From Aerococcus sp. (lineage in GTDB: Bacteria; Bacillota; Bacilli; Lactobacillales; Aerococcaceae), in contig JAUMZL010000004.1 in NCBI GenBank assembly GCA_030528155.1, forward strand, positions 1 to 64,000: 64,000 nucleotides of DNA, read 5' to 3'. The position numbers were made by a program, and so were the translations under genes. Below the pieces are notes generated by a model, which did no database searches, was not told where the DNA came from, and saw nothing but the letters and a program-made list of their open reading frames with translations. Below are positions 1-64,000 of this stretch, piece after piece. Numbering within the stretch: position 1 is the first letter of the stretch; every line of letters starts with the position of its first letter.

Positions 1-50
1 CTTTAAGTAGTTTTAGGAATTGCCCTGTCTACTTAAAGGGGAGCATATCA
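1..50. repeat. 50-bp dispersed repeat, copy 1
   Basis: This 50-bp unit matches the unit at 528-577 at 43 of 50 positions in the same orientation. Within it, positions 1-10 and 29-38 form a perfect 10-bp inverted repeat (CTTTAAGTAG / CTACTTAAAG), so it can fold into a hairpin with an 18-nt loop. The two copies bracket the small gene at 148-384. It resembles the end of a mobile element or a small dispersed repeat, but no transposase is visible and the family cannot be named. It touches the window edge, so its true left boundary is unknown. Confidence 0.6.
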
Positions 51-147
51 GTTCTTAGCTGTGTCATTTTCATCGCTTGAGTCACGAGTCTATAGAAATG
101 AAACGTGACTACCGTAGGAGGAGGGACGGGTTTTATATCCCATTGCA

Positions 148-384
148 ATGAAAAATTTTATTGATAAAATTGAAGGCGTTGATGTTGTTAGTTTTATCTT
201 TAGTATTTTTATAACACTATCCATATATACACCTTTTGATGGCCGCGGTAACACTTGGGTAGACCTGACCCTTTTATTGGTGTTTGTGCTGTTAAATATC
301 CTAGGGGTTTACTTCAAAAAAGAGAAATACAAGGATACTAAAGCCCGCAAATTGCGCGAACTCAACGACAAATATCCCCGTTGA
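148..384 (+). CDS. Small membrane protein of unknown function
   Basis: A 78-residue protein with two hydrophobic segments (about residues 12-28 and 38-56) and a basic, charged C-terminus rich in Lys and Arg; probably a two-helix membrane protein with a cytoplasmic tail. I do not recognise the family. A strong purine-rich Shine-Dalgarno (TAGGAGGAGG, about 114-123) lies some 24 bases before this ATG, which is too far, so either an ATT at 142 or another mechanism starts translation, or the SD is coincidental. A good terminator follows at 433-472. It lies alone between two copies of a 50-bp repeat, which suggests it may have been carried in by a small mobile element. Confidence 0.5.
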   Translation: MKNFIDKIEGVDVVSFIFSIFITLSIYTPFDGRGNTWVDLTLLLVFVLLNILGVYFKKEKYKDTKARKLRELNDKYPR

Positions 385-432
385 TCGCTTAGGTTGATTC
401 AAAATAAAAAGTAAGAAAAGAAATCCCATTGG

Positions 433-472
433 CAGGCAACTAACAGATATTGTTAGTTGTCTGTCTTTTTTA
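433..472 (+). terminator. Rho-independent terminator after the small membrane gene
   Basis: A 13-bp stem (433-445 pairs with 451-463, one G-U pair) with a 5-nt loop is followed by a T-rich run at 464-471. It lies about 50 bases after the stop codon of the 148-384 gene. Confidence 0.75.
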
Positions 473-527
473 TAGATAGAGTCAGTAGTAGAATCTCAAT
501 CACAATGAAAGACGTAAAAAAGCCCCT

Positions 528-577
528 CTTTAAGCAGAGTTAGGAATTGTCCTGTCTACTTAAAAAGGAGCCTATCA
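528..577. repeat. 50-bp dispersed repeat, copy 2
   Basis: Second copy of the repeat at 1-50 (43/50 identical, same orientation). Its internal inverted repeat is 528-537 against 556-565, slightly degraded. A further fragment of the repeat tail (AAAGGGAGCCTATT) recurs at about 591-604. No coding sequence lies between 385 and 660; apart from the terminator at 433-472 and this repeat I see nothing else there. Confidence 0.55.
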
Positions 578-660
578 AAGTTATTACTCAAAAGGGAGCC
601 TATTCCACTAACTTAGCTTGGCGGAGTTTATCTCACTCTGCAACCAATACTCTCACGATA

Positions 661-2112
661 TTAATGGCTCTCTTGGTCATCGAGAATTGCGTCAATTGAA
701 TGGAAGACTGCTTTTAAGTCATCAATCGTCTCATCGGGACTGATAGTACAAATTCGCAATACATTTTTGTGATCGACTTCCGTTGTAAAAATACCTGCGA
801 TATTATTTTTTCTCAGGCATTCAGCTAAAGCTAGATTGCGTTTTTCACTTTCTGCATCTGTTTCGGCTTTCACTCGGAAAGTCACAATCGCTAAGCTGGC
901 CGGTGATACTAATTCTAATCGATTGGAATTGACAATTTGTTCTTCACACCATTCCGCATTCTTTATCGAGGTATTAACCATAGAAGATAAACGCTTGGTA
1001 CCAAACGTTTGTAAGGTCAACCACAGTCTCGGGCCTCGGGAAGGACGAGTCAGCTCGGGACCCATATCCCACCAGTCAGGTTTTTTCGCTACACCTTCGA
1101 TGTCTTGCAGGTATTCTCCTCCTACTTTGTAAGTCTTTAATAGATGCCTGATATCCTTCACTAAACAAAAGGCGATCCCATAAATTTGATACAACCATTT
1201 ATGCCCATCCCAGGCAATAGAATCTGAACGCTCAATGCCCTTTGCCAGATCTTTGTCATCAGATAACACTACCGATCCACCATAAGCGGCATCTACATGG
1301 AACCATAGATCATTCGCGGCACAGACATCTGCAATTTCTTCTAAAGGATCGATAGCCCCCGTATTTGTGGTACCACAAGTTCCAATGACGACGAATGGGA
1401 TTTTTCCATTTTCCCTGTCCTCTTTAATTTTTTCTTTCAGATCAGAGGTTACCATCTTGAAATTTTCGGTCTTAACATAGCGCCAATTTTCTCTAGGAAT
1501 GCCAATGAGATGTAAGGCTTTATGGTTGGCTGTATGTGTCTGATCGGTCATGTATGCGGTAGCCTTCGCTATATCTTGAATATTTAATTTGGCATCACGC
1601 GCTGCCGCTAACGCTGTAACCCCTGCCATCGTGCCACCAGATTCCAGCAACCCGCCAGCATAAGGATACCCCGCATACCCAACACGTTCGAGCGCCCAAT
1701 CCACAACCGCTTTCTCCATCGCACTGACCCCTGGAGCCAAATGCCACCCACCAGCATGTGAATTATAGGCTTGGGCAATCATATCACCAATCCAAGAAAT
1801 GGATTGCGCAGGCCCTGGTATAAAGCCATAATATCTGGGATGACGCAAATTGGCATCGTGCTCTAGTGCCTGAATTTCTTCTTTAACGGCTTGGTTGAGC
1901 GGAATCCCCTCATCCGATATGGGCGAAAGCTCTACCTTCCTTCTAACTTCCTGACGATTTAAGAAGCCTGTTAATGGATTAAATTCGCGTTGATCATAAT
2001 GATTAAAAATATCATCCACGAATTGGTTGACGAGCTGAGAGACCTGTAAATCACTCAAACGCTCTGTCTTTTCTTTTTTTCCGTTTTTGCTGAGTAACCC
2101 TCCATCACTCAT
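661..2112 (-). CDS. Group II PLP-dependent L-amino-acid decarboxylase
   Basis: A 483-residue pyridoxal-phosphate enzyme of the aromatic-L-amino-acid/glutamate decarboxylase family. Seen: the PLP-ring aspartate motif HVDAAYGG at about residues 272-279 and the Schiff-base lysine in DGHKW (Lys305). An N-terminal motif (HPRYYGFIPGP) and GGTMAG fit the fold. Known of the family: it removes the alpha-carboxyl from an amino acid to give an amine. The substrate (tyrosine, phenylalanine, tryptophan or another) cannot be told from motifs. The start is the ATG at 2112, preceded by GGAGGG five bases upstream; a longer TTG-initiated reading frame would have this SD inside it. No amine antiporter is adjacent, unlike the acid-resistance decarboxylases of lactic acid bacteria, so its role is open. 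It stands alone, divergent from the SDR gene. Confidence 0.85.
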   Translation of the reverse strand: MSDGGLLSKNGKKEKTERLSDLQVSQLVNQFVDDIFNHYDQREFNPLTGFLNRQEVRRKVELSPISDEGIPLNQAVKEEIQALEHDANLRHPRYYGFIPGPAQSISWIGDMIAQAYNSHAGGWHLAPGVSAMEKAVVDWALERVGYAGYPYAGGLLESGGTMAGVTALAAARDAKLNIQDIAKATAYMTDQTHTANHKALHLIGIPRENWRYVKTENFKMVTSDLKEKIKEDRENGKIPFVVIGTCGTTNTGAIDPLEEIADVCAANDLWFHVDAAYGGSVVLSDDKDLAKGIERSDSIAWDGHKWLYQIYGIAFCLVKDIRHLLKTYKVGGEYLQDIEGVAKKPDWWDMGPELTRPSRGPRLWLTLQTFGTKRLSSMVNTSIKNAEWCEEQIVNSNRLELVSPASLAIVTFRVKAETDAESEKRNLALAECLRKNNIAGIFTTEVDHKNVLRICTISPDETIDDLKAVFHSIDAILDDQESH

Positions 2113-2226
2113 ATTATCCCTCCATCTCAATCAAATAGATGAATGGCCATACCGTTCATGGTTCTCTGCCCATTTAAATAGACTGAAAAGTTTAGAGGCA
2201 CTGTATAGCCTTCATTAATCATCTAC

Positions 2227-2256
2227 AGTATAGTCCCCAGTTTTTTTATTTGTAAA
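2227..2256 (-). promoter_or_regulatory. Probable promoter of the decarboxylase gene
   Basis: On the minus strand TTTACA (2256-2251) and TATACT (2232-2227) are separated by 18 bp. This would give a leader of roughly 100 nt before the decarboxylase ATG. The 427-bp divergent spacer 2113-2539 also holds the dyad at 2310-2332 and the SDR promoter; nothing else stands out. Confidence 0.5.
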
Positions 2257-2309
2257 CACATTTAAACCAATTGAGAGAATAATAATCAAAAAACAAAATG
2301 GAACATCAT

Positions 2310-2332
2310 AGCGATGTGAGCAAAACATCGCT
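2310..2332. promoter_or_regulatory. Inverted repeat in divergent spacer
   Basis: AGCGATGT (2310-2317) and ACATCGCT (2325-2332) form a perfect 8-bp dyad with a 7-nt gap between the divergent decarboxylase and SDR genes. There is no T-tract, so a protein-binding operator is more likely than a terminator. Its ligand protein is unknown. Confidence 0.4.
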
Positions 2333-2496
2333 GGATTTTATGCTAGTTACTCTGTGCGCTACTTACCAATCCCAATCATATATAGATGCTCCTTCATTTT
2401 TACCTGTCATCTTTTATCGGTAGTGATTGCTTTAATAATAAGAACAACTTAATGGAATAGAGGCATTAATCCTTTCCTACCGCAATGATTATTTCT

Positions 2497-2502
2497 TATA
2501 AT
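2497..2502 (+). promoter_or_regulatory. -10 element for the SDR gene
   Basis: A consensus TATAAT lies 38 bases before the SDR start codon. The -35 region (around 2473-2478, TTTCCT) is a poor match to TTGACA, so the promoter may be weak or activator-dependent. Confidence 0.4.
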
Positions 2503-2539
2503 AGAGAAAATAGCTGTAGAATTGTCAGGAGGGAATCTT

Positions 2540-3295
2540 ATGAGTTTCGATTTTACCAATAAGACGGTGATTGTGACGGGTGGCACCGGTGGCATTGGCT
2601 ATGAAGTCGCAAAAGGGGTCGTTATGGGCGGTGGCCGTGTTGTCATTATGAACCGCAATGTAGAAAAGGCCTCAGCCGTTGCGCATGAACTCGGCGAAAA
2701 CAATGCCTACTATCATCTAGATTTATCAGATAGCGAACAAACACGCCAAGCGATGCAACAAGTGATTGCCGAACAAGGCCCCATTGACGCTCTGGTTAAT
2801 AGTGCAGGGATGATCAGCATGGTGCCGTTTGAAGAATTAGATGATGCGGAATGGGCGAAGATTATTCAAATCAATCTCACAGGGACCTACCTCGTCAATC
2901 AAGAGATTTTTAATCATTTCAAGACGCAGGGCGGTGGGCGTATCGTCAACGTCTCCTCCGTTGCCGGCAAACTCGGGGGCGGTTTGTTAGGGACAGCCGC
3001 TTATGCAGCCGCAAAAGGTGGTGTAAACGCCCTCACGAAAGCCGTTGCCAAAGCAGGTGGCCCATTTAATATTGCCTGCAACGCCGTTTGCCCGTCCTAC
3101 ACCGACACCCCAATGACAGCGTCTATTCACGATAACCCCGAAAATGAGGAACGTATCAAGAATCTATCCGTCTTTCATCGCGGCGCACGCCCCGAAGAAC
3201 CGGCTCAGATGATTCTCTTCTTTGCGAGTGATCAAGCGAGTTTCATTACTGGTGAAATCGGTGATGTGGCTGGTGGCATTGTGATGGATGGCTAA
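2540..3295 (+). CDS. Short-chain dehydrogenase/reductase
   Basis: A 251-residue classical SDR oxidoreductase. Seen: the dinucleotide-binding glycine motif TGGTGGIG at residues 13-20, NSAG at 87-90, catalytic Ser140, and the YxxxK pair Tyr155/Lys159. An Asn-Arg-Asn after the second beta strand (about 38-40) suggests NADP(H) preference, though this is inference. Length is typical. The ATG at 2540 follows AGGAGGG with ideal spacing; the in-frame TTG at 2522 has no SD. Family members reduce ketones, sugars or 3-oxoacyl thioesters, so the substrate cannot be assigned. It converges on a thiolase gene across a shared terminator; a 3-ketoacyl reductase role with the thiolase is possible but unproven. 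Confidence 0.8.
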   Translation: MSFDFTNKTVIVTGGTGGIGYEVAKGVVMGGGRVVIMNRNVEKASAVAHELGENNAYYHLDLSDSEQTRQAMQQVIAEQGPIDALVNSAGMISMVPFEELDDAEWAKIIQINLTGTYLVNQEIFNHFKTQGGGRIVNVSSVAGKLGGGLLGTAAYAAAKGGVNALTKAVAKAGGPFNIACNAVCPSYTDTPMTASIHDNPENEERIKNLSVFHRGARPEEPAQMILFFASDQASFITGEIGDVAGGIVMDG

Positions 3296-3317
3296 ATTTC
3301 TATAATCTATAAATAAA

Positions 3318-3354
3318 AGAAGGGACAGCACCCCAATAGACGCTGTCCCTTTTA
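3318..3354. terminator. Bidirectional terminator between SDR and thiolase
   Basis: AGGGACAGC (3321-3329) pairs with GCTGTCCCT (3342-3350). An A-run precedes and a T-run follows, so it can serve both convergent genes. Confidence 0.75.
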
Positions 3355-3365
3355 TTATGATTATT

Positions 3366-4541
3366 CTAACGTTCAATGATGATAGCATCACCCTGGCCAC
3401 CACCGATGCAGAGGGTTGCTAACCCGTACTGGGCGTCCTGTTTCATCATTTCGTGAACCAGTGTGACAACGATCCGTGCCCCACTCGCCCCGATTGGATG
3501 ACCGAGAGCGATGGCGCCTCCGTTGACATTGGTTTTGTCTGCTGGCAAGGCGAGCTCCTGCATCACGGCCAACGCTTGAGCAGCGAAGGCTTCGTTGCCC
3601 TCGATTAAATCGAGATCAGAAACCGTAAGGCCTGCTTTTTGGAGGGCTTTTTGGCTGGCAGGAATTGGACCGAGACCCATTACCTCTGGATCAACGCCCG
3701 CACTCGCATAGCTCTTCACTATGGCTAACGGAGTGAGATTTAAGGCACTGGCCTTTTCTTTCGTCATGAGCAATAAGAAGGCCGCTCCGTCGTTAATGCC
3801 TGAGCTGTTGCCAGCAGTAACACTCCCGTCTGATTTAAAGGCGGGTCTCAATTTGGCCAGCGCCTCTATAGTGGAATCGAAGCGTGGATATTCGTCTTGA
3901 GAGACCGTATTGACCTGCGCGCGTTTTTGTGGCACATCTATAGGAATAATCTCATCCTTAAATCGACCGCTCGTAACGGCTTGCTGGGCGCGACATTGAC
4001 TCTCCAAGGCAAAAGCATCCTGGCTCTCACGCGTCAGACGGTAACGTTCCGCAATCCGCTCCGCTGTCAATCCCATGTGTTCCCCAGAGAAAGCATCGGT
4101 TAAGCCATCACGCAACATACTGTCCATTAATGTCAGATTTCCCATCTTATGTTGCTGACGCTCAAGTAAATAAGCGGCATTCGACATACTCTCGACACCG
4201 CCCGCGACAACAACCTCGCTGTCACCTAAACGAATAGCTTGAACGGCATGGATTAATGCCAACATACCGGATCCGCAGACCTGATTGATGGTTTCAGCGG
4301 TTGTCGTGTGAGGCATCCCTATTTTTAATGCGATCTGACGGGCAATGTTCTGTCCATTACCGCTCGCTAACACATTACCGACAATCACATGATCGATGAG
4401 GATAGGGTCAATGTCGTGTTTTTTCAACATTTTATCCAGGAGCTGGCTCCCCAAATCAACGGGACTCAAAGGACTGAGCCCTCCCATAAATTTTCCAATG
4501 GCACTGCGGTGTGCAGCTACGATAGCAACCTCTCCTGCCAT
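3366..4541 (-). CDS. Acetyl-CoA C-acetyltransferase (thiolase)
   Basis: A 391-residue thiolase II-type enzyme, standard length for bacterial acetoacetyl-CoA thiolases. Seen: the nucleophilic cysteine in NQVCGSGM (Cys89), NEAFAAQ, the histidine in GGAIALGHPIGASG and the second active-site cysteine in LCIGGGQG near the C-terminus. It condenses two acetyl-CoA to acetoacetyl-CoA or cleaves it, reversibly. In Lactobacillales such a gene commonly feeds the mevalonate pathway, but no other mevalonate gene is present here. Two in-frame ATGs are possible; the second (4541) lies eight bases after GGAG and is preferred, since the first is only two bases from it. The gene is monocistronic and shares a terminator with the SDR gene. 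Confidence 0.88.
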   Translation of the reverse strand: MAGEVAIVAAHRSAIGKFMGGLSPLSPVDLGSQLLDKMLKKHDIDPILIDHVIVGNVLASGNGQNIARQIALKIGMPHTTTAETINQVCGSGMLALIHAVQAIRLGDSEVVVAGGVESMSNAAYLLERQQHKMGNLTLMDSMLRDGLTDAFSGEHMGLTAERIAERYRLTRESQDAFALESQCRAQQAVTSGRFKDEIIPIDVPQKRAQVNTVSQDEYPRFDSTIEALAKLRPAFKSDGSVTAGNSSGINDGAAFLLLMTKEKASALNLTPLAIVKSYASAGVDPEVMGLGPIPASQKALQKAGLTVSDLDLIEGNEAFAAQALAVMQELALPADKTNVNGGAIALGHPIGASGARIVVTLVHEMMKQDAQYGLATLCIGGGQGDAIIIER

Positions 4542-4682
4542 AAACATCGCTCCTTTGTTTGGTATCTCATTACTTTACCACGGCAACGCCGCGTTTGCGA
4601 GTATTCCCCATACAAATTAACGCTATCTTAGAAGAGCGGCCACTTTGGTTCATGTTTTTCACATACCGTACGTCTTATCGAT

Positions 4683-5495
4683 CTAAAGGAGCCACTTCTT
4701 CAAGGCTAACGCGACCCCATCGTCATCATTTTTGGCGGTAACATCATTAGCGACTGCTTTGACTCGCTCATTGGCATTGCCCATAGCGACTCCGAGACCT
4801 ACAAACTCCAACATTTCGATGTCGTTATGTTCGTCCCCGATTGCCATGACCTCTTCCGGTTGGATATGCAAATGCTCGCACAGACGTTTGAGACCTACCG
4901 CTTTATTAATGCCATGGGGAATAAATTCGATCAAATCGGGCAGCGAATGGATCAAAGTGATCTCATCAGTCACGCGCGCGGGCGCCGAATGAATAATTTC
5001 TTCCATAAATTTTGGTTTACCCATAACAATCAATTTATAGAGATCCGTGCGATTCTTCAAAGCGTTGCGGGTGGTGTGGATGGCTGGGCTATCTAATGTG
5101 ATCGCTTCGAATGCCATGCGGTCATCGAGATCCTCACCGGTGTAGTAAAATTTCTCCTCAGATAAGGCGACCACCTCGAGATCCGGATATTTTGCGAGAT
5201 AATCAAACGCGGCCTCAATTCCTGCGCGTTTGATGGTATGGTCATCTACCAACCGATAATCCGGCAAGTGGTAGGTCGACGCGCCATTTTGGAGGATCAT
5301 GTATTCTTCATCCCCCTTGAAGTTTAATTGTTTAATGAAACGACGAACCCCTGGCAAGGAGCGCCCGGTACAGATAACCACCTGCACGCCACTCTCCATT
5401 ACGCGATGGATCATATCAATATTATTCCCTGATAATTGTTTGTCTGTTGTTAATAAACTGCCATCCAAATCAATCGCTACTAAACGAATACTCAT
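4683..5495 (-). CDS. Cof-type HAD-superfamily phosphatase
   Basis: A 270-residue HAD hydrolase with an inserted C2 cap domain (Cof/YidA-like). Seen: the nucleophile motif DLDGSLL at residues 9-15, the threonine of motif II in VICTGR (about 39-44), and the acidic motif GDEHNDIEML (about 212-221) preceded by the K of motif III in NKAVGL. These enzymes dephosphorylate sugar phosphates, FMN or similar small phosphates and tend to be promiscuous, so no substrate is proposed. Start is ATG at 5495 with AAGGAGG seven bases upstream. It lies downstream of the khpB terminator and reads the same way, probably as its own unit. Confidence 0.85.
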   Translation of the reverse strand: MSIRLVAIDLDGSLLTTDKQLSGNNIDMIHRVMESGVQVVICTGRSLPGVRRFIKQLNFKGDEEYMILQNGASTYHLPDYRLVDDHTIKRAGIEAAFDYLAKYPDLEVVALSEEKFYYTGEDLDDRMAFEAITLDSPAIHTTRNALKNRTDLYKLIVMGKPKFMEEIIHSAPARVTDEITLIHSLPDLIEFIPHGINKAVGLKRLCEHLHIQPEEVMAIGDEHNDIEMLEFVGLGVAMGNANERVKAVANDVTAKNDDDGVALALKKWLL

Positions 5496-5519
5496 GGATT
5501 AACCTCCTTATTTTGCATG

Positions 5520-5557
5520 AAAAAACGCCTATTCCAACGATTCGGATAGGCGTTTAT
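5520..5557 (-). terminator. Terminator of the rpmH-rnpA-yidC-khpB unit
   Basis: A perfect 10-bp stem, 5524-5533 against 5547-5556, is followed on the minus strand by six T residues (A-run 5521-5526 on the plus strand). It lies just after the khpB stop codon. Confidence 0.8.
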
Positions 5558-5566
5558 TTATCGCTA

Positions 5567-6475
5567 TTAGTCTTTGTAGGACACTACGAGATAACGACGT
5601 GGTTCGCGCCCTTCTGAATGGGTTTGAATATGTTGATATTTCGATAATGTCTGGTGAACGATCTTGCGTTCTCTCGCTGGCAATGGATCGAGATATTCCG
5701 TATTTTGGTTCATTGTCACATCATCAGCAATTCGCTCAGCCAAATTCTCCAGAATATGGTGGCGCCGTTCACGGTAATCCCCAACATTGAGGGCGACCCG
5801 CACGCGGCTACGGACGTGACGATGTGTCAAGACTTGAGCGAGCACTTCTAATGAGTTGATGATCTTGCCATGTTTTCCGATAACCAACCCCGGTTTGTCG
5901 GTATTGATATGGTAGATGATCGTGTCCTCGTTATCCTCCACATCAACAGTGACATCAACGAGGTAGTTCTTCATGACATCAATAATGTAGTGAGCCACCC
6001 AATCAACGTCATAACGTTCTTCGCCGGCTTCTTCATCATCGTCGTCCTCATCAACGCCGTAGATGTCTGGTTGAGCTGCTGAGGTCGCTTCGTCAGCCTC
6101 TATCTCTGGTTCTACAACCTCTTCTTTGGTGGCTGTTTCTACAGCCGTTGTCGTTTCCTCAGCGGTTGCTTCTGGTTCAGCCGTTTCCGCTTCAAAAGAT
6201 TCCTCTGTTTCTGTTTCGGTAGCCACTGCGTCATTCGTATTGGTTACTGTTTCCGTGGCTTCAGCTACTTCTGCCGTCTCAACAGGTGCTGCTTCGACGT
6301 TTTTCTTGGCAGATAATTGAATGATCGCTTTGCGTTCCCCTAAGCCTAAGAAACCTTTGCGTGGTTCTTGGATAATTTCGACATCAACGGCACTGCGATC
6401 GGTTATTCCCAATTCATTGAGTCCTTTTTGAATCGCGTCGTCGATGGTTTTTGCTTCGTAAATTTTGGTTTCCAT
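5567..6475 (-). CDS. khpB: RNA-binding protein KhpB (Jag/EloR)
   Basis: A 302-residue protein with the three-part Jag architecture: an N-terminal Jag_N domain (about 1-50, with the characteristic KGFLGLG), a long acidic Glu/Thr/Val/Ala-rich linker (about 55-150), a KH domain with the VIGKHGK loop (about 200-206), and a C-terminal R3H domain ending in SEGREPRRYLVV. In streptococci the protein pairs with KhpA and regulates cell elongation and division by binding RNA. The ATG at 6475 has AAAGGA upstream; an earlier in-frame start would place the SD inside the gene. It follows yidC by 29 bases, the usual order. The acidic linker is long compared with many homologues, and repeat-like in sequence. 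Confidence 0.93.
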   Translation of the reverse strand: METKIYEAKTIDDAIQKGLNELGITDRSAVDVEIIQEPRKGFLGLGERKAIIQLSAKKNVEAAPVETAEVAEATETVTNTNDAVATETETEESFEAETAEPEATAEETTTAVETATKEEVVEPEIEADEATSAAQPDIYGVDEDDDDEEAGEERYDVDWVAHYIIDVMKNYLVDVTVDVEDNEDTIIYHINTDKPGLVIGKHGKIINSLEVLAQVLTHRHVRSRVRVALNVGDYRERRHHILENLAERIADDVTMNQNTEYLDPLPARERKIVHQTLSKYQHIQTHSEGREPRRYLVVSYKD

Positions 6476-6504
6476 ACTACGGTCCTTTCCCATTATCGCT
6501 ATGA

Positions 6505-7365
6505 CTAGTGTTTCTTACCGCGTGGATTACGACGCGCTTTTTCGAGACGGCGCTGAATATCTTTTTCATGCGCTTCTTTTTCTTTGCGTTCGCGTTGTTG
6601 GCGATAAGGGTTATTGATCAATAACGTCTGGAATACAGAGAAGAGGTTCGTTGCCACCATGTACAGGGAAATCGCTGCTGGTAAGCGCATCACAATGATG
6701 AAGATCATGATTGGCATGACCCATTGCATGGCGACGTTCATACCACCCTTCTGCCCGCTAGCGACCTGCATGAGGTAACTGTTGTACCACATGAAGATTG
6801 CCGCCACTAATGGCAGAATGAAGTAAGGGTCAGCATCCCCCAAGTTCATCCACAAGAAATGTCCCTGCGTTAATTCTGGGGTGCGGATGATGGCTTGGTA
6901 CACTGCCGTCAAAATTGGCAATTGGATCACGAGTGGCAAACACCCGATCCATGGATTATAGTCGTATTTCTCTTGAAGTTTTGCGGTTTCTTCTTCTAGT
7001 TTCTGTTGGGTTTCGGGATCCTTCGAGGCATATTTTTCCCGCAAAGCCTGCATTTCTGGCTGCATTTCCTGCATACGCGTCGTCGAATTCTGCTGGAATT
7101 GGTAGAGCGGAATGAGCACTGCCCGCACAATTAACGTAAAGAGAATGATCCCAATGGCATAGTCGCCACCGAATACGTCAGACAACCAAATAATGAATTG
7201 TGAGAGATTATAGAGAATCGTGCGATCCCAAAATCCCGTTGAATTTTCACTAATTGGCGCGAATGCCGAACCAGCAGCCCCTGATGCGCAACCGGTTAAT
7301 ACCAAAACCAGGACTAACCCTAAAGCCAGCACTAACCAGCGTTTGGTAGATTTATTGTTATTCAC
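6505..7365 (-). CDS. yidC: Membrane protein insertase YidC (lipoprotein type)
   Basis: A 286-residue Gram-positive YidC/OxaA/SpoIIIJ insertase. Seen: an N-terminal signal with lipobox VLTGC (lipid-modified Cys26), then about five membrane helices, and a basic C-terminal tail rich in Arg and Lys that would contact ribosomes. It inserts membrane proteins alone or with SecYEG. Translation begins at GTG (7365), with AGGAG eight bases upstream, and overlaps the end of rnpA by eight bases, implying translational coupling. The length is typical. Some Lactobacillales carry a second copy elsewhere; only one is seen here. Confidence 0.95.
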   Translation of the reverse strand: MNNNKSTKRWLVLALGLVLVLVLTGCASGAAGSAFAPISENSTGFWDRTILYNLSQFIIWLSDVFGGDYAIGIILFTLIVRAVLIPLYQFQQNSTTRMQEMQPEMQALREKYASKDPETQQKLEEETAKLQEKYDYNPWIGCLPLVIQLPILTAVYQAIIRTPELTQGHFLWMNLGDADPYFILPLVAAIFMWYNSYLMQVASGQKGGMNVAMQWVMPIMIFIIVMRLPAAISLYMVATNLFSVFQTLLINNPYRQQRERKEKEAHEKDIQRRLEKARRNPRGKKH

Positions 7366-7744
7366 GATGTTCGCTCCTGCTATCAGATTTGATAATGGCG
7401 GATGGCGTCTCCGTCAACACATGGGCGAGATTGAGGACGTGGATCAGGCTTTTTTTGACCTCCAATTGACTCATCATAGCCGCTGGTTTTCTAGCGATCA
7501 CGATAAAGTCCATTTCTGGTTTGAGATAGGGTTTGAGTTCAAACACTGCCTGGCGAATCAATCGTTTCACACGATTACGCGTAACGGCATTACCGATCCG
7601 TTTTCCGACCGAAATTCCCACCCGAAAATGCGGTTGATCTTTTTTCAGCGTGTAAATGACAAACTGACGATTAGCCTTATTCTCGCCTTCGTTAAATACA
7701 CGACCAAATGCCTTCTCTGATTTGACGCGATAACTCTTGCGCAT
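7358..7744 (-). CDS. rnpA: Ribonuclease P protein component
   Basis: A 128-residue basic protein with the RNase P protein signature around RIGNAVTRNRVKRLIRQ. It binds the catalytic RNase P RNA and helps process tRNA 5' ends. The ATG at 7744 follows AGAGGGGAG at seven bases. It lies between rpmH and yidC, as in most bacteria, and its stop overlaps the yidC start. An intrinsic terminator between rpmH and rnpA probably lowers its expression relative to L34. Confidence 0.95.
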   Translation of the reverse strand: MRKSYRVKSEKAFGRVFNEGENKANRQFVIYTLKKDQPHFRVGISVGKRIGNAVTRNRVKRLIRQAVFELKPYLKPEMDFIVIARKPAAMMSQLEVKKSLIHVLNLAHVLTETPSAIIKSDSRSEHRE

Positions 7745-7783
7745 GCGCTAACTCCCCTCTGTCATCTGTTCATGAAAAAAGAA

Positions 7784-7812
7784 ACGCAATGCGGACATAT
7801 GTTCGCTTGCGC
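7784..7812. promoter_or_regulatory. Imperfect palindrome in the rpmH-rnpA spacer
   Basis: An imperfect inverted repeat centred on CATATG with arms CGCAATGCG and CGCTTGCG lies upstream of the rnpA SD. It could stabilise the rnpA message 5' end after processing or read-through of the preceding terminator. Function is inferred only from position. Confidence 0.25.
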
Positions 7813-7814
7813 TA

Positions 7815-7843
7815 TAAAAAAAGACCACAGTCTTTGTGGTCTT
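7815..7843 (-). terminator. Intrinsic terminator directly after rpmH
   Basis: On the minus strand AGACCACA (7842-7835) pairs with TGTGGTCT (7829-7822) and is followed by a run of T (plus-strand A-run 7816-7822). The stem overlaps the last base of the rpmH stop codon, so it should reduce read-through from the abundant L34 message into rnpA. Confidence 0.75.
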
Positions 7844-7976
7844 ATGCGGATAGACGTTTTCTTCCTTTGCGACGGCGACGTGCTAACACGTGACGACCGT
7901 TCTTAGTACTCATGCGTTTACGGAAGCCATGGTTTTTCTTACGGCTACGTTTATTTGGTTGGTATGTACGTTTCAC
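7842..7976 (-). CDS. rpmH: Ribosomal protein bL34
   Basis: A 44-residue, highly basic protein beginning [14 protein letters not shown] and ending GRKRLSA, the standard L34 sequence and length. It begins with GTG (7976), with GGAGGTGTCATT directly upstream. L34 is a structural protein of the large ribosomal subunit. It opens the rpmH-rnpA-yidC-khpB block. Unlike the common arrangement, dnaA is not the next divergent gene: it lies about 28 kb to the right. Confidence 0.95.
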
Positions 7977-8037
7977 AATGACACCTCCTATGATTCTGGA
8001 TGATTTTTAGACGAGAATATCCCCGTTAAAAATACTC

Positions 8038-8067
8038 AACATACGTATACTAGCATAACCTTGTCAA
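8038..8067 (-). promoter_or_regulatory. Probable rpmH promoter
   Basis: On the minus strand a consensus TTGACA (8067-8062) and TATGTT (8043-8038) lie 18 bp apart, some 60 bases before the rpmH start. No DnaA boxes are seen between rpmH and the next gene, in contrast to genomes where oriC lies here. Confidence 0.55.
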
Positions 8068-8077
8068 AAAACAAACA

Positions 8078-8128
8078 AAAAAATGCAGAAACCATCACTT
8101 TTGAGTTTTCAAATGATGATTTCTGCGT
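8078..8128 (-). terminator. Terminator after the GlmL-like gene
   Basis: On the minus strand a 13-bp stem with one mismatch (GCAGAAA..CATCA arms at about 8084-8096 and 8114-8127) is followed by seven T residues. It separates the hutU unit from rpmH. Confidence 0.65.
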
Positions 8129-8152
8129 TTAATTTATAGGAAAGAGGTACTT

Positions 8153-9556
8153 TTATGGGCTCCAATCCACTGATTCTTTATAGAGATGCCCCAACAATAA
8201 GCGCTCGGCTACTGCTGGTTGGTATTGAGATAATATGCCTGCTGCCGCCAGCAAATAATCCTTATCGAGGAAGAGCGCGGGATGTTTGGGGCGTGTACCT
8301 GCAGCTGTTTCGCGACAAACGCAACGGTAGAGTTGACGGGGTGATACCGCATGAAGCAAGGCTCCACCCGTTGCGACAACCGCTTGAAAATGGCTAGCAT
8401 CCTTACCTGTTTGCACCCAGGTTTCGCTGTCTCTTTTTGTCAATTGCCCCAAATGCCGATTTAAGGCAATATCGGTCGCTTTTAGGGCAAGGAGTTCTTC
8501 CAGCTTGCGATCAGCTGCCGTTTGGGGGAGTGCCTGATGGTTCTTTTTACGCCAGGCGATCTGTTTGAACAGGCTGGCTTCATCCCAACCTGTTCCGAGT
8601 TCCGCTAGTAAAGTTTCCTCAGGATACTGTGCCACCACGCTTTTGGCAGATTCGCGCATACCTAAATCCCCCTCCACCGTTCGTTTAAGCACTGGCTCGG
8701 GCAGTCCTTCATAAAGCACATTAACTGCCGTTGGACGCCCTTGACCGAATGTGTGCACATCCGTCGTGGCACCGCCCACATCAATGGTGAGTATCCCGGA
8801 ACCAAAATATTTTCCGAGCAGTGCCGTAGCGAGTTGGACAGCCACGGGGGTAGGGATAATCGGCAAAAAGGCGTGTTGAGCGACTTGATCCAGGCCTTTT
8901 GAGGTGACAATCTTCTCATTAAAAATTGCTGCTGCTACGCGCTTCACGCCATCCATCTGGAGCACATTCACCTTGGGCATGACATTATCCGCCAAGTAGA
9001 GCGTTTTGTTTTGGCGCTGAAACAGCACACGCAATTCGTCCTGTACCGCCCGGTTACCCGCATAGATTACTGGTGCGGTGATAGAATGATTAACCAATTG
9101 TGAAGCCACCGTCAAAACGAAGCGCTGGTCCCCACCGTCCGTCCCTCCCGTCAACAGAATGGCATCTGGATCTAACCGCGTAATTTCCTGCCAATCGCCC
9201 TCCGTGAGACGATACGCATACTGAGCAAGGATCCGCGTGCCCGATCCCATTGCGGCCTGTTTGGCTGCGCGTGTGGTGAGTGAAGCGGTTAACCCAATAA
9301 CAACGAGTTTAAACCCACCCCAAGCACTAGAACTAAAGGCCTCCTTTAACGCGTCATCATTGGGCCGATACGCCACCTGTTGGAGCAGTTGCGTCTTTGC
9401 CGTTTGATAGCAATCTACAATTGATGTCGCCTGCGTCGTTGGCAGTGTCACGTGGGCAAGGCGCTTGGCATTTGTCTCATCAATCAGCTGGAATTTTGAA
9501 TAAGTACTCCCGAAATCCCCCAACAATACCAATTGTCTCACCGGTGTTTTGTCCAT
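8153..9556 (-). CDS. GlmL/MutL-family actin-like ATPase
   Basis: A 467-residue protein of the ASKHA (actin/hsp70-like ATPase) superfamily, closest by motif to the GlmL/MutL proteins that accompany B12-dependent glutamate mutase. Seen: phosphate-1 motif LLGDFGSTYSK (about 10-20), LLTGGTDGGDQ, phosphate-2 motif IDVGGATTDVHTFG and adenosine motif VVATGGALLH. Known family members are thought to reactivate the mutase or chaperone its cofactor. Here no mutase subunit (glmE or glmS) is nearby. The ATG at 9556 has GAGGAGGGG at six bases, so upstream in-frame starts are rejected. It begins about 110 bases after hutU on the same strand and is probably co-transcribed. Its link with glutamate, the product of histidine breakdown, is suggestive only. 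Confidence 0.7.
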   Translation of the reverse strand: MDKTPVRQLVLLGDFGSTYSKFQLIDETNAKRLAHVTLPTTQATSIVDCYQTAKTQLLQQVAYRPNDDALKEAFSSSAWGGFKLVVIGLTASLTTRAAKQAAMGSGTRILAQYAYRLTEGDWQEITRLDPDAILLTGGTDGGDQRFVLTVASQLVNHSITAPVIYAGNRAVQDELRVLFQRQNKTLYLADNVMPKVNVLQMDGVKRVAAAIFNEKIVTSKGLDQVAQHAFLPIIPTPVAVQLATALLGKYFGSGILTIDVGGATTDVHTFGQGRPTAVNVLYEGLPEPVLKRTVEGDLGMRESAKSVVAQYPEETLLAELGTGWDEASLFKQIAWRKKNHQALPQTAADRKLEELLALKATDIALNRHLGQLTKRDSETWVQTGKDASHFQAVVATGGALLHAVSPRQLYRCVCRETAAGTRPKHPALFLDKDYLLAAAGILSQYQPAVAERLLLGHLYKESVDWSP

Positions 9557-9665
9557 CACTATCCCCTCCTCATCGCTATCCTTAAAATACGAAAAGAGCG
9601 CCACCGTTGCACCTCTCATCAGATGCACATACCGGTTGCGCTCAGTCAATTTCTTCGTTTAGTGG

Positions 9666-11690
9666 TTATTCAAATAATTGATGAACCGCATCCGTCACCA
9701 ATTCATCATCTGCTAGGTACGGAATGGTGATATGGTCCGACCCTTGATGCATTTCATTATACTGAATGGCAGTTTCCATGGCGTGTTCATTGCGCGCCCA
9801 GCTGCGCCGAGCAACTCCGCCCATGGTATCCCATGCTAAGGCGGATTTGATGATCTCATCCACGCGTTCACTACCATCCAAAACCAATCCAAAGCCACCA
9901 TTGATCGATTTACCAATACCAACACCGCCACCATTATGGAGAGCCACCATGGTCATCCCACGTGCTGCATTTCCAGCGTAGCATTGTACCGCCATATCCG
10001 CTGTGACATTGGAACCATCCTTGATATTGGCCGTTTCACGGAATGGCGAATCCGTCCCGGAAACATCGTGGTGGTCGCGCCCGAGCATCACTGGCCCGAT
10101 CTCACCATTACGTACCAGTTCATTGAATTTCAGCGCAATTTCCACACGGCCTTTGCAATCTTGATAGAGAATCCGCGCTTGCGTCCCTACGACGAGCTGA
10201 TTCTTTTCGGCGTCGCGGATCCAATTGTAGTTGTCAAGATCCTGATAGCGCCGATCCTTATCAATCGTTTCCATAGCGGCATGGTCGGTTTTAATCAAAT
10301 CTTCGTGTTTACCACTCAAGCAGACCCAACGGAATGGCCCATACCCATAGTCAAAAAGCAGCGGTCCCATAATGTCTTCAACGTAAGATGGCCAGATAAA
10401 ACCGTCTTTGTCATCCACACCATTCTTCGAAATTTCTTTGATACCGGAGTCATAGATCGCCTTCATAAAGGAGTTCCCATAGTCAAAGAAATACGTCCCA
10501 CGACTGGTGAGCGTTTTGATCGCTTGGTAGTGACGAGCCAGGCCTTCGTCCACCAATTTCCGGAATTGTTGTGGATCTTGGTCTAACATCGCTGTCCGTT
10601 CAGCAAAGGTCAATGCCACTGGGCAGTAGCCCCCTTGGTAAACATTATGACAGGAAGTTTGGTCTGACAAGAGGTCGATCTTTACGTCATGTTCTACGCA
10701 GTATTCCAACAGATCAACAATGTTGCCGTGGTAGGCGATGGACATGGCTTCCTTCTTTTCAAGGCTGTCTTTAGCGATGGCTAAGGCTTCTTCGGCACTT
10801 GATGTGACTTGTTGAATCCAGCCTTGTTCTAAACGCGTATCAATGCGGGACTGGTCCACTTCAGCAATGATAGAGACCGCTCCTGCAATATCGGCTGCTT
10901 TTCCTTGCGCACCTGACATGCCGCCTAAACCAGATGAAATGAATAATTTGCCACCCAAGTTACCCTCTTCAGGAATCCCTAATTTCAACCGACCGGCATT
11001 CAGTAAGGTGTTATAGGTTCCATGAACGATTCCCTGTGGCCCAATGTACATCCAGCCACCAGCCGTCATTTGCCCATAATTGGTGACGCCCATCTGTTCG
11101 GCGATCTCCCAGTCTTTAATATTGTCATATTCCCCTACCAATAAACCATTCGTAATGACCACACGCGGAGCTTCCGGTTTCGAATGGAACAAGCCAACAG
11201 GATGCCCAGATTCCACTACTAAGGTCTGTTCATCCGTCATCGCTTCGAGATACTTCTTGATCAAACGATACTGTAGCCAGTTCGAGCACACTTGCCCGGT
11301 TTCACCATACGTCACGAGTTCATAAGGATAGAGGGCGACGTCAAAATCGAGGTTATTATCGATTTGCACCTGAATAGCCTTCCCAGCGACACAGTTTCCT
11401 TTGTATTCATCGATCGGTTTGCCGTGAATCTCACCGGCTGGCCGCCAACGGTAAGCATAAATACGGCCACGAGTCTTCAATTCTTCGAGAAATTCTGGAA
11501 TAATTTGTTCATGGTATTTCGTTGGCACATAGCGCAAGGCATTCTTCAATGCGATCTGGGTCTGTGCTTCGCTCAGGCGAAAGCCGCGGTTTGGCGCACG
11601 GCGAATCCCCTCTACGAAGGCAGGTTTTTCTGGCAGTACATCATCGAGTTTAATGGTCATGGCTTTAGAAATATCGTTGGCATCAAACAT
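9666..11690 (-). CDS. hutU: Urocanate hydratase
   Basis: A 674-residue urocanase, the long form with an insertion; the well-studied Pseudomonas type is about 560. Seen: YGQMTAGGWMYIGPQG (205-220), the NAD-binding GLGGMSGAQ (254-262) and the C-terminal stretch CYAGNAARGMTMVALHNGG containing conserved glycine and histidine residues. It adds water to urocanate using tightly bound NAD+ as an electrophile, giving 4-imidazolone-5-propionate in the second step of histidine degradation. The ATG at 11690 follows AGAAGGAGAGG at seven bases. It is transcribed away from hutI, the next enzyme, and precedes a GlmL-like gene. Confidence 0.95.
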   Translation of the reverse strand: MFDANDISKAMTIKLDDVLPEKPAFVEGIRRAPNRGFRLSEAQTQIALKNALRYVPTKYHEQIIPEFLEELKTRGRIYAYRWRPAGEIHGKPIDEYKGNCVAGKAIQVQIDNNLDFDVALYPYELVTYGETGQVCSNWLQYRLIKKYLEAMTDEQTLVVESGHPVGLFHSKPEAPRVVITNGLLVGEYDNIKDWEIAEQMGVTNYGQMTAGGWMYIGPQGIVHGTYNTLLNAGRLKLGIPEEGNLGGKLFISSGLGGMSGAQGKAADIAGAVSIIAEVDQSRIDTRLEQGWIQQVTSSAEEALAIAKDSLEKKEAMSIAYHGNIVDLLEYCVEHDVKIDLLSDQTSCHNVYQGGYCPVALTFAERTAMLDQDPQQFRKLVDEGLARHYQAIKTLTSRGTYFFDYGNSFMKAIYDSGIKEISKNGVDDKDGFIWPSYVEDIMGPLLFDYGYGPFRWVCLSGKHEDLIKTDHAAMETIDKDRRYQDLDNYNWIRDAEKNQLVVGTQARILYQDCKGRVEIALKFNELVRNGEIGPVMLGRDHHDVSGTDSPFRETANIKDGSNVTADMAVQCYAGNAARGMTMVALHNGGGVGIGKSINGGFGLVLDGSERVDEIIKSALAWDTMGGVARRSWARNEHAMETAIQYNEMHQGSDHITIPYLADDELVTDAVHQLFE

Positions 11691-11841
11691 TGGATTTCCT
11701 CTCCTTCTTTGTTACGATTCTATCACGATGTCGTTCGGCAGTATTTAATCATTTGTGGGAATAATTAAATCATCACTGGTATTGTAGCGAGAGAGAGTCT
11801 ACCAAAAGACTATAGGGTTACTAAAAGATAAAATTTCCGCC

Positions 11842-11857
11842 AAATGAAGCGCTGTCA
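11842..11857. promoter_or_regulatory. Divergent hutU-hutI control region with cre-like dyad
   Basis: The 239-bp spacer between hutU and hutI contains TGAAGCGCTGTCA, one base short of the catabolite-responsive element consensus, followed by two TTGAC motifs (about 11865 and 11874) upstream of hutI. The likely -35 and -10 pairs cannot be set with confidence. It is the probable regulatory region for both genes. Confidence 0.3.
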
Positions 11858-11929
11858 GCCATATTGACTGGTTATTGACGTTTTATAGTTACAATGAAGG
11901 CGAAATCATTAAGGAAAGAGTGAGAGTTT

Positions 11930-13198
11930 ATGCATGCAGAGACAATCTTGACGCATTTTAGCCAAATTTTTGCCCCGAATGATCCCGGTCATCCGCTCAC
12001 CAAAGAAGAAATGAACACGGCAGAGATTATTCACGACGGCTACATTGCGATAGCCGATGGGAAAATCCTCCAAGTGGGAAGTGGTGAGCCTGACGAAACA
12101 CTCCTCAATGAGGATACAACGATTGTCGATTACACCGGCAAAGTCGCAACACCCGGTCTGATTGACTGCCACACGCACCTCGTCTATGGCGGCAGTCGTG
12201 AACACGAATTCGCCTGGAAATTAAATGGGATGAGCTACCTCGAGATTCTCAACCAAGGTGGGGGAATCCATAGCACCGTCCAAGCCACGCGCAATGCCTC
12301 CTTTGATGAGTTGTACGACAAGACTAAACGCCTGTTAGACTACATGTGCCGCTACGGAACAACCACTGTGGAAGCGAAGAGTGGGTATGGTCTCGATTGG
12401 GAAACCGAAGAACGCCAGCTCAAAGTCATTGAGCAATTGAATCACGATCATACGCTCGATCTCGTGCCAACATTCATGGCGGCTCACGCCGTTCCAAAAG
12501 AATATGCGGGACGTTCAGAAGAATATATTCAACTGATCATCGATGAAATGTTGCCAAAAGTCAAAGAACAGAACCTCGCGGAATTTTGCGATATTTTCTG
12601 CGAACAGGATGTCTTCACCGCAGAAGAATCCTATCAATTGCTGAAAGCAGCAAAGGAAATGGGCTTTAAATTGCGGATTCATGCGGATGAGATTGCCTCC
12701 ATTGGTGGGGTAGAGGTGGCCGCGAAATTGCAAGCAACAAGTGCGGAACATTTGATGATGATTACTGATGAAAGCATCCAAGCCATGGCCGAAAATCATG
12801 TGATTGCCGATCTCTTGCCAGGGACGACCTTTAGCTTGATACAAACAACCTACGCTCCAGCGCGCAAGATGATTGAAGCGGGTGTGCCAATCACCCTTTC
12901 CACCGACTGCAACCCGGGGAGCTGCCCAACCATCAATATGCAATTCATTATGCAATTAGGATGCTTCCAAATGCGCCTCACCCCAGTTGAGGTGCTCAAT
13001 GCTGTGACGATTAACGCCGCTTATGCCGTGGATCGGGCAGGCAAAATTGGGAGTTTAGATCGTGGTAAACAGGCCGACATCACGATTTTTGATTGCAACA
13101 ATATCGACTACCCACTCTACTTCTTCGCCACCAACTTAGTGAGTGACGTCTACAAGAACGGTCAGCATGTCGTGGTCAATGGGAGCTTAGCCAACTAA
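11930..13198 (+). CDS. hutI: Imidazolonepropionase
   Basis: A 422-residue amidohydrolase, typical length. Seen: the metal-binding HTH in [12 protein letters not shown] (about 79-90), the long substrate loop around [16 protein letters not shown] (about 250) and the final metal-ligand aspartate in STDCNPGS (about 324-331). It hydrolyses 4-imidazolone-5-propionate to N-formimino-L-glutamate, the third step in histidine breakdown. A purine-rich AAGGAAAGAGTGAGAG precedes the ATG; the spacing is loose. It ends at a terminator and is followed by the SARP-like regulator on the same strand. Confidence 0.95.
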
Positions 13199-13255
13199 AT
13201 AGATAGTAACTAGCCGTGACAATAGCTAGCGGTTATTGCTATAACGATTAAAGAA

Positions 13256-13285
13256 AGCGTCAGTCCCTCAACTGGCGCTTTTTTC
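13256..13285 (+). terminator. Terminator after hutI
   Basis: AGCGTCAGT (13256-13264) pairs with ACTGGCGCT (13271-13279, one G-U pair) and is followed by a run of six T residues. It isolates hutI from the downstream regulator. Confidence 0.75.
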
Positions 13286-13388
13286 AGGATTAATCCGCTT
13301 CCCTATGTTCTCTTTGAGCCTAAAGAAAATCTTATAGGTAAAAACTAACCTTTTTTCTGAGTGGGAACGTGCTATGATAAGACTAACA

Positions 13389-13404
13389 ATGATAACGCTA
13401 TCAA
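13389..13404. promoter_or_regulatory. cre-like site upstream of the SARP-type regulator
   Basis: ATGATAACGCTATCAA matches the CcpA cre consensus at all but one fixed position and is nearly palindromic. It lies 36 bases before the start codon, just after a TATGAT -10-like element at about 13371-13376, a position suited to repression. Confidence 0.4.
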
Positions 13405-13439
13405 CAGCCGTCGCTGAGCAAGCAAAGGAGGCGCTGCTC

Positions 13440-16400
13440 ATGAGTGAAACACTGCAAGTCAAACTGTTTGGCATTCCTACTGTCAAGCAAGGGGGCCAGC
13501 TGATCACCTTTCCCTATGCTAAGGTGGACGCCCTGCTCTATTATCTATTCATAAATAAAGCGGTCAGTCGTGGCGAAATCGCCAGTATGCTCTGGCCCAA
13601 CAAAGATGAAGCAAAATCCCGCAAAAATCTGCGCAATTCGATCTATCAAGCCAATAAAACGCTTGGTGCAGACTATATCCTCACCCCAAATCGTTATCAT
13701 CTCAAGCTCAATCCCGATCTCCCCTTAACGGTGGATGCGTGGGATTTCGCTACAGCCCCAGCCGAACACCTCGATGATTATCAGGGCGAATTCCTCAAGG
13801 GGTTCTTTGTGAAGGATGCTGATGCGTATGAGGAGTGGCTGCTTGGTGTGCGTACCCACTATGAGCAGCTCTATACGAAACATCTGCGTGCCGAAATTGA
13901 AGCCACAATGTCCACAGAACCAAATGCGCGCGTAGAAAGTCAAATCCAATCTCTGATCGCTTTGGATGACTACAATGAGGATAGCTATCGCTTATTGATG
14001 ATGTACTATCAGCAGGTGGGATTAAATAGCAAGGTCATTGAGACCTACTATGCCCTCAGCGACCATTTTAAGAAAGATCTCAATATCTTACCCTCCAAGG
14101 CACTCACAGCTATCTACAAACAGACACTCGATCAACTGCATACCGCATCCAAAGCGCCAAGCGTCCCAAAATACTACTATGTTCGTTCCAAGGCGATTGC
14201 GGAACTGGAGAATGCTCTTGAATGTTTTCAAACCGAGCACCAGAGTCAGCGTGTACTGGTGGTCGGCGAATCGGGGAGCGGTAAAACGACATTGATCCAA
14301 CAAGTGCTCGCCAACGCCCACTATGAGGGGACACTGCTTACGCTCTACGCTAATGATTATTTGCCTCGTTTAGATGGACAAATTTGGCAACAATTCATTA
14401 ACCACCTCTTGCATTCATCACCAAAACCAGTAAGCGCAGCTAAGAAGCAATACTGGCGGCAGACACTGACTCAATCACTCACGCAATGTCTCACTGTACT
14501 TTCCAAACGGCAATTCCTTTTCCAGGCGTTGGCGGAAATGTACGGTACACTCTATGGCGAGCGACCGCTAGTTTTCGTCTTAGAGCACCTAGAGGATGTG
14601 GACCCCCTCTCATTGAAGTTATTGAATGCACTCGTGGTCACCAGTCCATTTCCTGTATTGCTGATCTTTTCTGGCAATCAATATTGGCGCTTGCTTGACC
14701 AGACGATGTCAACAACGGTCACTGATCTCGGCCATTTGCCAACCATTTCGCTCACTCCCCTCAGTGATTACTGGGCTAATCAATACTTAGATGAGCGTCT
14801 TCAATCGCATCTTCCCCCTCAGGACGTGCGTACAGAAATCATCACCTATGCCCAGGGTAATCTGCTCGTTTTAGAAACCTTGGCCCATCAATATGAACAA
14901 CAAGGCACATTGACTTTGTTGGCACCGACAATCACTAATATGATTACTGAGCAATTGCACTTTCTCAGTGAGCGCGCAAATGCCATTCTCGAAGTCATTT
15001 CCTTCTTTAACGATGGGGTGACACTGGATATGCTGGTAGCACTGATGAAACAGCCCGCCTCCCTCATTAAGCAAGAGGTGGATGCCCTCTACCAAAAACA
15101 AATTATTAGCGAAGAAACCGCCGGCAACTTGCCAATGATTCGTATTCAGCATCGCCGTATCCGCCATTATTTCTACATGCGCCAACCGGAGTCAGTGCGC
15201 CGACTGATGCACCATACGATTGCGGATACCCTCGCCCAAGCAGCCACCACCGCCCCCGAGCAATTGAATTTGTTGAAGGTCATTGCTTACCACTATACAA
15301 AAGCCAACCAGACCGTACAGGCGCTCGACTATGAATTGGCCTATTTGCAGAACATCCTCTGTCTGGAGCACGAGCTTTTCCCGGTGTATCAACAAACCTG
15401 GCATAAAGTGCCGTTAGAGGCCAACCGCTACTCGGGCGAATTAATCAGCGAAAAGTTTCAAGACATCCGCTCCCGTCTCCATACGATTCGCCATCAAGAA
15501 GTCACCGGCACGCACTTGATTCAATTAGAGATTAAATTCCTCTATATTCAAGGACGTTATCGCATTCGTAATGGTGAATATGCAAATGGGGTAGCGAATA
15601 TTGAACAGATGATTGCTCAAGCGCGCGGAATTGGAGAACAGGACTACCTCTTGCGTGGGTATTTGCAGATGATCTACTACTATATCCAGGTAAATCAGCC
15701 ACACGCCATGAAACAATACGTTGATTTAGCATTAGAATTGGCAGTTGAATCCAATAATTATCAATATACCGCTATTGTACTGCGGTTGCGCGGTCTACAA
15801 TTCTTAATGACCGGCCACCTCAAAAAAGCCGAACAAGCTCTAGAGGAATCCATCCACCTGTTGACCTTGACCGATTATGTCAAACGTCATTTCATGGTGA
15901 GCTTAGCGGCTGCTTATGATTATCTCGCTGAGGTTGCTTTCATTCGGGGGGATTATGACAGAGCGCGGGACATCGAGGAAAAGGCATTCGCCCACCTCGA
16001 GCAGGAACAGGCGGATTCCAGCCGCATCGTGCTTTTAACCAATATGGGACGAATCCATTTTGCCCTGAAAGAATACGCGGCTGCCCATAATGCCCTACAA
16101 AAAGCCTACCAGTTGTCCAATCAAACAACCTCGCTCTGGAAACGACCGCAACTGCTGGCTTACCTCGCTGCAACCTCTGCAAAATTGGGAGATATGGATC
16201 AGGCCAAACAAACGCTAAGGCTCTGTCAAGCAGAAGAACAAGCTGCTTTTAGTGAAAATCAAGGCATTTACCACTGGGCCTGTGTGATCGTACTGAATGA
16301 AGAGCGCCAACATGCTAATGATCCGTATGCTGCTCATTCCCTGCTTAAAAACTGTCGCCTCGCTCAAAAGGAACTGACTGGGGCCCGGGAAGCCTTTGAA

Positions 16401-16484
16401 CGCGCCATGGTGAATGATCTACTCCCTCATCATGACCTCCAAACTCCTTCCAGCACCACAACCTTCCAAGTTAAACGTTCGTAA
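13440..16484 (+). CDS. SARP/BTAD-type regulator with AAA ATPase and TPR-like tail
   Basis: A 1014-residue multidomain protein. Seen in order: a winged-helix DNA-binding domain of OmpR/SARP type (about 1-100, with LLYYLF..RGEIASMLWP), a bacterial transcriptional activation domain of helical repeats (about 105-250), a P-loop GESGSGKTTL near 277-286 with a downstream Walker-B-like VFVLEHLEDVD, and a long helical C-terminus (about 600-1000) resembling TPRs. The design is that of large STAND-like activators (AfsR/MalT class): ligand and ATP binding cause oligomerisation and DNA binding. The ATG at 13440 has AAAGGAGG at eight bases. It sits among hut genes, converging with hutH, so it is the best candidate hut regulator in the window. 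That role is inferred from position only. Confidence 0.75.
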   Translation: MSETLQVKLFGIPTVKQGGQLITFPYAKVDALLYYLFINKAVSRGEIASMLWPNKDEAKSRKNLRNSIYQANKTLGADYILTPNRYHLKLNPDLPLTVDAWDFATAPAEHLDDYQGEFLKGFFVKDADAYEEWLLGVRTHYEQLYTKHLRAEIEATMSTEPNARVESQIQSLIALDDYNEDSYRLLMMYYQQVGLNSKVIETYYALSDHFKKDLNILPSKALTAIYKQTLDQLHTASKAPSVPKYYYVRSKAIAELENALECFQTEHQSQRVLVVGESGSGKTTLIQQVLANAHYEGTLLTLYANDYLPRLDGQIWQQFINHLLHSSPKPVSAAKKQYWRQTLTQSLTQCLTVLSKRQFLFQALAEMYGTLYGERPLVFVLEHLEDVDPLSLKLLNALVVTSPFPVLLIFSGNQYWRLLDQTMSTTVTDLGHLPTISLTPLSDYWANQYLDERLQSHLPPQDVRTEIITYAQGNLLVLETLAHQYEQQGTLTLLAPTITNMITEQLHFLSERANAILEVISFFNDGVTLDMLVALMKQPASLIKQEVDALYQKQIISEETAGNLPMIRIQHRRIRHYFYMRQPESVRRLMHHTIADTLAQAATTAPEQLNLLKVIAYHYTKANQTVQALDYELAYLQNILCLEHELFPVYQQTWHKVPLEANRYSGELISEKFQDIRSRLHTIRHQEVTGTHLIQLEIKFLYIQGRYRIRNGEYANGVANIEQMIAQARGIGEQDYLLRGYLQMIYYYIQVNQPHAMKQYVDLALELAVESNNYQYTAIVLRLRGLQFLMTGHLKKAEQALEESIHLLTLTDYVKRHFMVSLAAAYDYLAEVAFIRGDYDRARDIEEKAFAHLEQEQADSSRIVLLTNMGRIHFALKEYAAAHNALQKAYQLSNQTTSLWKRPQLLAYLAATSAKLGDMDQAKQTLRLCQAEEQAAFSENQGIYHWACVIVLNEERQHANDPYAAHSLLKNCRLAQKELTGAREAFERAMVNDLLPHHDLQTPSSTTTFQVKRS

Positions 16485-16488
16485 AGCA

Positions 16489-16520
16489 AAGCCCCACGCC
16501 GATGCGTCAGCGTGGGGCGA
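16489..16520. terminator. Bidirectional terminator between regulator and hutH
   Basis: A perfect 9-bp GC-rich stem, GCCCCACGC (16491-16499) with GCGTGGGGC (16510-16518), stands between the convergent stop codons. T-tracts are short on either side. Confidence 0.65.
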
Positions 16521-16542
16521 TTTCTTATTCACTTTGTTTGAC

Positions 16543-18081
16543 TTATTGTAAGCTCAAGATTGCCACTTTTTCCACTTGTTCCAGCAAGGTGCCGTCTTTG
16601 ATCAGTGCAGTTGCTTTATTCAATTCATCGTAGACCTCAATGTCTTTGTCATTTTCGATGAAATCAAGCACGTCACGGACGCATTGGTAAGCCACCTGGG
16701 TTCCTTGACCGAGCTCTGTGGTCTGTTCCTTCAGATCTAGTGCCTGGCAAGCTGCCATGATTTCTGTTGCAACGACCCGCCAAGAATTATCGAGAATTTG
16801 AGCTGCCGTGCGAGCTGCGATGGTTCCCATGCTGACAAAGTCTTCTTGATTTTCACAGGATGGAATAGAATCCACTGAAGCTGGATGAGCGAGAATCTTG
16901 TTTTCACTTACGAGTGCTGCTGCCGCATATTGAGTGATCATGAAGCCGGAGTTTAATCCAGGATGTTTAACCAGGAAGGATGGCAACCCACTCAATTGCC
17001 GGTTGACTAACCGCTCTATGCGACGTTCTGACACATTCGCGATTTCTGCAATCGCAATCCCCAAGAAGTCAAAGGGCTGTGCCATGGGTTCACCGTGGAA
17101 GTTCCCACCGGAGATCACCTTTCCATCTGCGGTGATAATAGGATTATCTGTGCCGGAGTTGATTTCAATTTCCACTTTTTCTTTTACATAGGCGATGCTG
17201 TCTTTCGATGCCCCGTGAATTTGAGGAATACAACGCAGGGTATAGGCATCTTGGACATGCCCTTCTTTTGGCTCAGTCGTGTAGTGGCTGCCTGCAATCA
17301 AGTGGCGCATATTCTTCGCCGTAGCCAGCTGCCCGATCTGCGGACGGATGGTGTGCAATTCTTCAGCAAACACTGCAGCAATCCCATTGTGTGCTTCTAC
17401 GGATAATGCCCCGGCAATATCGGAGAGCTTCGCTAGTTTGATCGCATCATAAGTCGCCAAAGCCCCGATAGCGGTGAGCACGGTTGTCCCATTGATCAGT
17501 GCCAATCCTTCTTTAGAGGCCAACTTGATAGGTGCCAGTCCTGCTTTTTCCATGGCTTCCTTACCTGGGAATAATTCTCCTTCATAGTACGCACGTCCCA
17601 GACCAAGCATCGGTAATACCATGTGCGATAATGGCGCCAAGTCCCCGGATGCCCCGAGTGATCCTTTTTCTGGAATATGTGGTACGACATGATGATTCAA
17701 CATATCAACCAACAATTGAATGGTACTCAAACGAATACCGGAGCTCCCTTTTAATAAGGAGTTGACGCGAATGGCCATGATACTGCGGACAACATCTTCA
17801 GCAAGAGGCTCCCCATACCCGCACGAATGCGTACGAATCAAGTTTTCCTGCAGCTGTTGACAGTCCTCAGCAGAAATACTGAGCGATTGCAAAGAGCCAA
17901 AGCCTGTATTAATTCCGTATGTCGGGGTGCCGGCCACGACAATATCCTCAACAATTTGGCGCGAGCGCTTCACAGAGGCGATCGCCTGTTCATCTAGAGC
18001 TACCGTATACTGATCACGTGCAATATGGACTAAATCTTCAAGCGTTAAATGTTGACCATCTAATATCACTGTGTTTGACAT
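16543..18081 (-). CDS. hutH: Histidine ammonia-lyase
   Basis: A 512-residue lyase of the MIO (methylidene-imidazolone) family, normal length. Seen: the Ala144-Ser145-Gly146 triad in GSLGASGDLAP that cyclises to the MIO cofactor, the N-terminal YGINTGFG loop carrying the catalytic tyrosine, and QDAYTLRC.PQ. It deaminates L-histidine to urocanate and ammonia without external cofactor. The ATG at 18081 follows AAAAGGAGTGG at five bases; the 40-residue longer frame lacks an SD. It is the last gene of the ftcD-fchA-fhs-permease-hutH series on the minus strand, 158 bases after the permease. Confidence 0.96.
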   Translation of the reverse strand: MSNTVILDGQHLTLEDLVHIARDQYTVALDEQAIASVKRSRQIVEDIVVAGTPTYGINTGFGSLQSLSISAEDCQQLQENLIRTHSCGYGEPLAEDVVRSIMAIRVNSLLKGSSGIRLSTIQLLVDMLNHHVVPHIPEKGSLGASGDLAPLSHMVLPMLGLGRAYYEGELFPGKEAMEKAGLAPIKLASKEGLALINGTTVLTAIGALATYDAIKLAKLSDIAGALSVEAHNGIAAVFAEELHTIRPQIGQLATAKNMRHLIAGSHYTTEPKEGHVQDAYTLRCIPQIHGASKDSIAYVKEKVEIEINSGTDNPIITADGKVISGGNFHGEPMAQPFDFLGIAIAEIANVSERRIERLVNRQLSGLPSFLVKHPGLNSGFMITQYAAAALVSENKILAHPASVDSIPSCENQEDFVSMGTIAARTAAQILDNSWRVVATEIMAACQALDLKEQTTELGQGTQVAYQCVRDVLDFIENDKDIEVYDELNKATALIKDGTLLEQVEKVAILSLQ

Positions 18082-18239
18082 ATCAGCCACTCCTTTTCTG
18101 CAGTGTTTCGTCATGCGCTCACCAATCCCTCCTGGCTTAACATCAGCGCATAGGCAGACACCGATACCTACTGATGGATTTTGGAAAACCCATGCCCTCA
18201 CTATATGGATTAAGAAAAATTATTCCCCTAAAGTCTTCT

Positions 18240-19580
18240 CTAAGCCGCGATGCGTTCCTTTTTGTTGTTGCCCAACAAGAAGTACAGCGCACTAGCAACA
18301 ACCACCCCGACAACTCCGGCAATGAGGGAGCTCGGTTTAGCTTGGCTTAATACCCAAACCGAAATCACTGTTCCCAGAATTGGGATCAATGCGCCACCTT
18401 TCAAGCGGAAAGCCGGTTGTTTTTTCATATTTTTCTTGCGCAAAACGATGACCGCTAGCGCTGTTGGAATGTATTGGAAGAAACGGAAGACCACTGAGAG
18501 TTCCGCAAGTTCCTCAAAGTTACCTGCCAATAAGAGCAGAATGGCCAATGCTCCGGAAACGATAATTGCTACAATCGGTGCGCCTTTGTGGTTTTCACGA
18601 CCAATCACACGTGGTAGCAATCCTTCGTTAGCAATCGATGCTCCGTAGCGCGGAATCATCAGCGAGTCCCCCATATTCAGTCCACCGACCGAAATCAAGG
18701 CACCGATAGTAATGATCCAAGCTCCACTCGGCCCGATCATCATCACAAAGGCATCCTGGACGGGTGAATTAGATTGCATAATCCCATTACCGAGCATAGC
18801 AATCGTCCCTAACAGGATAATGAAATACAATAATGACACCACTAAGACTGAACTAACGATTGCTTTTGGCACATTACGACTGGCATCGCGCATTTCACCA
18901 GCAACAATTGGCATGGTTTCAAACCCAATAAACGCATAGAAAATGGTCAAAGCCGTTGAAGACATCGCCTGACCAATTGATTTTCCCTCCGCTAGTTGCA
19001 CAAATGGCTGGAAGTTCCCTGCATCAATACCACCTTTGACAAAGAACACCGCAATGGCACAAAAGGCAAAAATAGGAATCAATTTAGCGATGGTGATCAT
19101 CACTGTGAACAGTTTTGAGGTCTTAATCCCGCGACTATTGATGATCGACAGCAAGATGACCAATATAATACTGATCACTGTTTCATGTCCACTGGTTGCC
19201 GGTACTGCTAACGTGAATAAACGCGCAAACCCAGCTGCCATCGCTGCCCAAGCAACAATCGTGACGAACCAACCGAGAATCCCAACATTAAAACCGATGT
19301 AATTCCCGAATGCCGTCCTGGAATATTGGAAAGGTCCCCCATTCTTGTCGAAATACCCAGCGACCTCCGCAAAGCAAACCGCTAACAGTAAAACGAGCGC
19401 AATATCCACAATGATGGCTAGCAATGATGCCGGCCCTAAATCGGCATAAATCTCTCGAGGCAGGAGGAAAATCCCTGACCCAATGACGGCATTAATGCCG
19501 TAAAGGACCGCCTCACGCAAACCAAACTTGGCATCTTCACTGACTACGACTTCTTCCGTGCGTTTCACACTTGTTTCCAT
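18240..19580 (-). CDS. APC-family amino-acid permease, probably for histidine
   Basis: A 446-residue polytopic protein with about 12 membrane helices. Seen: the APC signature GLREAVLYGINAVIGSGIFLLP at the first helix (with the unwound GSGIF), and conserved glycines in helix 6 (FYAFIGFETMP). It is likely a proton-coupled importer. Its place directly upstream of hutH, in the same direction, makes histidine the likely substrate, but this is inference; the family includes basic-amino-acid transporters too. ATG at 19580 follows AAGGAGA at six bases. Confidence 0.85.
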   Translation of the reverse strand: METSVKRTEEVVVSEDAKFGLREAVLYGINAVIGSGIFLLPREIYADLGPASLLAIIVDIALVLLLAVCFAEVAGYFDKNGGPFQYSRTAFGNYIGFNVGILGWFVTIVAWAAMAAGFARLFTLAVPATSGHETVISIILVILLSIINSRGIKTSKLFTVMITIAKLIPIFAFCAIAVFFVKGGIDAGNFQPFVQLAEGKSIGQAMSSTALTIFYAFIGFETMPIVAGEMRDASRNVPKAIVSSVLVVSLLYFIILLGTIAMLGNGIMQSNSPVQDAFVMMIGPSGAWIITIGALISVGGLNMGDSLMIPRYGASIANEGLLPRVIGRENHKGAPIVAIIVSGALAILLLLAGNFEELAELSVVFRFFQYIPTALAVIVLRKKNMKKQPAFRLKGGALIPILGTVISVWVLSQAKPSSLIAGVVGVVVASALYFLLGNNKKERIAA

Positions 19581-19760
19581 TATGATTCTCCTTATGATTT
19601 CTCTAGCTTGTTATTACCACCTTTTTGATTTTTAATTCCCACAAACAATGTCGAAAGTAATACTGCATAGTCCACATTTCATTTTTTCCTTAATTTTTAT
19701 TTGGCAAGCCTTATCGAGAGGAACAGTTTTCCCCTCGACTTCCCCTGCCTTTTTTCTTTT

Positions 19761-19857
19761 AAAAACAGCGTACAGCGCAGTTTCTGCCCAGTTATAGCAC
19801 AGGATAGTTCAACGGTCATGCCACCCTCACCAAAATAGGATGCGTTGCCTGTACGCT
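19761..19857 (-). other. Structured spacer between fhs and the permease
   Basis: The 355-bp gap 19581-19935 holds no gene. On the minus strand CTGTACGCT (19775-19767) and AGCGTACAG (19857-19849) are perfect 9-bp complements enclosing about 73 nt, and the downstream arm is followed by GTTTTT. This looks like a long-range terminator or leader fold. A second hairpin lies at 19715-19737 (one mismatch). The sequence AGGGTGGCATGACCG on the minus strand resembles part of a T-box but is interrupted. The permease-hutH pair may thus have its own regulated leader. Confidence 0.4.
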
Positions 19858-19935
19858 AAGTGCTCAGCCAAAAACAAACACGAAGGGGCGACTCTGCTAG
19901 GAATGACGCATGAGCACGCCCACCTCACTCATGGA

Positions 19936-21606
19936 TTAGAACAGACCGGTAATATTCCCGTCGTCATCAATATCAATACGTTCAGCTGCCGGAACTTTTG
20001 GAAGTCCTGGCATCGTCATAATGTCACCGGTCAACGCGACGATAAAGCCTGCGCCGGCGGAAACCTTCAGATTCTTGATTGTAATATCAAAGTCACTCGG
20101 TGCCCCCAATTTCTTCGGATCGTCTGAGAAGGAATATTGCGTTTTTGCCATACAAATTGGGAAGGATCCAAAGCCCAGTTCAGTTAACTGTTCCATTTGT
20201 TTCTTCGCTTTACGCGTCAATACTGCGCGGTTGCCCCCGTAAACTTTTTGAACAATCTTATCGAGCTTGGTTTGAATGTCGTCTTCATCCTCGTAAACAA
20301 AATGGAAGTCGCTTGGCTGTTCAACCAATTCTACGACGCGTTCTGCGAGATCGCGTCCGCCTTCGCCCCCATTCGCCCAAACATCAGAGAGCACCACGTC
20401 AACACCCCGTTTTTGGCAGGCGGTTTCAACCGCATCAATTTCCGCTTGGGTGTCGAGTGGAAACTTGTTGATCGCAACAACGGCTGGTAAACCATAAACA
20501 TCCTGAATAACATGCAAGTGACGTTCGAGGTTTGCCATCCCCGCAACCACCGCATCCACATTTTCTTCGTTGAGGGCCTTCTTGGAGACACCACCATGCA
20601 TCTTCAAGGCACGGATAGTGGCAACGAGAACCACCGCATCTGGCTGAAGACCGGTCATGCGGCACTTAATATCAACAAATTTTTCAGCACCGAGGTCCGC
20701 TCCGAATCCACCTTCAGTGACCACGTAGTCCGCATATTTCAATGCCGCTTTGGTCGCAATCACAGAGTTGCAGCCATGCGCAATATTCGCGAATGGCCCG
20801 CCGTGGATGAAGGCTGGGGTATGTTCCAAAGTCTGTACTAGGTTGGGTTTGATGGCATCTTTTAATAGTGCAGCCAAAGCGCCTTGTGCCTTCAGGTCTC
20901 GGGCAGTAACGGGTTGTTTATCGAAGTTGTAGCCGATAATCATGCGACCGAGGCGTTCTTTGAGATCGTGAATGTTTTCTGCCAAACAGAGGACAGCCAT
21001 AATTTCCGAAGCCACAGTAATGTCATACCCATCCTCACGCGGCACGCCATTAGCGTGTCCCTGCAAGCCGTCCACAATATGCCGCAATTGACGGTCATTC
21101 ATGTCCACCACGCGTTTCCACGTAATGTTCCTGCTGTCAATGCCGAGCGCGTTACCTTGGTGAATGTGATTATCAATCAATGCGGCCAATAAATTGTTCG
21201 CCGCACCGATCGCATGTAAATCCCCGGTAAAGTGCAAGTTAATGTCTTCCATTGGTACTACTTGAGCATAACCTCCACCGGCTGCGCCTCCCTTAATCCC
21301 GAACACGGGGCCTAAAGATGGCTCACGGATAGCGATCATTGCGTTCTTGCCGATTTTACTCAACCCGTCTGCCAACCCCACGGAGGTTGTTGTTTTTCCT
21401 TCGCCCGCTGGTGTTGGCGTAATGGCTGTCACTAAAATCAATTTGCCATTTGGTTTTTGTTTAGTCGATGCATCAAGCATCACCTTTGCTTTGTAATGAC
21501 CATAAGGGATTAATTGTTCCGCACTAATCCCCATTTTTTCAGCAATGGTTGTGATTGGCTGCATTTCAGTTTGTTGTGCAATCTCAATATCACTTAATCG
21601 TGTCAT
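19936..21606 (-). CDS. fhs: Formate-tetrahydrofolate ligase
   Basis: A 556-residue enzyme of standard length. Seen: the nucleotide loop [11 protein letters not shown] (63-73), [22 protein letters not shown], and the C-terminal [15 protein letters not shown] and [19 protein letters not shown] motifs. It interconverts formate, ATP and THF with 10-formyl-THF. In this setting the reverse direction is likely: 10-formyl-THF derived from histidine's formimino group would yield formate and ATP. It lies 14 bases after fchA; ATG at 21606 follows AGAGGAG. A methenyl-THF cyclohydrolase (FolD) needed to link FchA and Fhs is not in the window. Confidence 0.96.
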
Positions 21607-21620
21607 ATTTTTTCTCCTCT

Positions 21621-22247
21621 CTACATGTCTTTGAGGATATTTTCATAAATACGGTCGGCGATCGCTACTCCTTCGTTCAATAGCGCGTCACTTTTTTCTT
21701 TAGTTGCCTGAACAAATTCTTCGTCTTTGATGCCACCTAAATTGATAGCGACATTCAATCCAGCCCCCATCAGTCCTGATTTCAAATTGAGCGCTGCCAC
21801 CGCTAAATCACTCAGCGCATTGGTATTGGATTTCCCGACCGCACGTTCGGTCACTTGGAGAGCCTGATGAATCGTTGCCATCATCGCTAACGGTGAATTG
21901 GCTGCAATTTTCAGCGCCCGCTGCATGGCTGCTTTGCGTGCCGCTTTCTCCTCATCGGTTGCTTTAGGCATGCTAAAGACCGCCGTTACCTCATTAAAAG
22001 CTTCTGTATCCTTGTCAATGGCAGCTAATAATTCTGCCTGTAAGTGCGTGGCTTCCGTGCGCACAGCCTGCATTTCTTCTTCATAATCTTGATATTTCTT
22101 CTTGCCGACGGTGAGTTCTGAAACCATCTTGGTCAAAGCAATCCCCTGCGCGGCCGCCAAAGCCGAAGCCGAACCCCCACCAGGAGCGGGTGCGTCAGAT
22201 CCCAAGACGTTAACATAGTCATTAATCGTCATGTCAATGAGTGCCAT
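21621..22247 (-). CDS. fchA: Formiminotetrahydrofolate cyclodeaminase
   Basis: A 208-residue all-helical protein of the FTCD_C family. Seen: [17 protein letters not shown] at about 20-36, the typical glycine-rich N-terminal loop, and a Lys/Asn-rich helix with [22 protein letters not shown] that forms the folate channel. It converts 5-formimino-THF to 5,10-methenyl-THF and ammonia. The second in-frame ATG (22247) is preferred, eight bases from AGGGGAG; the first lies only two bases from it. It stands between ftcD and fhs with short spacers, so all three form an operon. Confidence 0.93.
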
Positions 22248-22292
22248 GGTCATTTCTCCCCTCTAATCGCTAGCATGAACTCGCCTATTTCA

Positions 22293-23192
22293 TTAGCCAA
22301 GCAAATGGTTTTCTAGTACTTGTTTATGATAATCAAAGTCTTCAATCCCTAAGTAGTAATCGGCGCAGTCAATCAACGCTTTGGCTGGGGTCAAACCGAT
22401 CACTTCTGAGCCGATGATGTTGACACCATAACGTTTAGCCTCAAAGCGAATAGTTTCCATCACGCGATAGAGTGGTAATTTTTCATAGTTCACCATGTTC
22501 ATCGATACTTGGGCAACATGACGATCTTCCAGCATGACGCCGATTGCCTTGCAATATTTGTAGCCACCAGAAGAGCCACGTACAATTTTGGCAATGCGTT
22601 TGGCAATCGCCAAATCATCCGTATCCAAGTTCACATTGAAAGCAACTAATGGCATCCGCGCCCCGACTGCAGTTACCCCAGCAGTTGGGTGGATCTTACG
22701 TTCACCATAGTCCGGTGCCCATTCTTCCTCTTTTAATTTCTCTGGCATCCCTTCGAACTGACCTTTGCGGATTTTGGCGAGGTTCTTACGCTCTTTAGAG
22801 GTAGCAGAATCTTCATAAAGGAAGATCGGAATAGCTAATTCTTTGTTGATGCGTTCAGCCACTTTTTTGGAGAGTTCTACGGTTTCCTCAACAGAAATAT
22901 CTTTGATTGGAACAAATGGCAACACATCCGTTGCGCCCATCCGTGGATGTTCCCCGGTATGTTTCGTCATATCGATATGCTCAGCCGCATATTTCACCAA
23001 TTGGAAAGCGACTTCTTGAATAGCTTCCTCATCACCAACCAGCGTAAATACACTGCGGTTGTGGCTCGCATCTGAAGAGTGGTCCAATAAGGTAGCCCCT
23101 GGCACACTCTTAGCGGTTTCAACTAATCCATTAATAACCGTTTCATTCTGTCCTTCACTGAAGTTTGGAATACATTCCACAATCTTTGCCAT
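22293..23192 (-). CDS. ftcD: Glutamate formimidoyltransferase
   Basis: A 299-residue, single-domain transferase matching the N-terminal half of mammalian FTCD; the cyclodeaminase half is the separate fchA gene. Seen: VECIPNFSEGQ at the N-terminus, LLDHSSDASHNRSVFT with the catalytic histidine, and HPRMGATDVLPFVP. It moves the formimino group from N-formimino-L-glutamate to THF, releasing glutamate. Start ATG 23192 follows AGAAGGAG at nine bases; an upstream frame of 18 codons would contain this SD. It is the first gene of the ftcD-fchA-fhs operon behind the promoter and cre site at 23251-23304. Confidence 0.95.
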   Translation of the reverse strand: MAKIVECIPNFSEGQNETVINGLVETAKSVPGATLLDHSSDASHNRSVFTLVGDEEAIQEVAFQLVKYAAEHIDMTKHTGEHPRMGATDVLPFVPIKDISVEETVELSKKVAERINKELAIPIFLYEDSATSKERKNLAKIRKGQFEGMPEKLKEEEWAPDYGERKIHPTAGVTAVGARMPLVAFNVNLDTDDLAIAKRIAKIVRGSSGGYKYCKAIGVMLEDRHVAQVSMNMVNYEKLPLYRVMETIRFEAKRYGVNIIGSEVIGLTPAKALIDCADYYLGIEDFDYHKQVLENHLLG

Positions 23193-23250
23193 TATCTTTC
23201 GCTCCTTCTCACCTATTTTCTCTGGGGAAACTAGCGCTTTCGCCAAAGAA

Positions 23251-23266
23251 AAGAAAACGTTTTCAT
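23251..23266 (-). promoter_or_regulatory. cre site (CcpA) for the ftcD operon
   Basis: The minus strand reads ATGAAAACGTTTTCTT, matching every fixed position of the cre consensus WTGNAANCGNWNNCWW. It lies immediately downstream of the ftcD -10 element, a location that gives CcpA-mediated repression. Histidine breakdown would thus be shut off by preferred sugars. Confidence 0.8.
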
Positions 23267-23275
23267 TACCTCATT

Positions 23276-23304
23276 AATGTAGCACGATCCCTCTTTTTTG
23301 ACAA
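23276..23304 (-). promoter_or_regulatory. Probable ftcD operon promoter
   Basis: On the minus strand TTGTCA (23304-23299) and TACATT (23281-23276) are 17 bp apart. The leader to the ftcD ATG is about 75 nt and includes the cre site. Confidence 0.6.
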
Positions 23305-23628
23305 ACTGACCTTCGCCCCAGATAAAAATGGCTTTTATATATATAAAAGTTTCTTTTTTATTTGCTGGCAGCCAGCCATCCCATTAAGGAGCACGACTTT
23401 TGACAAAAATTAGGCTTTTTTCTACTAACGTTTCTCCATTATCTCTGATAAGAAATAATAACCGTGTGCTTTCTTCTGCCTTTTTCCCTCCCTCTTTTCC
23501 TTATTTCACTAGGTAAAACTAGCACCTAAGGGAAGATATGACCTATTATAGCGCAAGCCCAGATTTTTTGGGGGGATTGTCCTTTGATCATTTTTTGACG
23601 TTGGTCTCACTCTTACCCATATTTTTCT

Positions 23629-23656
23629 TTAACATTTCTTTAACATTTCTTAAACT
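23629..23656. promoter_or_regulatory. Three direct repeats resembling PhoP boxes
   Basis: TTAACA (23629-23634), TTAACA (23640-23645) and TAAACT (23651-23656) recur with an exact 11-bp period, each separated by TTTCT. This is the spacing of PhoP binding boxes in Firmicutes. A -10-like TAATAT lies at 23701. The nearest downstream gene is folC. The rest of the 718-bp spacer 23193-23910 is AT-rich and shows no clear gene. Confidence 0.35.
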
Positions 23657-23910
23657 TTTTTTACTTGAGCACCCTTCATTCGCTGTTGCTTTATTTGGGG
23701 TAATATACACCTATAAACGGACATCGTAAAGGGGGCATCTTCATCACTCTTTTTGAATCTTTTTATTGGATTCGCTTTCATTTTCTTCTAGCATCTCTTA
23801 TCAGAATCATTTACTATGTAGAAAGCAATGAACGCCACTTCTTGCGAAACTCTTCTCGTTCCAGCGCCGTGACGTTCAGCAATTTTTTCAGATAATCAGG
23901 AGGTCCAAAG

Positions 23911-25209
23911 ATGGATTACGAAACAGCCATCGCTAAAATGAATATTCCCGCTCCTGGGAAGCGTCATCTCGGTTTGGATACCGTCTCGCGCTTGTTGGCT
24001 TTGCTCGACAACCCGCAGGAAAAATACCGAACGCTACATGTTGCTGGAACTAATGGCAAAGGCTCAACGACGTACTTTTTAATGAACATGCTCAAAATGA
24101 CGGGCGCCCGTGTCGGTACGTTCACCTCACCATCACTCTTCGAATACAATGATCGTATTCAGATTAACGGGGAAAATATCACTGATGAACGTTTAATCGC
24201 CATCTCAAAAAAAATCCGCAAAACCTGTCTCGGTCATGATTTACACCCTACCGAATTTGAATGGGCTACCGTGGTCGCATTCCTCTATTTCTACGAGGAA
24301 AATGTCGATTTTGCAGTCATTGAAGTGGGGCTGGGAGGACGACTCGATTCCACCAATGTCCTCAAAAAGCCTGAAATAACACTGATTACCCATATCGGCC
24401 TTGATCACCAAGAAACGCTCGGTGATACTATTCCAAAAATTGCCAGTGAAAAAGCAGGCATCATTAAAGATCATCGTCCTGTCGTCATCTATCCGCAAGC
24501 AAAGGAGGCAGAAGACGTCCTTATTGAGACCGCCAACGCCCATCATTCCCCAATTATTCACCCTGATCCGACGAAAATTGAAGTGACATTACGCTCGGTA
24601 CACGAACAGCGCTTTAATTATGGGGCATTGTCTGATATCACCATGCACACGCTCGGCAACCATCAATTCTATAATGCGATCACCGCCATGGAAGCTATTT
24701 TCTACCTGCGTCATCAGGGGCGGCTTATGATAAGTGACGAAGCTATCAAAACAGGAATTGCGAATACGCGCTGGCCAGGACGATTTGAACGCCTAAATGA
24801 CGATCCAGTTATCCTCGTTGACGGTGCGCACAATGAACAAGGGATGGCGGCGCTAGCAGACAGCCTCAAAACGTATTATCCAAATCAGCGTATCATCGGG
24901 GTGACTACCCACATGCGCGACAAAGCGCTCGATCAGATGGTACCTGTTATGACGCCATTAATCAGTGAGTTCATCGTGCTTTCCGTACAAAACTATGCCC
25001 GCAGTATGAGTGCCAGCGAAATGCATAAAGAGATCGCTCAATTTAGCGATAAGCCGATCATTGAGGTAGATTCACCCGAAGAAGCATTAAAAGTGGCTAT
25101 TGAACGCGCCGCAGCCGATCAAGCCATCATTCTCTGTTACGGCTCGCTCTATCTCGTCAGTGATTTCCGCCATGCGGTAGGGGAATATTATCACCTGCCT
25201 AATCTGTAA
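23911..25209 (+). CDS. folC: Bifunctional folylpolyglutamate/dihydrofolate synthase
   Basis: A 432-residue Mur-ligase-like enzyme of normal length. Seen: the P-loop VAGTNGKGST (44-53), the omega-loop region TFTSPSLFEYNDRIQING, VIEVGLGGRLDSTN and the C-domain VDGAHNEQG. It adds glutamate to dihydropteroate and poly-glutamylates THF. CAGGAGG lies seven bases before the ATG. It leads the folate gene set; a 172-bp gap with possible operators separates it from folB, so it may have its own promoter. Poly-glutamyl THF is the usual cofactor for the neighbouring FtcD and Fhs enzymes. Confidence 0.95.
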   Translation: MDYETAIAKMNIPAPGKRHLGLDTVSRLLALLDNPQEKYRTLHVAGTNGKGSTTYFLMNMLKMTGARVGTFTSPSLFEYNDRIQINGENITDERLIAISKKIRKTCLGHDLHPTEFEWATVVAFLYFYEENVDFAVIEVGLGGRLDSTNVLKKPEITLITHIGLDHQETLGDTIPKIASEKAGIIKDHRPVVIYPQAKEAEDVLIETANAHHSPIIHPDPTKIEVTLRSVHEQRFNYGALSDITMHTLGNHQFYNAITAMEAIFYLRHQGRLMISDEAIKTGIANTRWPGRFERLNDDPVILVDGAHNEQGMAALADSLKTYYPNQRIIGVTTHMRDKALDQMVPVMTPLISEFIVLSVQNYARSMSASEMHKEIAQFSDKPIIEVDSPEEALKVAIERAAADQAIILCYGSLYLVSDFRHAVGEYYHLPNL

Positions 25210-25287
25210 TAGCCATTGACGACACAACCCCCAAATGAGCAGAGCAAACTTAATGTCGCCATCGTTTTTCAAAGAAACATTGGTACA

Positions 25288-25300
25288 TTGACTAAGTCAA
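25288..25300. promoter_or_regulatory. Two short palindromes before folB
   Basis: TTGACTAAGTCAA (25288-25300) and TTGTTAGTAACAA (25341-25353) are both odd-length near-perfect palindromes lying upstream of folB. The first also contains a TTGACT -35-like element. They may be operators for folB-folP control; no THF riboswitch consensus is visible. Confidence 0.3.
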
Positions 25301-25381
25301 ACAGGAGGGCTTAGGCTGTTATCGAATCCTTTACGCTATTTTGTTAGTAACAAATAAAACTTTCCGATCGGAGGATGATTC

Positions 25382-25750
25382 ATGTATACCATTACGCTCA
25401 ATCAAATGGCTTTTCACTCGCATATCGGCGTCTATCCCGCCGAAAAAGAAGTCGGACAGGATATCACAATCGATCTTGCACTCGAAATAGCGGCAGAGCC
25501 AATCGCCGATGATCTCAAAACAACGGTCAGTTACGGCGATATTTATGCAAAGATTAGGGAACATGTGGAACAGGCGCGAGTCGACTTGATTGAAACGCTC
25601 GCACAGGAATTGCTAACGCTCACTCTTCAAAGTGATGCGCGCATTCTAGCGGCAACCATCACCATACGGAAATTCGGTCTGCCGATCGATGGCGTAATCG
25701 ACCATGCTGCTGTCACCCTCACTCACCAACAGCCAGGAGGTGCGAAATGA
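25382..25750 (+). CDS. folB: Dihydroneopterin aldolase
   Basis: A 122-residue protein of the FolB fold and length. Seen: HIGVYPAEKEVGQDITIDL near the N-terminus with the substrate-binding glutamate, SYGDIY, and a C-terminal region with the catalytic-lysine context IRKFGLPIDG. It cleaves 7,8-dihydroneopterin to 6-hydroxymethyl-7,8-dihydropterin and glycolaldehyde. CGGAGG lies upstream of the ATG. Its stop overlaps the folK start (ATGA). Confidence 0.92.
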   Translation: MYTITLNQMAFHSHIGVYPAEKEVGQDITIDLALEIAAEPIADDLKTTVSYGDIYAKIREHVEQARVDLIETLAQELLTLTLQSDARILAATITIRKFGLPIDGVIDHAAVTLTHQQPGGAK

Positions 25751-26250
25751 CTCACATTGTCTACCTCAGTCTCGGCAGCAACATGGGAGAACGTGTAGAA
25801 ACGTTGCGCGACGCTATTACGGCCCTCAATGAAACGGCCGGCACAGTGACAGACGTTGCCGATCGTTATGTCACTTCACCTGTGGGATATGAAGCCCAGG
25901 ATGATTTTGTGAACACAGCTGTCCGTTTAGAAACCTCGCTCGATGCCGAGGCATTATTGGTGGTGATCCATCAGATTGAACAGGACTTCCACCGCGAGCG
26001 ACTGATCCACTGGGGACCGCGGACGTTAGATATCGATATTATTTTCTTCGGAGAGACAACCTACACCTCTAAAACCTTGACAATCCCACATGCTGAAGCC
26101 TTCAACCGGCTCTTTGTGCTCGTCCCTATCCAACAAATTTACCAAGAGCAGATGTATCGCGAAACGCTTCAACAGCGCATCCAGTATTTGCTCGCCACGA
26201 CTAATCAAACGATAAGGAAGATGACCGATGACACCACAGAACGCCAATAA
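25747..26250 (+). CDS. folK: Hydroxymethyldihydropterin pyrophosphokinase
   Basis: A 167-residue HPPK. Seen: SLGSNMGER at 7-15 and the signature WGPRTLDIDIIFFG (about 89-102) whose two aspartates bind magnesium. It transfers pyrophosphate from ATP to 6-hydroxymethyl-dihydropterin. It overlaps folB by four bases and folE by 23 bases, showing tight translational coupling in the operon. Confidence 0.94.
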   Translation: MTHIVYLSLGSNMGERVETLRDAITALNETAGTVTDVADRYVTSPVGYEAQDDFVNTAVRLETSLDAEALLVVIHQIEQDFHRERLIHWGPRTLDIDIIFFGETTYTSKTLTIPHAEAFNRLFVLVPIQQIYQEQMYRETLQQRIQYLLATTNQTIRKMTDDTTERQ

Positions 26251-26809
26251 ACAAGCAAAAGTCGAAGCTGCTGTCCGTACCATTCTCGAAGCCTTTGGAG
26301 AGGATCCCGATCGTGAAGGGTTGCAGGAAACACCTGCTCGTGTTTACCGCATGTTCGAGGAGCTGCTTGCTACGACGACCGCACCCCATTTTACCGACTA
26401 TAAACTATTTCATTCCCCACTCAATCAAGGGCAATTGGTGACGGTTGCTGACATTCCGTTCTATTCGCTCTGTGAACACCACATGTTACCCTTCTTTGGT
26501 AGCGTCACGGTGGCCTACCTGCCGCAACATGAAGAAATTATCGGCTTGAGTAAAATCCCACGGCTGGTGAACTATGCGAGCCATCAATTGAATGTTCAGG
26601 AACGTTTAACCAACATGATTGGCCAGGAAATGGAAAAAATTGTCGATCCAGCTGGAGTGGCTGTGATTACCAAAGCGCGCCATATGTGTATGGAGATGCG
26701 GGGCGTGAAAACACACGAGAGCCAAACCACCGCTACCTATTTCAGCGGGCAATTCCAAACGGATCCTGATTTACGCCGGGATTTTCTCTTGCAACATTAC
26801 GGGCATTAA
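26228..26809 (+). CDS. folE: GTP cyclohydrolase I
   Basis: A 193-residue FolE. Seen: zinc ligands Cys82 and His85 in LCEHHMLPF, and Cys154 in RHMCMEMRGV, plus the GLSKIPRLV motif. It opens GTP to 7,8-dihydroneopterin triphosphate, the first committed step of folate synthesis. The start inside folK follows AAGGAAGATGACCG. In Lactococcus a fused folKE exists; here the genes overlap but stay separate. Confidence 0.96.
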   Translation: MTPQNANKQAKVEAAVRTILEAFGEDPDREGLQETPARVYRMFEELLATTTAPHFTDYKLFHSPLNQGQLVTVADIPFYSLCEHHMLPFFGSVTVAYLPQHEEIIGLSKIPRLVNYASHQLNVQERLTNMIGQEMEKIVDPAGVAVITKARHMCMEMRGVKTHESQTTATYFSGQFQTDPDLRRDFLLQHYGH

Positions 26810-26812
26810 GTC

Positions 26813-27382
26813 ATGGACACTTATTACCTGGCTTCGACCAATCCTTTCAAATATCGAGAATACCAACAGCTATTGGCGCTATGGGGCATTCGCGTGCATC
26901 CCTTCACCAAAGACGAAGCCGTAGCAGTAAAGGAAATTGAAACGACGTATCGCGGCAATGCCCGTCTTAAAGCCATGGCCTACAGCGCGCATTATCCCAA
27001 CCGCTTCATTCTCAGCGATGATTCTGGGCTAATCCTGCACGCTTTTCCTGAAATATTGGGGGTCGAAACAGCGCGGCAATTAAGCCCCTACAAAACGGAT
27101 AGCGCTAAGAATCGAGCGATTATTAACCAACTAAAGGGCCACCCCCGCCATTTCACGATGACAAGTGCCATCGTCCTCGTAAAAAACCAACAATTACTCA
27201 AGCAAGGATTAGGCGAACTGACCGGTGTAATTTCCGCTCAAGAACGAGGGCGCTATAGTACGGGATTTGATCGCCTCTTAATCCCTGCTGGTAGACGTGA
27301 AACTTTGGCCGAACTGCCATTTCTCATTCGCCGTCCCTACCTGCACCGCTACCGAGCCTTAAAAAACCTGCTACTTAGTTAA
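26813..27382 (+). CDS. Ham1/RdgB-like nucleotide pyrophosphatase in the folate operon
   Basis: A 189-residue protein of the ITPase/Ham1 superfamily. Seen: STNPFKYREYQ at the N-terminus (nucleotide-binding SxNxxK), the metal-binding SDDSGL (about 68-73) and GFDRLLIP in place of the usual GYDPxF. Housekeeping RdgB removes non-canonical purine triphosphates. Known context: Lactococcus and Lactobacillus plantarum folate clusters also contain a Ham1-like gene (ylgG, xtp3). The position between folE and folP, with three bases from folE, suggests that it removes pyrophosphate from dihydroneopterin triphosphate, filling the step before FolB. This is inference; the altered GFDRL motif would fit a changed substrate. 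Confidence 0.78.
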   Translation: MDTYYLASTNPFKYREYQQLLALWGIRVHPFTKDEAVAVKEIETTYRGNARLKAMAYSAHYPNRFILSDDSGLILHAFPEILGVETARQLSPYKTDSAKNRAIINQLKGHPRHFTMTSAIVLVKNQQLLKQGLGELTGVISAQERGRYSTGFDRLLIPAGRRETLAELPFLIRRPYLHRYRALKNLLLS

Positions 27383-27418
27383 AGGCAACACACCCTCTTG
27401 CCTTAGAAAGGAGTTATT

Positions 27419-28381
27419 ATGTCCTTCAAATTTAAGCAACGTTCCCTACCTGTTGATGGAAAAACACGACTCTGTGGCATTGTTAACGTGACACCTGATT
27501 CCTTCTCTGATGGAGGAATGTGGTTTGATCACGACAAAGCTTATGACCATGCGCTAAGCCTCATCCAGGAAGGCGCAGAGATGCTCGATATTGGCGGTGA
27601 ATCCACTCGCCCTGGCAGCACCTACGTTCCTATTGAAGAAGAAATTCGGCGCGTGGTTCCTCTCATTGAGCGCCTCAAAAAAGTGACGGATGTGCCGATT
27701 GCGATTGACACCTGGAAAGCTCCTGTCGCCAAAGCGGCCATCGCTAGTCAGGTAGACATTATCAATGACATCACCGGATTTCTCGGTGACGAGGCGATGG
27801 CAGAAACCGTGGCTAATTCTACAGTGGGAGCAATTCTGATGTTCAATACCGTCATCGCTCGCCCTGAACATCCCGGTAGTCGCATCTTCCCAACATTTGG
27901 TTCCAATTGGGCATTCACACCGACAGAAACCGCAGAAAACGCCACACTCCCTATCCAAACTGTCATGACGCGCTACTTCAAAAAAAGCATCGCGCGCGCT
28001 CAAGCATTCGGCATTGAAAAAGATCGCTTAATGCTAGACCCTGGAATTGGTTTTGGCTTGACCAAACGCGAGAATCTACAACTAGTCCAAAGCGTGCCAT
28101 TGCTGCATGAGCTGGGATTTCCTGCTTTTATTGGTGTGTCTAGAAAACGTTTCGTCGTTAACATTCTAGAAACCGATGGCGTGACCGCTGATCCTGAAAC
28201 TGCGACAGGGTTTTCCAATCGCGACTTGGCGAGTGCTGCCTTATCCACTGCCGCTGCCCTGTACGGTGCAGAAGTCCTTAGAGTGCATACCATTGCCTCG
28301 CACCGCATCGCTAGAGACATCGGAGACGCCTTGCGCACAAGCGATCAACAAGCGGATCAAAACTTCGGTGCTTATCATTAA
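27419..28381 (+). CDS. folP: Dihydropteroate synthase
   Basis: A 320-residue TIM-barrel enzyme, about 40-50 residues longer than the usual 270-280. Seen: GIVNVTPDSFSDGG (about 21-34), DIGGESTRPG (about 57-66), and C-terminal RVHTIASHR. It couples p-aminobenzoate to hydroxymethyl-dihydropterin pyrophosphate and is the target of sulfonamides. The extra length lies around residues 140-180, where MFNTVIARPEHPG replaces the common MHxxGxP. AAAGGAG lies six bases before the ATG. It ends the operon at a strong terminator. No pabA/pabB genes are present here. Confidence 0.93.
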   Translation: MSFKFKQRSLPVDGKTRLCGIVNVTPDSFSDGGMWFDHDKAYDHALSLIQEGAEMLDIGGESTRPGSTYVPIEEEIRRVVPLIERLKKVTDVPIAIDTWKAPVAKAAIASQVDIINDITGFLGDEAMAETVANSTVGAILMFNTVIARPEHPGSRIFPTFGSNWAFTPTETAENATLPIQTVMTRYFKKSIARAQAFGIEKDRLMLDPGIGFGLTKRENLQLVQSVPLLHELGFPAFIGVSRKRFVVNILETDGVTADPETATGFSNRDLASAALSTAAALYGAEVLRVHTIASHRIARDIGDALRTSDQQADQNFGAYH

Positions 28382-28383
28382 TT

Positions 28384-28423
28384 AAAAAGGTCGATCACCT
28401 ATTTTTGATGATCGACCTTTTTT
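28384..28423 (+). terminator. Terminator of the folate operon
   Basis: AAAAAGGTCGATCA (28384-28397) pairs with TGATCGACC (28409-28417) and the following T-run to 28423. Confidence 0.85.
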
Positions 28424-28474
28424 GTTGCTTTTATTAAGTGATAAGACTTACCCAATCATTGCGACTGCCTTATC

Positions 28475-29314
28475 TCATGATTGAAAACTGAGCTGTTGCT
28501 CCACATATTGATCATTGAAATGCGTCTTCCAATAACTCCAGACAAGCATTAAGACGAACCCAATAGCTTGGACATTCATCGCTACAAGTGGATCTTTGGT
28601 GAAAACACTCGCCATAATTGCTACCACACTCGGCAAACCGAGTGCATACAAGCAAATGCTCAGCGCCCCATGATAAGTCTTTATCGTGAAGAGTGGTGAA
28701 AAGTGTGTCAAATAAAGAAGTAATGCTGCCCCAAACAGGAGGAACACGAGATTAGTCAAGATCAAGGCGCCCACCTCAATGACCCGCACCAAGTTATAAG
28801 CCACGCGATTCGTCGCATACCACTGCTGAGAGAGGCTCTTTTTCAGATCGGAGGCAGTTTTAATAGCTGAAAAATCAGCACTTGCTAGATACGGTGCTTT
28901 CTGCAACTGCCCTGCCCCTTCACTTAGGATAAACCACTCCGGGGTGAATACAACGCCACTACGCCCATTGAAGCGCGCTTCGCCCTGTTTTGGATCCTTC
29001 ATTGTGGCGACAAACGTCGTATCATTGTCACTCACTACCTGATCCTGTTCAATCATGAATTTTCCATCATCAAAAGCTAATGGTTGAAGCGCCGCAACAA
29101 CATTTTGATCAACACTCGCCATTGCTTTGGGCATGAGTTCGGCGAGATCGATCTGCTCCGTCTTGGCGATACTAATGCTTAACGGTAGCAGCAAAAAACT
29201 GTGCAGCACTAAAATAACCAAAACCATCTGCCACCAATTAAGAGCCTGGCGCTGTTGAAACCCATAACGGGCATCCACGGTCGCTTTAAGATAATTCAAT
29301 GGGAAAACTGTCAT
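28475..29314 (-). CDS. DUF1189-like membrane protein of the maltodextrin operon
   Basis: A 279-residue protein with one N-terminal helix (about 30-50), a long extracytoplasmic segment of about 130 residues and three C-terminal helices (about 185-265). It resembles the DUF1189 proteins found in maltose/maltodextrin operons (YvdJ of Bacillus, MalA of streptococci). The function is unknown; a role in regulation or envelope support for the transporter has not been shown. GGAGGAATCAATC precedes the ATG. It is the last gene of msmX-malE-malF-malG-DUF1189, 66 bases after malG. Confidence 0.65.
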   Translation of the reverse strand: MTVFPLNYLKATVDARYGFQQRQALNWWQMVLVILVLHSFLLLPLSISIAKTEQIDLAELMPKAMASVDQNVVAALQPLAFDDGKFMIEQDQVVSDNDTTFVATMKDPKQGEARFNGRSGVVFTPEWFILSEGAGQLQKAPYLASADFSAIKTASDLKKSLSQQWYATNRVAYNLVRVIEVGALILTNLVFLLFGAALLLYLTHFSPLFTIKTYHGALSICLYALGLPSVVAIMASVFTKDPLVAMNVQAIGFVLMLVWSYWKTHFNDQYVEQQLSFQS

Positions 29315-29380
29315 GATTGATTCCTCCGTCTTTTCCTATATCTTAGCGGGCATTGTCCCATACTCCCAAAAGGAACACAA

Positions 29381-30232
29381 CTACCCCTTCGTTCCACCAG
29401 CCGTCAAGCCAGAAACGAAGTATTTCTGCAAGTAGAAGAATAATGCGGAAATTGGCACGGCAATCAGAATGGCCCCAGCTGCGAAAAGTGCTACTTTTGG
29501 ATCACGTTTATCAGCAATGAAGGTCTGTAACCCTGGGGCAACGGTGTAAACGTTGATGTCCCGCAGTAAGAATTTCGACAAGAGGTAATCGCTGAATGGC
29601 CCCATGAACGCCCATAATGCCTGGACAGCCACCATTGGCTTCACGAGCGGTAGGACAATTTGCCAGAAAATCCGCAAATGTCCAGCCCCATCTAATTTGG
29701 CCGATTCATCCAAATCGTACGACACCGTGTCAAAATAACCTTTCATCAGCCAGGTATTCATTGGAATCCCACCGCCGATGTAAATCAGCGCTAAGAACCA
29801 GAAGTGATTAATTGCCCCTACCATCTGCGCCATCACGAAGAACGCGGTCAACGCTGCCATCGTTGGTACCATCTGCAGTACCAAGAAGAAAACCAAACTC
29901 GTTTTACGTCCAACGAAATGGTAACGACTGTAGGCATAACCGGTCAATGTCACGGTTGCCACCTGTGCTATCATGGTGACCATTGCCACAATCAATGTAT
30001 TCTTGTACCAATTCAAATATGGCGTTTCACTGAATAGACGCTGGAAGTTCCCTAACGTCCAATTCACATGGAAGTCTAGTTTAAACGCTGGGACATTTCC
30101 CGCCACAAATGCCCCTGTGACGGTAATTAAGAGGGGATAGATAATGATAATCGCCAATAAAATCAAATAGACATAGGTCAGCACCTGCTTCAGCAAGCGC
30201 TGGTTGCGACTAGAATGACTGAGTTTATGCAT
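29381..30232 (-). CDS. malG: Maltodextrin ABC transporter permease MalG
   Basis: A 283-residue inner-membrane permease with six helices. Seen: the EAA loop [24 protein letters not shown] (about 185-208) that docks on the ATPase, and the C-terminal [12 protein letters not shown] typical of MalG. It forms the translocation channel with MalF. It begins 11 bases after malF; ATG has AGGAGGG upstream. Confidence 0.93.
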
Positions 30233-30243
30233 GGTGATCCCTC

Positions 30244-31548
30244 CTACTCAATCTCAAAGGCACGCGTGCGCCGGAAGACAAGCAACGATACCGAAATCAC
30301 GATAATCGAAATGATCAGCGTCAATGCTGCTGCAATGGAATATTGCGGGGATTGTCCGGTGGTCAGTTTGTAGATCCATGAAATTAAAATATCGGTCGAT
30401 CCCGCGTTTCCACCGACACTCCCCGGACCCCCATCATTGAACAGGTAGATCATCGAGAAATTGTTGAAGTTCTGCGTATATTGCGTCACAAACGTCGGTG
30501 CAGCCACTGCCATAATCATTGGCAAGGTGATCGTGCGGAATTGCGTAGAGGCACTAGCCCCGTCAATTCGCGCTGCTTCATAGAGGTCTTCCGGGATGGA
30601 CTGCAAAATTCCTGTGACCATCACGTAAATATAAGGGAACCCTAGCCACCCTTGCACCAAAATAATAGCCACCTTCGTCCAAGTCGGATCTGTTTTCCAT
30701 GCGAGTGCTGGAATATTAACGAATGGCAATAAATGGTTCAAGAAAGGAATAACCTGCAGATTGATTGCTCCAAATGAATCGTTAAACATATTGGAGAACG
30801 TCAAAATCGTGATAAACGCCGGCACTGCCCAGGGTAAGAGGAAAATCACTCCAAAGAAACGCCGTCCCACAATAAATTTCTGGTTGGCGATCACTGCAGT
30901 CAATACCCCCAATGTAATGGAGAGCGTTGTTGCACACACTGTCCAGATCAACGTCCAACTCAACACCGACAGAAAAGCTTCCCGCATGGTACTCAATGAG
31001 AAAATATTGAGGAAGTTTGCCAATCCCGTCCAATCAATTAAGAATGCGGGTGGAATATGCTGGAAATTGTAATTGGTAAATGAAATAAAAATCGTTACCA
31101 ATACCGGAAAAATGATCGAAATGGTCATAAAAATATAAGCCGGAACGATCAATAAGTAGGGGAACCCATTTTCATATACCGACGCTAGCAATTCCTTTGG
31201 TGTCATCGGGATCTTTTCACCCGCTAATAACCGTAACCGCGTATCTCTAGCATCCTTAATCTGTGCCACATAGAAAATCAGAAAAATAACGGTAATCACC
31301 ATCTGGACGGTACCGCGGATCAACATAAATAGCGAATGATCCTGCATCGGAATAACGCCCAGCGAAACGAGTCTAAAAAAAGCATCGAAGCCTTTTAAAA
31401 TAAATTGCAAGAGAAAAATGATGCCCACGACAAAGAAGAGAATGCCCTTCGCCGTTTGCTTATTGTAGAGCTGTCCAACACCTGGAATTAACGATAAAAG
31501 CCCCGCTTTCCTTGCTTGCGATTGCATCGGCTGATGAACCTCCATCAT
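30244..31548 (-). CDS. malF: Maltodextrin ABC transporter permease MalF
   Basis: A 434-residue permease with about eight helices and a basic N-terminus. Seen: [24 protein letters not shown], the EAA motif. The N-terminal part ([17 protein letters not shown]) is a short TM2-type stretch found in MdxF homologues. Two adjacent ATGs (31548 and 31545) follow GAGGAGGT; either could be used. It follows malE after a 270-base gap with two hairpins, then runs directly into malG. Confidence 0.92.
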
Positions 31549-31680
31549 TGTTACCTCCTCATCTCCAAACGATCGCTCTCTCGTCAGCTGACCTAAAACA
31601 GTCCTTGTCCCTATACAACAAACATCACCACTTGCAATCACACATTCGGTGATGTCATTGCTTTTACAAAGTATTCAAAA

Positions 31681-31764
31681 GGAAAGAGTGGTTGTTGACC
31701 ACTGCTTCCTTTCAAATCTTCAAATAAGGGAAAAGGCTAGTCGTCGCGGACGGACTAACCTTTT
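31681..31764 (-). terminator. Two hairpins between malE and malF
   Basis: On the minus strand, arms at 31764-31753 and 31742-31731 form a 12-bp stem (AAAAGG.TAGTC type) ending in TTTT; a second hairpin (31681-31712, two mismatches) ends in TTTT. They probably attenuate read-through and protect the malE message so that the binding protein is made in excess over the permeases. Confidence 0.55.
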
Positions 31765-31818
31765 CTAAATCTCTGTTGCTAGGTTAGTGACTGACGCCAT
31801 AGCTGTCGTTATTTTGGC

Positions 31819-33096
31819 CTAGTAACCTTTTTGTTTAATATTTTCTTTGATGGCTTTGACTGCATCATCGGCGGTTTGTTGTGCACTCTTGTTGCCAGAA
31901 GCGGCATCGAACATCATGTTTTCAGCACCTACCCAAACTTCAGCCATTTGTCCAATATTTGGCATAACTTGCGCATCTTTGTAAACGTCGATGACAGCCT
32001 TGGTCAGTTCATCGCCAGACTTCATCGCTTTTTCACGCGCTTTTAAGTTCGCTGGGACTTCACCGAGCTTGTTGTAGAGTTTATCTTGTTGCTCTTCGCT
32101 AGATACCCAGTCTAAGAATTTTTGAGCGAGTTCTTTGTTCTTAGAGTAGGAAGAGATAACCCAACCTTTACCACCCGCAAATGGTTGGTAAGCTTTACCG
32201 TTTGGCAAGGTAGGAATCTTCGCTACCCCATAGTTCACGCCTGCTTCTTTGAATCCAGCTGCTTCCCATGGACCCCCGATCATCACAGCGGTTTTGCCTT
32301 CAGAGAAGGATTTCTTCATGAAGTCTTCGGACGCTTTCACATCCTGCATCCCTTTTGGCCAGACATTCTTGAACCAACCTGTAGCATATTCGATCCCCTC
32401 AACAGCGCCTTTGGTATTCAGACCAATATCTTCAGGATTAGTCCCATTCTCACCAAATACATAGCCACCATAGCCTGCCAATAATCCATAAGCATAGTAG
32501 AAGTCCGTCCATTTGGTTAAGAAACCAACGTTCGTTCCCGGTTCATCCTTGTATTCAAAGCGTTTGTCTTTTCCGATCGCTTCTAAATCTTGGAAAGTGG
32601 CTGGGACTTTGTCGATTAAGTCTTTGTTGTAGAACATCACTAATGATTCAATAACTGCTGGCACCCCATATTGTTTGCCATCATAAGTCACCTGTTTAGC
32701 ATCTTTTTCATCATAGTTGCCCTCGCTTCCTTCAGGCATTTTCGCCTCAGCGAGTTGGCCTTGGGAACCGAGTGAACCGATCCGGTCATACGGTGCAATA
32801 TACACATCCGCAGCCGTTCCCGCTGGCCCATCGAGACTCAGTGCATCTAATTTTTCGAACATATCGGCATCTTGGATTTCAACCTTCACATTGTTGGCCT
32901 TCTCGAAATCCCCGATATTTTCCTTTACATAGTCCGCCACTGCCCCGGCAGAAACGACCAATGTGTTGCCACCTTCACTATTAGAAGCAGCCGATTGACT
33001 CTGGGCATCTTTTTGTTGACCATTATCGGTACAACCGAACAGTGCGAGTGCGGTCATGGCACTGGTCACACCAACCGCTAATTTCTTCCAATTCAT
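31819..33096 (-). CDS. malE: Maltodextrin-binding lipoprotein
   Basis: A 425-residue extracytoplasmic solute-binding protein (family 1). Seen: a signal peptide with lipobox ALFGC (lipidated Cys22), a Ser/Asn/Gln-rich linker, VPAVIESLVMFYNKDL, and the MIGGPWEAAGF hinge region. It captures malto-oligosaccharides outside the cell and hands them to MalFG. AAGGAGGAG precedes ATG 33096. It lies about 100 bases after msmX on the same strand. Confidence 0.92.
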   Translation of the reverse strand: MNWKKLAVGVTSAMTALALFGCTDNGQQKDAQSQSAASNSEGGNTLVVSAGAVADYVKENIGDFEKANNVKVEIQDADMFEKLDALSLDGPAGTAADVYIAPYDRIGSLGSQGQLAEAKMPEGSEGNYDEKDAKQVTYDGKQYGVPAVIESLVMFYNKDLIDKVPATFQDLEAIGKDKRFEYKDEPGTNVGFLTKWTDFYYAYGLLAGYGGYVFGENGTNPEDIGLNTKGAVEGIEYATGWFKNVWPKGMQDVKASEDFMKKSFSEGKTAVMIGGPWEAAGFKEAGVNYGVAKIPTLPNGKAYQPFAGGKGWVISSYSKNKELAQKFLDWVSSEEQQDKLYNKLGEVPANLKAREKAMKSGDELTKAVIDVYKDAQVMPNIGQMAEVWVGAENMMFDAASGNKSAQQTADDAVKAIKENIKQKGY

Positions 33097-33193
33097 GGGA
33101 AAACTCCTCCTTAAAAAAATCTTTTAGTATTACAATGCATCAGTTACCTATTGTCGTGTGAATTTCACTATTGGCTCATTGTCAGCTAACTGG

Positions 33194-34348
33194 CTAACTT
33201 TGAGTCAATTCTTCCACCGTTTTATTGTGATAAACGGCCCCTTGGTTAACGATGGCTAGCTGGGTATCTTTAGCGAAGAAGTGTGCCTTATTCATATTGA
33301 AACCATAAGTCACTTCATTGCCTGGTCCGTAGTAGTCACGGACATCCACCCGCGCGACAAACTCATCGCCCGCCGTTTCGGAATAGAGAATTGCTTCAGC
33401 ACCGGTTAATTCACTCACTGTAACGGTGGAATGCACCAAACTTTCTGGATTGGCATCCAAGAAAATCTGCTCAGTTTGAATATCTTCTGGGCGCAGTCCT
33501 AAGATCACTTCTTTGTCTTGGTAGCCTTTGTCGTCGAGAATGCGGATGGCTGGTTCAGGGACGGCTAGTTTTAATCCTGCTTGGTTAGTCACATGACCAT
33601 TGTGATAATGAACATTGAAGAAATTCATTGCCGGAGCTCCCATAAAACCAGCCACAAAGGTATTAATTGGATGGTCGTAAATATCCATCGGTTTACCGAT
33701 CTGCTGCACAACGCCATCGTTCATCACTACGATACGATCAGCCATCGTCATCGCTTCGGTTTGATCATGAGTGACATAGATCGTATTCGTATTCAAACGC
33801 TGATGGATTTTGGCGATTTCCGCGCGCATCGCTACCCGCAATTTGGCATCGAGGTTAGAGAGCGGTTCATCCATCAGAAAGATCTTCGGACGACGCACAA
33901 TCGCACGTCCTAATGCTACCCGCTGACGTTGCCCCCCCGAGAGTGCTGCCGGCTTACGATCAAGCAGCGCCGATAAGCCGAGAATTTCAGCCGCATCATG
34001 GACTTTTTGATCGATTTCTTCTTTGGTGAATTTTCGCAAACGCAACCCGTATGCCATATTGTCATAAACGCTCATATGCGGATACAGCGCGTAGTTTTGG
34101 AAAACCATCGCAATATCACGATCTTTCGGTGGCACATCATTGACCAATTGACCATCAATCGTCAATTCGCCATCCGTAATTGTCTCCAGACCTGCGATCA
34201 TCCGCAATGTGGTCGATTTCCCACAACCGGATGGCCCAACAAAGACAATAAATTCATTGTTGGCGATTTCAATATTAAAATCCCTAACCGAATACTTTTC
34301 AGCATGCGGATAGCGCTTCGCAATATGCGTTAAATTAATCTCCGCCAC
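33194..34348 (-). CDS. msmX: Sugar ABC transporter ATPase (MsmX/MalK type)
   Basis: A 384-residue ATPase with a C-terminal regulatory MalK-like domain. Seen: Walker A GPSGCGKSTT, signature LSGGQRQRVALGRA, Walker B IFLMDEPLSNLDAKLR, and the switch histidine in YVTHDQTEAM. It drives MalFG, and such ATPases often serve several sugar importers. I place the start at GTG 34348 (VAEINLTHIAKRYP), ten bases after AAGGAG; a GTG seven codons upstream is possible but has the SD inside the frame. It is the first gene of the maltodextrin operon, divergent from the GH13 gene. Confidence 0.92.
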   Translation of the reverse strand: MAEINLTHIAKRYPHAEKYSVRDFNIEIANNEFIVFVGPSGCGKSTTLRMIAGLETITDGELTIDGQLVNDVPPKDRDIAMVFQNYALYPHMSVYDNMAYGLRLRKFTKEEIDQKVHDAAEILGLSALLDRKPAALSGGQRQRVALGRAIVRRPKIFLMDEPLSNLDAKLRVAMRAEIAKIHQRLNTNTIYVTHDQTEAMTMADRIVVMNDGVVQQIGKPMDIYDHPINTFVAGFMGAPAMNFFNVHYHNGHVTNQAGLKLAVPEPAIRILDDKGYQDKEVILGLRPEDIQTEQIFLDANPESLVHSTVTVSELTGAEAILYSETAGDEFVARVDVRDYYGPGNEVTYGFNMNKAHFFAKDTQLAIVNQGAVYHNKTVEELTQS

Positions 34349-34418
34349 GTCATCATCACTCCTTTTCACCTGCTCTTGCTGTTTAATTAACAGCTATCTC
34401 AGGTTGCACGTACACTCT

Positions 34419-34434
34419 ATGCAATCGATTTCAC
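34419..34434. promoter_or_regulatory. MalR/CcpA-like operator 1
   Basis: ATGCAATCGATTTCAC fits the LacI-family pattern GCAANCGNTTNC and nearly fits cre. Related TATGCAA motifs lie at 34461-34475 (TATGCAATCCCTTTC) and at 34633-34646 (ATGCAACCGCTTTT), giving three sites in the 387-bp divergent spacer. A maltose repressor (MalR) is the likely ligand, but no such gene lies in the window. Confidence 0.45.
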
Positions 34435-34438
34435 TGAA

Positions 34439-34467
34439 ATTATAACGCTTTCATCGCACGTATGCAA
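34439..34467 (-). promoter_or_regulatory. Probable msmX-malEFG promoter with cre-like spacer
   Basis: On the minus strand TTGCAT (34467-34462) and a consensus TATAAT (34444-34439) are 17 bp apart. The spacer reads ATGAAAGCGTTATAAT at its end, a cre with one mismatch overlapping the -10. Operator 1 lies just downstream, so both glucose repression and maltose induction can be inferred. Confidence 0.6.
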
Positions 34468-34673
34468 TCCCTTTCCCGAACATTTTCTCTTCTTTTAGAA
34501 AATTCTTATTTTTACTATTAACAAAAGTAAGAAACCGCTGCCAAAACAAGACGTTTAACACTCAATATATTGATCTTTTCGTTACTTAAAATTCAATTTT
34601 TATTATTCCCAACACTTTTTGACGCTATTTTTATGCAACCGCTTTTCTTATAAAAGAAAATCAGTTACACTAA

Positions 34674-34689
34674 TTGTGAGCGCTGTCAT
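34674..34689. promoter_or_regulatory. cre-like site upstream of the GH13 gene
   Basis: TTGTGAGCGCTGTCAT matches cre with one mismatch. It follows a possible -10 TACACT (34666-34671) and precedes the GH13 start by about 50 bases. Confidence 0.45.
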
Positions 34690-34735
34690 TTATTGACTGA
34701 TTCTTCATTATGGTTTTAAGGAGGCCTTTTTTAAT

Positions 34736-36025
34736 ATGAAAAATACAACCACCGCACTCAGAAATCAGATTATCTACAGTATTTTTACCCGCAATTTCAC
34801 TCCTGAAGGCACGTTGCAGGCCATTATACCTAAGCTAGATCGCATTAAGGCACTTGGCACAGATATTATTTGGCTATTACCGTTCTACCCAAATGGTGAG
34901 GTGCATCGCAAGGGAACGATCGGTTCGCCCTATGCCATCCAAGACTACCGCGCTATCGATCCCAATCAAGGTTCCATCGCTGATTTAGAATCACTTGTCG
35001 CAGCTGCTCATGCGCGTGACATGAAGGTAATCATCGATATTGTGTATAATCACACCTCCCCCGATTCCATCCTCGCTACCACTCATCCTGACTGGTTCTA
35101 CCACAAACCGAATGGCGAAATGGGCAATCACGTTGGAGATTGGTACGATGTTGTTGACCTTGACTACACGAAAAAAGCACTATGGGATTATCAGATAGAA
35201 ACGCTCTGTTTCTGGGCACAGTATGTCGACGGCTTCCGCTGCGACGTCGCTCCTTTAGTTCCCTTAGAGTTCTGGCAACGTGCCAGAACAGCGGTGGCAG
35301 ATATTAAAAAAGACACGATCTGGTTGGCAGAATCCGTGGAACGCAATTTCATCACTACGCTTCGCAGCATGCAACTAACTGCACTTTCCGATAGCGAACT
35401 TTATCAAGCCTTTGATCTGACGTATGATTATGACATTAGCGAGGCTTTCAAAGCTTACCGAGATCAAACCGGTCCACTGTCCGACTATGTGAAAGGATTA
35501 GCTGAACAGGATACGACCTATCCTGCCAATTATGTAAAAATGCATCATCTGGAAAATCATGATAACGACCGCATCGCTGCGCATATCGAAACGAATGAAT
35601 GGTGGCAATGGCACGCTTTCCTCTACTTCCTCAAAGGTGCGTCCCTGATCTATAACGGCCAGGAAGTGGCAGCTAAAGCGACACCTAGTCTGTTTGACCC
35701 TGATGTCATTCACTGGGATGAGACAACGGATCACTCCGAGCAACTCCGACATCTGGCCAAACTCAAAAAAGCGCTCATTCCAACCGCTAATACGGATTAC
35801 CAGCTCACCTGTGATGATTCGTTAGACACGGCCATTATCCGCTATCAATCACCAGAACAAACGCTCACAGGTATCTTCAACTTACGCCATCATGAGGGAG
35901 CGGTCAGTGTTCCTCTCACTTCCGGAACCTATTACAACCATCTCACTGATCAAACCCTCACTATCACAGACAACCGCTACCCACTAGATCAGACACCGGC
36001 ATGGCTTTCTAAAATAGAAAAATAA
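34736..36025 (+). CDS. Intracellular GH13 alpha-glucosidase/amylase-family enzyme
   Basis: A 429-residue glycoside hydrolase family 13 protein, shorter than most maltogenic amylases and lacking a signal peptide, so cytoplasmic. Seen: region I DIVYNHT (101-107), region II GFRCDVAP with nucleophile Asp170, the acid/base Glu199 in LAESVE, and region IV LENHDND with Asp276. Substrate is probably malto-oligosaccharides delivered by the divergent ABC importer. AAGGAGG lies upstream of the ATG. The exact specificity cannot be read from motifs. A strong terminator at 36030-36068 separates it from oriC. Confidence 0.85.
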   Translation: MKNTTTALRNQIIYSIFTRNFTPEGTLQAIIPKLDRIKALGTDIIWLLPFYPNGEVHRKGTIGSPYAIQDYRAIDPNQGSIADLESLVAAAHARDMKVIIDIVYNHTSPDSILATTHPDWFYHKPNGEMGNHVGDWYDVVDLDYTKKALWDYQIETLCFWAQYVDGFRCDVAPLVPLEFWQRARTAVADIKKDTIWLAESVERNFITTLRSMQLTALSDSELYQAFDLTYDYDISEAFKAYRDQTGPLSDYVKGLAEQDTTYPANYVKMHHLENHDNDRIAAHIETNEWWQWHAFLYFLKGASLIYNGQEVAAKATPSLFDPDVIHWDETTDHSEQLRHLAKLKKALIPTANTDYQLTCDDSLDTAIIRYQSPEQTLTGIFNLRHHEGAVSVPLTSGTYYNHLTDQTLTITDNRYPLDQTPAWLSKIEK

Positions 36026-36029
36026 GCAA

Positions 36030-36068
36030 AAATAGCCCTCAAAGCGATGGATTTGAGGGCTATTTTTT
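36030..36068 (+). terminator. Terminator after the GH13 gene
   Basis: A perfect stem of 12-13 bp (AATAGCCCTCAAA from 36031 to 36043 with TTTGAGGGCTATT from 36052) ends in a T-run. It shields the origin from incoming transcription. Confidence 0.85.
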
Positions 36069-36367
36069 ATCCGCAACTGTGGATGAGTTATCCCAACTGT
36101 TGTGGAAATGTTTGCCACGCAACTCATTGTCCACGCACTTTCATACACCTTTATCCACAACCCACACCCTGTTGAGAAGTTATGCACAGTTGTGGACAAG
36201 TTTTTGTTTTTGTGGATAGCTATCCCATTTTAAGCCTTTTTTCTATCCACATCCGGTCTTTTTCACGAGATATGAACAGGATTTATACGCAATATCCACA
36301 ACATGTGGATAAAATTCGTCCCTAGGTGGGAAAAACTTTCTCCACACTCAGTATCCACTGTGGAAAA
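36067..36367. other. oriC: oriC, DnaA-box cluster upstream of dnaA
   Basis: Perfect TTATCCACA boxes lie at 36151-36159 (+) and 36304-36312 (-); TTATGCACA at 36180-36188 and TTTTCCACA at 36367-36359 (-) fit the relaxed consensus. One-mismatch boxes occur at 36067, 36078, 36191, 36211, 36243, 36292 and 36338. About a dozen boxes in 300 bp in both orientations, together with dnaA immediately downstream, mark this as the left part of a bipartite origin. Confidence 0.88.
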
Positions 36368-36389
36368 CTCTAATTGAACATGCTACAAT
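36361..36389 (+). promoter_or_regulatory. Probable dnaA promoter overlapping a DnaA box
   Basis: An extended -10, TGCTACAAT (TACAAT at 36384-36389), has a weak -35 TGGAAA at 36361-36366 which lies inside the DnaA box at 36359-36367. DnaA bound there could repress its own gene, as known in other bacteria. Confidence 0.5.
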
Positions 36390-36434
36390 GAGCGAGTACA
36401 TCTTTCGTTACGATATTAAGGAGTTGAAACAGAC

Positions 36435-37784
36435 ATGGAAGTGATGGATCAACTTTGGGAAGCAGTGACCGACTATTTTAAGAAGGAGCTCACTGAGGGA
36501 AGTTATGAAACTTGGTTTTCAGAACTTAAACCACTCCGCCTCACTGATGACACGCTCTACATTGAAGCTTATTCCCATTTGCACAGACGACACATTGAGA
36601 AGAATTACCTGACCCCTTTACGCCAAGTCGTTTATGAATTCTTCGGACATGCCATCAATATTGAGATTCAAGAGAAAGACGACTCAACTCATCAACTGAC
36701 GGTAGGTGAAGAGCCCCTCGCTCCACAACCGCAGCTCGCTCATAACCGCTATCACCGCAAAGTAGACGAACTCAATCCCAAATATACATTCGATAACTTC
36801 GTCGTTGGTGAGGGCAATAAGATGGCTCATGCGGCCGCTCTTGCCGTTGCAGAAGGCCCAGGGATGGACTACAATCCCCTCTTCTTCTTTGGGGGCGTTG
36901 GTTTAGGAAAAACGCATTTGATGCAAGCTATCGGACATGAAGTCCTGCGTCGCAATCCTAATGCGCGCGTGAAATACGTGACCAGTGAAACCTTCACCAA
37001 TGAACTGATTGAAGCGATCCGTACGCAGACAGCCAATGAATTTCACGAAGAATACCGTACCGTTGACATGCTGTTAGTAGATGATATTCAATTTATCGGG
37101 GGCAAAGGCACCACCCAAGAGGAGTTTTTCCATACCTTCAATGCGCTCTACAACAATAACAAGCACATCGTTCTCACGAGCGATCGTGACGCTAGCCAAT
37201 TGCCAGAGCTGGAAGACCGCCTCGTGTCGCGCTTCCGCCAAGGGTTATCCACCGATATCACCCCACCAGATTTAGAGACGCGGATCGCGATTTTGCGTAC
37301 CAAAGCTGAAGTCAGCAGCATTGATATTCCCGATGAAACACTCAGCTACATTGCCGGACAAATCGATTCGAATATTCGTGAACTGGAAGGGGCATTAACT
37401 TCCGTACAGGCCTACGCCAAGATGAATGGTGAAATATTGACGCCAGACATCGCTGCCAAAGCCCTCAGGATTTATAAAAACGAAAGTCCAAAAGCTGCAC
37501 CATCCGTTGCTAAAATTCAGGAGATTGTGGCTAACTACTACGATGTATCCGTTGACGATCTCATCGGTAAAAAGCGCAAACGCCAAATTGTTGTTCCCCG
37601 GCAAATTGCCATGTACTTAGCTCGTGAAGTGGCTGGAGGGACGTTACCAAAAATTGGTCAGGAATTCGGTGGGCGCGATCATACGACCGTCATGCATGCC
37701 AATGCTAAAGTTGAAGAGATGCTCCAAGAATCCCCAGACATTCGCAAAGATCTTAAAAACATCAAAACAATGCTGGCACGTTGA
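36435..37784 (+). CDS. dnaA: Chromosomal replication initiator DnaA
   Basis: A 449-residue initiator, normal length. Seen: N-terminal DnaB-contact domain I (1-80), a short linker, AAA+ domain III with Walker A GGVGLGKT (153-160), Walker B LLVDDIQF (about 215) and a C-terminal helix-turn-helix with the DnaA-box signature GRDHTTVMHA (about 416). It binds TTATCCACA boxes and melts oriC. AAGGAG lies 11 bases from the ATG. Boxes flank the gene on both sides. Confidence 0.98.
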   Translation: MEVMDQLWEAVTDYFKKELTEGSYETWFSELKPLRLTDDTLYIEAYSHLHRRHIEKNYLTPLRQVVYEFFGHAINIEIQEKDDSTHQLTVGEEPLAPQPQLAHNRYHRKVDELNPKYTFDNFVVGEGNKMAHAAALAVAEGPGMDYNPLFFFGGVGLGKTHLMQAIGHEVLRRNPNARVKYVTSETFTNELIEAIRTQTANEFHEEYRTVDMLLVDDIQFIGGKGTTQEEFFHTFNALYNNNKHIVLTSDRDASQLPELEDRLVSRFRQGLSTDITPPDLETRIAILRTKAEVSSIDIPDETLSYIAGQIDSNIRELEGALTSVQAYAKMNGEILTPDIAAKALRIYKNESPKAAPSVAKIQEIVANYYDVSVDDLIGKKRKRQIVVPRQIAMYLAREVAGGTLPKIGQEFGGRDHTTVMHANAKVEEMLQESPDIRKDLKNIKTMLAR

Positions 37785-37941
37785 TGACAAATGAGCCATT
37801 ATTGGTTAAAAAAAGAACAACGACGTTCAAAAACGACCGTTGTTCTTTTTCATTGCGGAGGTTCTAGGCAAAATGATCAGAAACTGAAGGTTAGTCCTGC
37901 TATTTCAACGCATCTATGCTAAACTAGTAGTGATTCTTAGC

Positions 37942-38085
37942 TGTGGATAACCTTCCTGTTTACCCACAGACTTATCCTTAGGGTTATCCACAGTGGAAAA
38001 CTTTTAATTCGCTCTTATTGCGGCCGTTATCCACATAATTAACAGGCCCTAATACTACTACTATTTTTACTAATATAAATAGATA
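37942..38085. other. oriC right part: DnaA boxes, DnaA-trio and unwinding element
   Basis: The 350-bp dnaA-dnaN spacer has perfect boxes at 37942-37950 (-), 37984-37992 (+) and 38027-38035 (+), and a one-mismatch box at 37960. Seventeen bases after the last box TACTACTACTA (38053-38063) gives the TAG-triplet DnaA-trio on the opposite strand, followed by AT-rich DNA (38063-38085). This is the layout of the Bacillus subtilis strand-opening element. Melting likely begins here. Confidence 0.82.
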
Positions 38086-38134
38086 GAGAACAGCCCTATG
38101 ACTCATAGCATTCAGGAGGAGGAGTTACGTACCC

Positions 38135-39286
38135 ATGAAATTCACCATCAAGCGCTCTATTTTTGTTGAACATCTCAGTAATGTACAGCGAGCAATTTCA
38201 ACAAAAACCACAATTCCCGTACTTACTGGCGTAAAAATTGCCGTAACTAACGACAGCATTATCTTGACGGGAAGTGACGCCACCTTATCCATCGAAATTG
38301 TGATCGACGCTAATGAAGAAAAAAATGGTATCACTATTGAAGAAACTGGCTCTGTTGTTTTAGCCTCACGCTTTTTCGGGGATATTGTGCGCAAATTACC
38401 GGAAGACATGATGACGCTAGAAGTTCATGATGAGGTACAAACCATTGTTCGCTCTGGCGAATCCGTATTTAAATTACTGGGGACATCCGGTAGTGAATAT
38501 CCACGTCTACCAGAAATTGATAACGATTATACTTTTGAAATTCCTGCCGACTTGTTTAAACGTGTGGTTAACTATACGATTGTTTCAGTATCCAACCAGG
38601 AAATTCGTCCGATTTTTACAGGGATTCATTTTGAAATCGGCCATGATCAATTGAAAGCTGTCGCAACTGATTCGCATCGTCTCAGTCAACGGGTAGTCCC
38701 ATTGGAAAGTCCTAAGGCATTAAAGGCTGACAATTTTATTGTGAATATTCCGGGACGAAGTTTGTTGGAATTAACACGCATTGTTGCGGATTCCGATACG
38801 ATTGAAATGATGGTGACGGATAACCAAGTGCTCTTCAAGAGTGGCGCCACCTATCTTTACTCCCGCTTGTTGGAGGGCAACTATCCGAATACGGAAAATC
38901 TTTTGCCCCGTGAGCATCAAACCCAGATCACCCTGGCAGCGAATGAATTTCTCGGTGCGATTGAACGTGCGCTTATTCTCAGCCACCAAGGCAAGAATAA
39001 TGTCGTGCGTTTGAATATTACGGATGATGAGGTCATCCTCAATAGCCGTTCGAGCGAAGTGGGTGATGTCACCGAGAAATTGGAAGTTACTCAACATGAT
39101 GGTGCAGAATTAAGCATTGCCTTTAACCCAGACTACATGAGAGAAGCTTTGCGTACATTTGGCTCTCAAGAAATCGTCTTACGCTTCCAGAGCGCGGGGA
39201 CACCATTTATTCTTCTACCTGTGGAGGAACAAGATACCTTCAACCGTATTCAATTAATCACCCCAATCCGCACTCTATCTCGTTAA
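38135..39286 (+). CDS. dnaN: DNA polymerase III beta sliding clamp
   Basis: A 383-residue clamp with three similar domains, slightly above the usual 366-380. Seen: KFTIKR at the N-terminus, GTSGSEYPRLP, and a C-terminal LLPVEEQDTFNRIQLITPIR close to the usual hydrophobic pocket. It tethers polymerase to DNA as a dimer ring. AGGAGG lies about 12 bases from the ATG. A strong terminator follows at 39372. Confidence 0.97.
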   Translation: MKFTIKRSIFVEHLSNVQRAISTKTTIPVLTGVKIAVTNDSIILTGSDATLSIEIVIDANEEKNGITIEETGSVVLASRFFGDIVRKLPEDMMTLEVHDEVQTIVRSGESVFKLLGTSGSEYPRLPEIDNDYTFEIPADLFKRVVNYTIVSVSNQEIRPIFTGIHFEIGHDQLKAVATDSHRLSQRVVPLESPKALKADNFIVNIPGRSLLELTRIVADSDTIEMMVTDNQVLFKSGATYLYSRLLEGNYPNTENLLPREHQTQITLAANEFLGAIERALILSHQGKNNVVRLNITDDEVILNSRSSEVGDVTEKLEVTQHDGAELSIAFNPDYMREALRTFGSQEIVLRFQSAGTPFILLPVEEQDTFNRIQLITPIRTLSR

Positions 39287-39371
39287 TGAGGGAAAACGGA
39301 AAGAGAGGTATTGACAACTATCTCTTATAAAGCATAAGCGCTGGTGTTTTAACTGTCTTATAAATCAAGTC

Positions 39372-39403
39372 AAAATGAGTGAGGGCAATCTCACTCATTT
39401 TTT
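39372..39403 (+). terminator. Terminator after dnaN
   Basis: AAATGAGTGAG (39373-39383) pairs with CTCACTCATTT (39390-39400) and runs into TTTTTT. Confidence 0.85.
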
Positions 39404-39503
39404 AGTGGGCAAGATTATAGAATAACGGCCCTTTTACGCTTAACGGGGCATTGATGGGCAATAATCGTTCTTTAGTTAAAAATGAGAAAAACCCTTTAAG
39501 CAG

Positions 39504-39533
39504 AAATAACGCCTGATACAGGCGTTATTTTGC
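39504..39533 (+). terminator. Second hairpin terminator before yaaA
   Basis: AAATAACGCCTG (39504-39515) pairs perfectly with CAGGCGTTATTT (39519-39530), three-base loop, ending in TTTT. It overlaps the -35 element of the yaaA promoter. Ten bases just before it (CTTTAAGCAG) equal the left arm of the repeat at 528-537. Confidence 0.6.
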
Positions 39534-39558
39534 GTTATCCTTCTTTTTACGGTATAAT
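39530..39558 (+). promoter_or_regulatory. Promoter of the yaaA-recF-gyrBA unit
   Basis: TTGCGT (39530-39535) and a consensus TATAAT (39553-39558) are 17 bp apart. The transcript would begin near 39566 and have a leader of about 190 nt. Confidence 0.65.
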
Positions 39559-39565
39559 GAGAGGG

Positions 39566-39731
39566 AATGAAAGACAACAAATCACGTCATTTTTAGCCGG
39601 AATGATTGAGGGAAGATCCCCTTATTTCTGATTTCTAATTGCTGTGATGAACAGCAGGTGACGTGTTTAATCAGGTAAAGGCAAAGTCGCTGGCTCTACT
39701 TCCCTGTTAGAGAGGCGATTTTATTTTTTTC
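39566..39731 (+). ncRNA. Candidate structured leader with attenuator before yaaA
   Basis: CACGTCA (39583-39589) and TGACGTG (39659-39665) are perfect complements closing a 69-nt domain that contains small hairpins at 39610-39620 and at 39641-39655 (GCTGT/ACAGC). Downstream, 39687-39718 forms a hairpin (TCGC/GCGA with an upper CTCTA/TAGAG stem) followed by a 12-nt T-rich tract: an intrinsic terminator lying before the yaaA start. This arrangement is that of a regulated leader. I do not recognise the aptamer class. Confidence 0.5.
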
Positions 39732-39755
39732 AGTCAAAAGAGAGTGGGTGAATAC

Positions 39756-40019
39756 ATGGCACAAGAGCAATTTTTTGTCACCATTGATGAAGACTACATT
39801 ACACTAACGCAGTTATTGAAGGCGTTAGCGATTATCCAAACAGGTGGACAAGCGAAACCATTTCTCAGTACGTATGGGGTGTGGGTGGACGGTGAGAGCG
39901 AACAACGGCGCGGCCGCAAGCTCTATCCGGGAATGCACATCACCATTGAAGATGTAGAGGGCGAATTTATCATCGAAGCGGCAGCCAATGAGGCCACGGT
40001 GGTAGATGATGAGGCTTAA
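39756..40019 (+). CDS. yaaA: S4-domain RNA-binding protein YaaA
   Basis: An 87-residue S4-like protein. Seen: ITLTQLLKALAIIQTGGQAKPFL and VDGESEQRRGRKLYPGM, matching the S4 alpha-L fold. YaaA is widely conserved between dnaN and recF in Firmicutes; its RNA target is uncertain, with links to ribosome biogenesis. The ATG at 39756 is preferred over the GTG at 39744. Its stop overlaps the recF start by 14 bases. Confidence 0.9.
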   Translation: MAQEQFFVTIDEDYITLTQLLKALAIIQTGGQAKPFLSTYGVWVDGESEQRRGRKLYPGMHITIEDVEGEFIIEAAANEATVVDDEA

Positions 40020-41133
40020 TACGCTTCAGCTCACGCATTTTCGCAATTATGCAGAGCAGGAGGTCAAATTTTCACCGGGTGTGAATGTCTTCATTGGTGA
40101 GAATGCGCAAGGGAAGACGAATCTGCTTGAGGCGATTTACATGTTGTCATTGGCACGCAGCCATCGCACTGCCCAAGATCGCGAAGTGATTGGGTGGGGA
40201 GCCGAATTCGCGCGCTTGGATGGCCAAATTGAAAAGAAGAATACCACGATCCCTTTGACGCTTACGCTCACCAAACATGGCAAAGCCGCCAAAGTGAACC
40301 ATCTTGAACAACGCCGGTTGAGCGATTATGTGGGACAGTTAAATGTGGTGCTCTTCGCCCCAGAGGATCTCGAATTGGTAAAAGGCCCGCCCCAGCAACG
40401 TCGCAAATTTATCGACATGGAATTGAGTCAGATGAATGCGCTCTACCTTCACGAATCAACGCATTATCAACGCTTACTTAAGCAGCGCAATGCTTATCTG
40501 AAACAACTCCAGCGGCATTTAGCCACCGACGAGGTATATCTCGACGTCTTAACAGAGCAATTGGTGGCTTCGGCGGTGAAAATCATGCGGGAACGCCAGC
40601 AATTTATCGATCAGCTGGAAACCATTGCTCAACCCATTCACGCGGAATTGACCGAAGACAAAGAGACCCTTACCTTAACGTATGCGGCCACGCTGGATCT
40701 CGAAGAATTTGCTGACGAATTAGCGCTACAGCAAGCGTTGCAAGAGGCATTCCAAGACTTGCGCGCAAAAGAAATTGAAAAAGGCACGACGCTAATGGGC
40801 CCTCAACGCGAAGATGTGCATTTTGCCATTAATGGACAAGATGTACAGAAATTCGGGTCGCAAGGGCAACAGCGCACAACGGCCCTCAGCTTGAAGTTGG
40901 CGGAAATTGAGTGTATGCGTCAAGTCCTTGGGGAATATCCCTTGCTACTATTAGACGATGTGCTCAGTGAACTCGATGATAACCGCCAAACCCACTTATT
41001 AAAATCCATCGAAGACAAGATTCAAACGTTCCTGACCACCACCAGTCTCGATGGCGTGAAACAAGAACAAATCCATCAACCTACCTTATTTCAAATCAAG
41101 GACGGTCATGTAAATAGAGAGGTAAGTGATTAA
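40006..41133 (+). CDS. recF: DNA replication and repair protein RecF
   Basis: A 375-residue SMC-like ATPase. Seen: Walker [10 protein letters not shown] (31-39), signature [17 protein letters not shown] and Walker [13 protein letters not shown]. It loads RecA at gapped DNA with RecO and RecR. Tandem ATGs at 40006 and 40009 overlap the end of yaaA. It runs two bases into gyrB. Confidence 0.97.
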
Positions 41134-41135
41134 AC

Positions 41136-43163
41136 GTGACAGAACACACGAACCCGTTTGACCCTAATGAATCCAATCAAGACGCAGCAAAAGACGCTTT
41201 CGAACACGTGGAACCTGCTTCAGTGGAACACGCGCTGAGCGAAGCAGAAAAAATGGCACGCGCGAAGGACTATAATGCGAGCCAAATTCAAGTGTTAAAA
41301 GGCTTGGAAGCCGTTCGTAAACGTCCGGGGATGTACATTGGTTCAACTAGTGTCACAGGGCTCCACCATTTGGTATGGGAAATTGTAGATAACTCCATCG
41401 ATGAAGCGTTGGCAGGATTTGCGGACCGCATCGATATTCAAATTGAATCGGATAATTCCATTACTGTTACCGATAATGGACGCGGGATCCCTGTTGATAT
41501 CCAACCAACCACCGGACGTCCAGCGGTAGAGACGGTCTTTACCGTTCTGCATGCTGGTGGAAAATTCGGCGGTGGCGGTTACAAGGTTTCTGGGGGGCTG
41601 CATGGTGTAGGGGCCTCTGTAGTGAACGCCTTGTCCGAACATCTCGATGTCTCTGTTCACAAAGAAGGACAGATCTATTACCAGGAATACAGTCGTGGCC
41701 ACATTCTTGATGATGTCAAAATCATTGGTCAAACCGATAAACATGGAACCGAAGTGCACTTTAAGGCGGACGGCGAAATTTTCGATGGGGACATTATCTA
41801 TAATTTCGATACCCTCAATCAACGTGTCCGCGAGCTCGCCTTTTTGAACAAAGGGTTATTGATCAGCTTGGAAGATAAACGTCCAGGCCAAGAACAGAGT
41901 GTAGAATACCGCTTTAACGGTGGGATTCGTGAATACGTAGACTTCCTCAATGAAGGTAAAGAGGTTCTCTTTACCGACCCAATTTATTTGGAAGATGAAC
42001 AAGATGGCATTGAAGTCGAAGTAGCTCTTCAATACACCACGGGCTTTCAGACCACCATCATGAGCTTTGCCAACAATATCCATACCTTTGAAGGTGGGAC
42101 GCATGAATCGGGGATTAAAACCGCTCTCACCCGTTCCATCAATGACTATGCGCGTTCGCAGAACCTCCTCAAAGAAAAAGAAGAGAATCTGAGTGGGGAC
42201 GATGTGCGCGAAGGATTGACGTTGATTGTGTCCGTACGCCATCCTAACCCCCAATTTGAAGGCCAAACGAAGATGAAACTCGGGAACTCCGAAGTACGAA
42301 CGATCACGGATCGCTTATTCGGTGCGCATTTCGATCGTTTCTTACTTGAACATCCGAGCGTGGCGCGTGAAATTGTCGACAAAGGGATTGTGGCGTCTAA
42401 AGCGCGGAATGCCGCGAAGCGCGCACGGGAAATGACGCGCAAGAAATCCGGGCTTGAAATCAGTAACCTGCCTGGGAAACTCGCGGACTGCTCTAGTCGC
42501 ATTCCAGAAGAATGTGAATTATTCATCGTTGAGGGGAACTCGGCGGGAGGATCAGCCAAACTGGGGCGTGATCGTCATTTCCAAGCCATCCTCCCTATTC
42601 GTGGGAAGATCCTCAATGTGGAAAAAGCGTCATTGGATCGCATCCTCGCCAACGAAGAAATCCGCTCCATGTTTACCGCTATGGGCACAGGCTGGGGCAA
42701 TGAATTCGATGTAGAAAAAGCTCGCTATCATAAGCTCGTTATCATGACCGATGCCGATGTGGACGGCGCTCATATCCGTATCTTACTATTGACACTGTTG
42801 TATCGCTACATGCGCCCCCTCTTGGAAGCAGGATACGTCTACATTGCTGTGCCACCGCTCTATCAGGTGCGGCAAGGAAAGACCGTTACCTATTTGGAAA
42901 CGGATGCGGAGTTGGATCGTTATCTCAAAGAAATTCCTGAAAAACCAAAACCGGCCGTACAGCGCTACAAAGGGTTAGGAGAAATGGATCCGGAACAATT
43001 ATGGGCGACGACGATGAACCCAGAAAACCGGAAAATGCTGCAAGTAACGGTGGATGATGCCGAAGAAGCGGATCGCTATATCTCAATGTTGATGGGTGAC
43101 GAAGTGTCAGAACGTCGTCAATTCATCGAAGAGAATGCGACTTATGCCACCATCGACTTATAG
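41136..43163 (+). CDS. gyrB: DNA gyrase subunit B
   Basis: A 675-residue GyrB, about 30 residues longer than usual owing to an acidic N-terminal extension before the ATPase domain (first 45 residues). Seen: ATPase motifs [18 protein letters not shown] and [14 protein letters not shown], and the TOPRIM motifs EGNSAGG and [10 protein letters not shown]. With GyrA it supercoils DNA. It begins with GTG at 41136 after GAGGTAAGTG. The start could be internal, at a Met nearer the conserved domain, but the upstream frame is directly abutting recF. Confidence 0.97.
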
Positions 43164-43178
43164 GAGGGAGAAGGTAGA

Positions 43179-45812
43179 ATGTCAGAAGAGACCAATTCAC
43201 AGACAACACGTAACCTATCCCATGAAATGCGCAATTCCTTCCTCGATTACGCCATGAGTGTGATCGTGGCTCGGGCATTGCCAGATGTTCGTGACGGACT
43301 AAAACCTGTTCATCGTCGCATTCTTTACGGGATGAATGAAATCGGGGTAACTCCGGATAAACCTTATAAGAAATCGGCGCGTATTGTTGGGGATGTCATG
43401 GGGAAATATCATCCACACGGGGACTCAGCGATTTACGAATCCATGGTGCGGATGGCTCAGGATTTCTCTTACCGCTACGAGCTGATCGATGGGCACGGTA
43501 ACTTTGGTTCGATTGATGGCGATCAAGCCGCAGCGATGCGTTATACCGAAGCCAAGATGAGCAAAATTGCCATGGAAATGGTGCGCGACATCAATAAAGA
43601 TACCGTTGACTTCATTCCTAACTACGATGGTGAAGAACGTGAACCGGAAATTTTACCGTCACGCTTTCCTAATCTATTGGTGAATGGAGCAACAGGGATT
43701 GCGGTTGGGATGACGACTAATATCCCACCACATAATCTCAATGAGGTCATCTCCGCCCTGCATTTATTGATGAAAAATCCTGAAATCTCAACGACAGAAT
43801 TGATGAGCGCTCTTCCCGGTCCGGACTTTCCGACTGGTGGGATCGTGATGGGAAAATCAGGCATCCGCAAAGCCTATGAAACCGGGCGCGGGCATATTGT
43901 TCTGCGTGCCAAAGTGGATATTGATCAGATGGAAAACGGTAAGGAACGTCTGTTAGTGACCGAAATTCCTTATATGGTCAACAAGGCGCGCTTGGTGGAA
44001 CGGATCGCTAACTTAGCACGTGAGAAACGGATCGACGGGATCACGGCTGTGCGCGATGAATCCGGGCGCGACGGAATGCGCATTGTGATTGAATGCCGCC
44101 GCGATGCTAGTGCGAGCGTCATTCTCAATAACCTCTACAAAGAAACGCAACTGCAGACGAATTTCAATTTCAATATGGTGGCTATCGTCAAGGGGGTCCC
44201 GCAACTCCTCAGTTTGAAGGACATGCTGCGCTACTACCTCGATCACCAAGAAGAAGTCATCAGACGGCGTTCCATTTTCGAAAAGAAAAAAGCCGAAGCG
44301 CGTGTTCACATTTTGGAAGGGTTACAGACAGCGCTCGACCATATCGATGCGATCGTAGAAATCCTGCGCTCCTCAAAAACCGGTGATGAAGCAAAAGCGC
44401 TCTTTAAAGAACGTTACGGTTTGTCTGATAAACAGTCCCAAGCGATTCTCGATATGCGCATGGTGCGTTTGACCGGTTTGGAACGTGAAAAAATCGATAA
44501 TGAATGGCGAGAACTAACCGCACGTATCGCTGAACTGAACGCGATTTTGGCGAGTGAAGAGAAACGTTATCAGATCATTTATGAAGAATTGCTGGAAATC
44601 CAAACGCGATTTGGTGATGAACGCCGCACGGAATTGCGTGTGGGTGAAATCACTAGCCTTGATGATGAGGATCTCATCGAAGAAGCCAATGTTTTGATTA
44701 CGTTGAGCCATAATGGCTACATTAAGCGCGTGGATGAGGACACCTTCCACACACAAAACCGCGGAGGTCGCGGAGTTAAGGGCATGGCACTGCAGGATGG
44801 CGACTACATTGAAACCTTATTGTCTACTTCTACCCACGATGTCATTCTCTGCTTCACCAATAAAGGCAAAGTCTACTCATTGAAGGGATATGATATTCCT
44901 GAATACAGCCGAACCGCTAAAGGCTTGCCGATTGTGAACTTGCTCGATCTCGATCAGGATGAATTTGTACGGGCGACCATCAATGTCTCCGGTGACCAAG
45001 AACAGGCCGCAGAAGAAGAATTGTTTTTTGTTACCAAGCGAGGAACAGTGAAGCGCACCAAAGCCCATGAATTCTTCAATATCCGTACGAATGGTTTGAT
45101 TGCGATTCATCTCAAGGATGATGATGAGTTAGTCAGTGTGCTCCAAACAACAGGAGATCAACAAATCATTATTGGGACACGCGCTGGTTTTGCCATCAAC
45201 TTCCGAGAAGAAGATGTCCGCAGTATGGGGCGGACAGCAACCGGTGTGCGCGGCATTCGCCTCACTGGGGACGATGAAGTCATCGGGGCGGACACCCTCC
45301 GTTCAGATGACGATGTTTTAGTTGTTATGGCGAATGGGTACGGGAAACGAACCCCAATGGCAGACTACACCGTTCGTCATCGCGGTGGCAAAGGGATCAA
45401 GACCGCGAATATCACCAAAAAGACTGGTCAATTGATCGGCTTGAAGGCGGTGGATCGCACGGAAGACGTGATCTTGATGACCAATGAAGGGGTCGTGATC
45501 CGCTTCCACAGTACCGATATTTCTCAAACGGGTCGTGCCACACAAGGGGTACGTTTGATGCGCCTCGATGATGAGAGCTTCGTTTCAACGATGGCCCTGG
45601 TTGATCGCGATCTAGATGAAGAAAGTGTCGCAACGTTAGCGGACGATTCAGAACTAACAACGTCTCATGCCTCTGAAACAACGACAGCTACTGACGAAGA
45701 AGCAACCACTGCGGCATTGGAGGACGAGACGATCAGTGATAAACTAACAGATTTCACCAATGATTTATTAGCAGAAGAACAAGACGATACAACCAATCAA
45801 GATAATGAATAA
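43179..45812 (+). CDS. gyrA: DNA gyrase subunit A
   Basis: An 877-residue GyrA. Seen: catalytic Tyr122 in AMRYTEAKM; the quinolone region with Ser83 and Glu87 (GDSAIYE), so no classical resistance change; and the GyrA-box-like motif near [10 protein letters not shown] in the C-terminal beta-pinwheel. A Thr/Glu/Asp-rich acidic tail of about 60 residues follows, longer than in many homologues. AGGAGGGAGAAGG precedes the ATG. It ends at a strong terminator. Confidence 0.98.
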
Positions 45813-45822
45813 GCCAAATAAA

Positions 45823-45861
45823 AGAGCGAGTGAGTTCCTAAGAGCGTTCACTCGCTTTTTC
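45823..45861 (+). terminator. Terminator after gyrA
   Basis: AGCGAGTGA (45825-45833) pairs with TCACTCGCT (45848-45856) followed by T5. The A-rich left flank lets it also serve the opposite-strand transporter. Confidence 0.8.
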
Positions 45862-45862
45862 T

Positions 45863-47115
45863 TTAGGCTGTTTTTGATGAACGGGCGGTGAAATAATAGT
45901 GAAGCAAGAGGACGAGTCCAAATAAGATAGTGAGGACGTTGAAAAGAATCGCCAGCCTGAGGATATGATTGAAGTAAATCGGAATGATCAAGAATAAGAC
46001 CCCACATAAGGAGTACAATGTCATGATGATGGTGTGAATACCCGCTAAGCGGTCATACCGATAATGATCATAGACCATCTTCTCGAATAGATTCCCGGAA
46101 ATACCAATGACCAAGAAACTAAGGAAGTAGGCAACGATGCGGATCCATAGATTATCCACACAGAAAATCAATAATAATCCAGTCCCCGAGATCAAATAGT
46201 CGATAGGAAAGAATAAGAAGTAAGGAATCTTGACTTTAGGGGCTAGGAAAGCACCGAGAAAATCAGCCCCACGCTGAATAGCATAGGTAATGCCGATCCA
46301 TTTCACATCGTAATTAAAATAGCGAAATATAGCGGAGTAAATTTGAGCATAAAATCCGTCGCGCCACTGAGAAAGGCTTCAATCATAATAATATTGGAAA
46401 CCAATCGTTCAGAGAAGAAATACCCAAAAAACTGACGATACGTCTGACGTTTTGCTGTGGCTTCAGCGGGAAGTGGTGCAGTAACCTCACTGTCTGGATT
46501 GGCTGGCGTTGGGTCATCGCTATCGGTGACGTTCTGCCAGGTCATCTGAATAGTGTAGAAGAAATAAACACCAAGTAGGAAGAACGGCAAACTGAGATTT
46601 AAAATCATGTAGTAACTCATCACGGTTAACAACAGACTGACGACAAAATTACTCAAAATGTCGAGCGTATTGCTGGCGAAATATTGAATATCTACAGATT
46701 GATGAATCAACGACTCTTCGTAATGAAGAATTTGCGGCACGGATCCCAACGTGACCGATTGAAGCATGCTATTGGCAATAAAGAAGAGCATGTTTAAACC
46801 GCAAACCAAAATCAGTGGAGCCGAGACCCAGAGACAGAGGATCGTGGCCATAACTAGAATGATATGGACAAGTTGTAATGCGATGAGGAGTGGCTTTTTA
46901 TTCGTGACTTGGTCGATAAAACGCCCATAGGCAAAGGCGAAGATGGTCGGGATCAGCATCGATAAACTGAACAGCGACATATCGGTCACATCGATATGGT
47001 AGCGTTCCACAATCGCCAGCACAATGGCTAAAGAGTAGAAACTATCGGCAATATTGAGTGCCGACCGTCCATAAATTAATTTCTTAAAGTTCGTGGGAAA
47101 CTGAGTCCATTGCAT
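45863..47115 (-). pseudogene. MFS transporter disrupted by a frameshift
   Basis: Two adjoining reading frames make one major-facilitator protein of about 415 residues: an N-terminal part (47115-46303; about seven helices and a charged central loop rich in Asp, Pro and Glu) and a C-terminal part (46306-45863; about five helices). At the junction the first frame reads YFAILITM-stop, while shifting one base after the T-run gives YF-NYDVKWIG, joining smoothly to the second frame. The run on the minus strand is TTTT (plus strand 46316-46319), so loss of one T explains the break. A sequencing error or phase-variable tract is possible. The substrate is not recognisable. A good promoter lies at 47210-47238. 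Confidence 0.75.
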
Positions 47116-47187
47116 AGGTGGTCACGCTCCAATCTAATCTAGCGAGTGTTAGGGCATAGCTAAGGGATTAATGGCAGATAATAAATA

Positions 47188-47238
47188 GTGCGCCTATCAT
47201 TTTTTTGATATATTAGCGCACCAAACTGATATTGTCAA
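47188..47238 (-). promoter_or_regulatory. Promoter and dyad for the MFS gene
   Basis: On the minus strand a consensus TTGACA (47238-47233) and TAATAT (47215-47210) are exactly 17 bp apart. GTGCGC (47188-47193) and GCGCAC (47216-47221) form a spaced dyad around the -10, a possible operator. The 346-bp spacer 47116-47461 also has two copies of AATTGACT.AA (about 47241 and 47271), and otherwise no clear gene. Confidence 0.6.
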
Positions 47239-47461
47239 TAAATTGACTCAAATAAATAAATTAATCTCAATTGACTGAATAAAATAGATAGAAATTTATC
47301 AAATAAGAAAGGATTAAGGGGAACGGATGATAAGGCAAGAGAATCACTTAGCTATTAAGGTCATTCATTTTTTATCATCTGGCCATCTCTGTATCGGACT
47401 GGACGATGTTATCTGAACAGAAAACGAGCACTGAGAAACTGCTTTTCCCAGCGCTAGTGGC

Positions 47462-48277
47462 TTAATAGTTATCTTGGTCTTTTTTGCGGTAGTAGGCTGT
47501 AGCGAAATCGATCAAAGGTTGACTGTCGATGACTTTGACAATGGTTCCCTGCACATCAGCCGTGCGGATAGCTTGTGGGTGTGCCTGTTCGAAAGCAGCG
47601 CCACAATCAGCAAAGTCGTCATACGGTTCCAAGTCTACATTTTGGAAAGCCACCCATTCTTCTTCCCCACCCTGTTTGATCTTTGCCCATTCCGTTATTG
47701 TCGGACGATCAATGAGCGATTCAGCAAGATGCAACAGCGTACACGTCTCATAATCGGTACCCAGAAAGACGATTTTTCCTTCTTTGGCGACGAATTTCGC
47801 CAAGGGACTCGTGGAACCAAAAGGAAGATCAAGCGCATGGTCACTTGTGAGGGCGTAAGCATCTCCTCCCCAGGCAGCAAAGGAATAAAGCGGGTGGTCA
47901 CTGCGTACGGTATCCGGCTGTGTGCGGAAGAATTCCGGTGTTTTTCCAATCATATGCACCGGTGTGGTTTGAGGATCATAGGCGGGCATCGCCTCGCGAA
48001 TAGTCGCCCACGTCTTAGGGTCTGCCGGTGGGTAGCCCCACTCTTTCGGATCAGAAAAGTCTGACGTTTGTGTGTTCATCATCACGTTACCTTGTGGGAC
48101 TGTTTGTTTTAAGGCCACAACGACCCCTTCCTCTCCGCCTGGAATAAAACCGAAAGCACTGAGTTTGGTATGAACGAAAAGCGTGTCAGTAGCCGTAACC
48201 CCTAGTGCTTTTAGCGTTTGTGTGAGATCTTTAGCAGTGGTGACTTTGGTGATTTTTTGTTCGTTCCAATGAGACAT
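47462..48277 (-). CDS. AAC(3)-family N-acetyltransferase
   Basis: A 271-residue protein of the aminoglycoside 3-N-acetyltransferase fold (YokD type). Seen: LFVHTKLSAFGFIPGG near the N-terminus, the RSDHPLYSFAAWG motif and FGSTSPLAKF, which form the acetyl-CoA and catalytic histidine region. Many chromosomal members do not give drug resistance, and their natural substrates are unknown, so resistance should not be assumed. The second in-frame ATG (48277) sits seven bases from AAAGGA. It follows apbE by 18 bases, probably one transcript. Confidence 0.82.
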   Translation of the reverse strand: MSHWNEQKITKVTTAKDLTQTLKALGVTATDTLFVHTKLSAFGFIPGGEEGVVVALKQTVPQGNVMMNTQTSDFSDPKEWGYPPADPKTWATIREAMPAYDPQTTPVHMIGKTPEFFRTQPDTVRSDHPLYSFAAWGGDAYALTSDHALDLPFGSTSPLAKFVAKEGKIVFLGTDYETCTLLHLAESLIDRPTITEWAKIKQGGEEEWVAFQNVDLEPYDDFADCGAAFEQAHPQAIRTADVQGTIVKVIDSQPLIDFATAYYRKKDQDNY

Positions 48278-48295
48278 AGGCATTTCCTTTCACTG

Positions 48296-49213
48296 TTAAA
48301 TGAGATTATCGGCGTAGTAGAGGTGTTGATTTTTATCGATAATAATACCACTGATGCCGTCTTTGGCGAGTGCGTTCAAAGCTGCCAGTGCCTCTTTAGC
48401 TGAGGAAGTGGCAAATAAGCGCGTGGTCCAGATTTCACAGGTGAGGGATTCTTTCGCAATGATCGATATACTAGCGATGTCATTGGCGATGGGGTAGCCG
48501 GTGTTGCTGTCAAAGATATGATGATAGGTGCGTCCATCCACTGTGAGTGAGCGTTCATAGATGCCAGAAGTGACCACCGAACCCGAAGAAATTGCGACAG
48601 AAGTGAGCAGGTTGCCACGTGGCTGCGTTGGATTTTGGATACCAATCCGCCACAATCCGTCATCATGCTCAGAAGGCCCAAACACTTTCACATTCCCGCC
48701 GAGATTGATTAACCCCCTTGTGACGCCTGCTTGTTGCCAAAAATGCGTAATTTCATCGGCAAAATAACCTTTCGCAATCGCGCCGAGATCAATTTCCATC
48801 CCCGGTTCCATCAATTTCACTGTTTGATGAACGTCGTCGAGTTGGATTTTGTCGGGGCGAATATGCTGGAGCGCCGCCTGAATAGCTTGTTCACTCGGCA
48901 CTTGTGCATCTGAAAAACCAATCTTCCACTGTTTGATCAAGGGACCAATCGCGATATTGAGTGCGCCCTGACTCTCCAGGCTTTTTTGCTTACCGATTTT
49001 GATGAGATGATATAAATCTGCTGGGACGTGGATTGCCTCTTTTCCAGCTGCGCGGTTAATCTGCATGAGGAGCGACGTTTCATCATTGGCGCTGAATCTG
49101 GCGTTGTAGGCATAGAGGCGATTGATTGTCTCTTTGAGAATACGTGCTGCTTCGGGATGTTCGACACTACTCGTAATAAACGTTCCCATTAATTGAATGG
49201 TTTTTGAAAGCAT
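48296..49213 (-). CDS. apbE: FAD:protein FMN transferase (ApbE family)
   Basis: A 305-residue ApbE without a lipoprotein signal, so probably cytoplasmic. Seen: MGTF at the N-terminus, GAIAKGYFADE, INLGGNVKVFG, and HHIFDSNTGYP near the C-terminal third. It covalently attaches FMN to a Thr or Ser of target flavoproteins, such as extracellular electron transfer or NQR-type proteins; the target is not in this window. AAGGAGG lies before ATG. The metal-binding region TTRLFA near residue 265 departs from the common STALF. Confidence 0.85.
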   Translation of the reverse strand: MLSKTIQLMGTFITSSVEHPEAARILKETINRLYAYNARFSANDETSLLMQINRAAGKEAIHVPADLYHLIKIGKQKSLESQGALNIAIGPLIKQWKIGFSDAQVPSEQAIQAALQHIRPDKIQLDDVHQTVKLMEPGMEIDLGAIAKGYFADEITHFWQQAGVTRGLINLGGNVKVFGPSEHDDGLWRIGIQNPTQPRGNLLTSVAISSGSVVTSGIYERSLTVDGRTYHHIFDSNTGYPIANDIASISIIAKESLTCEIWTTRLFATSSAKEALAALNALAKDGISGIIIDKNQHLYYADNLI

Positions 49214-49593
49214 CGTTGCCTCCTTGTTAAAAAATGTTCTTTAGTGATGGAAAGTTCTGGGATTAAAAGTGGATGGTTACCGGTTCTTCCTTTGCGAAGT
49301 CATCTTATCTCATTTTATCACAAGGCTGTACAGGTTATCGATTTTTACTGTTCTGGTACTATACCATCGCTTTTAGAAATGGATCACATAGAACGAGAAG
49401 AATAGAAATTTTTATTTTGAATGATATAGATAGAGCGACTTATCGATAAAGGAATCTTTTCTTTTTTATATCAATCATAAAATCTTTCAAATAAGATTTT
49501 TCTAACAAAAATGCATTTTTCTATAGCTTATGGCAAGTAATAACAGTAAAATAATAGAGAATTGTAAAAACAAATTAGAAAGTAGGAGATGAA
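49214..49593. other. Divergent spacer apbE / APC permease
   Basis: This 380-bp AT-rich spacer separates the apbE unit from the permease. Several -10-like stretches occur (for example TAAAAT near 49544), but I find no convincing -35 partner, hairpin with T-tract, or operator. Confidence 0.3.
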
Positions 49594-51039
49594 ATGGATC
49601 TACAGCAGGAAAAAAATAAACGCCAACTCCTCAATTGGTATAATTTGGCGTTTATGGCCTTTGCTACAGTGTGGGGTTTCGGGAATGCTGTGAATGGGTA
49701 CGTGTACTTTAATGGGGTACAGGTCATTTTCAGTTGGATTCTCATGTTTGCTCTGTACTTCATCCCTTATGCCTTGATGGTTGGGGAATTGGGGTCAACC
49801 TTCCAGGATGCTGGGGGTGGTGTGAGTTCTTGGATTGAAGGAACTATGACTGCCAAACTGGCATACTACGCTGGATGGACTTATTGGGTCGTGCATATGC
49901 CATACATTGCTTCCAAAGCAACTGGGGGATTGAAAGCACTCAGTTGGGTGGTTTTCCAGAACTCATCGTTCTATGACAACATGGACATCCGTCTGATTCA
50001 GATGGTGACGTTGGTTGTGTTCTTATTCTTTGCTTGGGTGGCCTCCCGCGGGTTGAACCCACTCAAGACATTAGCCACATTGGCGGGTAGTTCGATGTTT
50101 GTAATGGGGTTATTGTACATTGTGATGATGATTGCTGCACCGGCAATTAATCCTACTGCCCATTATCAAACGATTGATTGGAGCTGGAATAACCTTATTC
50201 CTAAATTTGACTTGCAATATTTAACCTCGCTCTCTATCTTAGTCTTTGCGGTTGGTGGGTGTGAAAAGATCTCGCCATATGTTAACAAGATGAAGAACCC
50301 AGCAAAAGAATTTCCACGTGGGATGATCTTCCTTGCCGTAATGGTTGTTTTCTCAGCCATTATGGGAACAATCGCTTTGGGAATGATGTTTGATGTTAAT
50401 GATGTCAATGCGCATTTTGACTCCTATGTGGCTAATGGGGCATACTGGGCCTTCCAACGTTTGGGTGAATACTACCATTTGGGTAATACATTCGTTGTGA
50501 TTTACGCCCTCTGTAACTTGATCGGCCAATTGTCAGTATTGGTTATCTCTATTGATGCGCCATTGCGTATGTTATTGGATAGCGAAATTTCGCGTGAATT
50601 TGTACCACATGGATTGCTCAAGAAGAACGACAAAGGGGCATATGTCAACGGGATTTGGTTGATTGTCGCTATTGTTAGTCCACTGATTATCTTGCCTATG
50701 TTTGGTATCGGCAACGTAACGGCAGTATTGCGTTTCCTCACGCAGTTGAATGCGGTCTGCATGCCACTCCGTTATCTCTGGGTGTTCTTAGCTTACATTG
50801 CATTGAAATCGCAACAACATCGTTACCAATCGGATTATCAATTCATCAAGAGCCAAGGCCTCGGTAAAATTGCCGGGTACTGGTGCTTCCTTGTGACGGC
50901 AGCCTGCTGCATGCTAGGGATGTTCAAAGGCTCACCATTTGAAATCGGGTTGAATATCTTGACGCCTATTGTTTTGGTTGGTTTAGGAGTGATCTTACCG
51001 AAGATCGCTGAAAAACAGAAAGCAGCCAATACCCTTTAA
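49594..51039 (+). CDS. APC-superfamily amino-acid permease
   Basis: A 481-residue transporter with about 12-14 helices. Seen: VWGFGNAVNGYVYF in helix 1 (unwound glycine region) and FAVGGCEKISPYVNKMKNPAKEFP in helix 6 and the loop after it, as in glutamate/GABA- or polyamine-type APC antiporters. The substrate is unknown. The ATG follows GTAGGAG. It is monocistronic with a large terminator behind. It might serve the decarboxylase at 661-2112, but they are 48 kb apart, so no link is claimed. Confidence 0.82.
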   Translation: MDLQQEKNKRQLLNWYNLAFMAFATVWGFGNAVNGYVYFNGVQVIFSWILMFALYFIPYALMVGELGSTFQDAGGGVSSWIEGTMTAKLAYYAGWTYWVVHMPYIASKATGGLKALSWVVFQNSSFYDNMDIRLIQMVTLVVFLFFAWVASRGLNPLKTLATLAGSSMFVMGLLYIVMMIAAPAINPTAHYQTIDWSWNNLIPKFDLQYLTSLSILVFAVGGCEKISPYVNKMKNPAKEFPRGMIFLAVMVVFSAIMGTIALGMMFDVNDVNAHFDSYVANGAYWAFQRLGEYYHLGNTFVVIYALCNLIGQLSVLVISIDAPLRMLLDSEISREFVPHGLLKKNDKGAYVNGIWLIVAIVSPLIILPMFGIGNVTAVLRFLTQLNAVCMPLRYLWVFLAYIALKSQQHRYQSDYQFIKSQGLGKIAGYWCFLVTAACCMLGMFKGSPFEIGLNILTPIVLVGLGVILPKIAEKQKAANTL

Positions 51040-51055
51040 TAAATTATGATAAATA

Positions 51056-51132
51056 AAAACCGTCATCACGCTTGTGGTAGGCGCCCCGATGAGTAAACAA
51101 GGGGCACTTCCCTTTTGTGATGGCGGTTTTTT
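51056..51132 (+). terminator. Long terminator after the APC permease
   Basis: AAACCGTCATCAC (about 51057-51069) pairs with GTGATGGCGGTTT (51117-51129, one G-U), with an inner GCCCC/GGGGC stem. It ends in six T residues. Confidence 0.75.
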
Positions 51133-51142
51133 GTCGATCGAT

Positions 51143-52039
51143 TTACCAACGGATTTCGATTTGAAAGGTGGTTTTGGTCGGCATAGAAGCAGTCAATGTA
51201 TGTCCCAACTGCAAGCAGAGTTCATGGGCGATCGCTAAACCGAGACCAGAATGATCCTGGTTGCGCTCTGTTGTCCCCGTATAATGACGATCAAAAATAC
51301 GTTCTAGGTCAATCTTTTCAGTGGGCGCGATAGCATTAGTGAAACGCGTGACGGCTTGTCCCTCTTCGAGTTGATGAGTGATACTGACATTTCCACTGCC
51401 ATGGTTGGCGATATTAATAATGAGATTAGTCAACAGACGATCCACTGCGGCAGCGTTTGTTAAGACGGGTGGAGTGGGTTCGATCGTCATTGTTTCAATA
51501 GTAATGGGGGCCGCTTGTAATAATGGATAGTGGCTGGCGAGCACATTTTGTAATTCGCGTTCAATCGGCAAAGGTTCGGTGGCGAGATCAAGGGTATGAT
51601 TCTCCAATTTCGAAAGATAGAAGAGGTCTTGAATGAGTGTTTTTAAGCGATCGGCCCGCTTGATAGCGTAGTTGAGGTGGGCTTCGGCCTCAGCGGTATG
51701 GGATTCTTCAGCTTGAATGAGTTCTAAATAACCAATGATCGCTGTCAGGGGTGTTCGTAAATCATGTGAAATATTACCGAGATCCTGGCGCAGCCGCTCA
51801 AAATGCTGCTCCTCTAATACTTGTTGCGTTTGAACATGATGATAGATGACATTAAAGGCTGCCATCAAGGGTTCCAATCCAGTGTGCTGGTGCTGTGTCA
51901 CCAACAAGTGTTGCGATGGGAATTTTTCACTATGTTTCAGTTGGTTCTCTAGGTGCTTCACTTCTCCTTTCACTTGTTGGTAATGCCACAGATAACCAAT
52001 CATAATACCAATGATGCCACCAATAACTAACTCGATCAT
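51143..52039 (-). CDS. Sensor histidine kinase with minimal sensor
   Basis: A 298-residue kinase with one N-terminal membrane helix (about 1-20), a 60-residue helical linker, HisKA with phospho-acceptor His92 in NISHDLRTP, and HATPase motifs NLIINIANHG (N box) and HSGLGLAIAHEL (G box). It lacks any extracellular domain, as in kinases beside lantibiotic-immunity ABC transporters where the transporter senses the peptide. CAAAGGGGG precedes the ATG. It ends the response-regulator/ABC/kinase series on the minus strand, behind a terminator at 52076-52107. Confidence 0.85.
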   Translation of the reverse strand: MIELVIGGIIGIMIGYLWHYQQVKGEVKHLENQLKHSEKFPSQHLLVTQHQHTGLEPLMAAFNVIYHHVQTQQVLEEQHFERLRQDLGNISHDLRTPLTAIIGYLELIQAEESHTAEAEAHLNYAIKRADRLKTLIQDLFYLSKLENHTLDLATEPLPIERELQNVLASHYPLLQAAPITIETMTIEPTPPVLTNAAAVDRLLTNLIINIANHGSGNVSITHQLEEGQAVTRFTNAIAPTEKIDLERIFDRHYTGTTERNQDHSGLGLAIAHELCLQLGHTLTASMPTKTTFQIEIRW

Positions 52040-52075
52040 CGCACTTCCCCCTTTGTTTCTCTCCTTATTATAACG

Positions 52076-52107
52076 AAAAACGGCGAGAAGATGGGACTAC
52101 TCGCCAT
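52076..52107 (-). terminator. Terminator between ABC permease and kinase
   Basis: On the minus strand GGCGAG (52105-52100) pairs with CTCGCC (52087-52082) and is followed by GTTTTT. It should lower kinase expression relative to the transporter. Confidence 0.6.
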
Positions 52108-52117
52108 TAGATAATGA

Positions 52118-52894
52118 TTAACGAATTTCTTTTTGTTTGAAGCCGATCCACCCGATGAAGAGAAAAGCGATGCTCCAGAGAATCATGAGCATAGGAGCAA
52201 GGTTATGGTCATGGTAGAGTAAAGGCTGATCGGGCGATAGATTATAGAATAGATAAGGTAATAACTTCTCAAAAAAGTTAGGGAGGAAACGAGAGAATAA
52301 AATATTCACCAACCCACCCCCAAATATGATCAGTAGATAAGGGAGGAAGACCGCCCACGTTTCCTTATGTAGATTGAAGAGAAAAGCATTCGCTAAGCTG
52401 GCCAGCATCGCCCACCATAAGAACAGTTCGCCTGCGGTCATTACCGTCTGGGTAAAATCAGTGAAGAGCGAAACAGGCTGTTTTGCGATCAATGAGATGA
52501 CGAGAATGATTGCCCAGTAAATAAGATTGGTGAATACCCCGGCACAAAGCATAGTGAACCATTTGGAAAAGTAAATGGCTAAACGGGATTGCCCTGTAGC
52601 AATGAGATTGATGATCGTTCGATTGCTGTTCTCACTGTGATAAACCAGATAGGTGAGATAGAAGATAATAATCATTATCCCTTCAGAACTTAACATCTCG
52701 TAGCTGATACCAATCGGTGTAGGCATGGGGTTAGGTGTTGTAATTTCTAGGCCAGGGATAGTGGTTGCCCATTTAATAAAGGTGGGTAGATAACCAATCA
52801 TTAAGGCGCCTAGTATTCCAAACAGAATAAAAAAGACACGAAATGCTCGACTCCAATATAATTGATGACATTCTGCTTTAATGAGTCGTCCCAT
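52118..52894 (-). CDS. ABC-2 type permease, lantibiotic-immunity-like
   Basis: A 258-residue membrane protein with six predicted helices. Seen: the N-terminal KAECHQLYWSRAFRVFF and the large hydrophobic segments of MutE/EpiE-like permeases. The ATG at 52894 is preferred because AAAGGA lies eight bases upstream; the ATG at 52903 overlaps it. It begins five bases after the ATPase gene. Likely exports or expels peptides from the membrane, inferred from the family pattern and the adjacent kinase and regulator. Confidence 0.75.
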   Translation of the reverse strand: MGRLIKAECHQLYWSRAFRVFFILFGILGALMIGYLPTFIKWATTIPGLEITTPNPMPTPIGISYEMLSSEGIMIIIFYLTYLVYHSENSNRTIINLIATGQSRLAIYFSKWFTMLCAGVFTNLIYWAIILVISLIAKQPVSLFTDFTQTVMTAGELFLWWAMLASLANAFLFNLHKETWAVFLPYLLIIFGGGLVNILFSRFLPNFFEKLLPYLFYNLSPDQPLLYHDHNLAPMLMILWSIAFLFIGWIGFKQKEIR

Positions 52895-52899
52895 TGTAA

Positions 52900-53829
52900 T
52901 CATCCTTTCTTGGTGGGTGTTTCAACCAACTGAATAAATAAATCTTCCAGCTGGCGTTGGTGGACAGTCAGTTCGCTTACCATGACGTTATTGGTCACTA
53001 ACGCTTGATTAATCACTTCAGGCGGAATAGAGAGGTCGAAACAGCGCAGCTGCCCTTTTTCATCCACTTCATAAGCGGTCGTATGTAATTTTTCTTCCAG
53101 AATGGTAGCAGCTTTTTGAACCTGATCGACACGGAGAAAGTAGAAATCCTGTGTCATTGTCGCTAATTCTGCTTTGGAGAATTCCTTTAACTTTTGACCG
53201 TGATTCATGATCACAAAACGATCGCACACCTCCTCCAGTTCACTGAGGATATGGGATGAAATGAGGAGGGTCGCGCCTAGATCATGGGCCAGATAGTGGA
53301 ACAATTGACGTAATTCGCGGATAGCCTTAGGATCGAGTCCATTGATGGGCTCATCAAAAATCAATAAGTCGGGACGGTGCAGGAGCGACTGTGCGATCGC
53401 TAGCCGCTGTTTCATCCCAAGTGAGAAATTCTTCACTGGCTTTTTCCCAGTATGGCTGAGTTCTAATTGTTCAAGGAGTTCGTCAACTCGATTGGTATCT
53501 ACCACCCCACGTTGCCAGCGGAAAATAGCTAAATTCTGTCGCGCTGAGAGTTCTGGATAGAAGGCAGGGTCTTCGATGATAGCTCCCACGTACTTCCGGG
53601 CCGACTGTAGTTCTTTTTTGGTTGTGGCATTAAATAGGCGCACTTGGCCCTCATAATTAGGGGTCAGTCCTGTCAAAATTTTGAACAAAGTCGTCTTTCC
53701 TGCCCCATTTGGCCCAGCAATGCCGATAATTTCGCCAGGTTTGACGGAGAGATTGAAATGATTCAATGCCATTTGTTCCCCATAGCGCTTGGTGAGGTCA
53801 GTGACTGTGAGTACGGGTGTTTGGTTCAT
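52900..53829 (-). CDS. ABC transporter ATPase, bacitracin/lantibiotic class
   Basis: A 309-residue ATPase. Seen: Walker A GPNGAGKTTL (39-48), signature FSLGMKQRLAIAQ, Walker B LLIFDEPINGLDP and the H-loop SSH. A C-terminal extension of about 80 residues is typical of the BcrA/EpiF group. MNQTP start (53829) sits eight bases from AAAGGA. It pairs with the permease that follows. Confidence 0.88.
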   Translation of the reverse strand: MNQTPVLTVTDLTKRYGEQMALNHFNLSVKPGEIIGIAGPNGAGKTTLFKILTGLTPNYEGQVRLFNATTKKELQSARKYVGAIIEDPAFYPELSARQNLAIFRWQRGVVDTNRVDELLEQLELSHTGKKPVKNFSLGMKQRLAIAQSLLHRPDLLIFDEPINGLDPKAIRELRQLFHYLAHDLGATLLISSHILSELEEVCDRFVIMNHGQKLKEFSKAELATMTQDFYFLRVDQVQKAATILEEKLHTTAYEVDEKGQLRCFDLSIPPEVINQALVTNNVMVSELTVHQRQLEDLFIQLVETPTKKG

Positions 53830-54000
53830 TATTATCATCCTTTCTTTATGAGTGGTTTAATTTCTTATAAAACAAAGTAGAGGAAAAGTAACTCCCTCCT
53901 AAATGATAGAACATTAGCTACTAGAAACTTGAGCTGTCTTTATTTAGCAGTATACCGATAGCGCGTAAAGGAGTCCTTAGTAAATAATAAAGAAGACATA

Positions 54001-54029
54001 AAGAAAACTGCAGACCGAAATCTGCAGTT
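54001..54029 (-). terminator. Terminator after the response regulator
   Basis: AACTGCAGA (54006-54014) and TCTGCAGTT (54021-54029) form a perfect 9-bp dyad with TTTTCTTT after it on the minus strand. The regulator may therefore be transcribed apart from the transporter. Confidence 0.7.
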
Positions 54030-54055
54030 GGTGGCTGGAGTAGCAAAAAATAGGA

Positions 54056-54736
54056 CTAGGCGAGTTTAAAACCAATGCCCCAGACTGTTTCAATGTAAGG
54101 ATGGGTATCATCCAACGTCGCAATTTTTTTACGCAGGTTGGAAACATGGACGTTAATAGCATTGTCTTCTACATAATGTTGATCCCCCCAGATATGTTGA
54201 TAGATCTGTTCACGCGTGAAGACTTGATGCGGATGTTCGAGGAGCAACATGAGAATATCAAACTCAGTATTGGTCAATTTCAGCGTTTGATGATGGATGG
54301 TCGCCGTATGTTCATTAGGGTTCACTTGTAAGGCTTGATAGGTAAGCATTTTTGTTGGCGTAGCCGTATTTTTTTGATAGCGGCGCAACACACTTTCGAT
54401 GCGAGCTTTTAGTTCCTGTTGATGAAATGGTTTGGTGAGATAATCGTCAGCACCGAGATGCAGCAGCTGCACCTTATCCTCCAATTCACTGCGCGCACTT
54501 AAGACAATGACCCCACCGTGATGTTTGGCTTGGCTTCTTTCGAGTACCTCTTCGCCACTTAGACCAGGAAGCATCAGATCGAGCAGAATGAGGTCAAAAG
54601 CCTGCTGTTCGAGTTGAAGGAGTGCTTCCGATCCCGAGTACGCACTCACTACTTCATACTCAGGGATGACACTTAACATTTGCATGAGAATACGATTGGT
54701 ATCCTTATCATCTTCCACAATGAGAAGCTTCGGCAT
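54056..54736 (-). CDS. OmpR-family response regulator
   Basis: A 226-residue regulator. Seen: acidic pocket EDD (8-10), phospho-acceptor Asp53 in LLDLMLPG, Lys in LTKPF, and a winged-helix effector (about 130-226) ending in VETVWGIGFKLA. AAGGAGG lies before the ATG. It is 318 bases... upstream of the ABC genes and 2 kb from the kinase, its likely partner; together they look like a peptide-stress detection module. No target operators are clear. Confidence 0.9.
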   Translation of the reverse strand: MPKLLIVEDDKDTNRILMQMLSVIPEYEVVSAYSGSEALLQLEQQAFDLILLDLMLPGLSGEEVLERSQAKHHGGVIVLSARSELEDKVQLLHLGADDYLTKPFHQQELKARIESVLRRYQKNTATPTKMLTYQALQVNPNEHTATIHHQTLKLTNTEFDILMLLLEHPHQVFTREQIYQHIWGDQHYVEDNAINVHVSNLRKKIATLDDTHPYIETVWGIGFKLA

Positions 54737-55286
54737 AAAACTGCGCCTCCTTTTGACAAATTAAACACAAGGTTATCATAGCATGTTTCCTTAGTAGATG
54801 CGCTCAAGGTTTTTCATACAGTATGAGCCGCTAGTGAACAAGGAAAATAGAATTGAGAGATTTTTAGCATACCAACCGTCGATTCATACGCTAACACTAA
54901 GGCCCTCTGGCTATTCAGTGTTGATCGGCACCAAAAAAGGGGGGATTTTTTCAGGAATCAGCCATTTTAGTAGGAGGAGACCGGAGTGATACCAAAAACA
55001 TTCACACATTGATCATACAAATATCGTGAGGATGCAAAAAAATTATCAACGACAATCATTAAATGTTCAAATCTATGTTCTATAGTTATCCCATACCAAT
55101 CATTATTCTCTATTCTTTCTTCTCCCCCGACTAGAAAGACCATAAGCAGTGGGCAGGCGGCCAACTGCTTTTTTTGTGCCTTCATTCCCCCGCTATTTTC
55201 GCATCGTTTGTTAAAAATAGATATGCTATACTGAGAGCAGTATTTAGAAAATTTTCACTTTTTCTTATAAAAGGGAGGGAAAGAAA
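54737..55286. other. 550-bp intergenic region with a terminator
   Basis: No convincing gene is present. AACACT and AGTGTT (about 54893-54923) frame a weak hairpin. On the plus strand AAGCAGTGGGC at 55144 and GGCCAACTGCTT ending at 55172 form a stem followed by seven T, a terminator without an obvious upstream gene. An unrecognised small RNA could end there, but I cannot define its start. The extended -10 TGCTATACT (55224-55232) probably serves the next gene. Confidence 0.4.
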
Positions 55287-56195
55287 TTGCTGACTGCTAA
55301 ACATTTACGCAAAACGTTTGGATCGGTTGTAGCGGTTGATGATGTGTCGTTCGAGGTAAAAGATGGAGAAATTCTCGGTCTGATTGGGCGAAATGGCTCA
55401 GGAAAGACGACGATCTTTCGTATGATCCTCAATTTCATCACACCAGAATTACCAGAGAGCGAAATTATGTGGAACGGAAAACCAATGGGATCACAAGTCT
55501 ACGATACGATTGGTTATCTGCCTGAAGAACGCGGACTCTATGAAAAAATGACCATTCACGATCAGATTCATTATTTTGCTGAACTGCGTGGCATGGATCC
55601 TAAGGTTATCGATGAACGTATTCCACAGTGGATGGAACGCTTCCAAGTTAAAGGGAAAGTTACTGACAAAATTTCAACACTGTCTAAAGGGAATCAGCAG
55701 AAAGTACAATTGATTGGGACATTGATTCATGAGCCAAAATTCATGATTCTCGATGAACCTTTCAGTGGACTGGACCCAGTGAACGCCGATCTATTGAAGC
55801 AAGGGATTTTATACCTGCGTGATCGTGGCACTTCAATTATCTTCTCTACGCATAACATGAATAACGTGGAGGAAATTTGCGACAGTATGTTGATGATCCA
55901 TAATGGTGTGCAAGTCCTCTATGGTGGTATCGAAGACGTGCGCAATAGCTTCGGCAAAACGCGGATCTTCATTCATACTGATCAATGGACAGCGGCGCAG
56001 ATTGAGGCATTGGATGGCGTGGTTAAGGTGACTGAGCGCTCCCCACATCAGTTCCGTTTGCAGCTGAGTGATGAATCGTACGGCCCTGATCTCTTCGAAA
56101 CATTAACAAAAGGTGAGTACGTTCAGACGTTCGATCAGCAACCGCCAACACTCGAGGAAATTTTCAAAATGGAAGCAGGTGGCTCTAATGAGTAA
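55287..56195 (+). CDS. ABC exporter ATPase (NatA-like)
   Basis: A 302-residue ATPase. Seen: Walker A GRNGSGKTT (34-42), signature LSKGNQQKVQL, Walker B FMILDEPFSGLDP, STHNM, and a C-terminal regulatory region resembling YhaQ/NatA. Translation begins at TTG (55287), eight bases after GGGAGG. The last eight bases overlap the permease. The NatAB type exports sodium or related cations, but related pairs export other compounds. Confidence 0.85.
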   Translation: MLTAKHLRKTFGSVVAVDDVSFEVKDGEILGLIGRNGSGKTTIFRMILNFITPELPESEIMWNGKPMGSQVYDTIGYLPEERGLYEKMTIHDQIHYFAELRGMDPKVIDERIPQWMERFQVKGKVTDKISTLSKGNQQKVQLIGTLIHEPKFMILDEPFSGLDPVNADLLKQGILYLRDRGTSIIFSTHNMNNVEEICDSMLMIHNGVQVLYGGIEDVRNSFGKTRIFIHTDQWTAAQIEALDGVVKVTERSPHQFRLQLSDESYGPDLFETLTKGEYVQTFDQQPPTLEEIFKMEAGGSNE

Positions 56196-57486
56196 GCTAT
56201 GGGTCGTCGCTAAAAATACCTATTTTAAGAATGTCAAGAGCTGGTCATTTGTGACCATGGTGCTCTCGCCACTGATTATGTTAGCGATTATTACTGGGAT
56301 TAGTTACTTCTTCAGTAATATGTCAGATAATGCTAGCCAAGGTGAATTACCCATCATCAAAGCCGATGCTGGAGTGGAGCAGTTCATCAAGAGCCAGCCC
56401 AATCCAACGAATTTTAAACTGAACTTTGATATCACGGAAAAAGAAGCAAAAAAGAAATTAGCAGATGATGATATTTCGGGGTATTTTGTCTTAGATACAA
56501 AAGCAACCCCAATGAAAGCCACCTACTATGAAAAAGATGATGACCTCGTTTCAACTGCCAAATTGCAACCGATAGTTTCACTCTTATCCAACTATGAAAT
56601 GGCGAAGCGAGCAGGTGAATACAACCTCTCGTCTAGTCAAATGCAAGCGCTGATGGAGAGTCAATTGACACTCGATCGGGTGACGATACTGGGCGATACG
56701 GAAAATGAAGGGAATGGTTTAGCAACTGGCATTCGCTTTGCGCTCGGAATGGCCGGTAGTTTTGTTCTTTTCTTCTTTGTGATTTATTACTCGATGTTAA
56801 TCATGCAGGAAATTGCATCAGAGAAGGGCTCGCGCATCATGGAAATTATCCTCTCCAGCATGGGCGCTACCACGCACTTCTTCGGGAAATTGCTCGGAGT
56901 GGTGTTGATGATTCTCACCCACATCTTGATTTACGTGGTAGTCTTTGGTGGCATTGCGATTGCCTATAAGACAGACATGCTGCCAATGCGTATTCCAGAA
57001 GAAATTACGAGCATGTTGTCCGGTGTTTCCATTGTCAAAGACAACCTCGATTTGATTATCTGGGTTATTATCTATGGTATTTTGGGGATTATCCTCTACT
57101 CCATGCTAGCTGCATTCATCGGCTCACTGGTTAGCCGAACAGAGGATGTGCAAAAAGCAGCTACCCCACTGACCTTTTTACTCTTGATTGGTTTTTACAT
57201 TGGCATCTTCGGTCAAGAATTTGCTGACTCTCCCTTCTATGTGATTGCCTCTCATATTCCATTCTTCTCTGCTTCTATTATGCCTTTGCGATTGGCGAAG
57301 CATTTAGTGGCTCCATGGGAATTGGGCTTGTCGATCATTATTTATCTGCTAGCTATTGTGATCATCAGCTGGTTATCCATCACCTTCTACCGCAGCAATG
57401 TGTTGGTTTACAGCGATGCAGGCTTCATGAAAGCTTTCAAGCAATCAGTGGGCACATGGAAGAGCGAAAGCAAAGGCCAGGCTTAA
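56188..57486 (+). CDS. ABC exporter permease (NatB-like)
   Basis: A 432-residue ABC-2 permease. Seen: one N-terminal helix (about 25-45), a long extracytoplasmic loop to about residue 170 and five or six C-terminal helices, including MQEIASEKGSRIMEIILSSM typical of YhaP/NatB. The ATG at 56188 overlaps the ATPase stop, so the two are translationally coupled; the longer upstream frame lacks support. A terminator follows at 57499. Confidence 0.83.
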   Translation: MSKLWVVAKNTYFKNVKSWSFVTMVLSPLIMLAIITGISYFFSNMSDNASQGELPIIKADAGVEQFIKSQPNPTNFKLNFDITEKEAKKKLADDDISGYFVLDTKATPMKATYYEKDDDLVSTAKLQPIVSLLSNYEMAKRAGEYNLSSSQMQALMESQLTLDRVTILGDTENEGNGLATGIRFALGMAGSFVLFFFVIYYSMLIMQEIASEKGSRIMEIILSSMGATTHFFGKLLGVVLMILTHILIYVVVFGGIAIAYKTDMLPMRIPEEITSMLSGVSIVKDNLDLIIWVIIYGILGIILYSMLAAFIGSLVSRTEDVQKAATPLTFLLLIGFYIGIFGQEFADSPFYVIASHIPFFSASIMPLRLAKHLVAPWELGLSIIIYLLAIVIISWLSITFYRSNVLVYSDAGFMKAFKQSVGTWKSESKGQA

Positions 57487-57498
57487 TTGATGACGAAC

Positions 57499-57537
57499 GA
57501 ACAGCTGTCTGAACGCTCAGGCAGCTGTTTTTATTTT
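57499..57537 (+). terminator. Terminator after the NatB-like gene
   Basis: AACAGCTGTCTGA (57500-57512) pairs with TCAGGCAGCTGTT (57517-57529, one G-U) and ends in a T-rich tract. Confidence 0.8.
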
Positions 57538-57673
57538 AGCCATTCATTATTGTGGGGATCTCATCGTTGTCTTATGATCAGTCAATAGGATTGGTATTTA
57601 TGAGGAGCTCATTTCACGATAGCGTGGATGCAGGTTCGTTTGACATAACGATACTATCAGGAGGTTGGCTGAT

Positions 57674-57727
57674 ATGATTTTCGCTGGAGCGGTATTGCGA
57701 CTAATTATAGAAAACGTTATCATATGA
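57674..57727 (+). CDS. Possible 17-residue leader peptide
   Basis: ATG at 57674 is preceded by AGGAGG at an ideal nine bases and encodes a hydrophobic 17-residue peptide ending at TGA 57725-57727, 29 bases before the next ATPase start. It may be a leader that couples ribosome movement to the ABC genes, or a small membrane peptide. The SD is as strong as any in the region. It could still be chance. Confidence 0.35.
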   Translation: MIFAGAVLRLIIENVII

Positions 57728-57756
57728 GAAATAAATTTTTTAGAAAGGAGCCCACC

Positions 57757-58599
57757 ATGCAACTGAAAATTAATCGAATCAAGAAAAGTTTTGGTTCACA
57801 TCATGTCTTAGCTGACTGCACAATGTCCTTTGACCAAAGTACTATTACAGGGGTGCTCGGTCGAAATGGCGTGGGGAAAACGACCTTATTTAACATTTTA
57901 TATGGAGAATTAAGTGCTGACGAAGGCGAAGCCACATTGGTTTTTGATGACGGGACAGAACGGGCATTACAGATGGATGATATTGGCATGTTATTTGCCG
58001 AAACCGTATTACCAGAATTCCTGACAGGGTACGAATTTGTCCGCTTTTACCTGGATTTACATCAAGCGCCGGGACAATGGCAAGCGGAGGAATATCTCGA
58101 TTTAGTCGATATCAATCAGGAGGATCGCTATCGGTTAATCAAAGGCTACTCAAGCGGAATGAAAAGTAAGTTAGCGCTGATCAGTCTATTGATCCTCCAA
58201 CCACCCGTCATTTTATTGGATGAACCGCTCGCTGCTGTCGATATTGTGGTACAGGCCCAGATGAAACAGGTACTGCGCGAAATGAAGAAGGATCGCATTA
58301 TCTTACTGTCCACGCACATTGTCTCACTCGCACAGGAATTGGCAGATGAGGTGGTATTGCTGAAGGATGGACGCCTTCATGCCTTGGATTATGCACCAAA
58401 GGAACCGAATTTTGAAGCTAAGCTTGTGGAAGCTCTGACTGTAGGCGAAGACCCAACGACTATTGCCCAGATTAAAGCGGGCCAGGAACAAGCGCAAGCC
58501 GCACAAAAAGAGCAAATGGCGCAGTTGGAAGATCACGTACAGCCACTAGAAATTAGTGATGTCCGTGACCAAAAGCACTCTACAGAAGGAGACGATTGA
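57757..58599 (+). CDS. ABC ATPase with degenerate signature motif
   Basis: A 280-residue ATPase. Seen: Walker A GRNGVGKTT (35-43), a divergent signature YSSGMKSKLAL in place of LSGGQ, Walker B VILLDEPLAAVD and STH. The C-terminal 70 residues are rich in Gln, Glu and Ala and look unstructured or coiled. Start at 57757 follows AAAGGAG at six bases; the 11-codon upstream extension contains the SD. It runs one base into a large membrane protein that is presumably its partner. Confidence 0.85.
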   Translation: MQLKINRIKKSFGSHHVLADCTMSFDQSTITGVLGRNGVGKTTLFNILYGELSADEGEATLVFDDGTERALQMDDIGMLFAETVLPEFLTGYEFVRFYLDLHQAPGQWQAEEYLDLVDINQEDRYRLIKGYSSGMKSKLALISLLILQPPVILLDEPLAAVDIVVQAQMKQVLREMKKDRIILLSTHIVSLAQELADEVVLLKDGRLHALDYAPKEPNFEAKLVEALTVGEDPTTIAQIKAGQEQAQAAQKEQMAQLEDHVQPLEISDVRDQKHSTEGDD

Positions 58600-58600
58600 G

Positions 58601-60295
58601 ATGCCAGCATTAAAGACTTTGTTGGCCATTCAGCTGACCGAATCTTACAACGCCCTGCTCTTCTATTTGAGTCGCTTGCCATTGATTGGGCGCTATCTCC
58701 CACAACGCTGGTATCGCGCTGAACGTTTTATTCATTTTAGTAGCATTATCGCGTTCATTTCACTTCTACTGAAAAGTTTCATCGGGCAATTGGTCTACTT
58801 GTTTATTCTGCAGATAGTGACCAGCTATCTCGGTGAAAAGCTAGCACATCTGTCTCTATTAGGGTTGAATCAGATCAACCGTGAGTGGCTATTCCTCTTT
58901 CTAGTATCTGTAATGGCTTGGCTTGAAGCATTGCTAGAGGGATTATTTATTATGCCTGATGAACGTGATGATACACTTTTAATCAAAGTATTCGGACTAG
59001 AGCCAGCGCTTTACTATCGTTGGAGCTTCTACTTTAACAAAGGCATTGGATTGATCGCTGCCAGCACGATATTGACATTGATGTTGAAAGTGGGCAACAA
59101 TAGTGACCTCTATCAAGCGATTCCGCTGCTAGGGGCTGTTTATTTCCAAGTCTTCTTTGTGGGGATTTCCGCTCTAATGCGTCCCTTAGCTTGGCCATGG
59201 CATCGGCAGCTATTAACACGGGATACGGATAAATGGGGAATGCGTCTTTTGCTGGTATTAGGCGGAGGACTATTGGTGAGTGCTATCATTCATTTTCTCT
59301 GGCTGATTAGTCCCATGCGACAAGCGCTATTTTTGTTCTTCCAGTGGCCAGTTGCCTTAATCGGTGGAGTATTTTTCCTACTTGGTGAAAAGGGATTTGA
59401 CTACTATCGTCAAGAGATCAATCGAAAAGCGAAACAGAACTTATCCGTCTCTATCCTATTAGAGAGCGATGAAACGAGTGGCCCATCAGAGGTAGATACG
59501 GCAGATTTGGTCGTCGAAGATATGGCAGTAGAAACAGATACTGAGCATTTCAACCAGTATCATGGCATGCGTTACATCAATGAAATTTTCTTTGCACGTG
59601 TGGGGCATCGCAAGTTGAAACTCCCCTATCGCAAAATAACCCTGTTCCTTACGATAGCATCAGCAATAGTCTTAGCGCTCTTAATGCTATTCCAAGGTAG
59701 CATTCATCAGCAGTTAGCGCCAATGGAGGTAGAAGAACTGTTCGAATCAGTAGGCCCCATGGCAGTCCTGTTATATATGTACGTGATCGTTATGAGTATG
59801 GGAGAAACCTTCACTCGGATCTGTTTCTTCAATATGGATCGCACCATGATGAAGAATCACTTCTACACGCAACCAGAAGCCTTGCGTCAGACGATCACGT
59901 ATCGCTGCCGCAGACTGTGGGGATATTTAACACCGATTTTTCTGATAACTGTTATATTTTTAGGGGCTAGTTACTGGCTGTTGGGAGGAAGAATGCTTCA
60001 GCCCCTACTATTACCCTTATTGATGGTCGTTGTGGGAATCTTTTTCTTTGGCTTTCATACGCTCTATCTTTACTACTTGGTACAGCCTTACACAGAAAAT
60101 ATGAAAATAAAAAGTCCGCTCTACTCCCTACTGCATTATATGGGATATGCGGTAGTTATTCTCGCTAGCCATTTAATGGGCACTTTATCACCGTTGACCG
60201 CGTGGTTAACATTGAGTAGTATCTTGGGAATTTATGTCATTATTGGCTATTTTTTGGTCATCCATTTTGCACCCAGCCGTTTCAAATTACGTTAG
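58601..60295 (+). CDS. Polytopic ABC-type membrane partner of unknown function
   Basis: A 564-residue protein with about 12 helices in two clusters (about 40-280 and 355-560) split by a hydrophilic region of roughly 70 residues with acidic stretches (SDETSGPSEVDTADLVVEDM). I do not recognise the family; its coupling to the upstream ATPase suggests an ABC exporter subunit. GAAGGAG lies ten bases before the ATG. It ends the two-gene unit at a UUCG-loop terminator. Confidence 0.7.
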   Translation: MPALKTLLAIQLTESYNALLFYLSRLPLIGRYLPQRWYRAERFIHFSSIIAFISLLLKSFIGQLVYLFILQIVTSYLGEKLAHLSLLGLNQINREWLFLFLVSVMAWLEALLEGLFIMPDERDDTLLIKVFGLEPALYYRWSFYFNKGIGLIAASTILTLMLKVGNNSDLYQAIPLLGAVYFQVFFVGISALMRPLAWPWHRQLLTRDTDKWGMRLLLVLGGGLLVSAIIHFLWLISPMRQALFLFFQWPVALIGGVFFLLGEKGFDYYRQEINRKAKQNLSVSILLESDETSGPSEVDTADLVVEDMAVETDTEHFNQYHGMRYINEIFFARVGHRKLKLPYRKITLFLTIASAIVLALLMLFQGSIHQQLAPMEVEELFESVGPMAVLLYMYVIVMSMGETFTRICFFNMDRTMMKNHFYTQPEALRQTITYRCRRLWGYLTPIFLITVIFLGASYWLLGGRMLQPLLLPLLMVVVGIFFFGFHTLYLYYLVQPYTENMKIKSPLYSLLHYMGYAVVILASHLMGTLSPLTAWLTLSSILGIYVIIGYFLVIHFAPSRFKLR

Positions 60296-60311
60296 TTGTT
60301 ATAGCAGGCAT

Positions 60312-60342
60312 TAAGGCGCTTCTTTCGAGAGGCGCTTTTTGT
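60312..60342 (+). terminator. Terminator with UUCG tetraloop
   Basis: GCGCTTCT (60316-60323) pairs with AGAGGCGC (60328-60335, one G-U) around a TTCG loop, followed by five T residues. Confidence 0.85.
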
Positions 60343-60463
60343 TGTTGAAGGAATTATCAAGTTTTCAGGGAGATGATAAATCTAATATAGAAAAAGCACT
60401 GCAAAGACTGATGAAATAGGATGATGGCAAAAGCGATGATTAAAATTGATTCGAGCTCAACTA

Positions 60464-60492
60464 TTGCTATTTCTAGGAAGTTTCGGTACAAT
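60464..60492 (+). promoter_or_regulatory. Promoter of rpsF-ssb-rpsR
   Basis: TTGCTA (60464-60469) and TACAAT (60487-60492) are 17 bp apart. The inferred leader is about 75 nt. Confidence 0.65.
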
Positions 60493-60502
60493 GGATCAGC
60501 GT

Positions 60503-60544
60503 GAGTATTGAAATACTCTCCTTGTCCTAGCAATTGACTAGGAC
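60503..60544 (+). promoter_or_regulatory. rpsF leader hairpins, possible S6:S18 control
   Basis: GAGTATT (60503-60509) pairs with AATACTC (60512-60518), and GTCCTAG (60524-60530) pairs perfectly with CTAGGAC (60538-60544). The second lies close to the rpsF SD. Known: rpsF leaders in many bacteria bind the S6:S18 complex to repress the operon. Whether the specific CCG bulge is present is not clear. Confidence 0.4.
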
Positions 60545-60575
60545 CATTAATGACCAAAAGGAGGTGCAAAGTCTG

Positions 60576-60878
60576 ATGAATGAAAATACGACAAAATATG
60601 AAGTGCTTTACATTATTCGTCCTGACCTCGATGAAGGAACCAAGAGCGAATTAGTAGAACGTTTTGACAACGTCTTAACGTCCAACGGTACCCGTATTAG
60701 TGAATCAAAAGACTGGGAAAAACGTCGCTTTGCTTACGAAATCGATAAATTCCGCGAAGGTGTTTATCATTTGGTATACTGTGAAGCTGAAGATGCAAAA
60801 GGGATCAACGAATTTGATCGCTTGGCAAAAATCAACGACGGTATCCTACGTCATATGATCACCAAAGTTGAAGACTAA
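60576..60878 (+). CDS. rpsF: Ribosomal protein bS6
   Basis: A 100-residue S6. Seen: [41 protein letters not shown]. It binds 16S rRNA together with S18. The ATG at 60576 follows AAAGGAGG; a longer frame from 60534 runs through the leader and is rejected. It leads rpsF-ssb-rpsR, the usual order. Confidence 0.97.
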
Positions 60879-60908
60879 TAACGTCAATCGTTTGAGAGGG
60901 GTTATGGC

Positions 60909-61478
60909 ATGATTAACAATGTAGTGTTGGTTGGACGTTTAACAAGAGAAGTTGACCTACGTTACACGCAGAGTGGTGTTGCTGTAGCCAACTTTACCAT
61001 CGCTGTTGATCGCAATTTCCGTGATGCCAATGGTGAACGTCAGACAGATTTCATTGGCTGTGTGATGTGGCGTAAAGCAGCTGAAAACTTTGCCAAATTT
61101 ACGCGTAAAGGCTCCTTAGTGGGCTTAGAGGGTAGTATCCAAACGCGTAACTATGAAAATCAACAAGGTCAACGGGTTTATGTAACAGAAGTACTCGTTA
61201 ACAACTTTACATTCTTAGAGTCCAAGAATGTAACCGAGAGCCGTCCTGCTGGTGACAATAGTTCACAACAGTATGGCGGTGGGTATAATTCCCAAAATGC
61301 AGACCCATTTGCTGATTACGGCAACCAGCAGAATAATTCCTCTTACAACAGTAATTACGGCAGCAATAGTGGGAATAACGGAGATAACTTTGGAAACTTC
61401 GGGAACAACAACCCGTTCCCATCCAATGATAACGACAATTCCTCAATGGAGATTGCTGACGATGATTTACCGTTCTAA
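60909..61478 (+). CDS. ssb: Single-stranded DNA-binding protein
   Basis: A 189-residue SSB with an OB fold (1-110), a Gly/Asn/Gln-rich flexible linker (115-180) and the C-terminal tip DDDLPF which recruits partner proteins. It coats single-stranded DNA at forks. The linker has an unusual run of Asn, Ser and Gly. GAGAGGGG precedes the ATG. Confidence 0.97.
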   Translation: MINNVVLVGRLTREVDLRYTQSGVAVANFTIAVDRNFRDANGERQTDFIGCVMWRKAAENFAKFTRKGSLVGLEGSIQTRNYENQQGQRVYVTEVLVNNFTFLESKNVTESRPAGDNSSQQYGGGYNSQNADPFADYGNQQNNSSYNSNYGSNSGNNGDNFGNFGNNNPFPSNDNDNSSMEIADDDLPF

Positions 61479-61506
61479 CATCGCAGTGAAGGAGGATTAA
61501 CTCAGT

Positions 61507-61746
61507 ATGGCACAAAATCGTCGCCGTGGTGGTCGCCGTCGTAGAAAAGTATGCTACTTCTGCGCTAACCATATGGACCATATCGATTATAAAGATGCAG
61601 ATCTTTTGAAACGTTTCATGTCCGAAAAAGGTAAGATTTTGCCACGTCGCGTTACCGGGACTTGCGCAAAACATCAACGTACCTTAACTGCAGCTATCAA
61701 GCGTGCACGGATCATGGCATTAGTACCATTCACAGTGAAGGACTAA
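61507..61746 (+). CDS. rpsR: Ribosomal protein bS18
   Basis: A 79-residue basic protein. Seen: an Arg-rich N-terminus [14 protein letters not shown] and [27 protein letters not shown]18 pairs with S6 on the 30S platform. GGAGG lies upstream; a terminator ends the operon. Confidence 0.97.
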
Positions 61747-61771
61747 TGCTGTTTCGAATAATAGACATTAC

Positions 61772-61806
61772 AGGAGACTTATCATTTGATAGGTCTCCTT
61801 TTTTAT
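61772..61806 (+). terminator. Terminator after rpsR
   Basis: AGGAGACTTATCA and TGATAGGTCTCCT (61772-61784 and 61787-61799) pair over 12-13 bp with one G-U, followed by a run of T. Confidence 0.85.
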
Positions 61807-61900
61807 TGCGCTCGTTGCTGGGAAATATAAATGAGGGCATGCCTGTAAAGTGGAAAAGATCGTAGCTAAAGGAAAGAAGAATAAGGATAGAAATAGTAAA

Positions 61901-62439
61901 TTATCCACAAACACCATGGTGAAAACTGAGGAAAAGATGTTAATAACTAAGGTTATCCACAAAATCAACTGAATAATAACTATAAATAGTGACAAGAATG
62001 GACAATAAACTAGGTAGTTGCGTAGATAACCCTTACAATAACACCTTAAATAGAATAAACTGTAGCAAATATACAACATTTCTAGCGTCCAAAAAGAATA
62101 TCCGTTCGTCATAGTAACAGATTATCCACAGAAAAGGTGGGAAACTTCGCTAATGTGGATAAATGTGTAGATATGTTAATAAGTGTTCGTATAATGGGTG
62201 GATAAAAGACCTGTTTCACGTGGAACACTGTGGATTTGTGCATATTTTTTGTGGATAAGAACATACTGTTCTACTTTATCCACTTTTTAATAGATAAGAA
62301 CATATATTTTCATCTGGTTTTGCCATAACATAGGTGGATAACTGAAGTCTAAGAAAAGAGATACTTTTTGATTAGAGGTTGTAATCAAGAGAAAGGTCTA
62401 TCAATTAAAAATCCCTTTTCCCCCTCCATTTGTGGACAA
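61901..62439. other. Second DnaA-box cluster
   Basis: Perfect TTATCCACA boxes lie at 61901-61909 (+), 61953-61961 (+), 62122-62130 (+), 62154-62162 (-) and 62250-62258 (-). One-mismatch boxes lie at 62197-62205 (-), 62276-62284 (+), 62333-62341 (-) and 62431-62439 (-). That is nine boxes in 540 AT-rich bases without coding sequence. A parS site lies among them. No DnaA-trio is evident, so I do not call it an origin. Confidence 0.75.
62212..62227. promoter_or_regulatory. parS: parS centromere site 1
   Basis: TGTTTCACGTGGAACA matches the 16-bp ParB-binding parS consensus (TGTTNCACGTGNAACA). It lies in the DnaA-box cluster. ParB loads here and SMC is recruited for chromosome segregation. Confidence 0.92.
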
Positions 62440-63155
62440 CGCATCGCAAACTAATGAAAAGATCAAAGTTAGTTACTCCTGCTTGTTTAAGTGAGGAATG
62501 GAACGATTGAAAAAAATGTAGGTGGCATTGGTTATCGATATTCACCCAATTACTGAGGTTTTCATTCCTAGAACAGTGATTAAATTGTTTAGCGTTTATA
62601 GCTAATGGATCCCGTCTGATATTTATGAAGATCTCGCTTAATTTTATTTAGATAGCTGTCAAAACAGATTTTGAAAGGCAAGTTGTATAAAAACTCAAAT
62701 ACTCATGGTGCCCTGTAATCAGAAGTATCATAAGCATTTAAGACACCTAAGCCTGCGTGACTTGACTCAGCCAAAGTTATCTAATATTTAGGCTATCTAA
62801 TGTTCAACATCAACGATAAAGGAGATGAGCTAAAAACTTTAGGCATCCGCTGATAAGAGCAATGAAGATATGATATTGATACAGTGATACACTAGCTATT
62901 AAACATTAAATATTGGGATTGATGATAGGCAGATTTGTCACGCTTGATAGTCATATGTTTTGTAAGGTTTTAGTCAGTAGTCTCCCAGAACAGATAAGGG
63001 AATAAGATGCTGGATTTTTAATATTGGTATGAAGAACGGAATAGCTATAGCTAAGGAATATATTGATGCTTGAAGATATTGAGAATGTGTAGAGCAAAAA
63101 CGAATAGCTTTTTTGAATTAGATACTAGTAGCCAGGTCATTAGCGAATAGAGGGA
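62440..63155. other. Non-coding AT-rich tail
   Basis: No reading frame of 60 or more codons and no recognised RNA. Short matches such as TATCTAAT repeated near 62780 and 62796 are weak. The sequence may be decayed coding DNA or a structural segment between parS sites. Confidence 0.4.
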
Positions 63156-63171
63156 TGTTTCACGTGAAACA
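63156..63171. promoter_or_regulatory. parS: parS centromere site 2
   Basis: TGTTTCACGTGAAACA is a perfect palindromic parS. The palindrome extends to 22 bp (63153-63174, GGATG at the left arm and CATCC at the right). Confidence 0.95.
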
Positions 63172-63248
63172 TCCTTTTATGATGAAAAACTATTTATGTA
63201 AAGATAGCCAGTGGTCTGAGCAGTATTGAGTTCATTAGGAGTGAATCC

Positions 63249-63416
63249 ATGACTAGCTTTTTTAATAGTGTGAACTTCAGCATTGGTATACCATCATCCA
63301 TCTTCTGGCTCGCTTCTTGCATAGCAGATAGGGATGATAGCATCTTGCTCGCTATGATGATGATCAACATGGGTTTGGTAAAATCGCTGAGCGGATTAAA
63401 GATATCATCGCCATAA
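63249..63416 (+). CDS. Possible small protein, 55 residues
   Basis: ATG at 63249 follows TTAGGAGTGAATCC, an SD at good distance, and opens a 55-residue frame ending in TAA. It is moderately hydrophobic with a Met-rich centre. No family is recognised. It is the only candidate in the last 2.2 kb and could be chance. After it, 63417-64000 shows only a small hairpin (GATGAG at 63826-63831 with CTCATC at 63839-63844). Confidence 0.25.
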   Translation: MTSFFNSVNFSIGIPSSIFWLASCIADRDDSILLAMMMINMGLVKSLSGLKISSP

Positions 63417-64000
63417 GGAATTGTATAATAAGTGCGACCTAGTATAGCATTCTCTCGAAGACTGGTATTACAAAAAATATCTCCTGATGATTTAAAGTGA
63501 GCTTGAGAATTATAAAATCAGGATGGGATCAGTAATAATTGTTTCACATTCATTAGTATGTACGGCTGTCTCCCATTCGGCTTTGACTTTGTCTTACAAA
63601 ATAGATTTCATTAGGGATCAATAGTCGACAGAAACTATAAAATGTATAAGACACCTTTTAGCTCTTTCACTTCAGTAAAAATAGTTATATGACTGGTCTT
63701 GTTGCTACTGCGGTTTATACTATGCACAACTGTAGAGATCAAAATTTAACGTTTGATAATGAAGTTAGGCAAAGAAGTGATAGTGCGATAAACATCGTGG
63801 CGTGGGTCACATAAAATAAAAATTAGATGAGCTTTTATCTCATCATTAGGACTGATTTATTCAGTATAAATACTTTTGACTTTGGTTTGAATCATTAATA
63901 GCTGTGCGTTCATTTTAGATACTTATTTTGCTGGATTTATATAAACTCTACGTTTTCGTGGGAATCATCGTATAGAAAAAGGCAAGTTAATCAATGTTTC

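Follow-up and report, generated by a model that had tools for sequence, protein, structure and literature searches.

Cells of Bacillus subtilis that lack six DnaA-box clusters initiate replication early (PMC5295017; Okumura 2012, cited via review), and according to passages of PMC5295017 no cluster with a significant role has been identified in this species. Review passages further describe Soj monomers, controlled by Spo0J, as disturbing DnaA assembly. The datA locus is credited with five strong DnaA boxes in passages of PMC5295017, and DnaA of Caulobacter binds the centromere and supports its movement (passages of PMC6399470; Mera 2014, cited via review). Division control in Lactobacillales outside Streptococcus has been little studied and the growth mode of Aerococcus is unknown, as stated in passages of PMC12203958. 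A search of the open-licence literature for parS, ParB or DnaA boxes together with Aerococcus or Lactobacillales found nothing on parS or DnaA boxes of Aerococcus.

The coordination of initiation with segregation is an open question. DnaA-box clusters and DnaA-bound centromeres are already known; across Aerococcus, a genus of Gram-positive cocci, the sites of both systems are found together in a single short locus that is mostly non-coding. This locus is real and conserved, and it suggests that replication start and chromosome segregation may be wired together there.

DnaA boxes and parS sites in the gap before gdpP

The window, a stretch of 64,000 nucleotides, belongs to the draft genome G000 (1.67 Mb in 38 contigs, 95.5% complete, sites in the missing parts being invisible); coordinates prefixed C28 run on beyond its end. 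A motif scan of the window found five perfect DnaA boxes (TTATCCACA) and four with one mismatch between 61901 and 62439 (Table 1), recovering the positions given in an earlier sequence-only reading that had singled out this segment as a second DnaA-box cluster. The perfect boxes span 358 bp, lie about 24 kb from dnaA (36435-37784) and equal in number those of oriC (two before and three after dnaA), as that reading had counted. Only 36 perfect boxes occur genome-wide in the draft. Per 540 bp, the cluster holds five, oriC at most three and the remainder of G000 at most two, so that no other 540-bp stretch is as rich; outside the cluster and oriC the perfect boxes are single, except for one pair on contig C21. 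When 36 boxes were placed randomly in 20,000 rounds, the maximum was three in 540 bp. Dense DnaA boxes outside oriC, the property by which we recognise a DBC or datA-like cluster, are therefore present at this position.

The expectation that no equally dense cluster lies elsewhere was examined with the full perfect-box lists of five genomes (540-bp maxima were computed for G000, G005, G007 and G014, and G006 was judged from its box list). It stood in G000, G007 and G014, the last two having four and six perfect boxes at the locus, the highest of each genome. It did not stand in G005, where the two perfect boxes of the locus are tied with those between htrA and rlmH, or in G006, where the locus has one perfect box and an inverted pair is found elsewhere (C1:515607-515630).

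The cluster occupies the rpsR end of a gap of 4,094 bp that runs from 61747 to C28:65839. The genes rpsF (60534), ssb (60909) and rpsR precede it, gdpP starts at C28:65840, and rplI and a replicative helicase gene follow further on. The name gdpP was assigned from position and from an NCBIfam match below its cut-off; a search with the protein retrieved eight loci, all from Aerococcus, the nearest being 87% identical. The G+C content of the gap is 34%, against 38-51% in 1-kb steps of the window outside it. The segment had been read as devoid of genes, and an ORF scan from rpsR to gdpP extends this to the entire gap, 1.8 kb beyond the end of the window, in which no supported ORF was found. A lone frame across the cluster, 114 aa long, overlaps the terminator of rpsR, and Pfam gave nothing better than E 0.2 for it; no ORF of at least 70 aa starts within 3 kb downstream of the cluster. 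A hidden gene was rejected for lack of a supported ORF in the gap. A hidden RNA was likewise rejected, as no Rfam match at the gathering threshold falls in the gap and only one tRNA was matched elsewhere.

Nine parS-like sites with up to two mismatches were found in G000, six of them perfect and three with one mismatch to the parS consensus. All nine lie in the gap, some 24-28 kb past the dnaA end, that is, near oriC as in a chromosomal parABS centromere. The parS site that had been noted inside the segment, TGTTTCACGTGGAACA, differs from the consensus at one position and turns out to be one member of this larger set. Its place between two boxes puts DnaA boxes within the parS region, as in a Caulobacter-type centromere. 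Cognate par genes are encoded as well: G000 has one ParB-family match, on another contig (ParB_N, E 1.8e-38), directly preceded by an ORF resembling a ParA ATPase, which was identified by visual inspection of its sequence.

A perfect palindrome of 50 bp (C28:63978-64027; L001 3978-4027), which scores as a terminator in either direction, is centred on the parS at 63995, and the site at 65653 has 13-bp extra arms. Extended palindromes around parS were rejected as a rule of the genus, arms of at least 7 bp occurring at 8 of 79 sites, which is a tendency only.

Table 1. Coordinates of the locus, of the oriC boxes and of the htrA-rlmH clusters
Feature	Position	Strand	Basis or remark
oriC perfect boxes before dnaA	36151, 36304		Motif scan
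oriC perfect boxes after dnaA	37942, 37984, 38027		Motif scan
rpsR, last gene before gap	61507..61746	+	Pfam Ribosomal_S18, E 3.6e-28
Gene-free gap	61747..64000, on past window to C28:65839		ORF scan
Intrinsic terminator-like hairpin after rpsR, left border of locus	61772..61799 (L001 1772-1799)	+	12-pair stem, then T run
Perfect DnaA box	61901..61909	+	Motif scan
Perfect DnaA box	61953..61961	+	Motif scan
DnaA-parS core, best-conserved gap piece against sister species G012	62069..62290		70% over 226 columns, E 3e-25
Perfect DnaA box	62122..62130	+	Motif scan; conserved in G012
Perfect DnaA box	62154..62162	-	Motif scan; conserved in G012
Third motif ATAAGTGTTCGTAT	62179..62192	+	Exact form ATAAGTGTTCGKAT
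One-mismatch DnaA box	62197..62205	-	Motif scan
Embedded parS TGTTTCACGTGGAACA, one mismatch	62212..62227		Between boxes 62197 and 62250
Perfect DnaA box	62250..62258	-	Starts 38 bp after start of embedded parS; spacing equal in G012
One-mismatch DnaA box	62276..62284	+	Motif scan
One-mismatch DnaA box	62333..62341	-	Motif scan
One-mismatch DnaA box	62431..62439	-	Motif scan
Perfect parS	63156..63171		Consensus scan
Perfect parS	63995..64000, across window end to C28:64010		Consensus scan
Six more parS	C28:64189, 64679 (1 mismatch), 64732 (1 mismatch), 64789, 65401, 65653		Consensus scan
htrA-rlmH cluster, G000	C21:10270-10471 (L092)		3 boxes up to one mismatch
htrA-rlmH cluster, G014	C1:330280-330512 (L093)		7 boxes up to one mismatch; ~370 kb from oriC
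htrA-rlmH cluster, G005	C1:439654-439895 (L094)		5 boxes up to one mismatch; ~250 kb from oriC

Conservation and history of the locus

The locus was compared among 15 Aerococcus genomes (G000 and the region before gdpP from 14 further genomes), which represent fewer than 15 independent lineages, as G007/G008 and G010/G015/G017/G018 are close relatives. Gap borders were set by an ORF rule; the G018 gap was taken as 2,815 bp, the border gene ending at 2,789. All 79 parS sites with up to one mismatch in the 15 genomes lie in the gap before gdpP (the five sites of G018 were matched by count between two site lists) and form arrays of 1 to 11 sites. Seven of the relatives are single contigs and gave the same parS outcome as the draft G000. 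Aerococcus agrisoli (L013), a row dropped from the comparison, has five parS and a few boxes. Perfect DnaA boxes are present in 15 of 15 gaps and amount to 44, where shuffling the gaps predicts 0.52. With one-mismatch boxes included, the count was never reached by 500 shuffles in 11 of the 15 gaps; it was reached by 62 shuffles in G009, 15 in G010, 11 in G018 and three in G017. The proposal that a DnaA cluster and parS share one non-coding locus is thus well supported and holds across the genus.

Six of the 15 gaps are not adjoined by rpsR (G009, G010, G011, G015, G017 and G018), and in these the boxes still lie beside parS and gdpP. The dnaA-gdpP start distance is 15-32 kb in the 13 of 15 genomes with both genes on one contig. 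The gap of G014 (3,530 bp) is not entirely gene-free, since it contains a DUF3278 gene (L025 6817-7362), and the main box group of this genome is placed after that gene.

A parS with at most two mismatches is embedded in the cluster of eight genomes (G000, G006, G007, G008, G012, G014, G015 and G016), and only a form with three or four mismatches is found within the cluster of G005, G009, G010, G017 and G018. A parS of G011 begins 66 bp ahead of the closest box in the main group, and no embedded parS was found in the DnaA cluster of G013. The exact composite in which parS is followed by a box within 30 bp, searched with a pattern that covers one orientation only, was retrieved from five genomes among 395 of the order (14 of the 395 being Aerococcus), all five from Aerococcus and at this locus, and from 1 of 249 genomes in a phylum sample, G000 itself. 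YabA was found in 17 of 17 genomes searched, and its loss was rejected as an explanation of the cluster.

Between G000 and its sister species G012, conservation in the gap is highest in a core with three perfect boxes and the embedded parS, from which a box lies at the same 38-bp offset in both. The next best match is the 74-bp stretch that precedes gdpP (E 2e-11). Identity over the whole gap is 46% (without gaps), compared with a mean of 44% and a maximum of 45% for shuffled G000 gaps against G012 (12 trials); with the core removed it is 44%, the level of shuffled sequence. In a k-mer comparison that presupposed no motif, the 9-mers common to 14 divergent gaps (11 from Aerococcus and three from other genera) were all pieces of parS or TTATCCACA and the common 12-mers were pieces of parS, while the best k-mer in shuffled controls reached 11 of the 14 gaps.

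A third motif in the cluster, ATAAGTGTTCGTAT, resembles half a LexA operator fused to a DnaA-like box. Exact copies of ATAAGTGTTCGKAT number four in the 15 Aerococcus genomes, all inside the cluster (G000, G006, G013 and G014); none of its 18 one-mismatch copies is in the gap. The motif read backwards gave 15 matches with up to one mismatch, so that only the exact copies stand out. One of the one-mismatch copies in G006 precedes an ImpB/MucB-type polymerase gene, as CGAACAAGTGTTCG, which resembles a Gram-positive LexA box.

A weaker DnaA-box cluster is located between htrA and rlmH in three Aerococcus genomes, with two perfect boxes in each (Table 1). It contains no parS, the sites of the genus being all at gdpP. 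The rpsR-gdpP locus is therefore not the sole cluster outside oriC, and coupling to parS is not needed for every DnaA cluster.

Among other genera, the sample comprised 26 of 55 family genomes with a gdpP match, in which 25 gaps were measured; L047, with no gdpP frame found, is in no gap count, and L045, with a broken gdpP frame, is in the gap table and not in the tree. At least three boxes occur in eight of the 25 gaps (in G051 without a perfect one) and none or one in the other 17. Genera g16 and g19 have the DnaA cluster in gaps that contain no more than one or two parS, and a DnaA cluster can thus live without a parS array. When mapped on a 39-row gdpP tree, the label "at least three boxes" needs two changes, which under a midpoint root are one gain before Aerococcus, g3, g4, g13, g16 and g19 and one loss inside g13. 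Whole-genome searches of 14 other-genus genomes placed 25 of 38 parS in the gap; the remaining 13 comprise nine in the rpsF-ssb interval, two within gdpP or immediately behind it and two at a distance of about 20 kb. One parS some 80-130 bp upstream of gdpP, together with another in the rpsF-ssb interval, recurs in many other genera of the family (L035-L055) and probably marks the old position of the centromere. From the gdpP tree and the parS positions in relatives, it looks as though the centromere position is old, the DnaA cluster was gained once and parS then multiplied in the gap.

Possible roles of the locus

We lean, with a confidence that falls a little short of even, towards an interpretation in which the gap combines the centromere with a DnaA-box cluster that restrains initiation and is sited where ParB and Soj gather. 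ParB would load on the nine parS sites and DnaA would bind the neighbouring boxes, which may take up DnaA or hold it in assembled form. Because it lies within the first tens of kilobases to be replicated once the origin fires, the cluster would double in number at once, and the doubled cluster could restrain a second initiation. ParB at the embedded parS would turn Soj into the monomer that blocks DnaA assembly, and in this way the state of the centromere could determine the amount of DnaA held by the cluster. The genome encodes YabA, ParB and a ParA-like protein, so that the controls of DnaA known from Firmicutes are available. The coupling of DnaA to parS is supported by the interleaved core and by boxes that stay with parS; it is weakened by the decayed embedded parS of some species, by the genera with few parS and by the htrA-rlmH cluster. 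The weak box excess in G009, G010 and G018 and the one perfect box of G006 count against this interpretation. By analogy with the B. subtilis clusters, datA and the Caulobacter centromere, the tuning of initiation and the tie to segregation that the sequence-only reading had proposed are both plausible. A bolder form of this interpretation, which we consider rather doubtful, holds that DnaA assembly on the interleaved boxes and ParB loading on parS would directly exclude or control each other, so that the centromere would read the state of initiation; such an element, with a single gain ahead of the Aerococcus lineage and later multiplication of parS around it, would to our knowledge be the first in Firmicutes.

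DnaA at the centromere might instead start or license the ParA-driven movement of ParB-parS and have no part in initiation. In Caulobacter, according to passages of PMC6399470, DnaA binds at parS, and DnaA levels insufficient for initiation are still enough to move the centromere. The conserved core of Aerococcus does interleave boxes with parS, and both ParB and a ParA-like protein are encoded. However, parS is not always inside the cluster, related genera have DnaA clusters in gaps holding just one or two parS, and we know of no role of DnaA in centromere movement in Firmicutes, which makes a Caulobacter-like function unlikely. The clusters of g16 and g19, like the one without parS at htrA-rlmH, would agree with a plain DnaA sink close to oriC that shares the gap with parS by chance, the gap being a ready place for non-coding sites and the two systems having no contact. 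Chance sharing is nevertheless improbable, given that the G000-G012 core keeps both site types at fixed spacing and that boxes remain beside parS and gdpP where rpsR is unlinked. The location of the cluster at the rpsR edge of the parS array would suit a DnaA roadblock that limits ParB sliding towards the ribosomal operon; this, transcription control or a mere relic we regard as very unlikely, because the cluster is conserved while the rest of the gap is unalignable and because the 3 kb downstream contain no start of an ORF of at least 70 aa.

A second or former replication origin at the locus is barely conceivable, even though its perfect boxes are as many as those of oriC and the replicative helicase gene begins 3.4 kb after the gdpP start. 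The sign of the GC skew switches at 38-39 kb, where dnaA lies, with no switch at 62 kb, and the trio element TACTACTACTA, which accompanies boxes in the dnaA-dnaN part, before dnaN, has no counterpart in the gap of G000, where TA[CT] runs of three or more units are absent. On these two grounds, the skew and the missing trio or unwinding element, a second origin was rejected. Of 13 other gaps examined, 11 have scattered three-unit TA[CT] runs; in G005, such a run lies about 70 bp beyond the final box of the cluster. The oriC of G000 is bipartite (36067-36367 and 37942-38035), with 11 boxes before dnaA and four after it when up to one mismatch is allowed. An origin of the cluster as a copy of the oriC array was set aside: some relatives share with oriC a convergent box pair 11 bp apart, and no alignable copy turned up.

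Comparison with known systems

The locus comes with natural variants: decayed embedded parS, arrays differing in their number of sites, and related genera with clusters and few parS. With these variants and a single locus, a direct Gram-positive test of DnaA action at a centromere is possible, in chromosomes whose parS found so far all sit in one gap.

The locus resembles the DnaA-box clusters of B. subtilis in lying outside oriC and in belonging to the same phylum, and the B. subtilis regulators Soj, Spo0J and YabA have counterparts in Aerococcus. It differs from them in that the Aerococcus cluster is interleaved with parS and equals oriC in perfect boxes, whereas the passages of PMC5295017 on B. 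subtilis do not mention parS. With datA of Escherichia coli it shares a position outside oriC and roughly five strong DnaA boxes within some 1 kb (passages of PMC5295017). The same passages describe datA as needing IHF and promoting DnaA-ATP hydrolysis; unlike Aerococcus, E. coli has chromosomes without par genes, according to a review passage. DnaA boxes at a centromere near the origin are shared with Caulobacter crescentus (passages of PMC6399470). That species belongs to another phylum, however, and the locus of G000 has nine parS and nine predicted boxes in a gene-free gap, the arrangement being conserved throughout the genus. Finally, the locus is like chromosomal parS clusters near oriC in its consensus parS, its origin-proximal position and the presence of parAB, and differs in that the parS found in the genome are all in one gap, with DnaA boxes inside.
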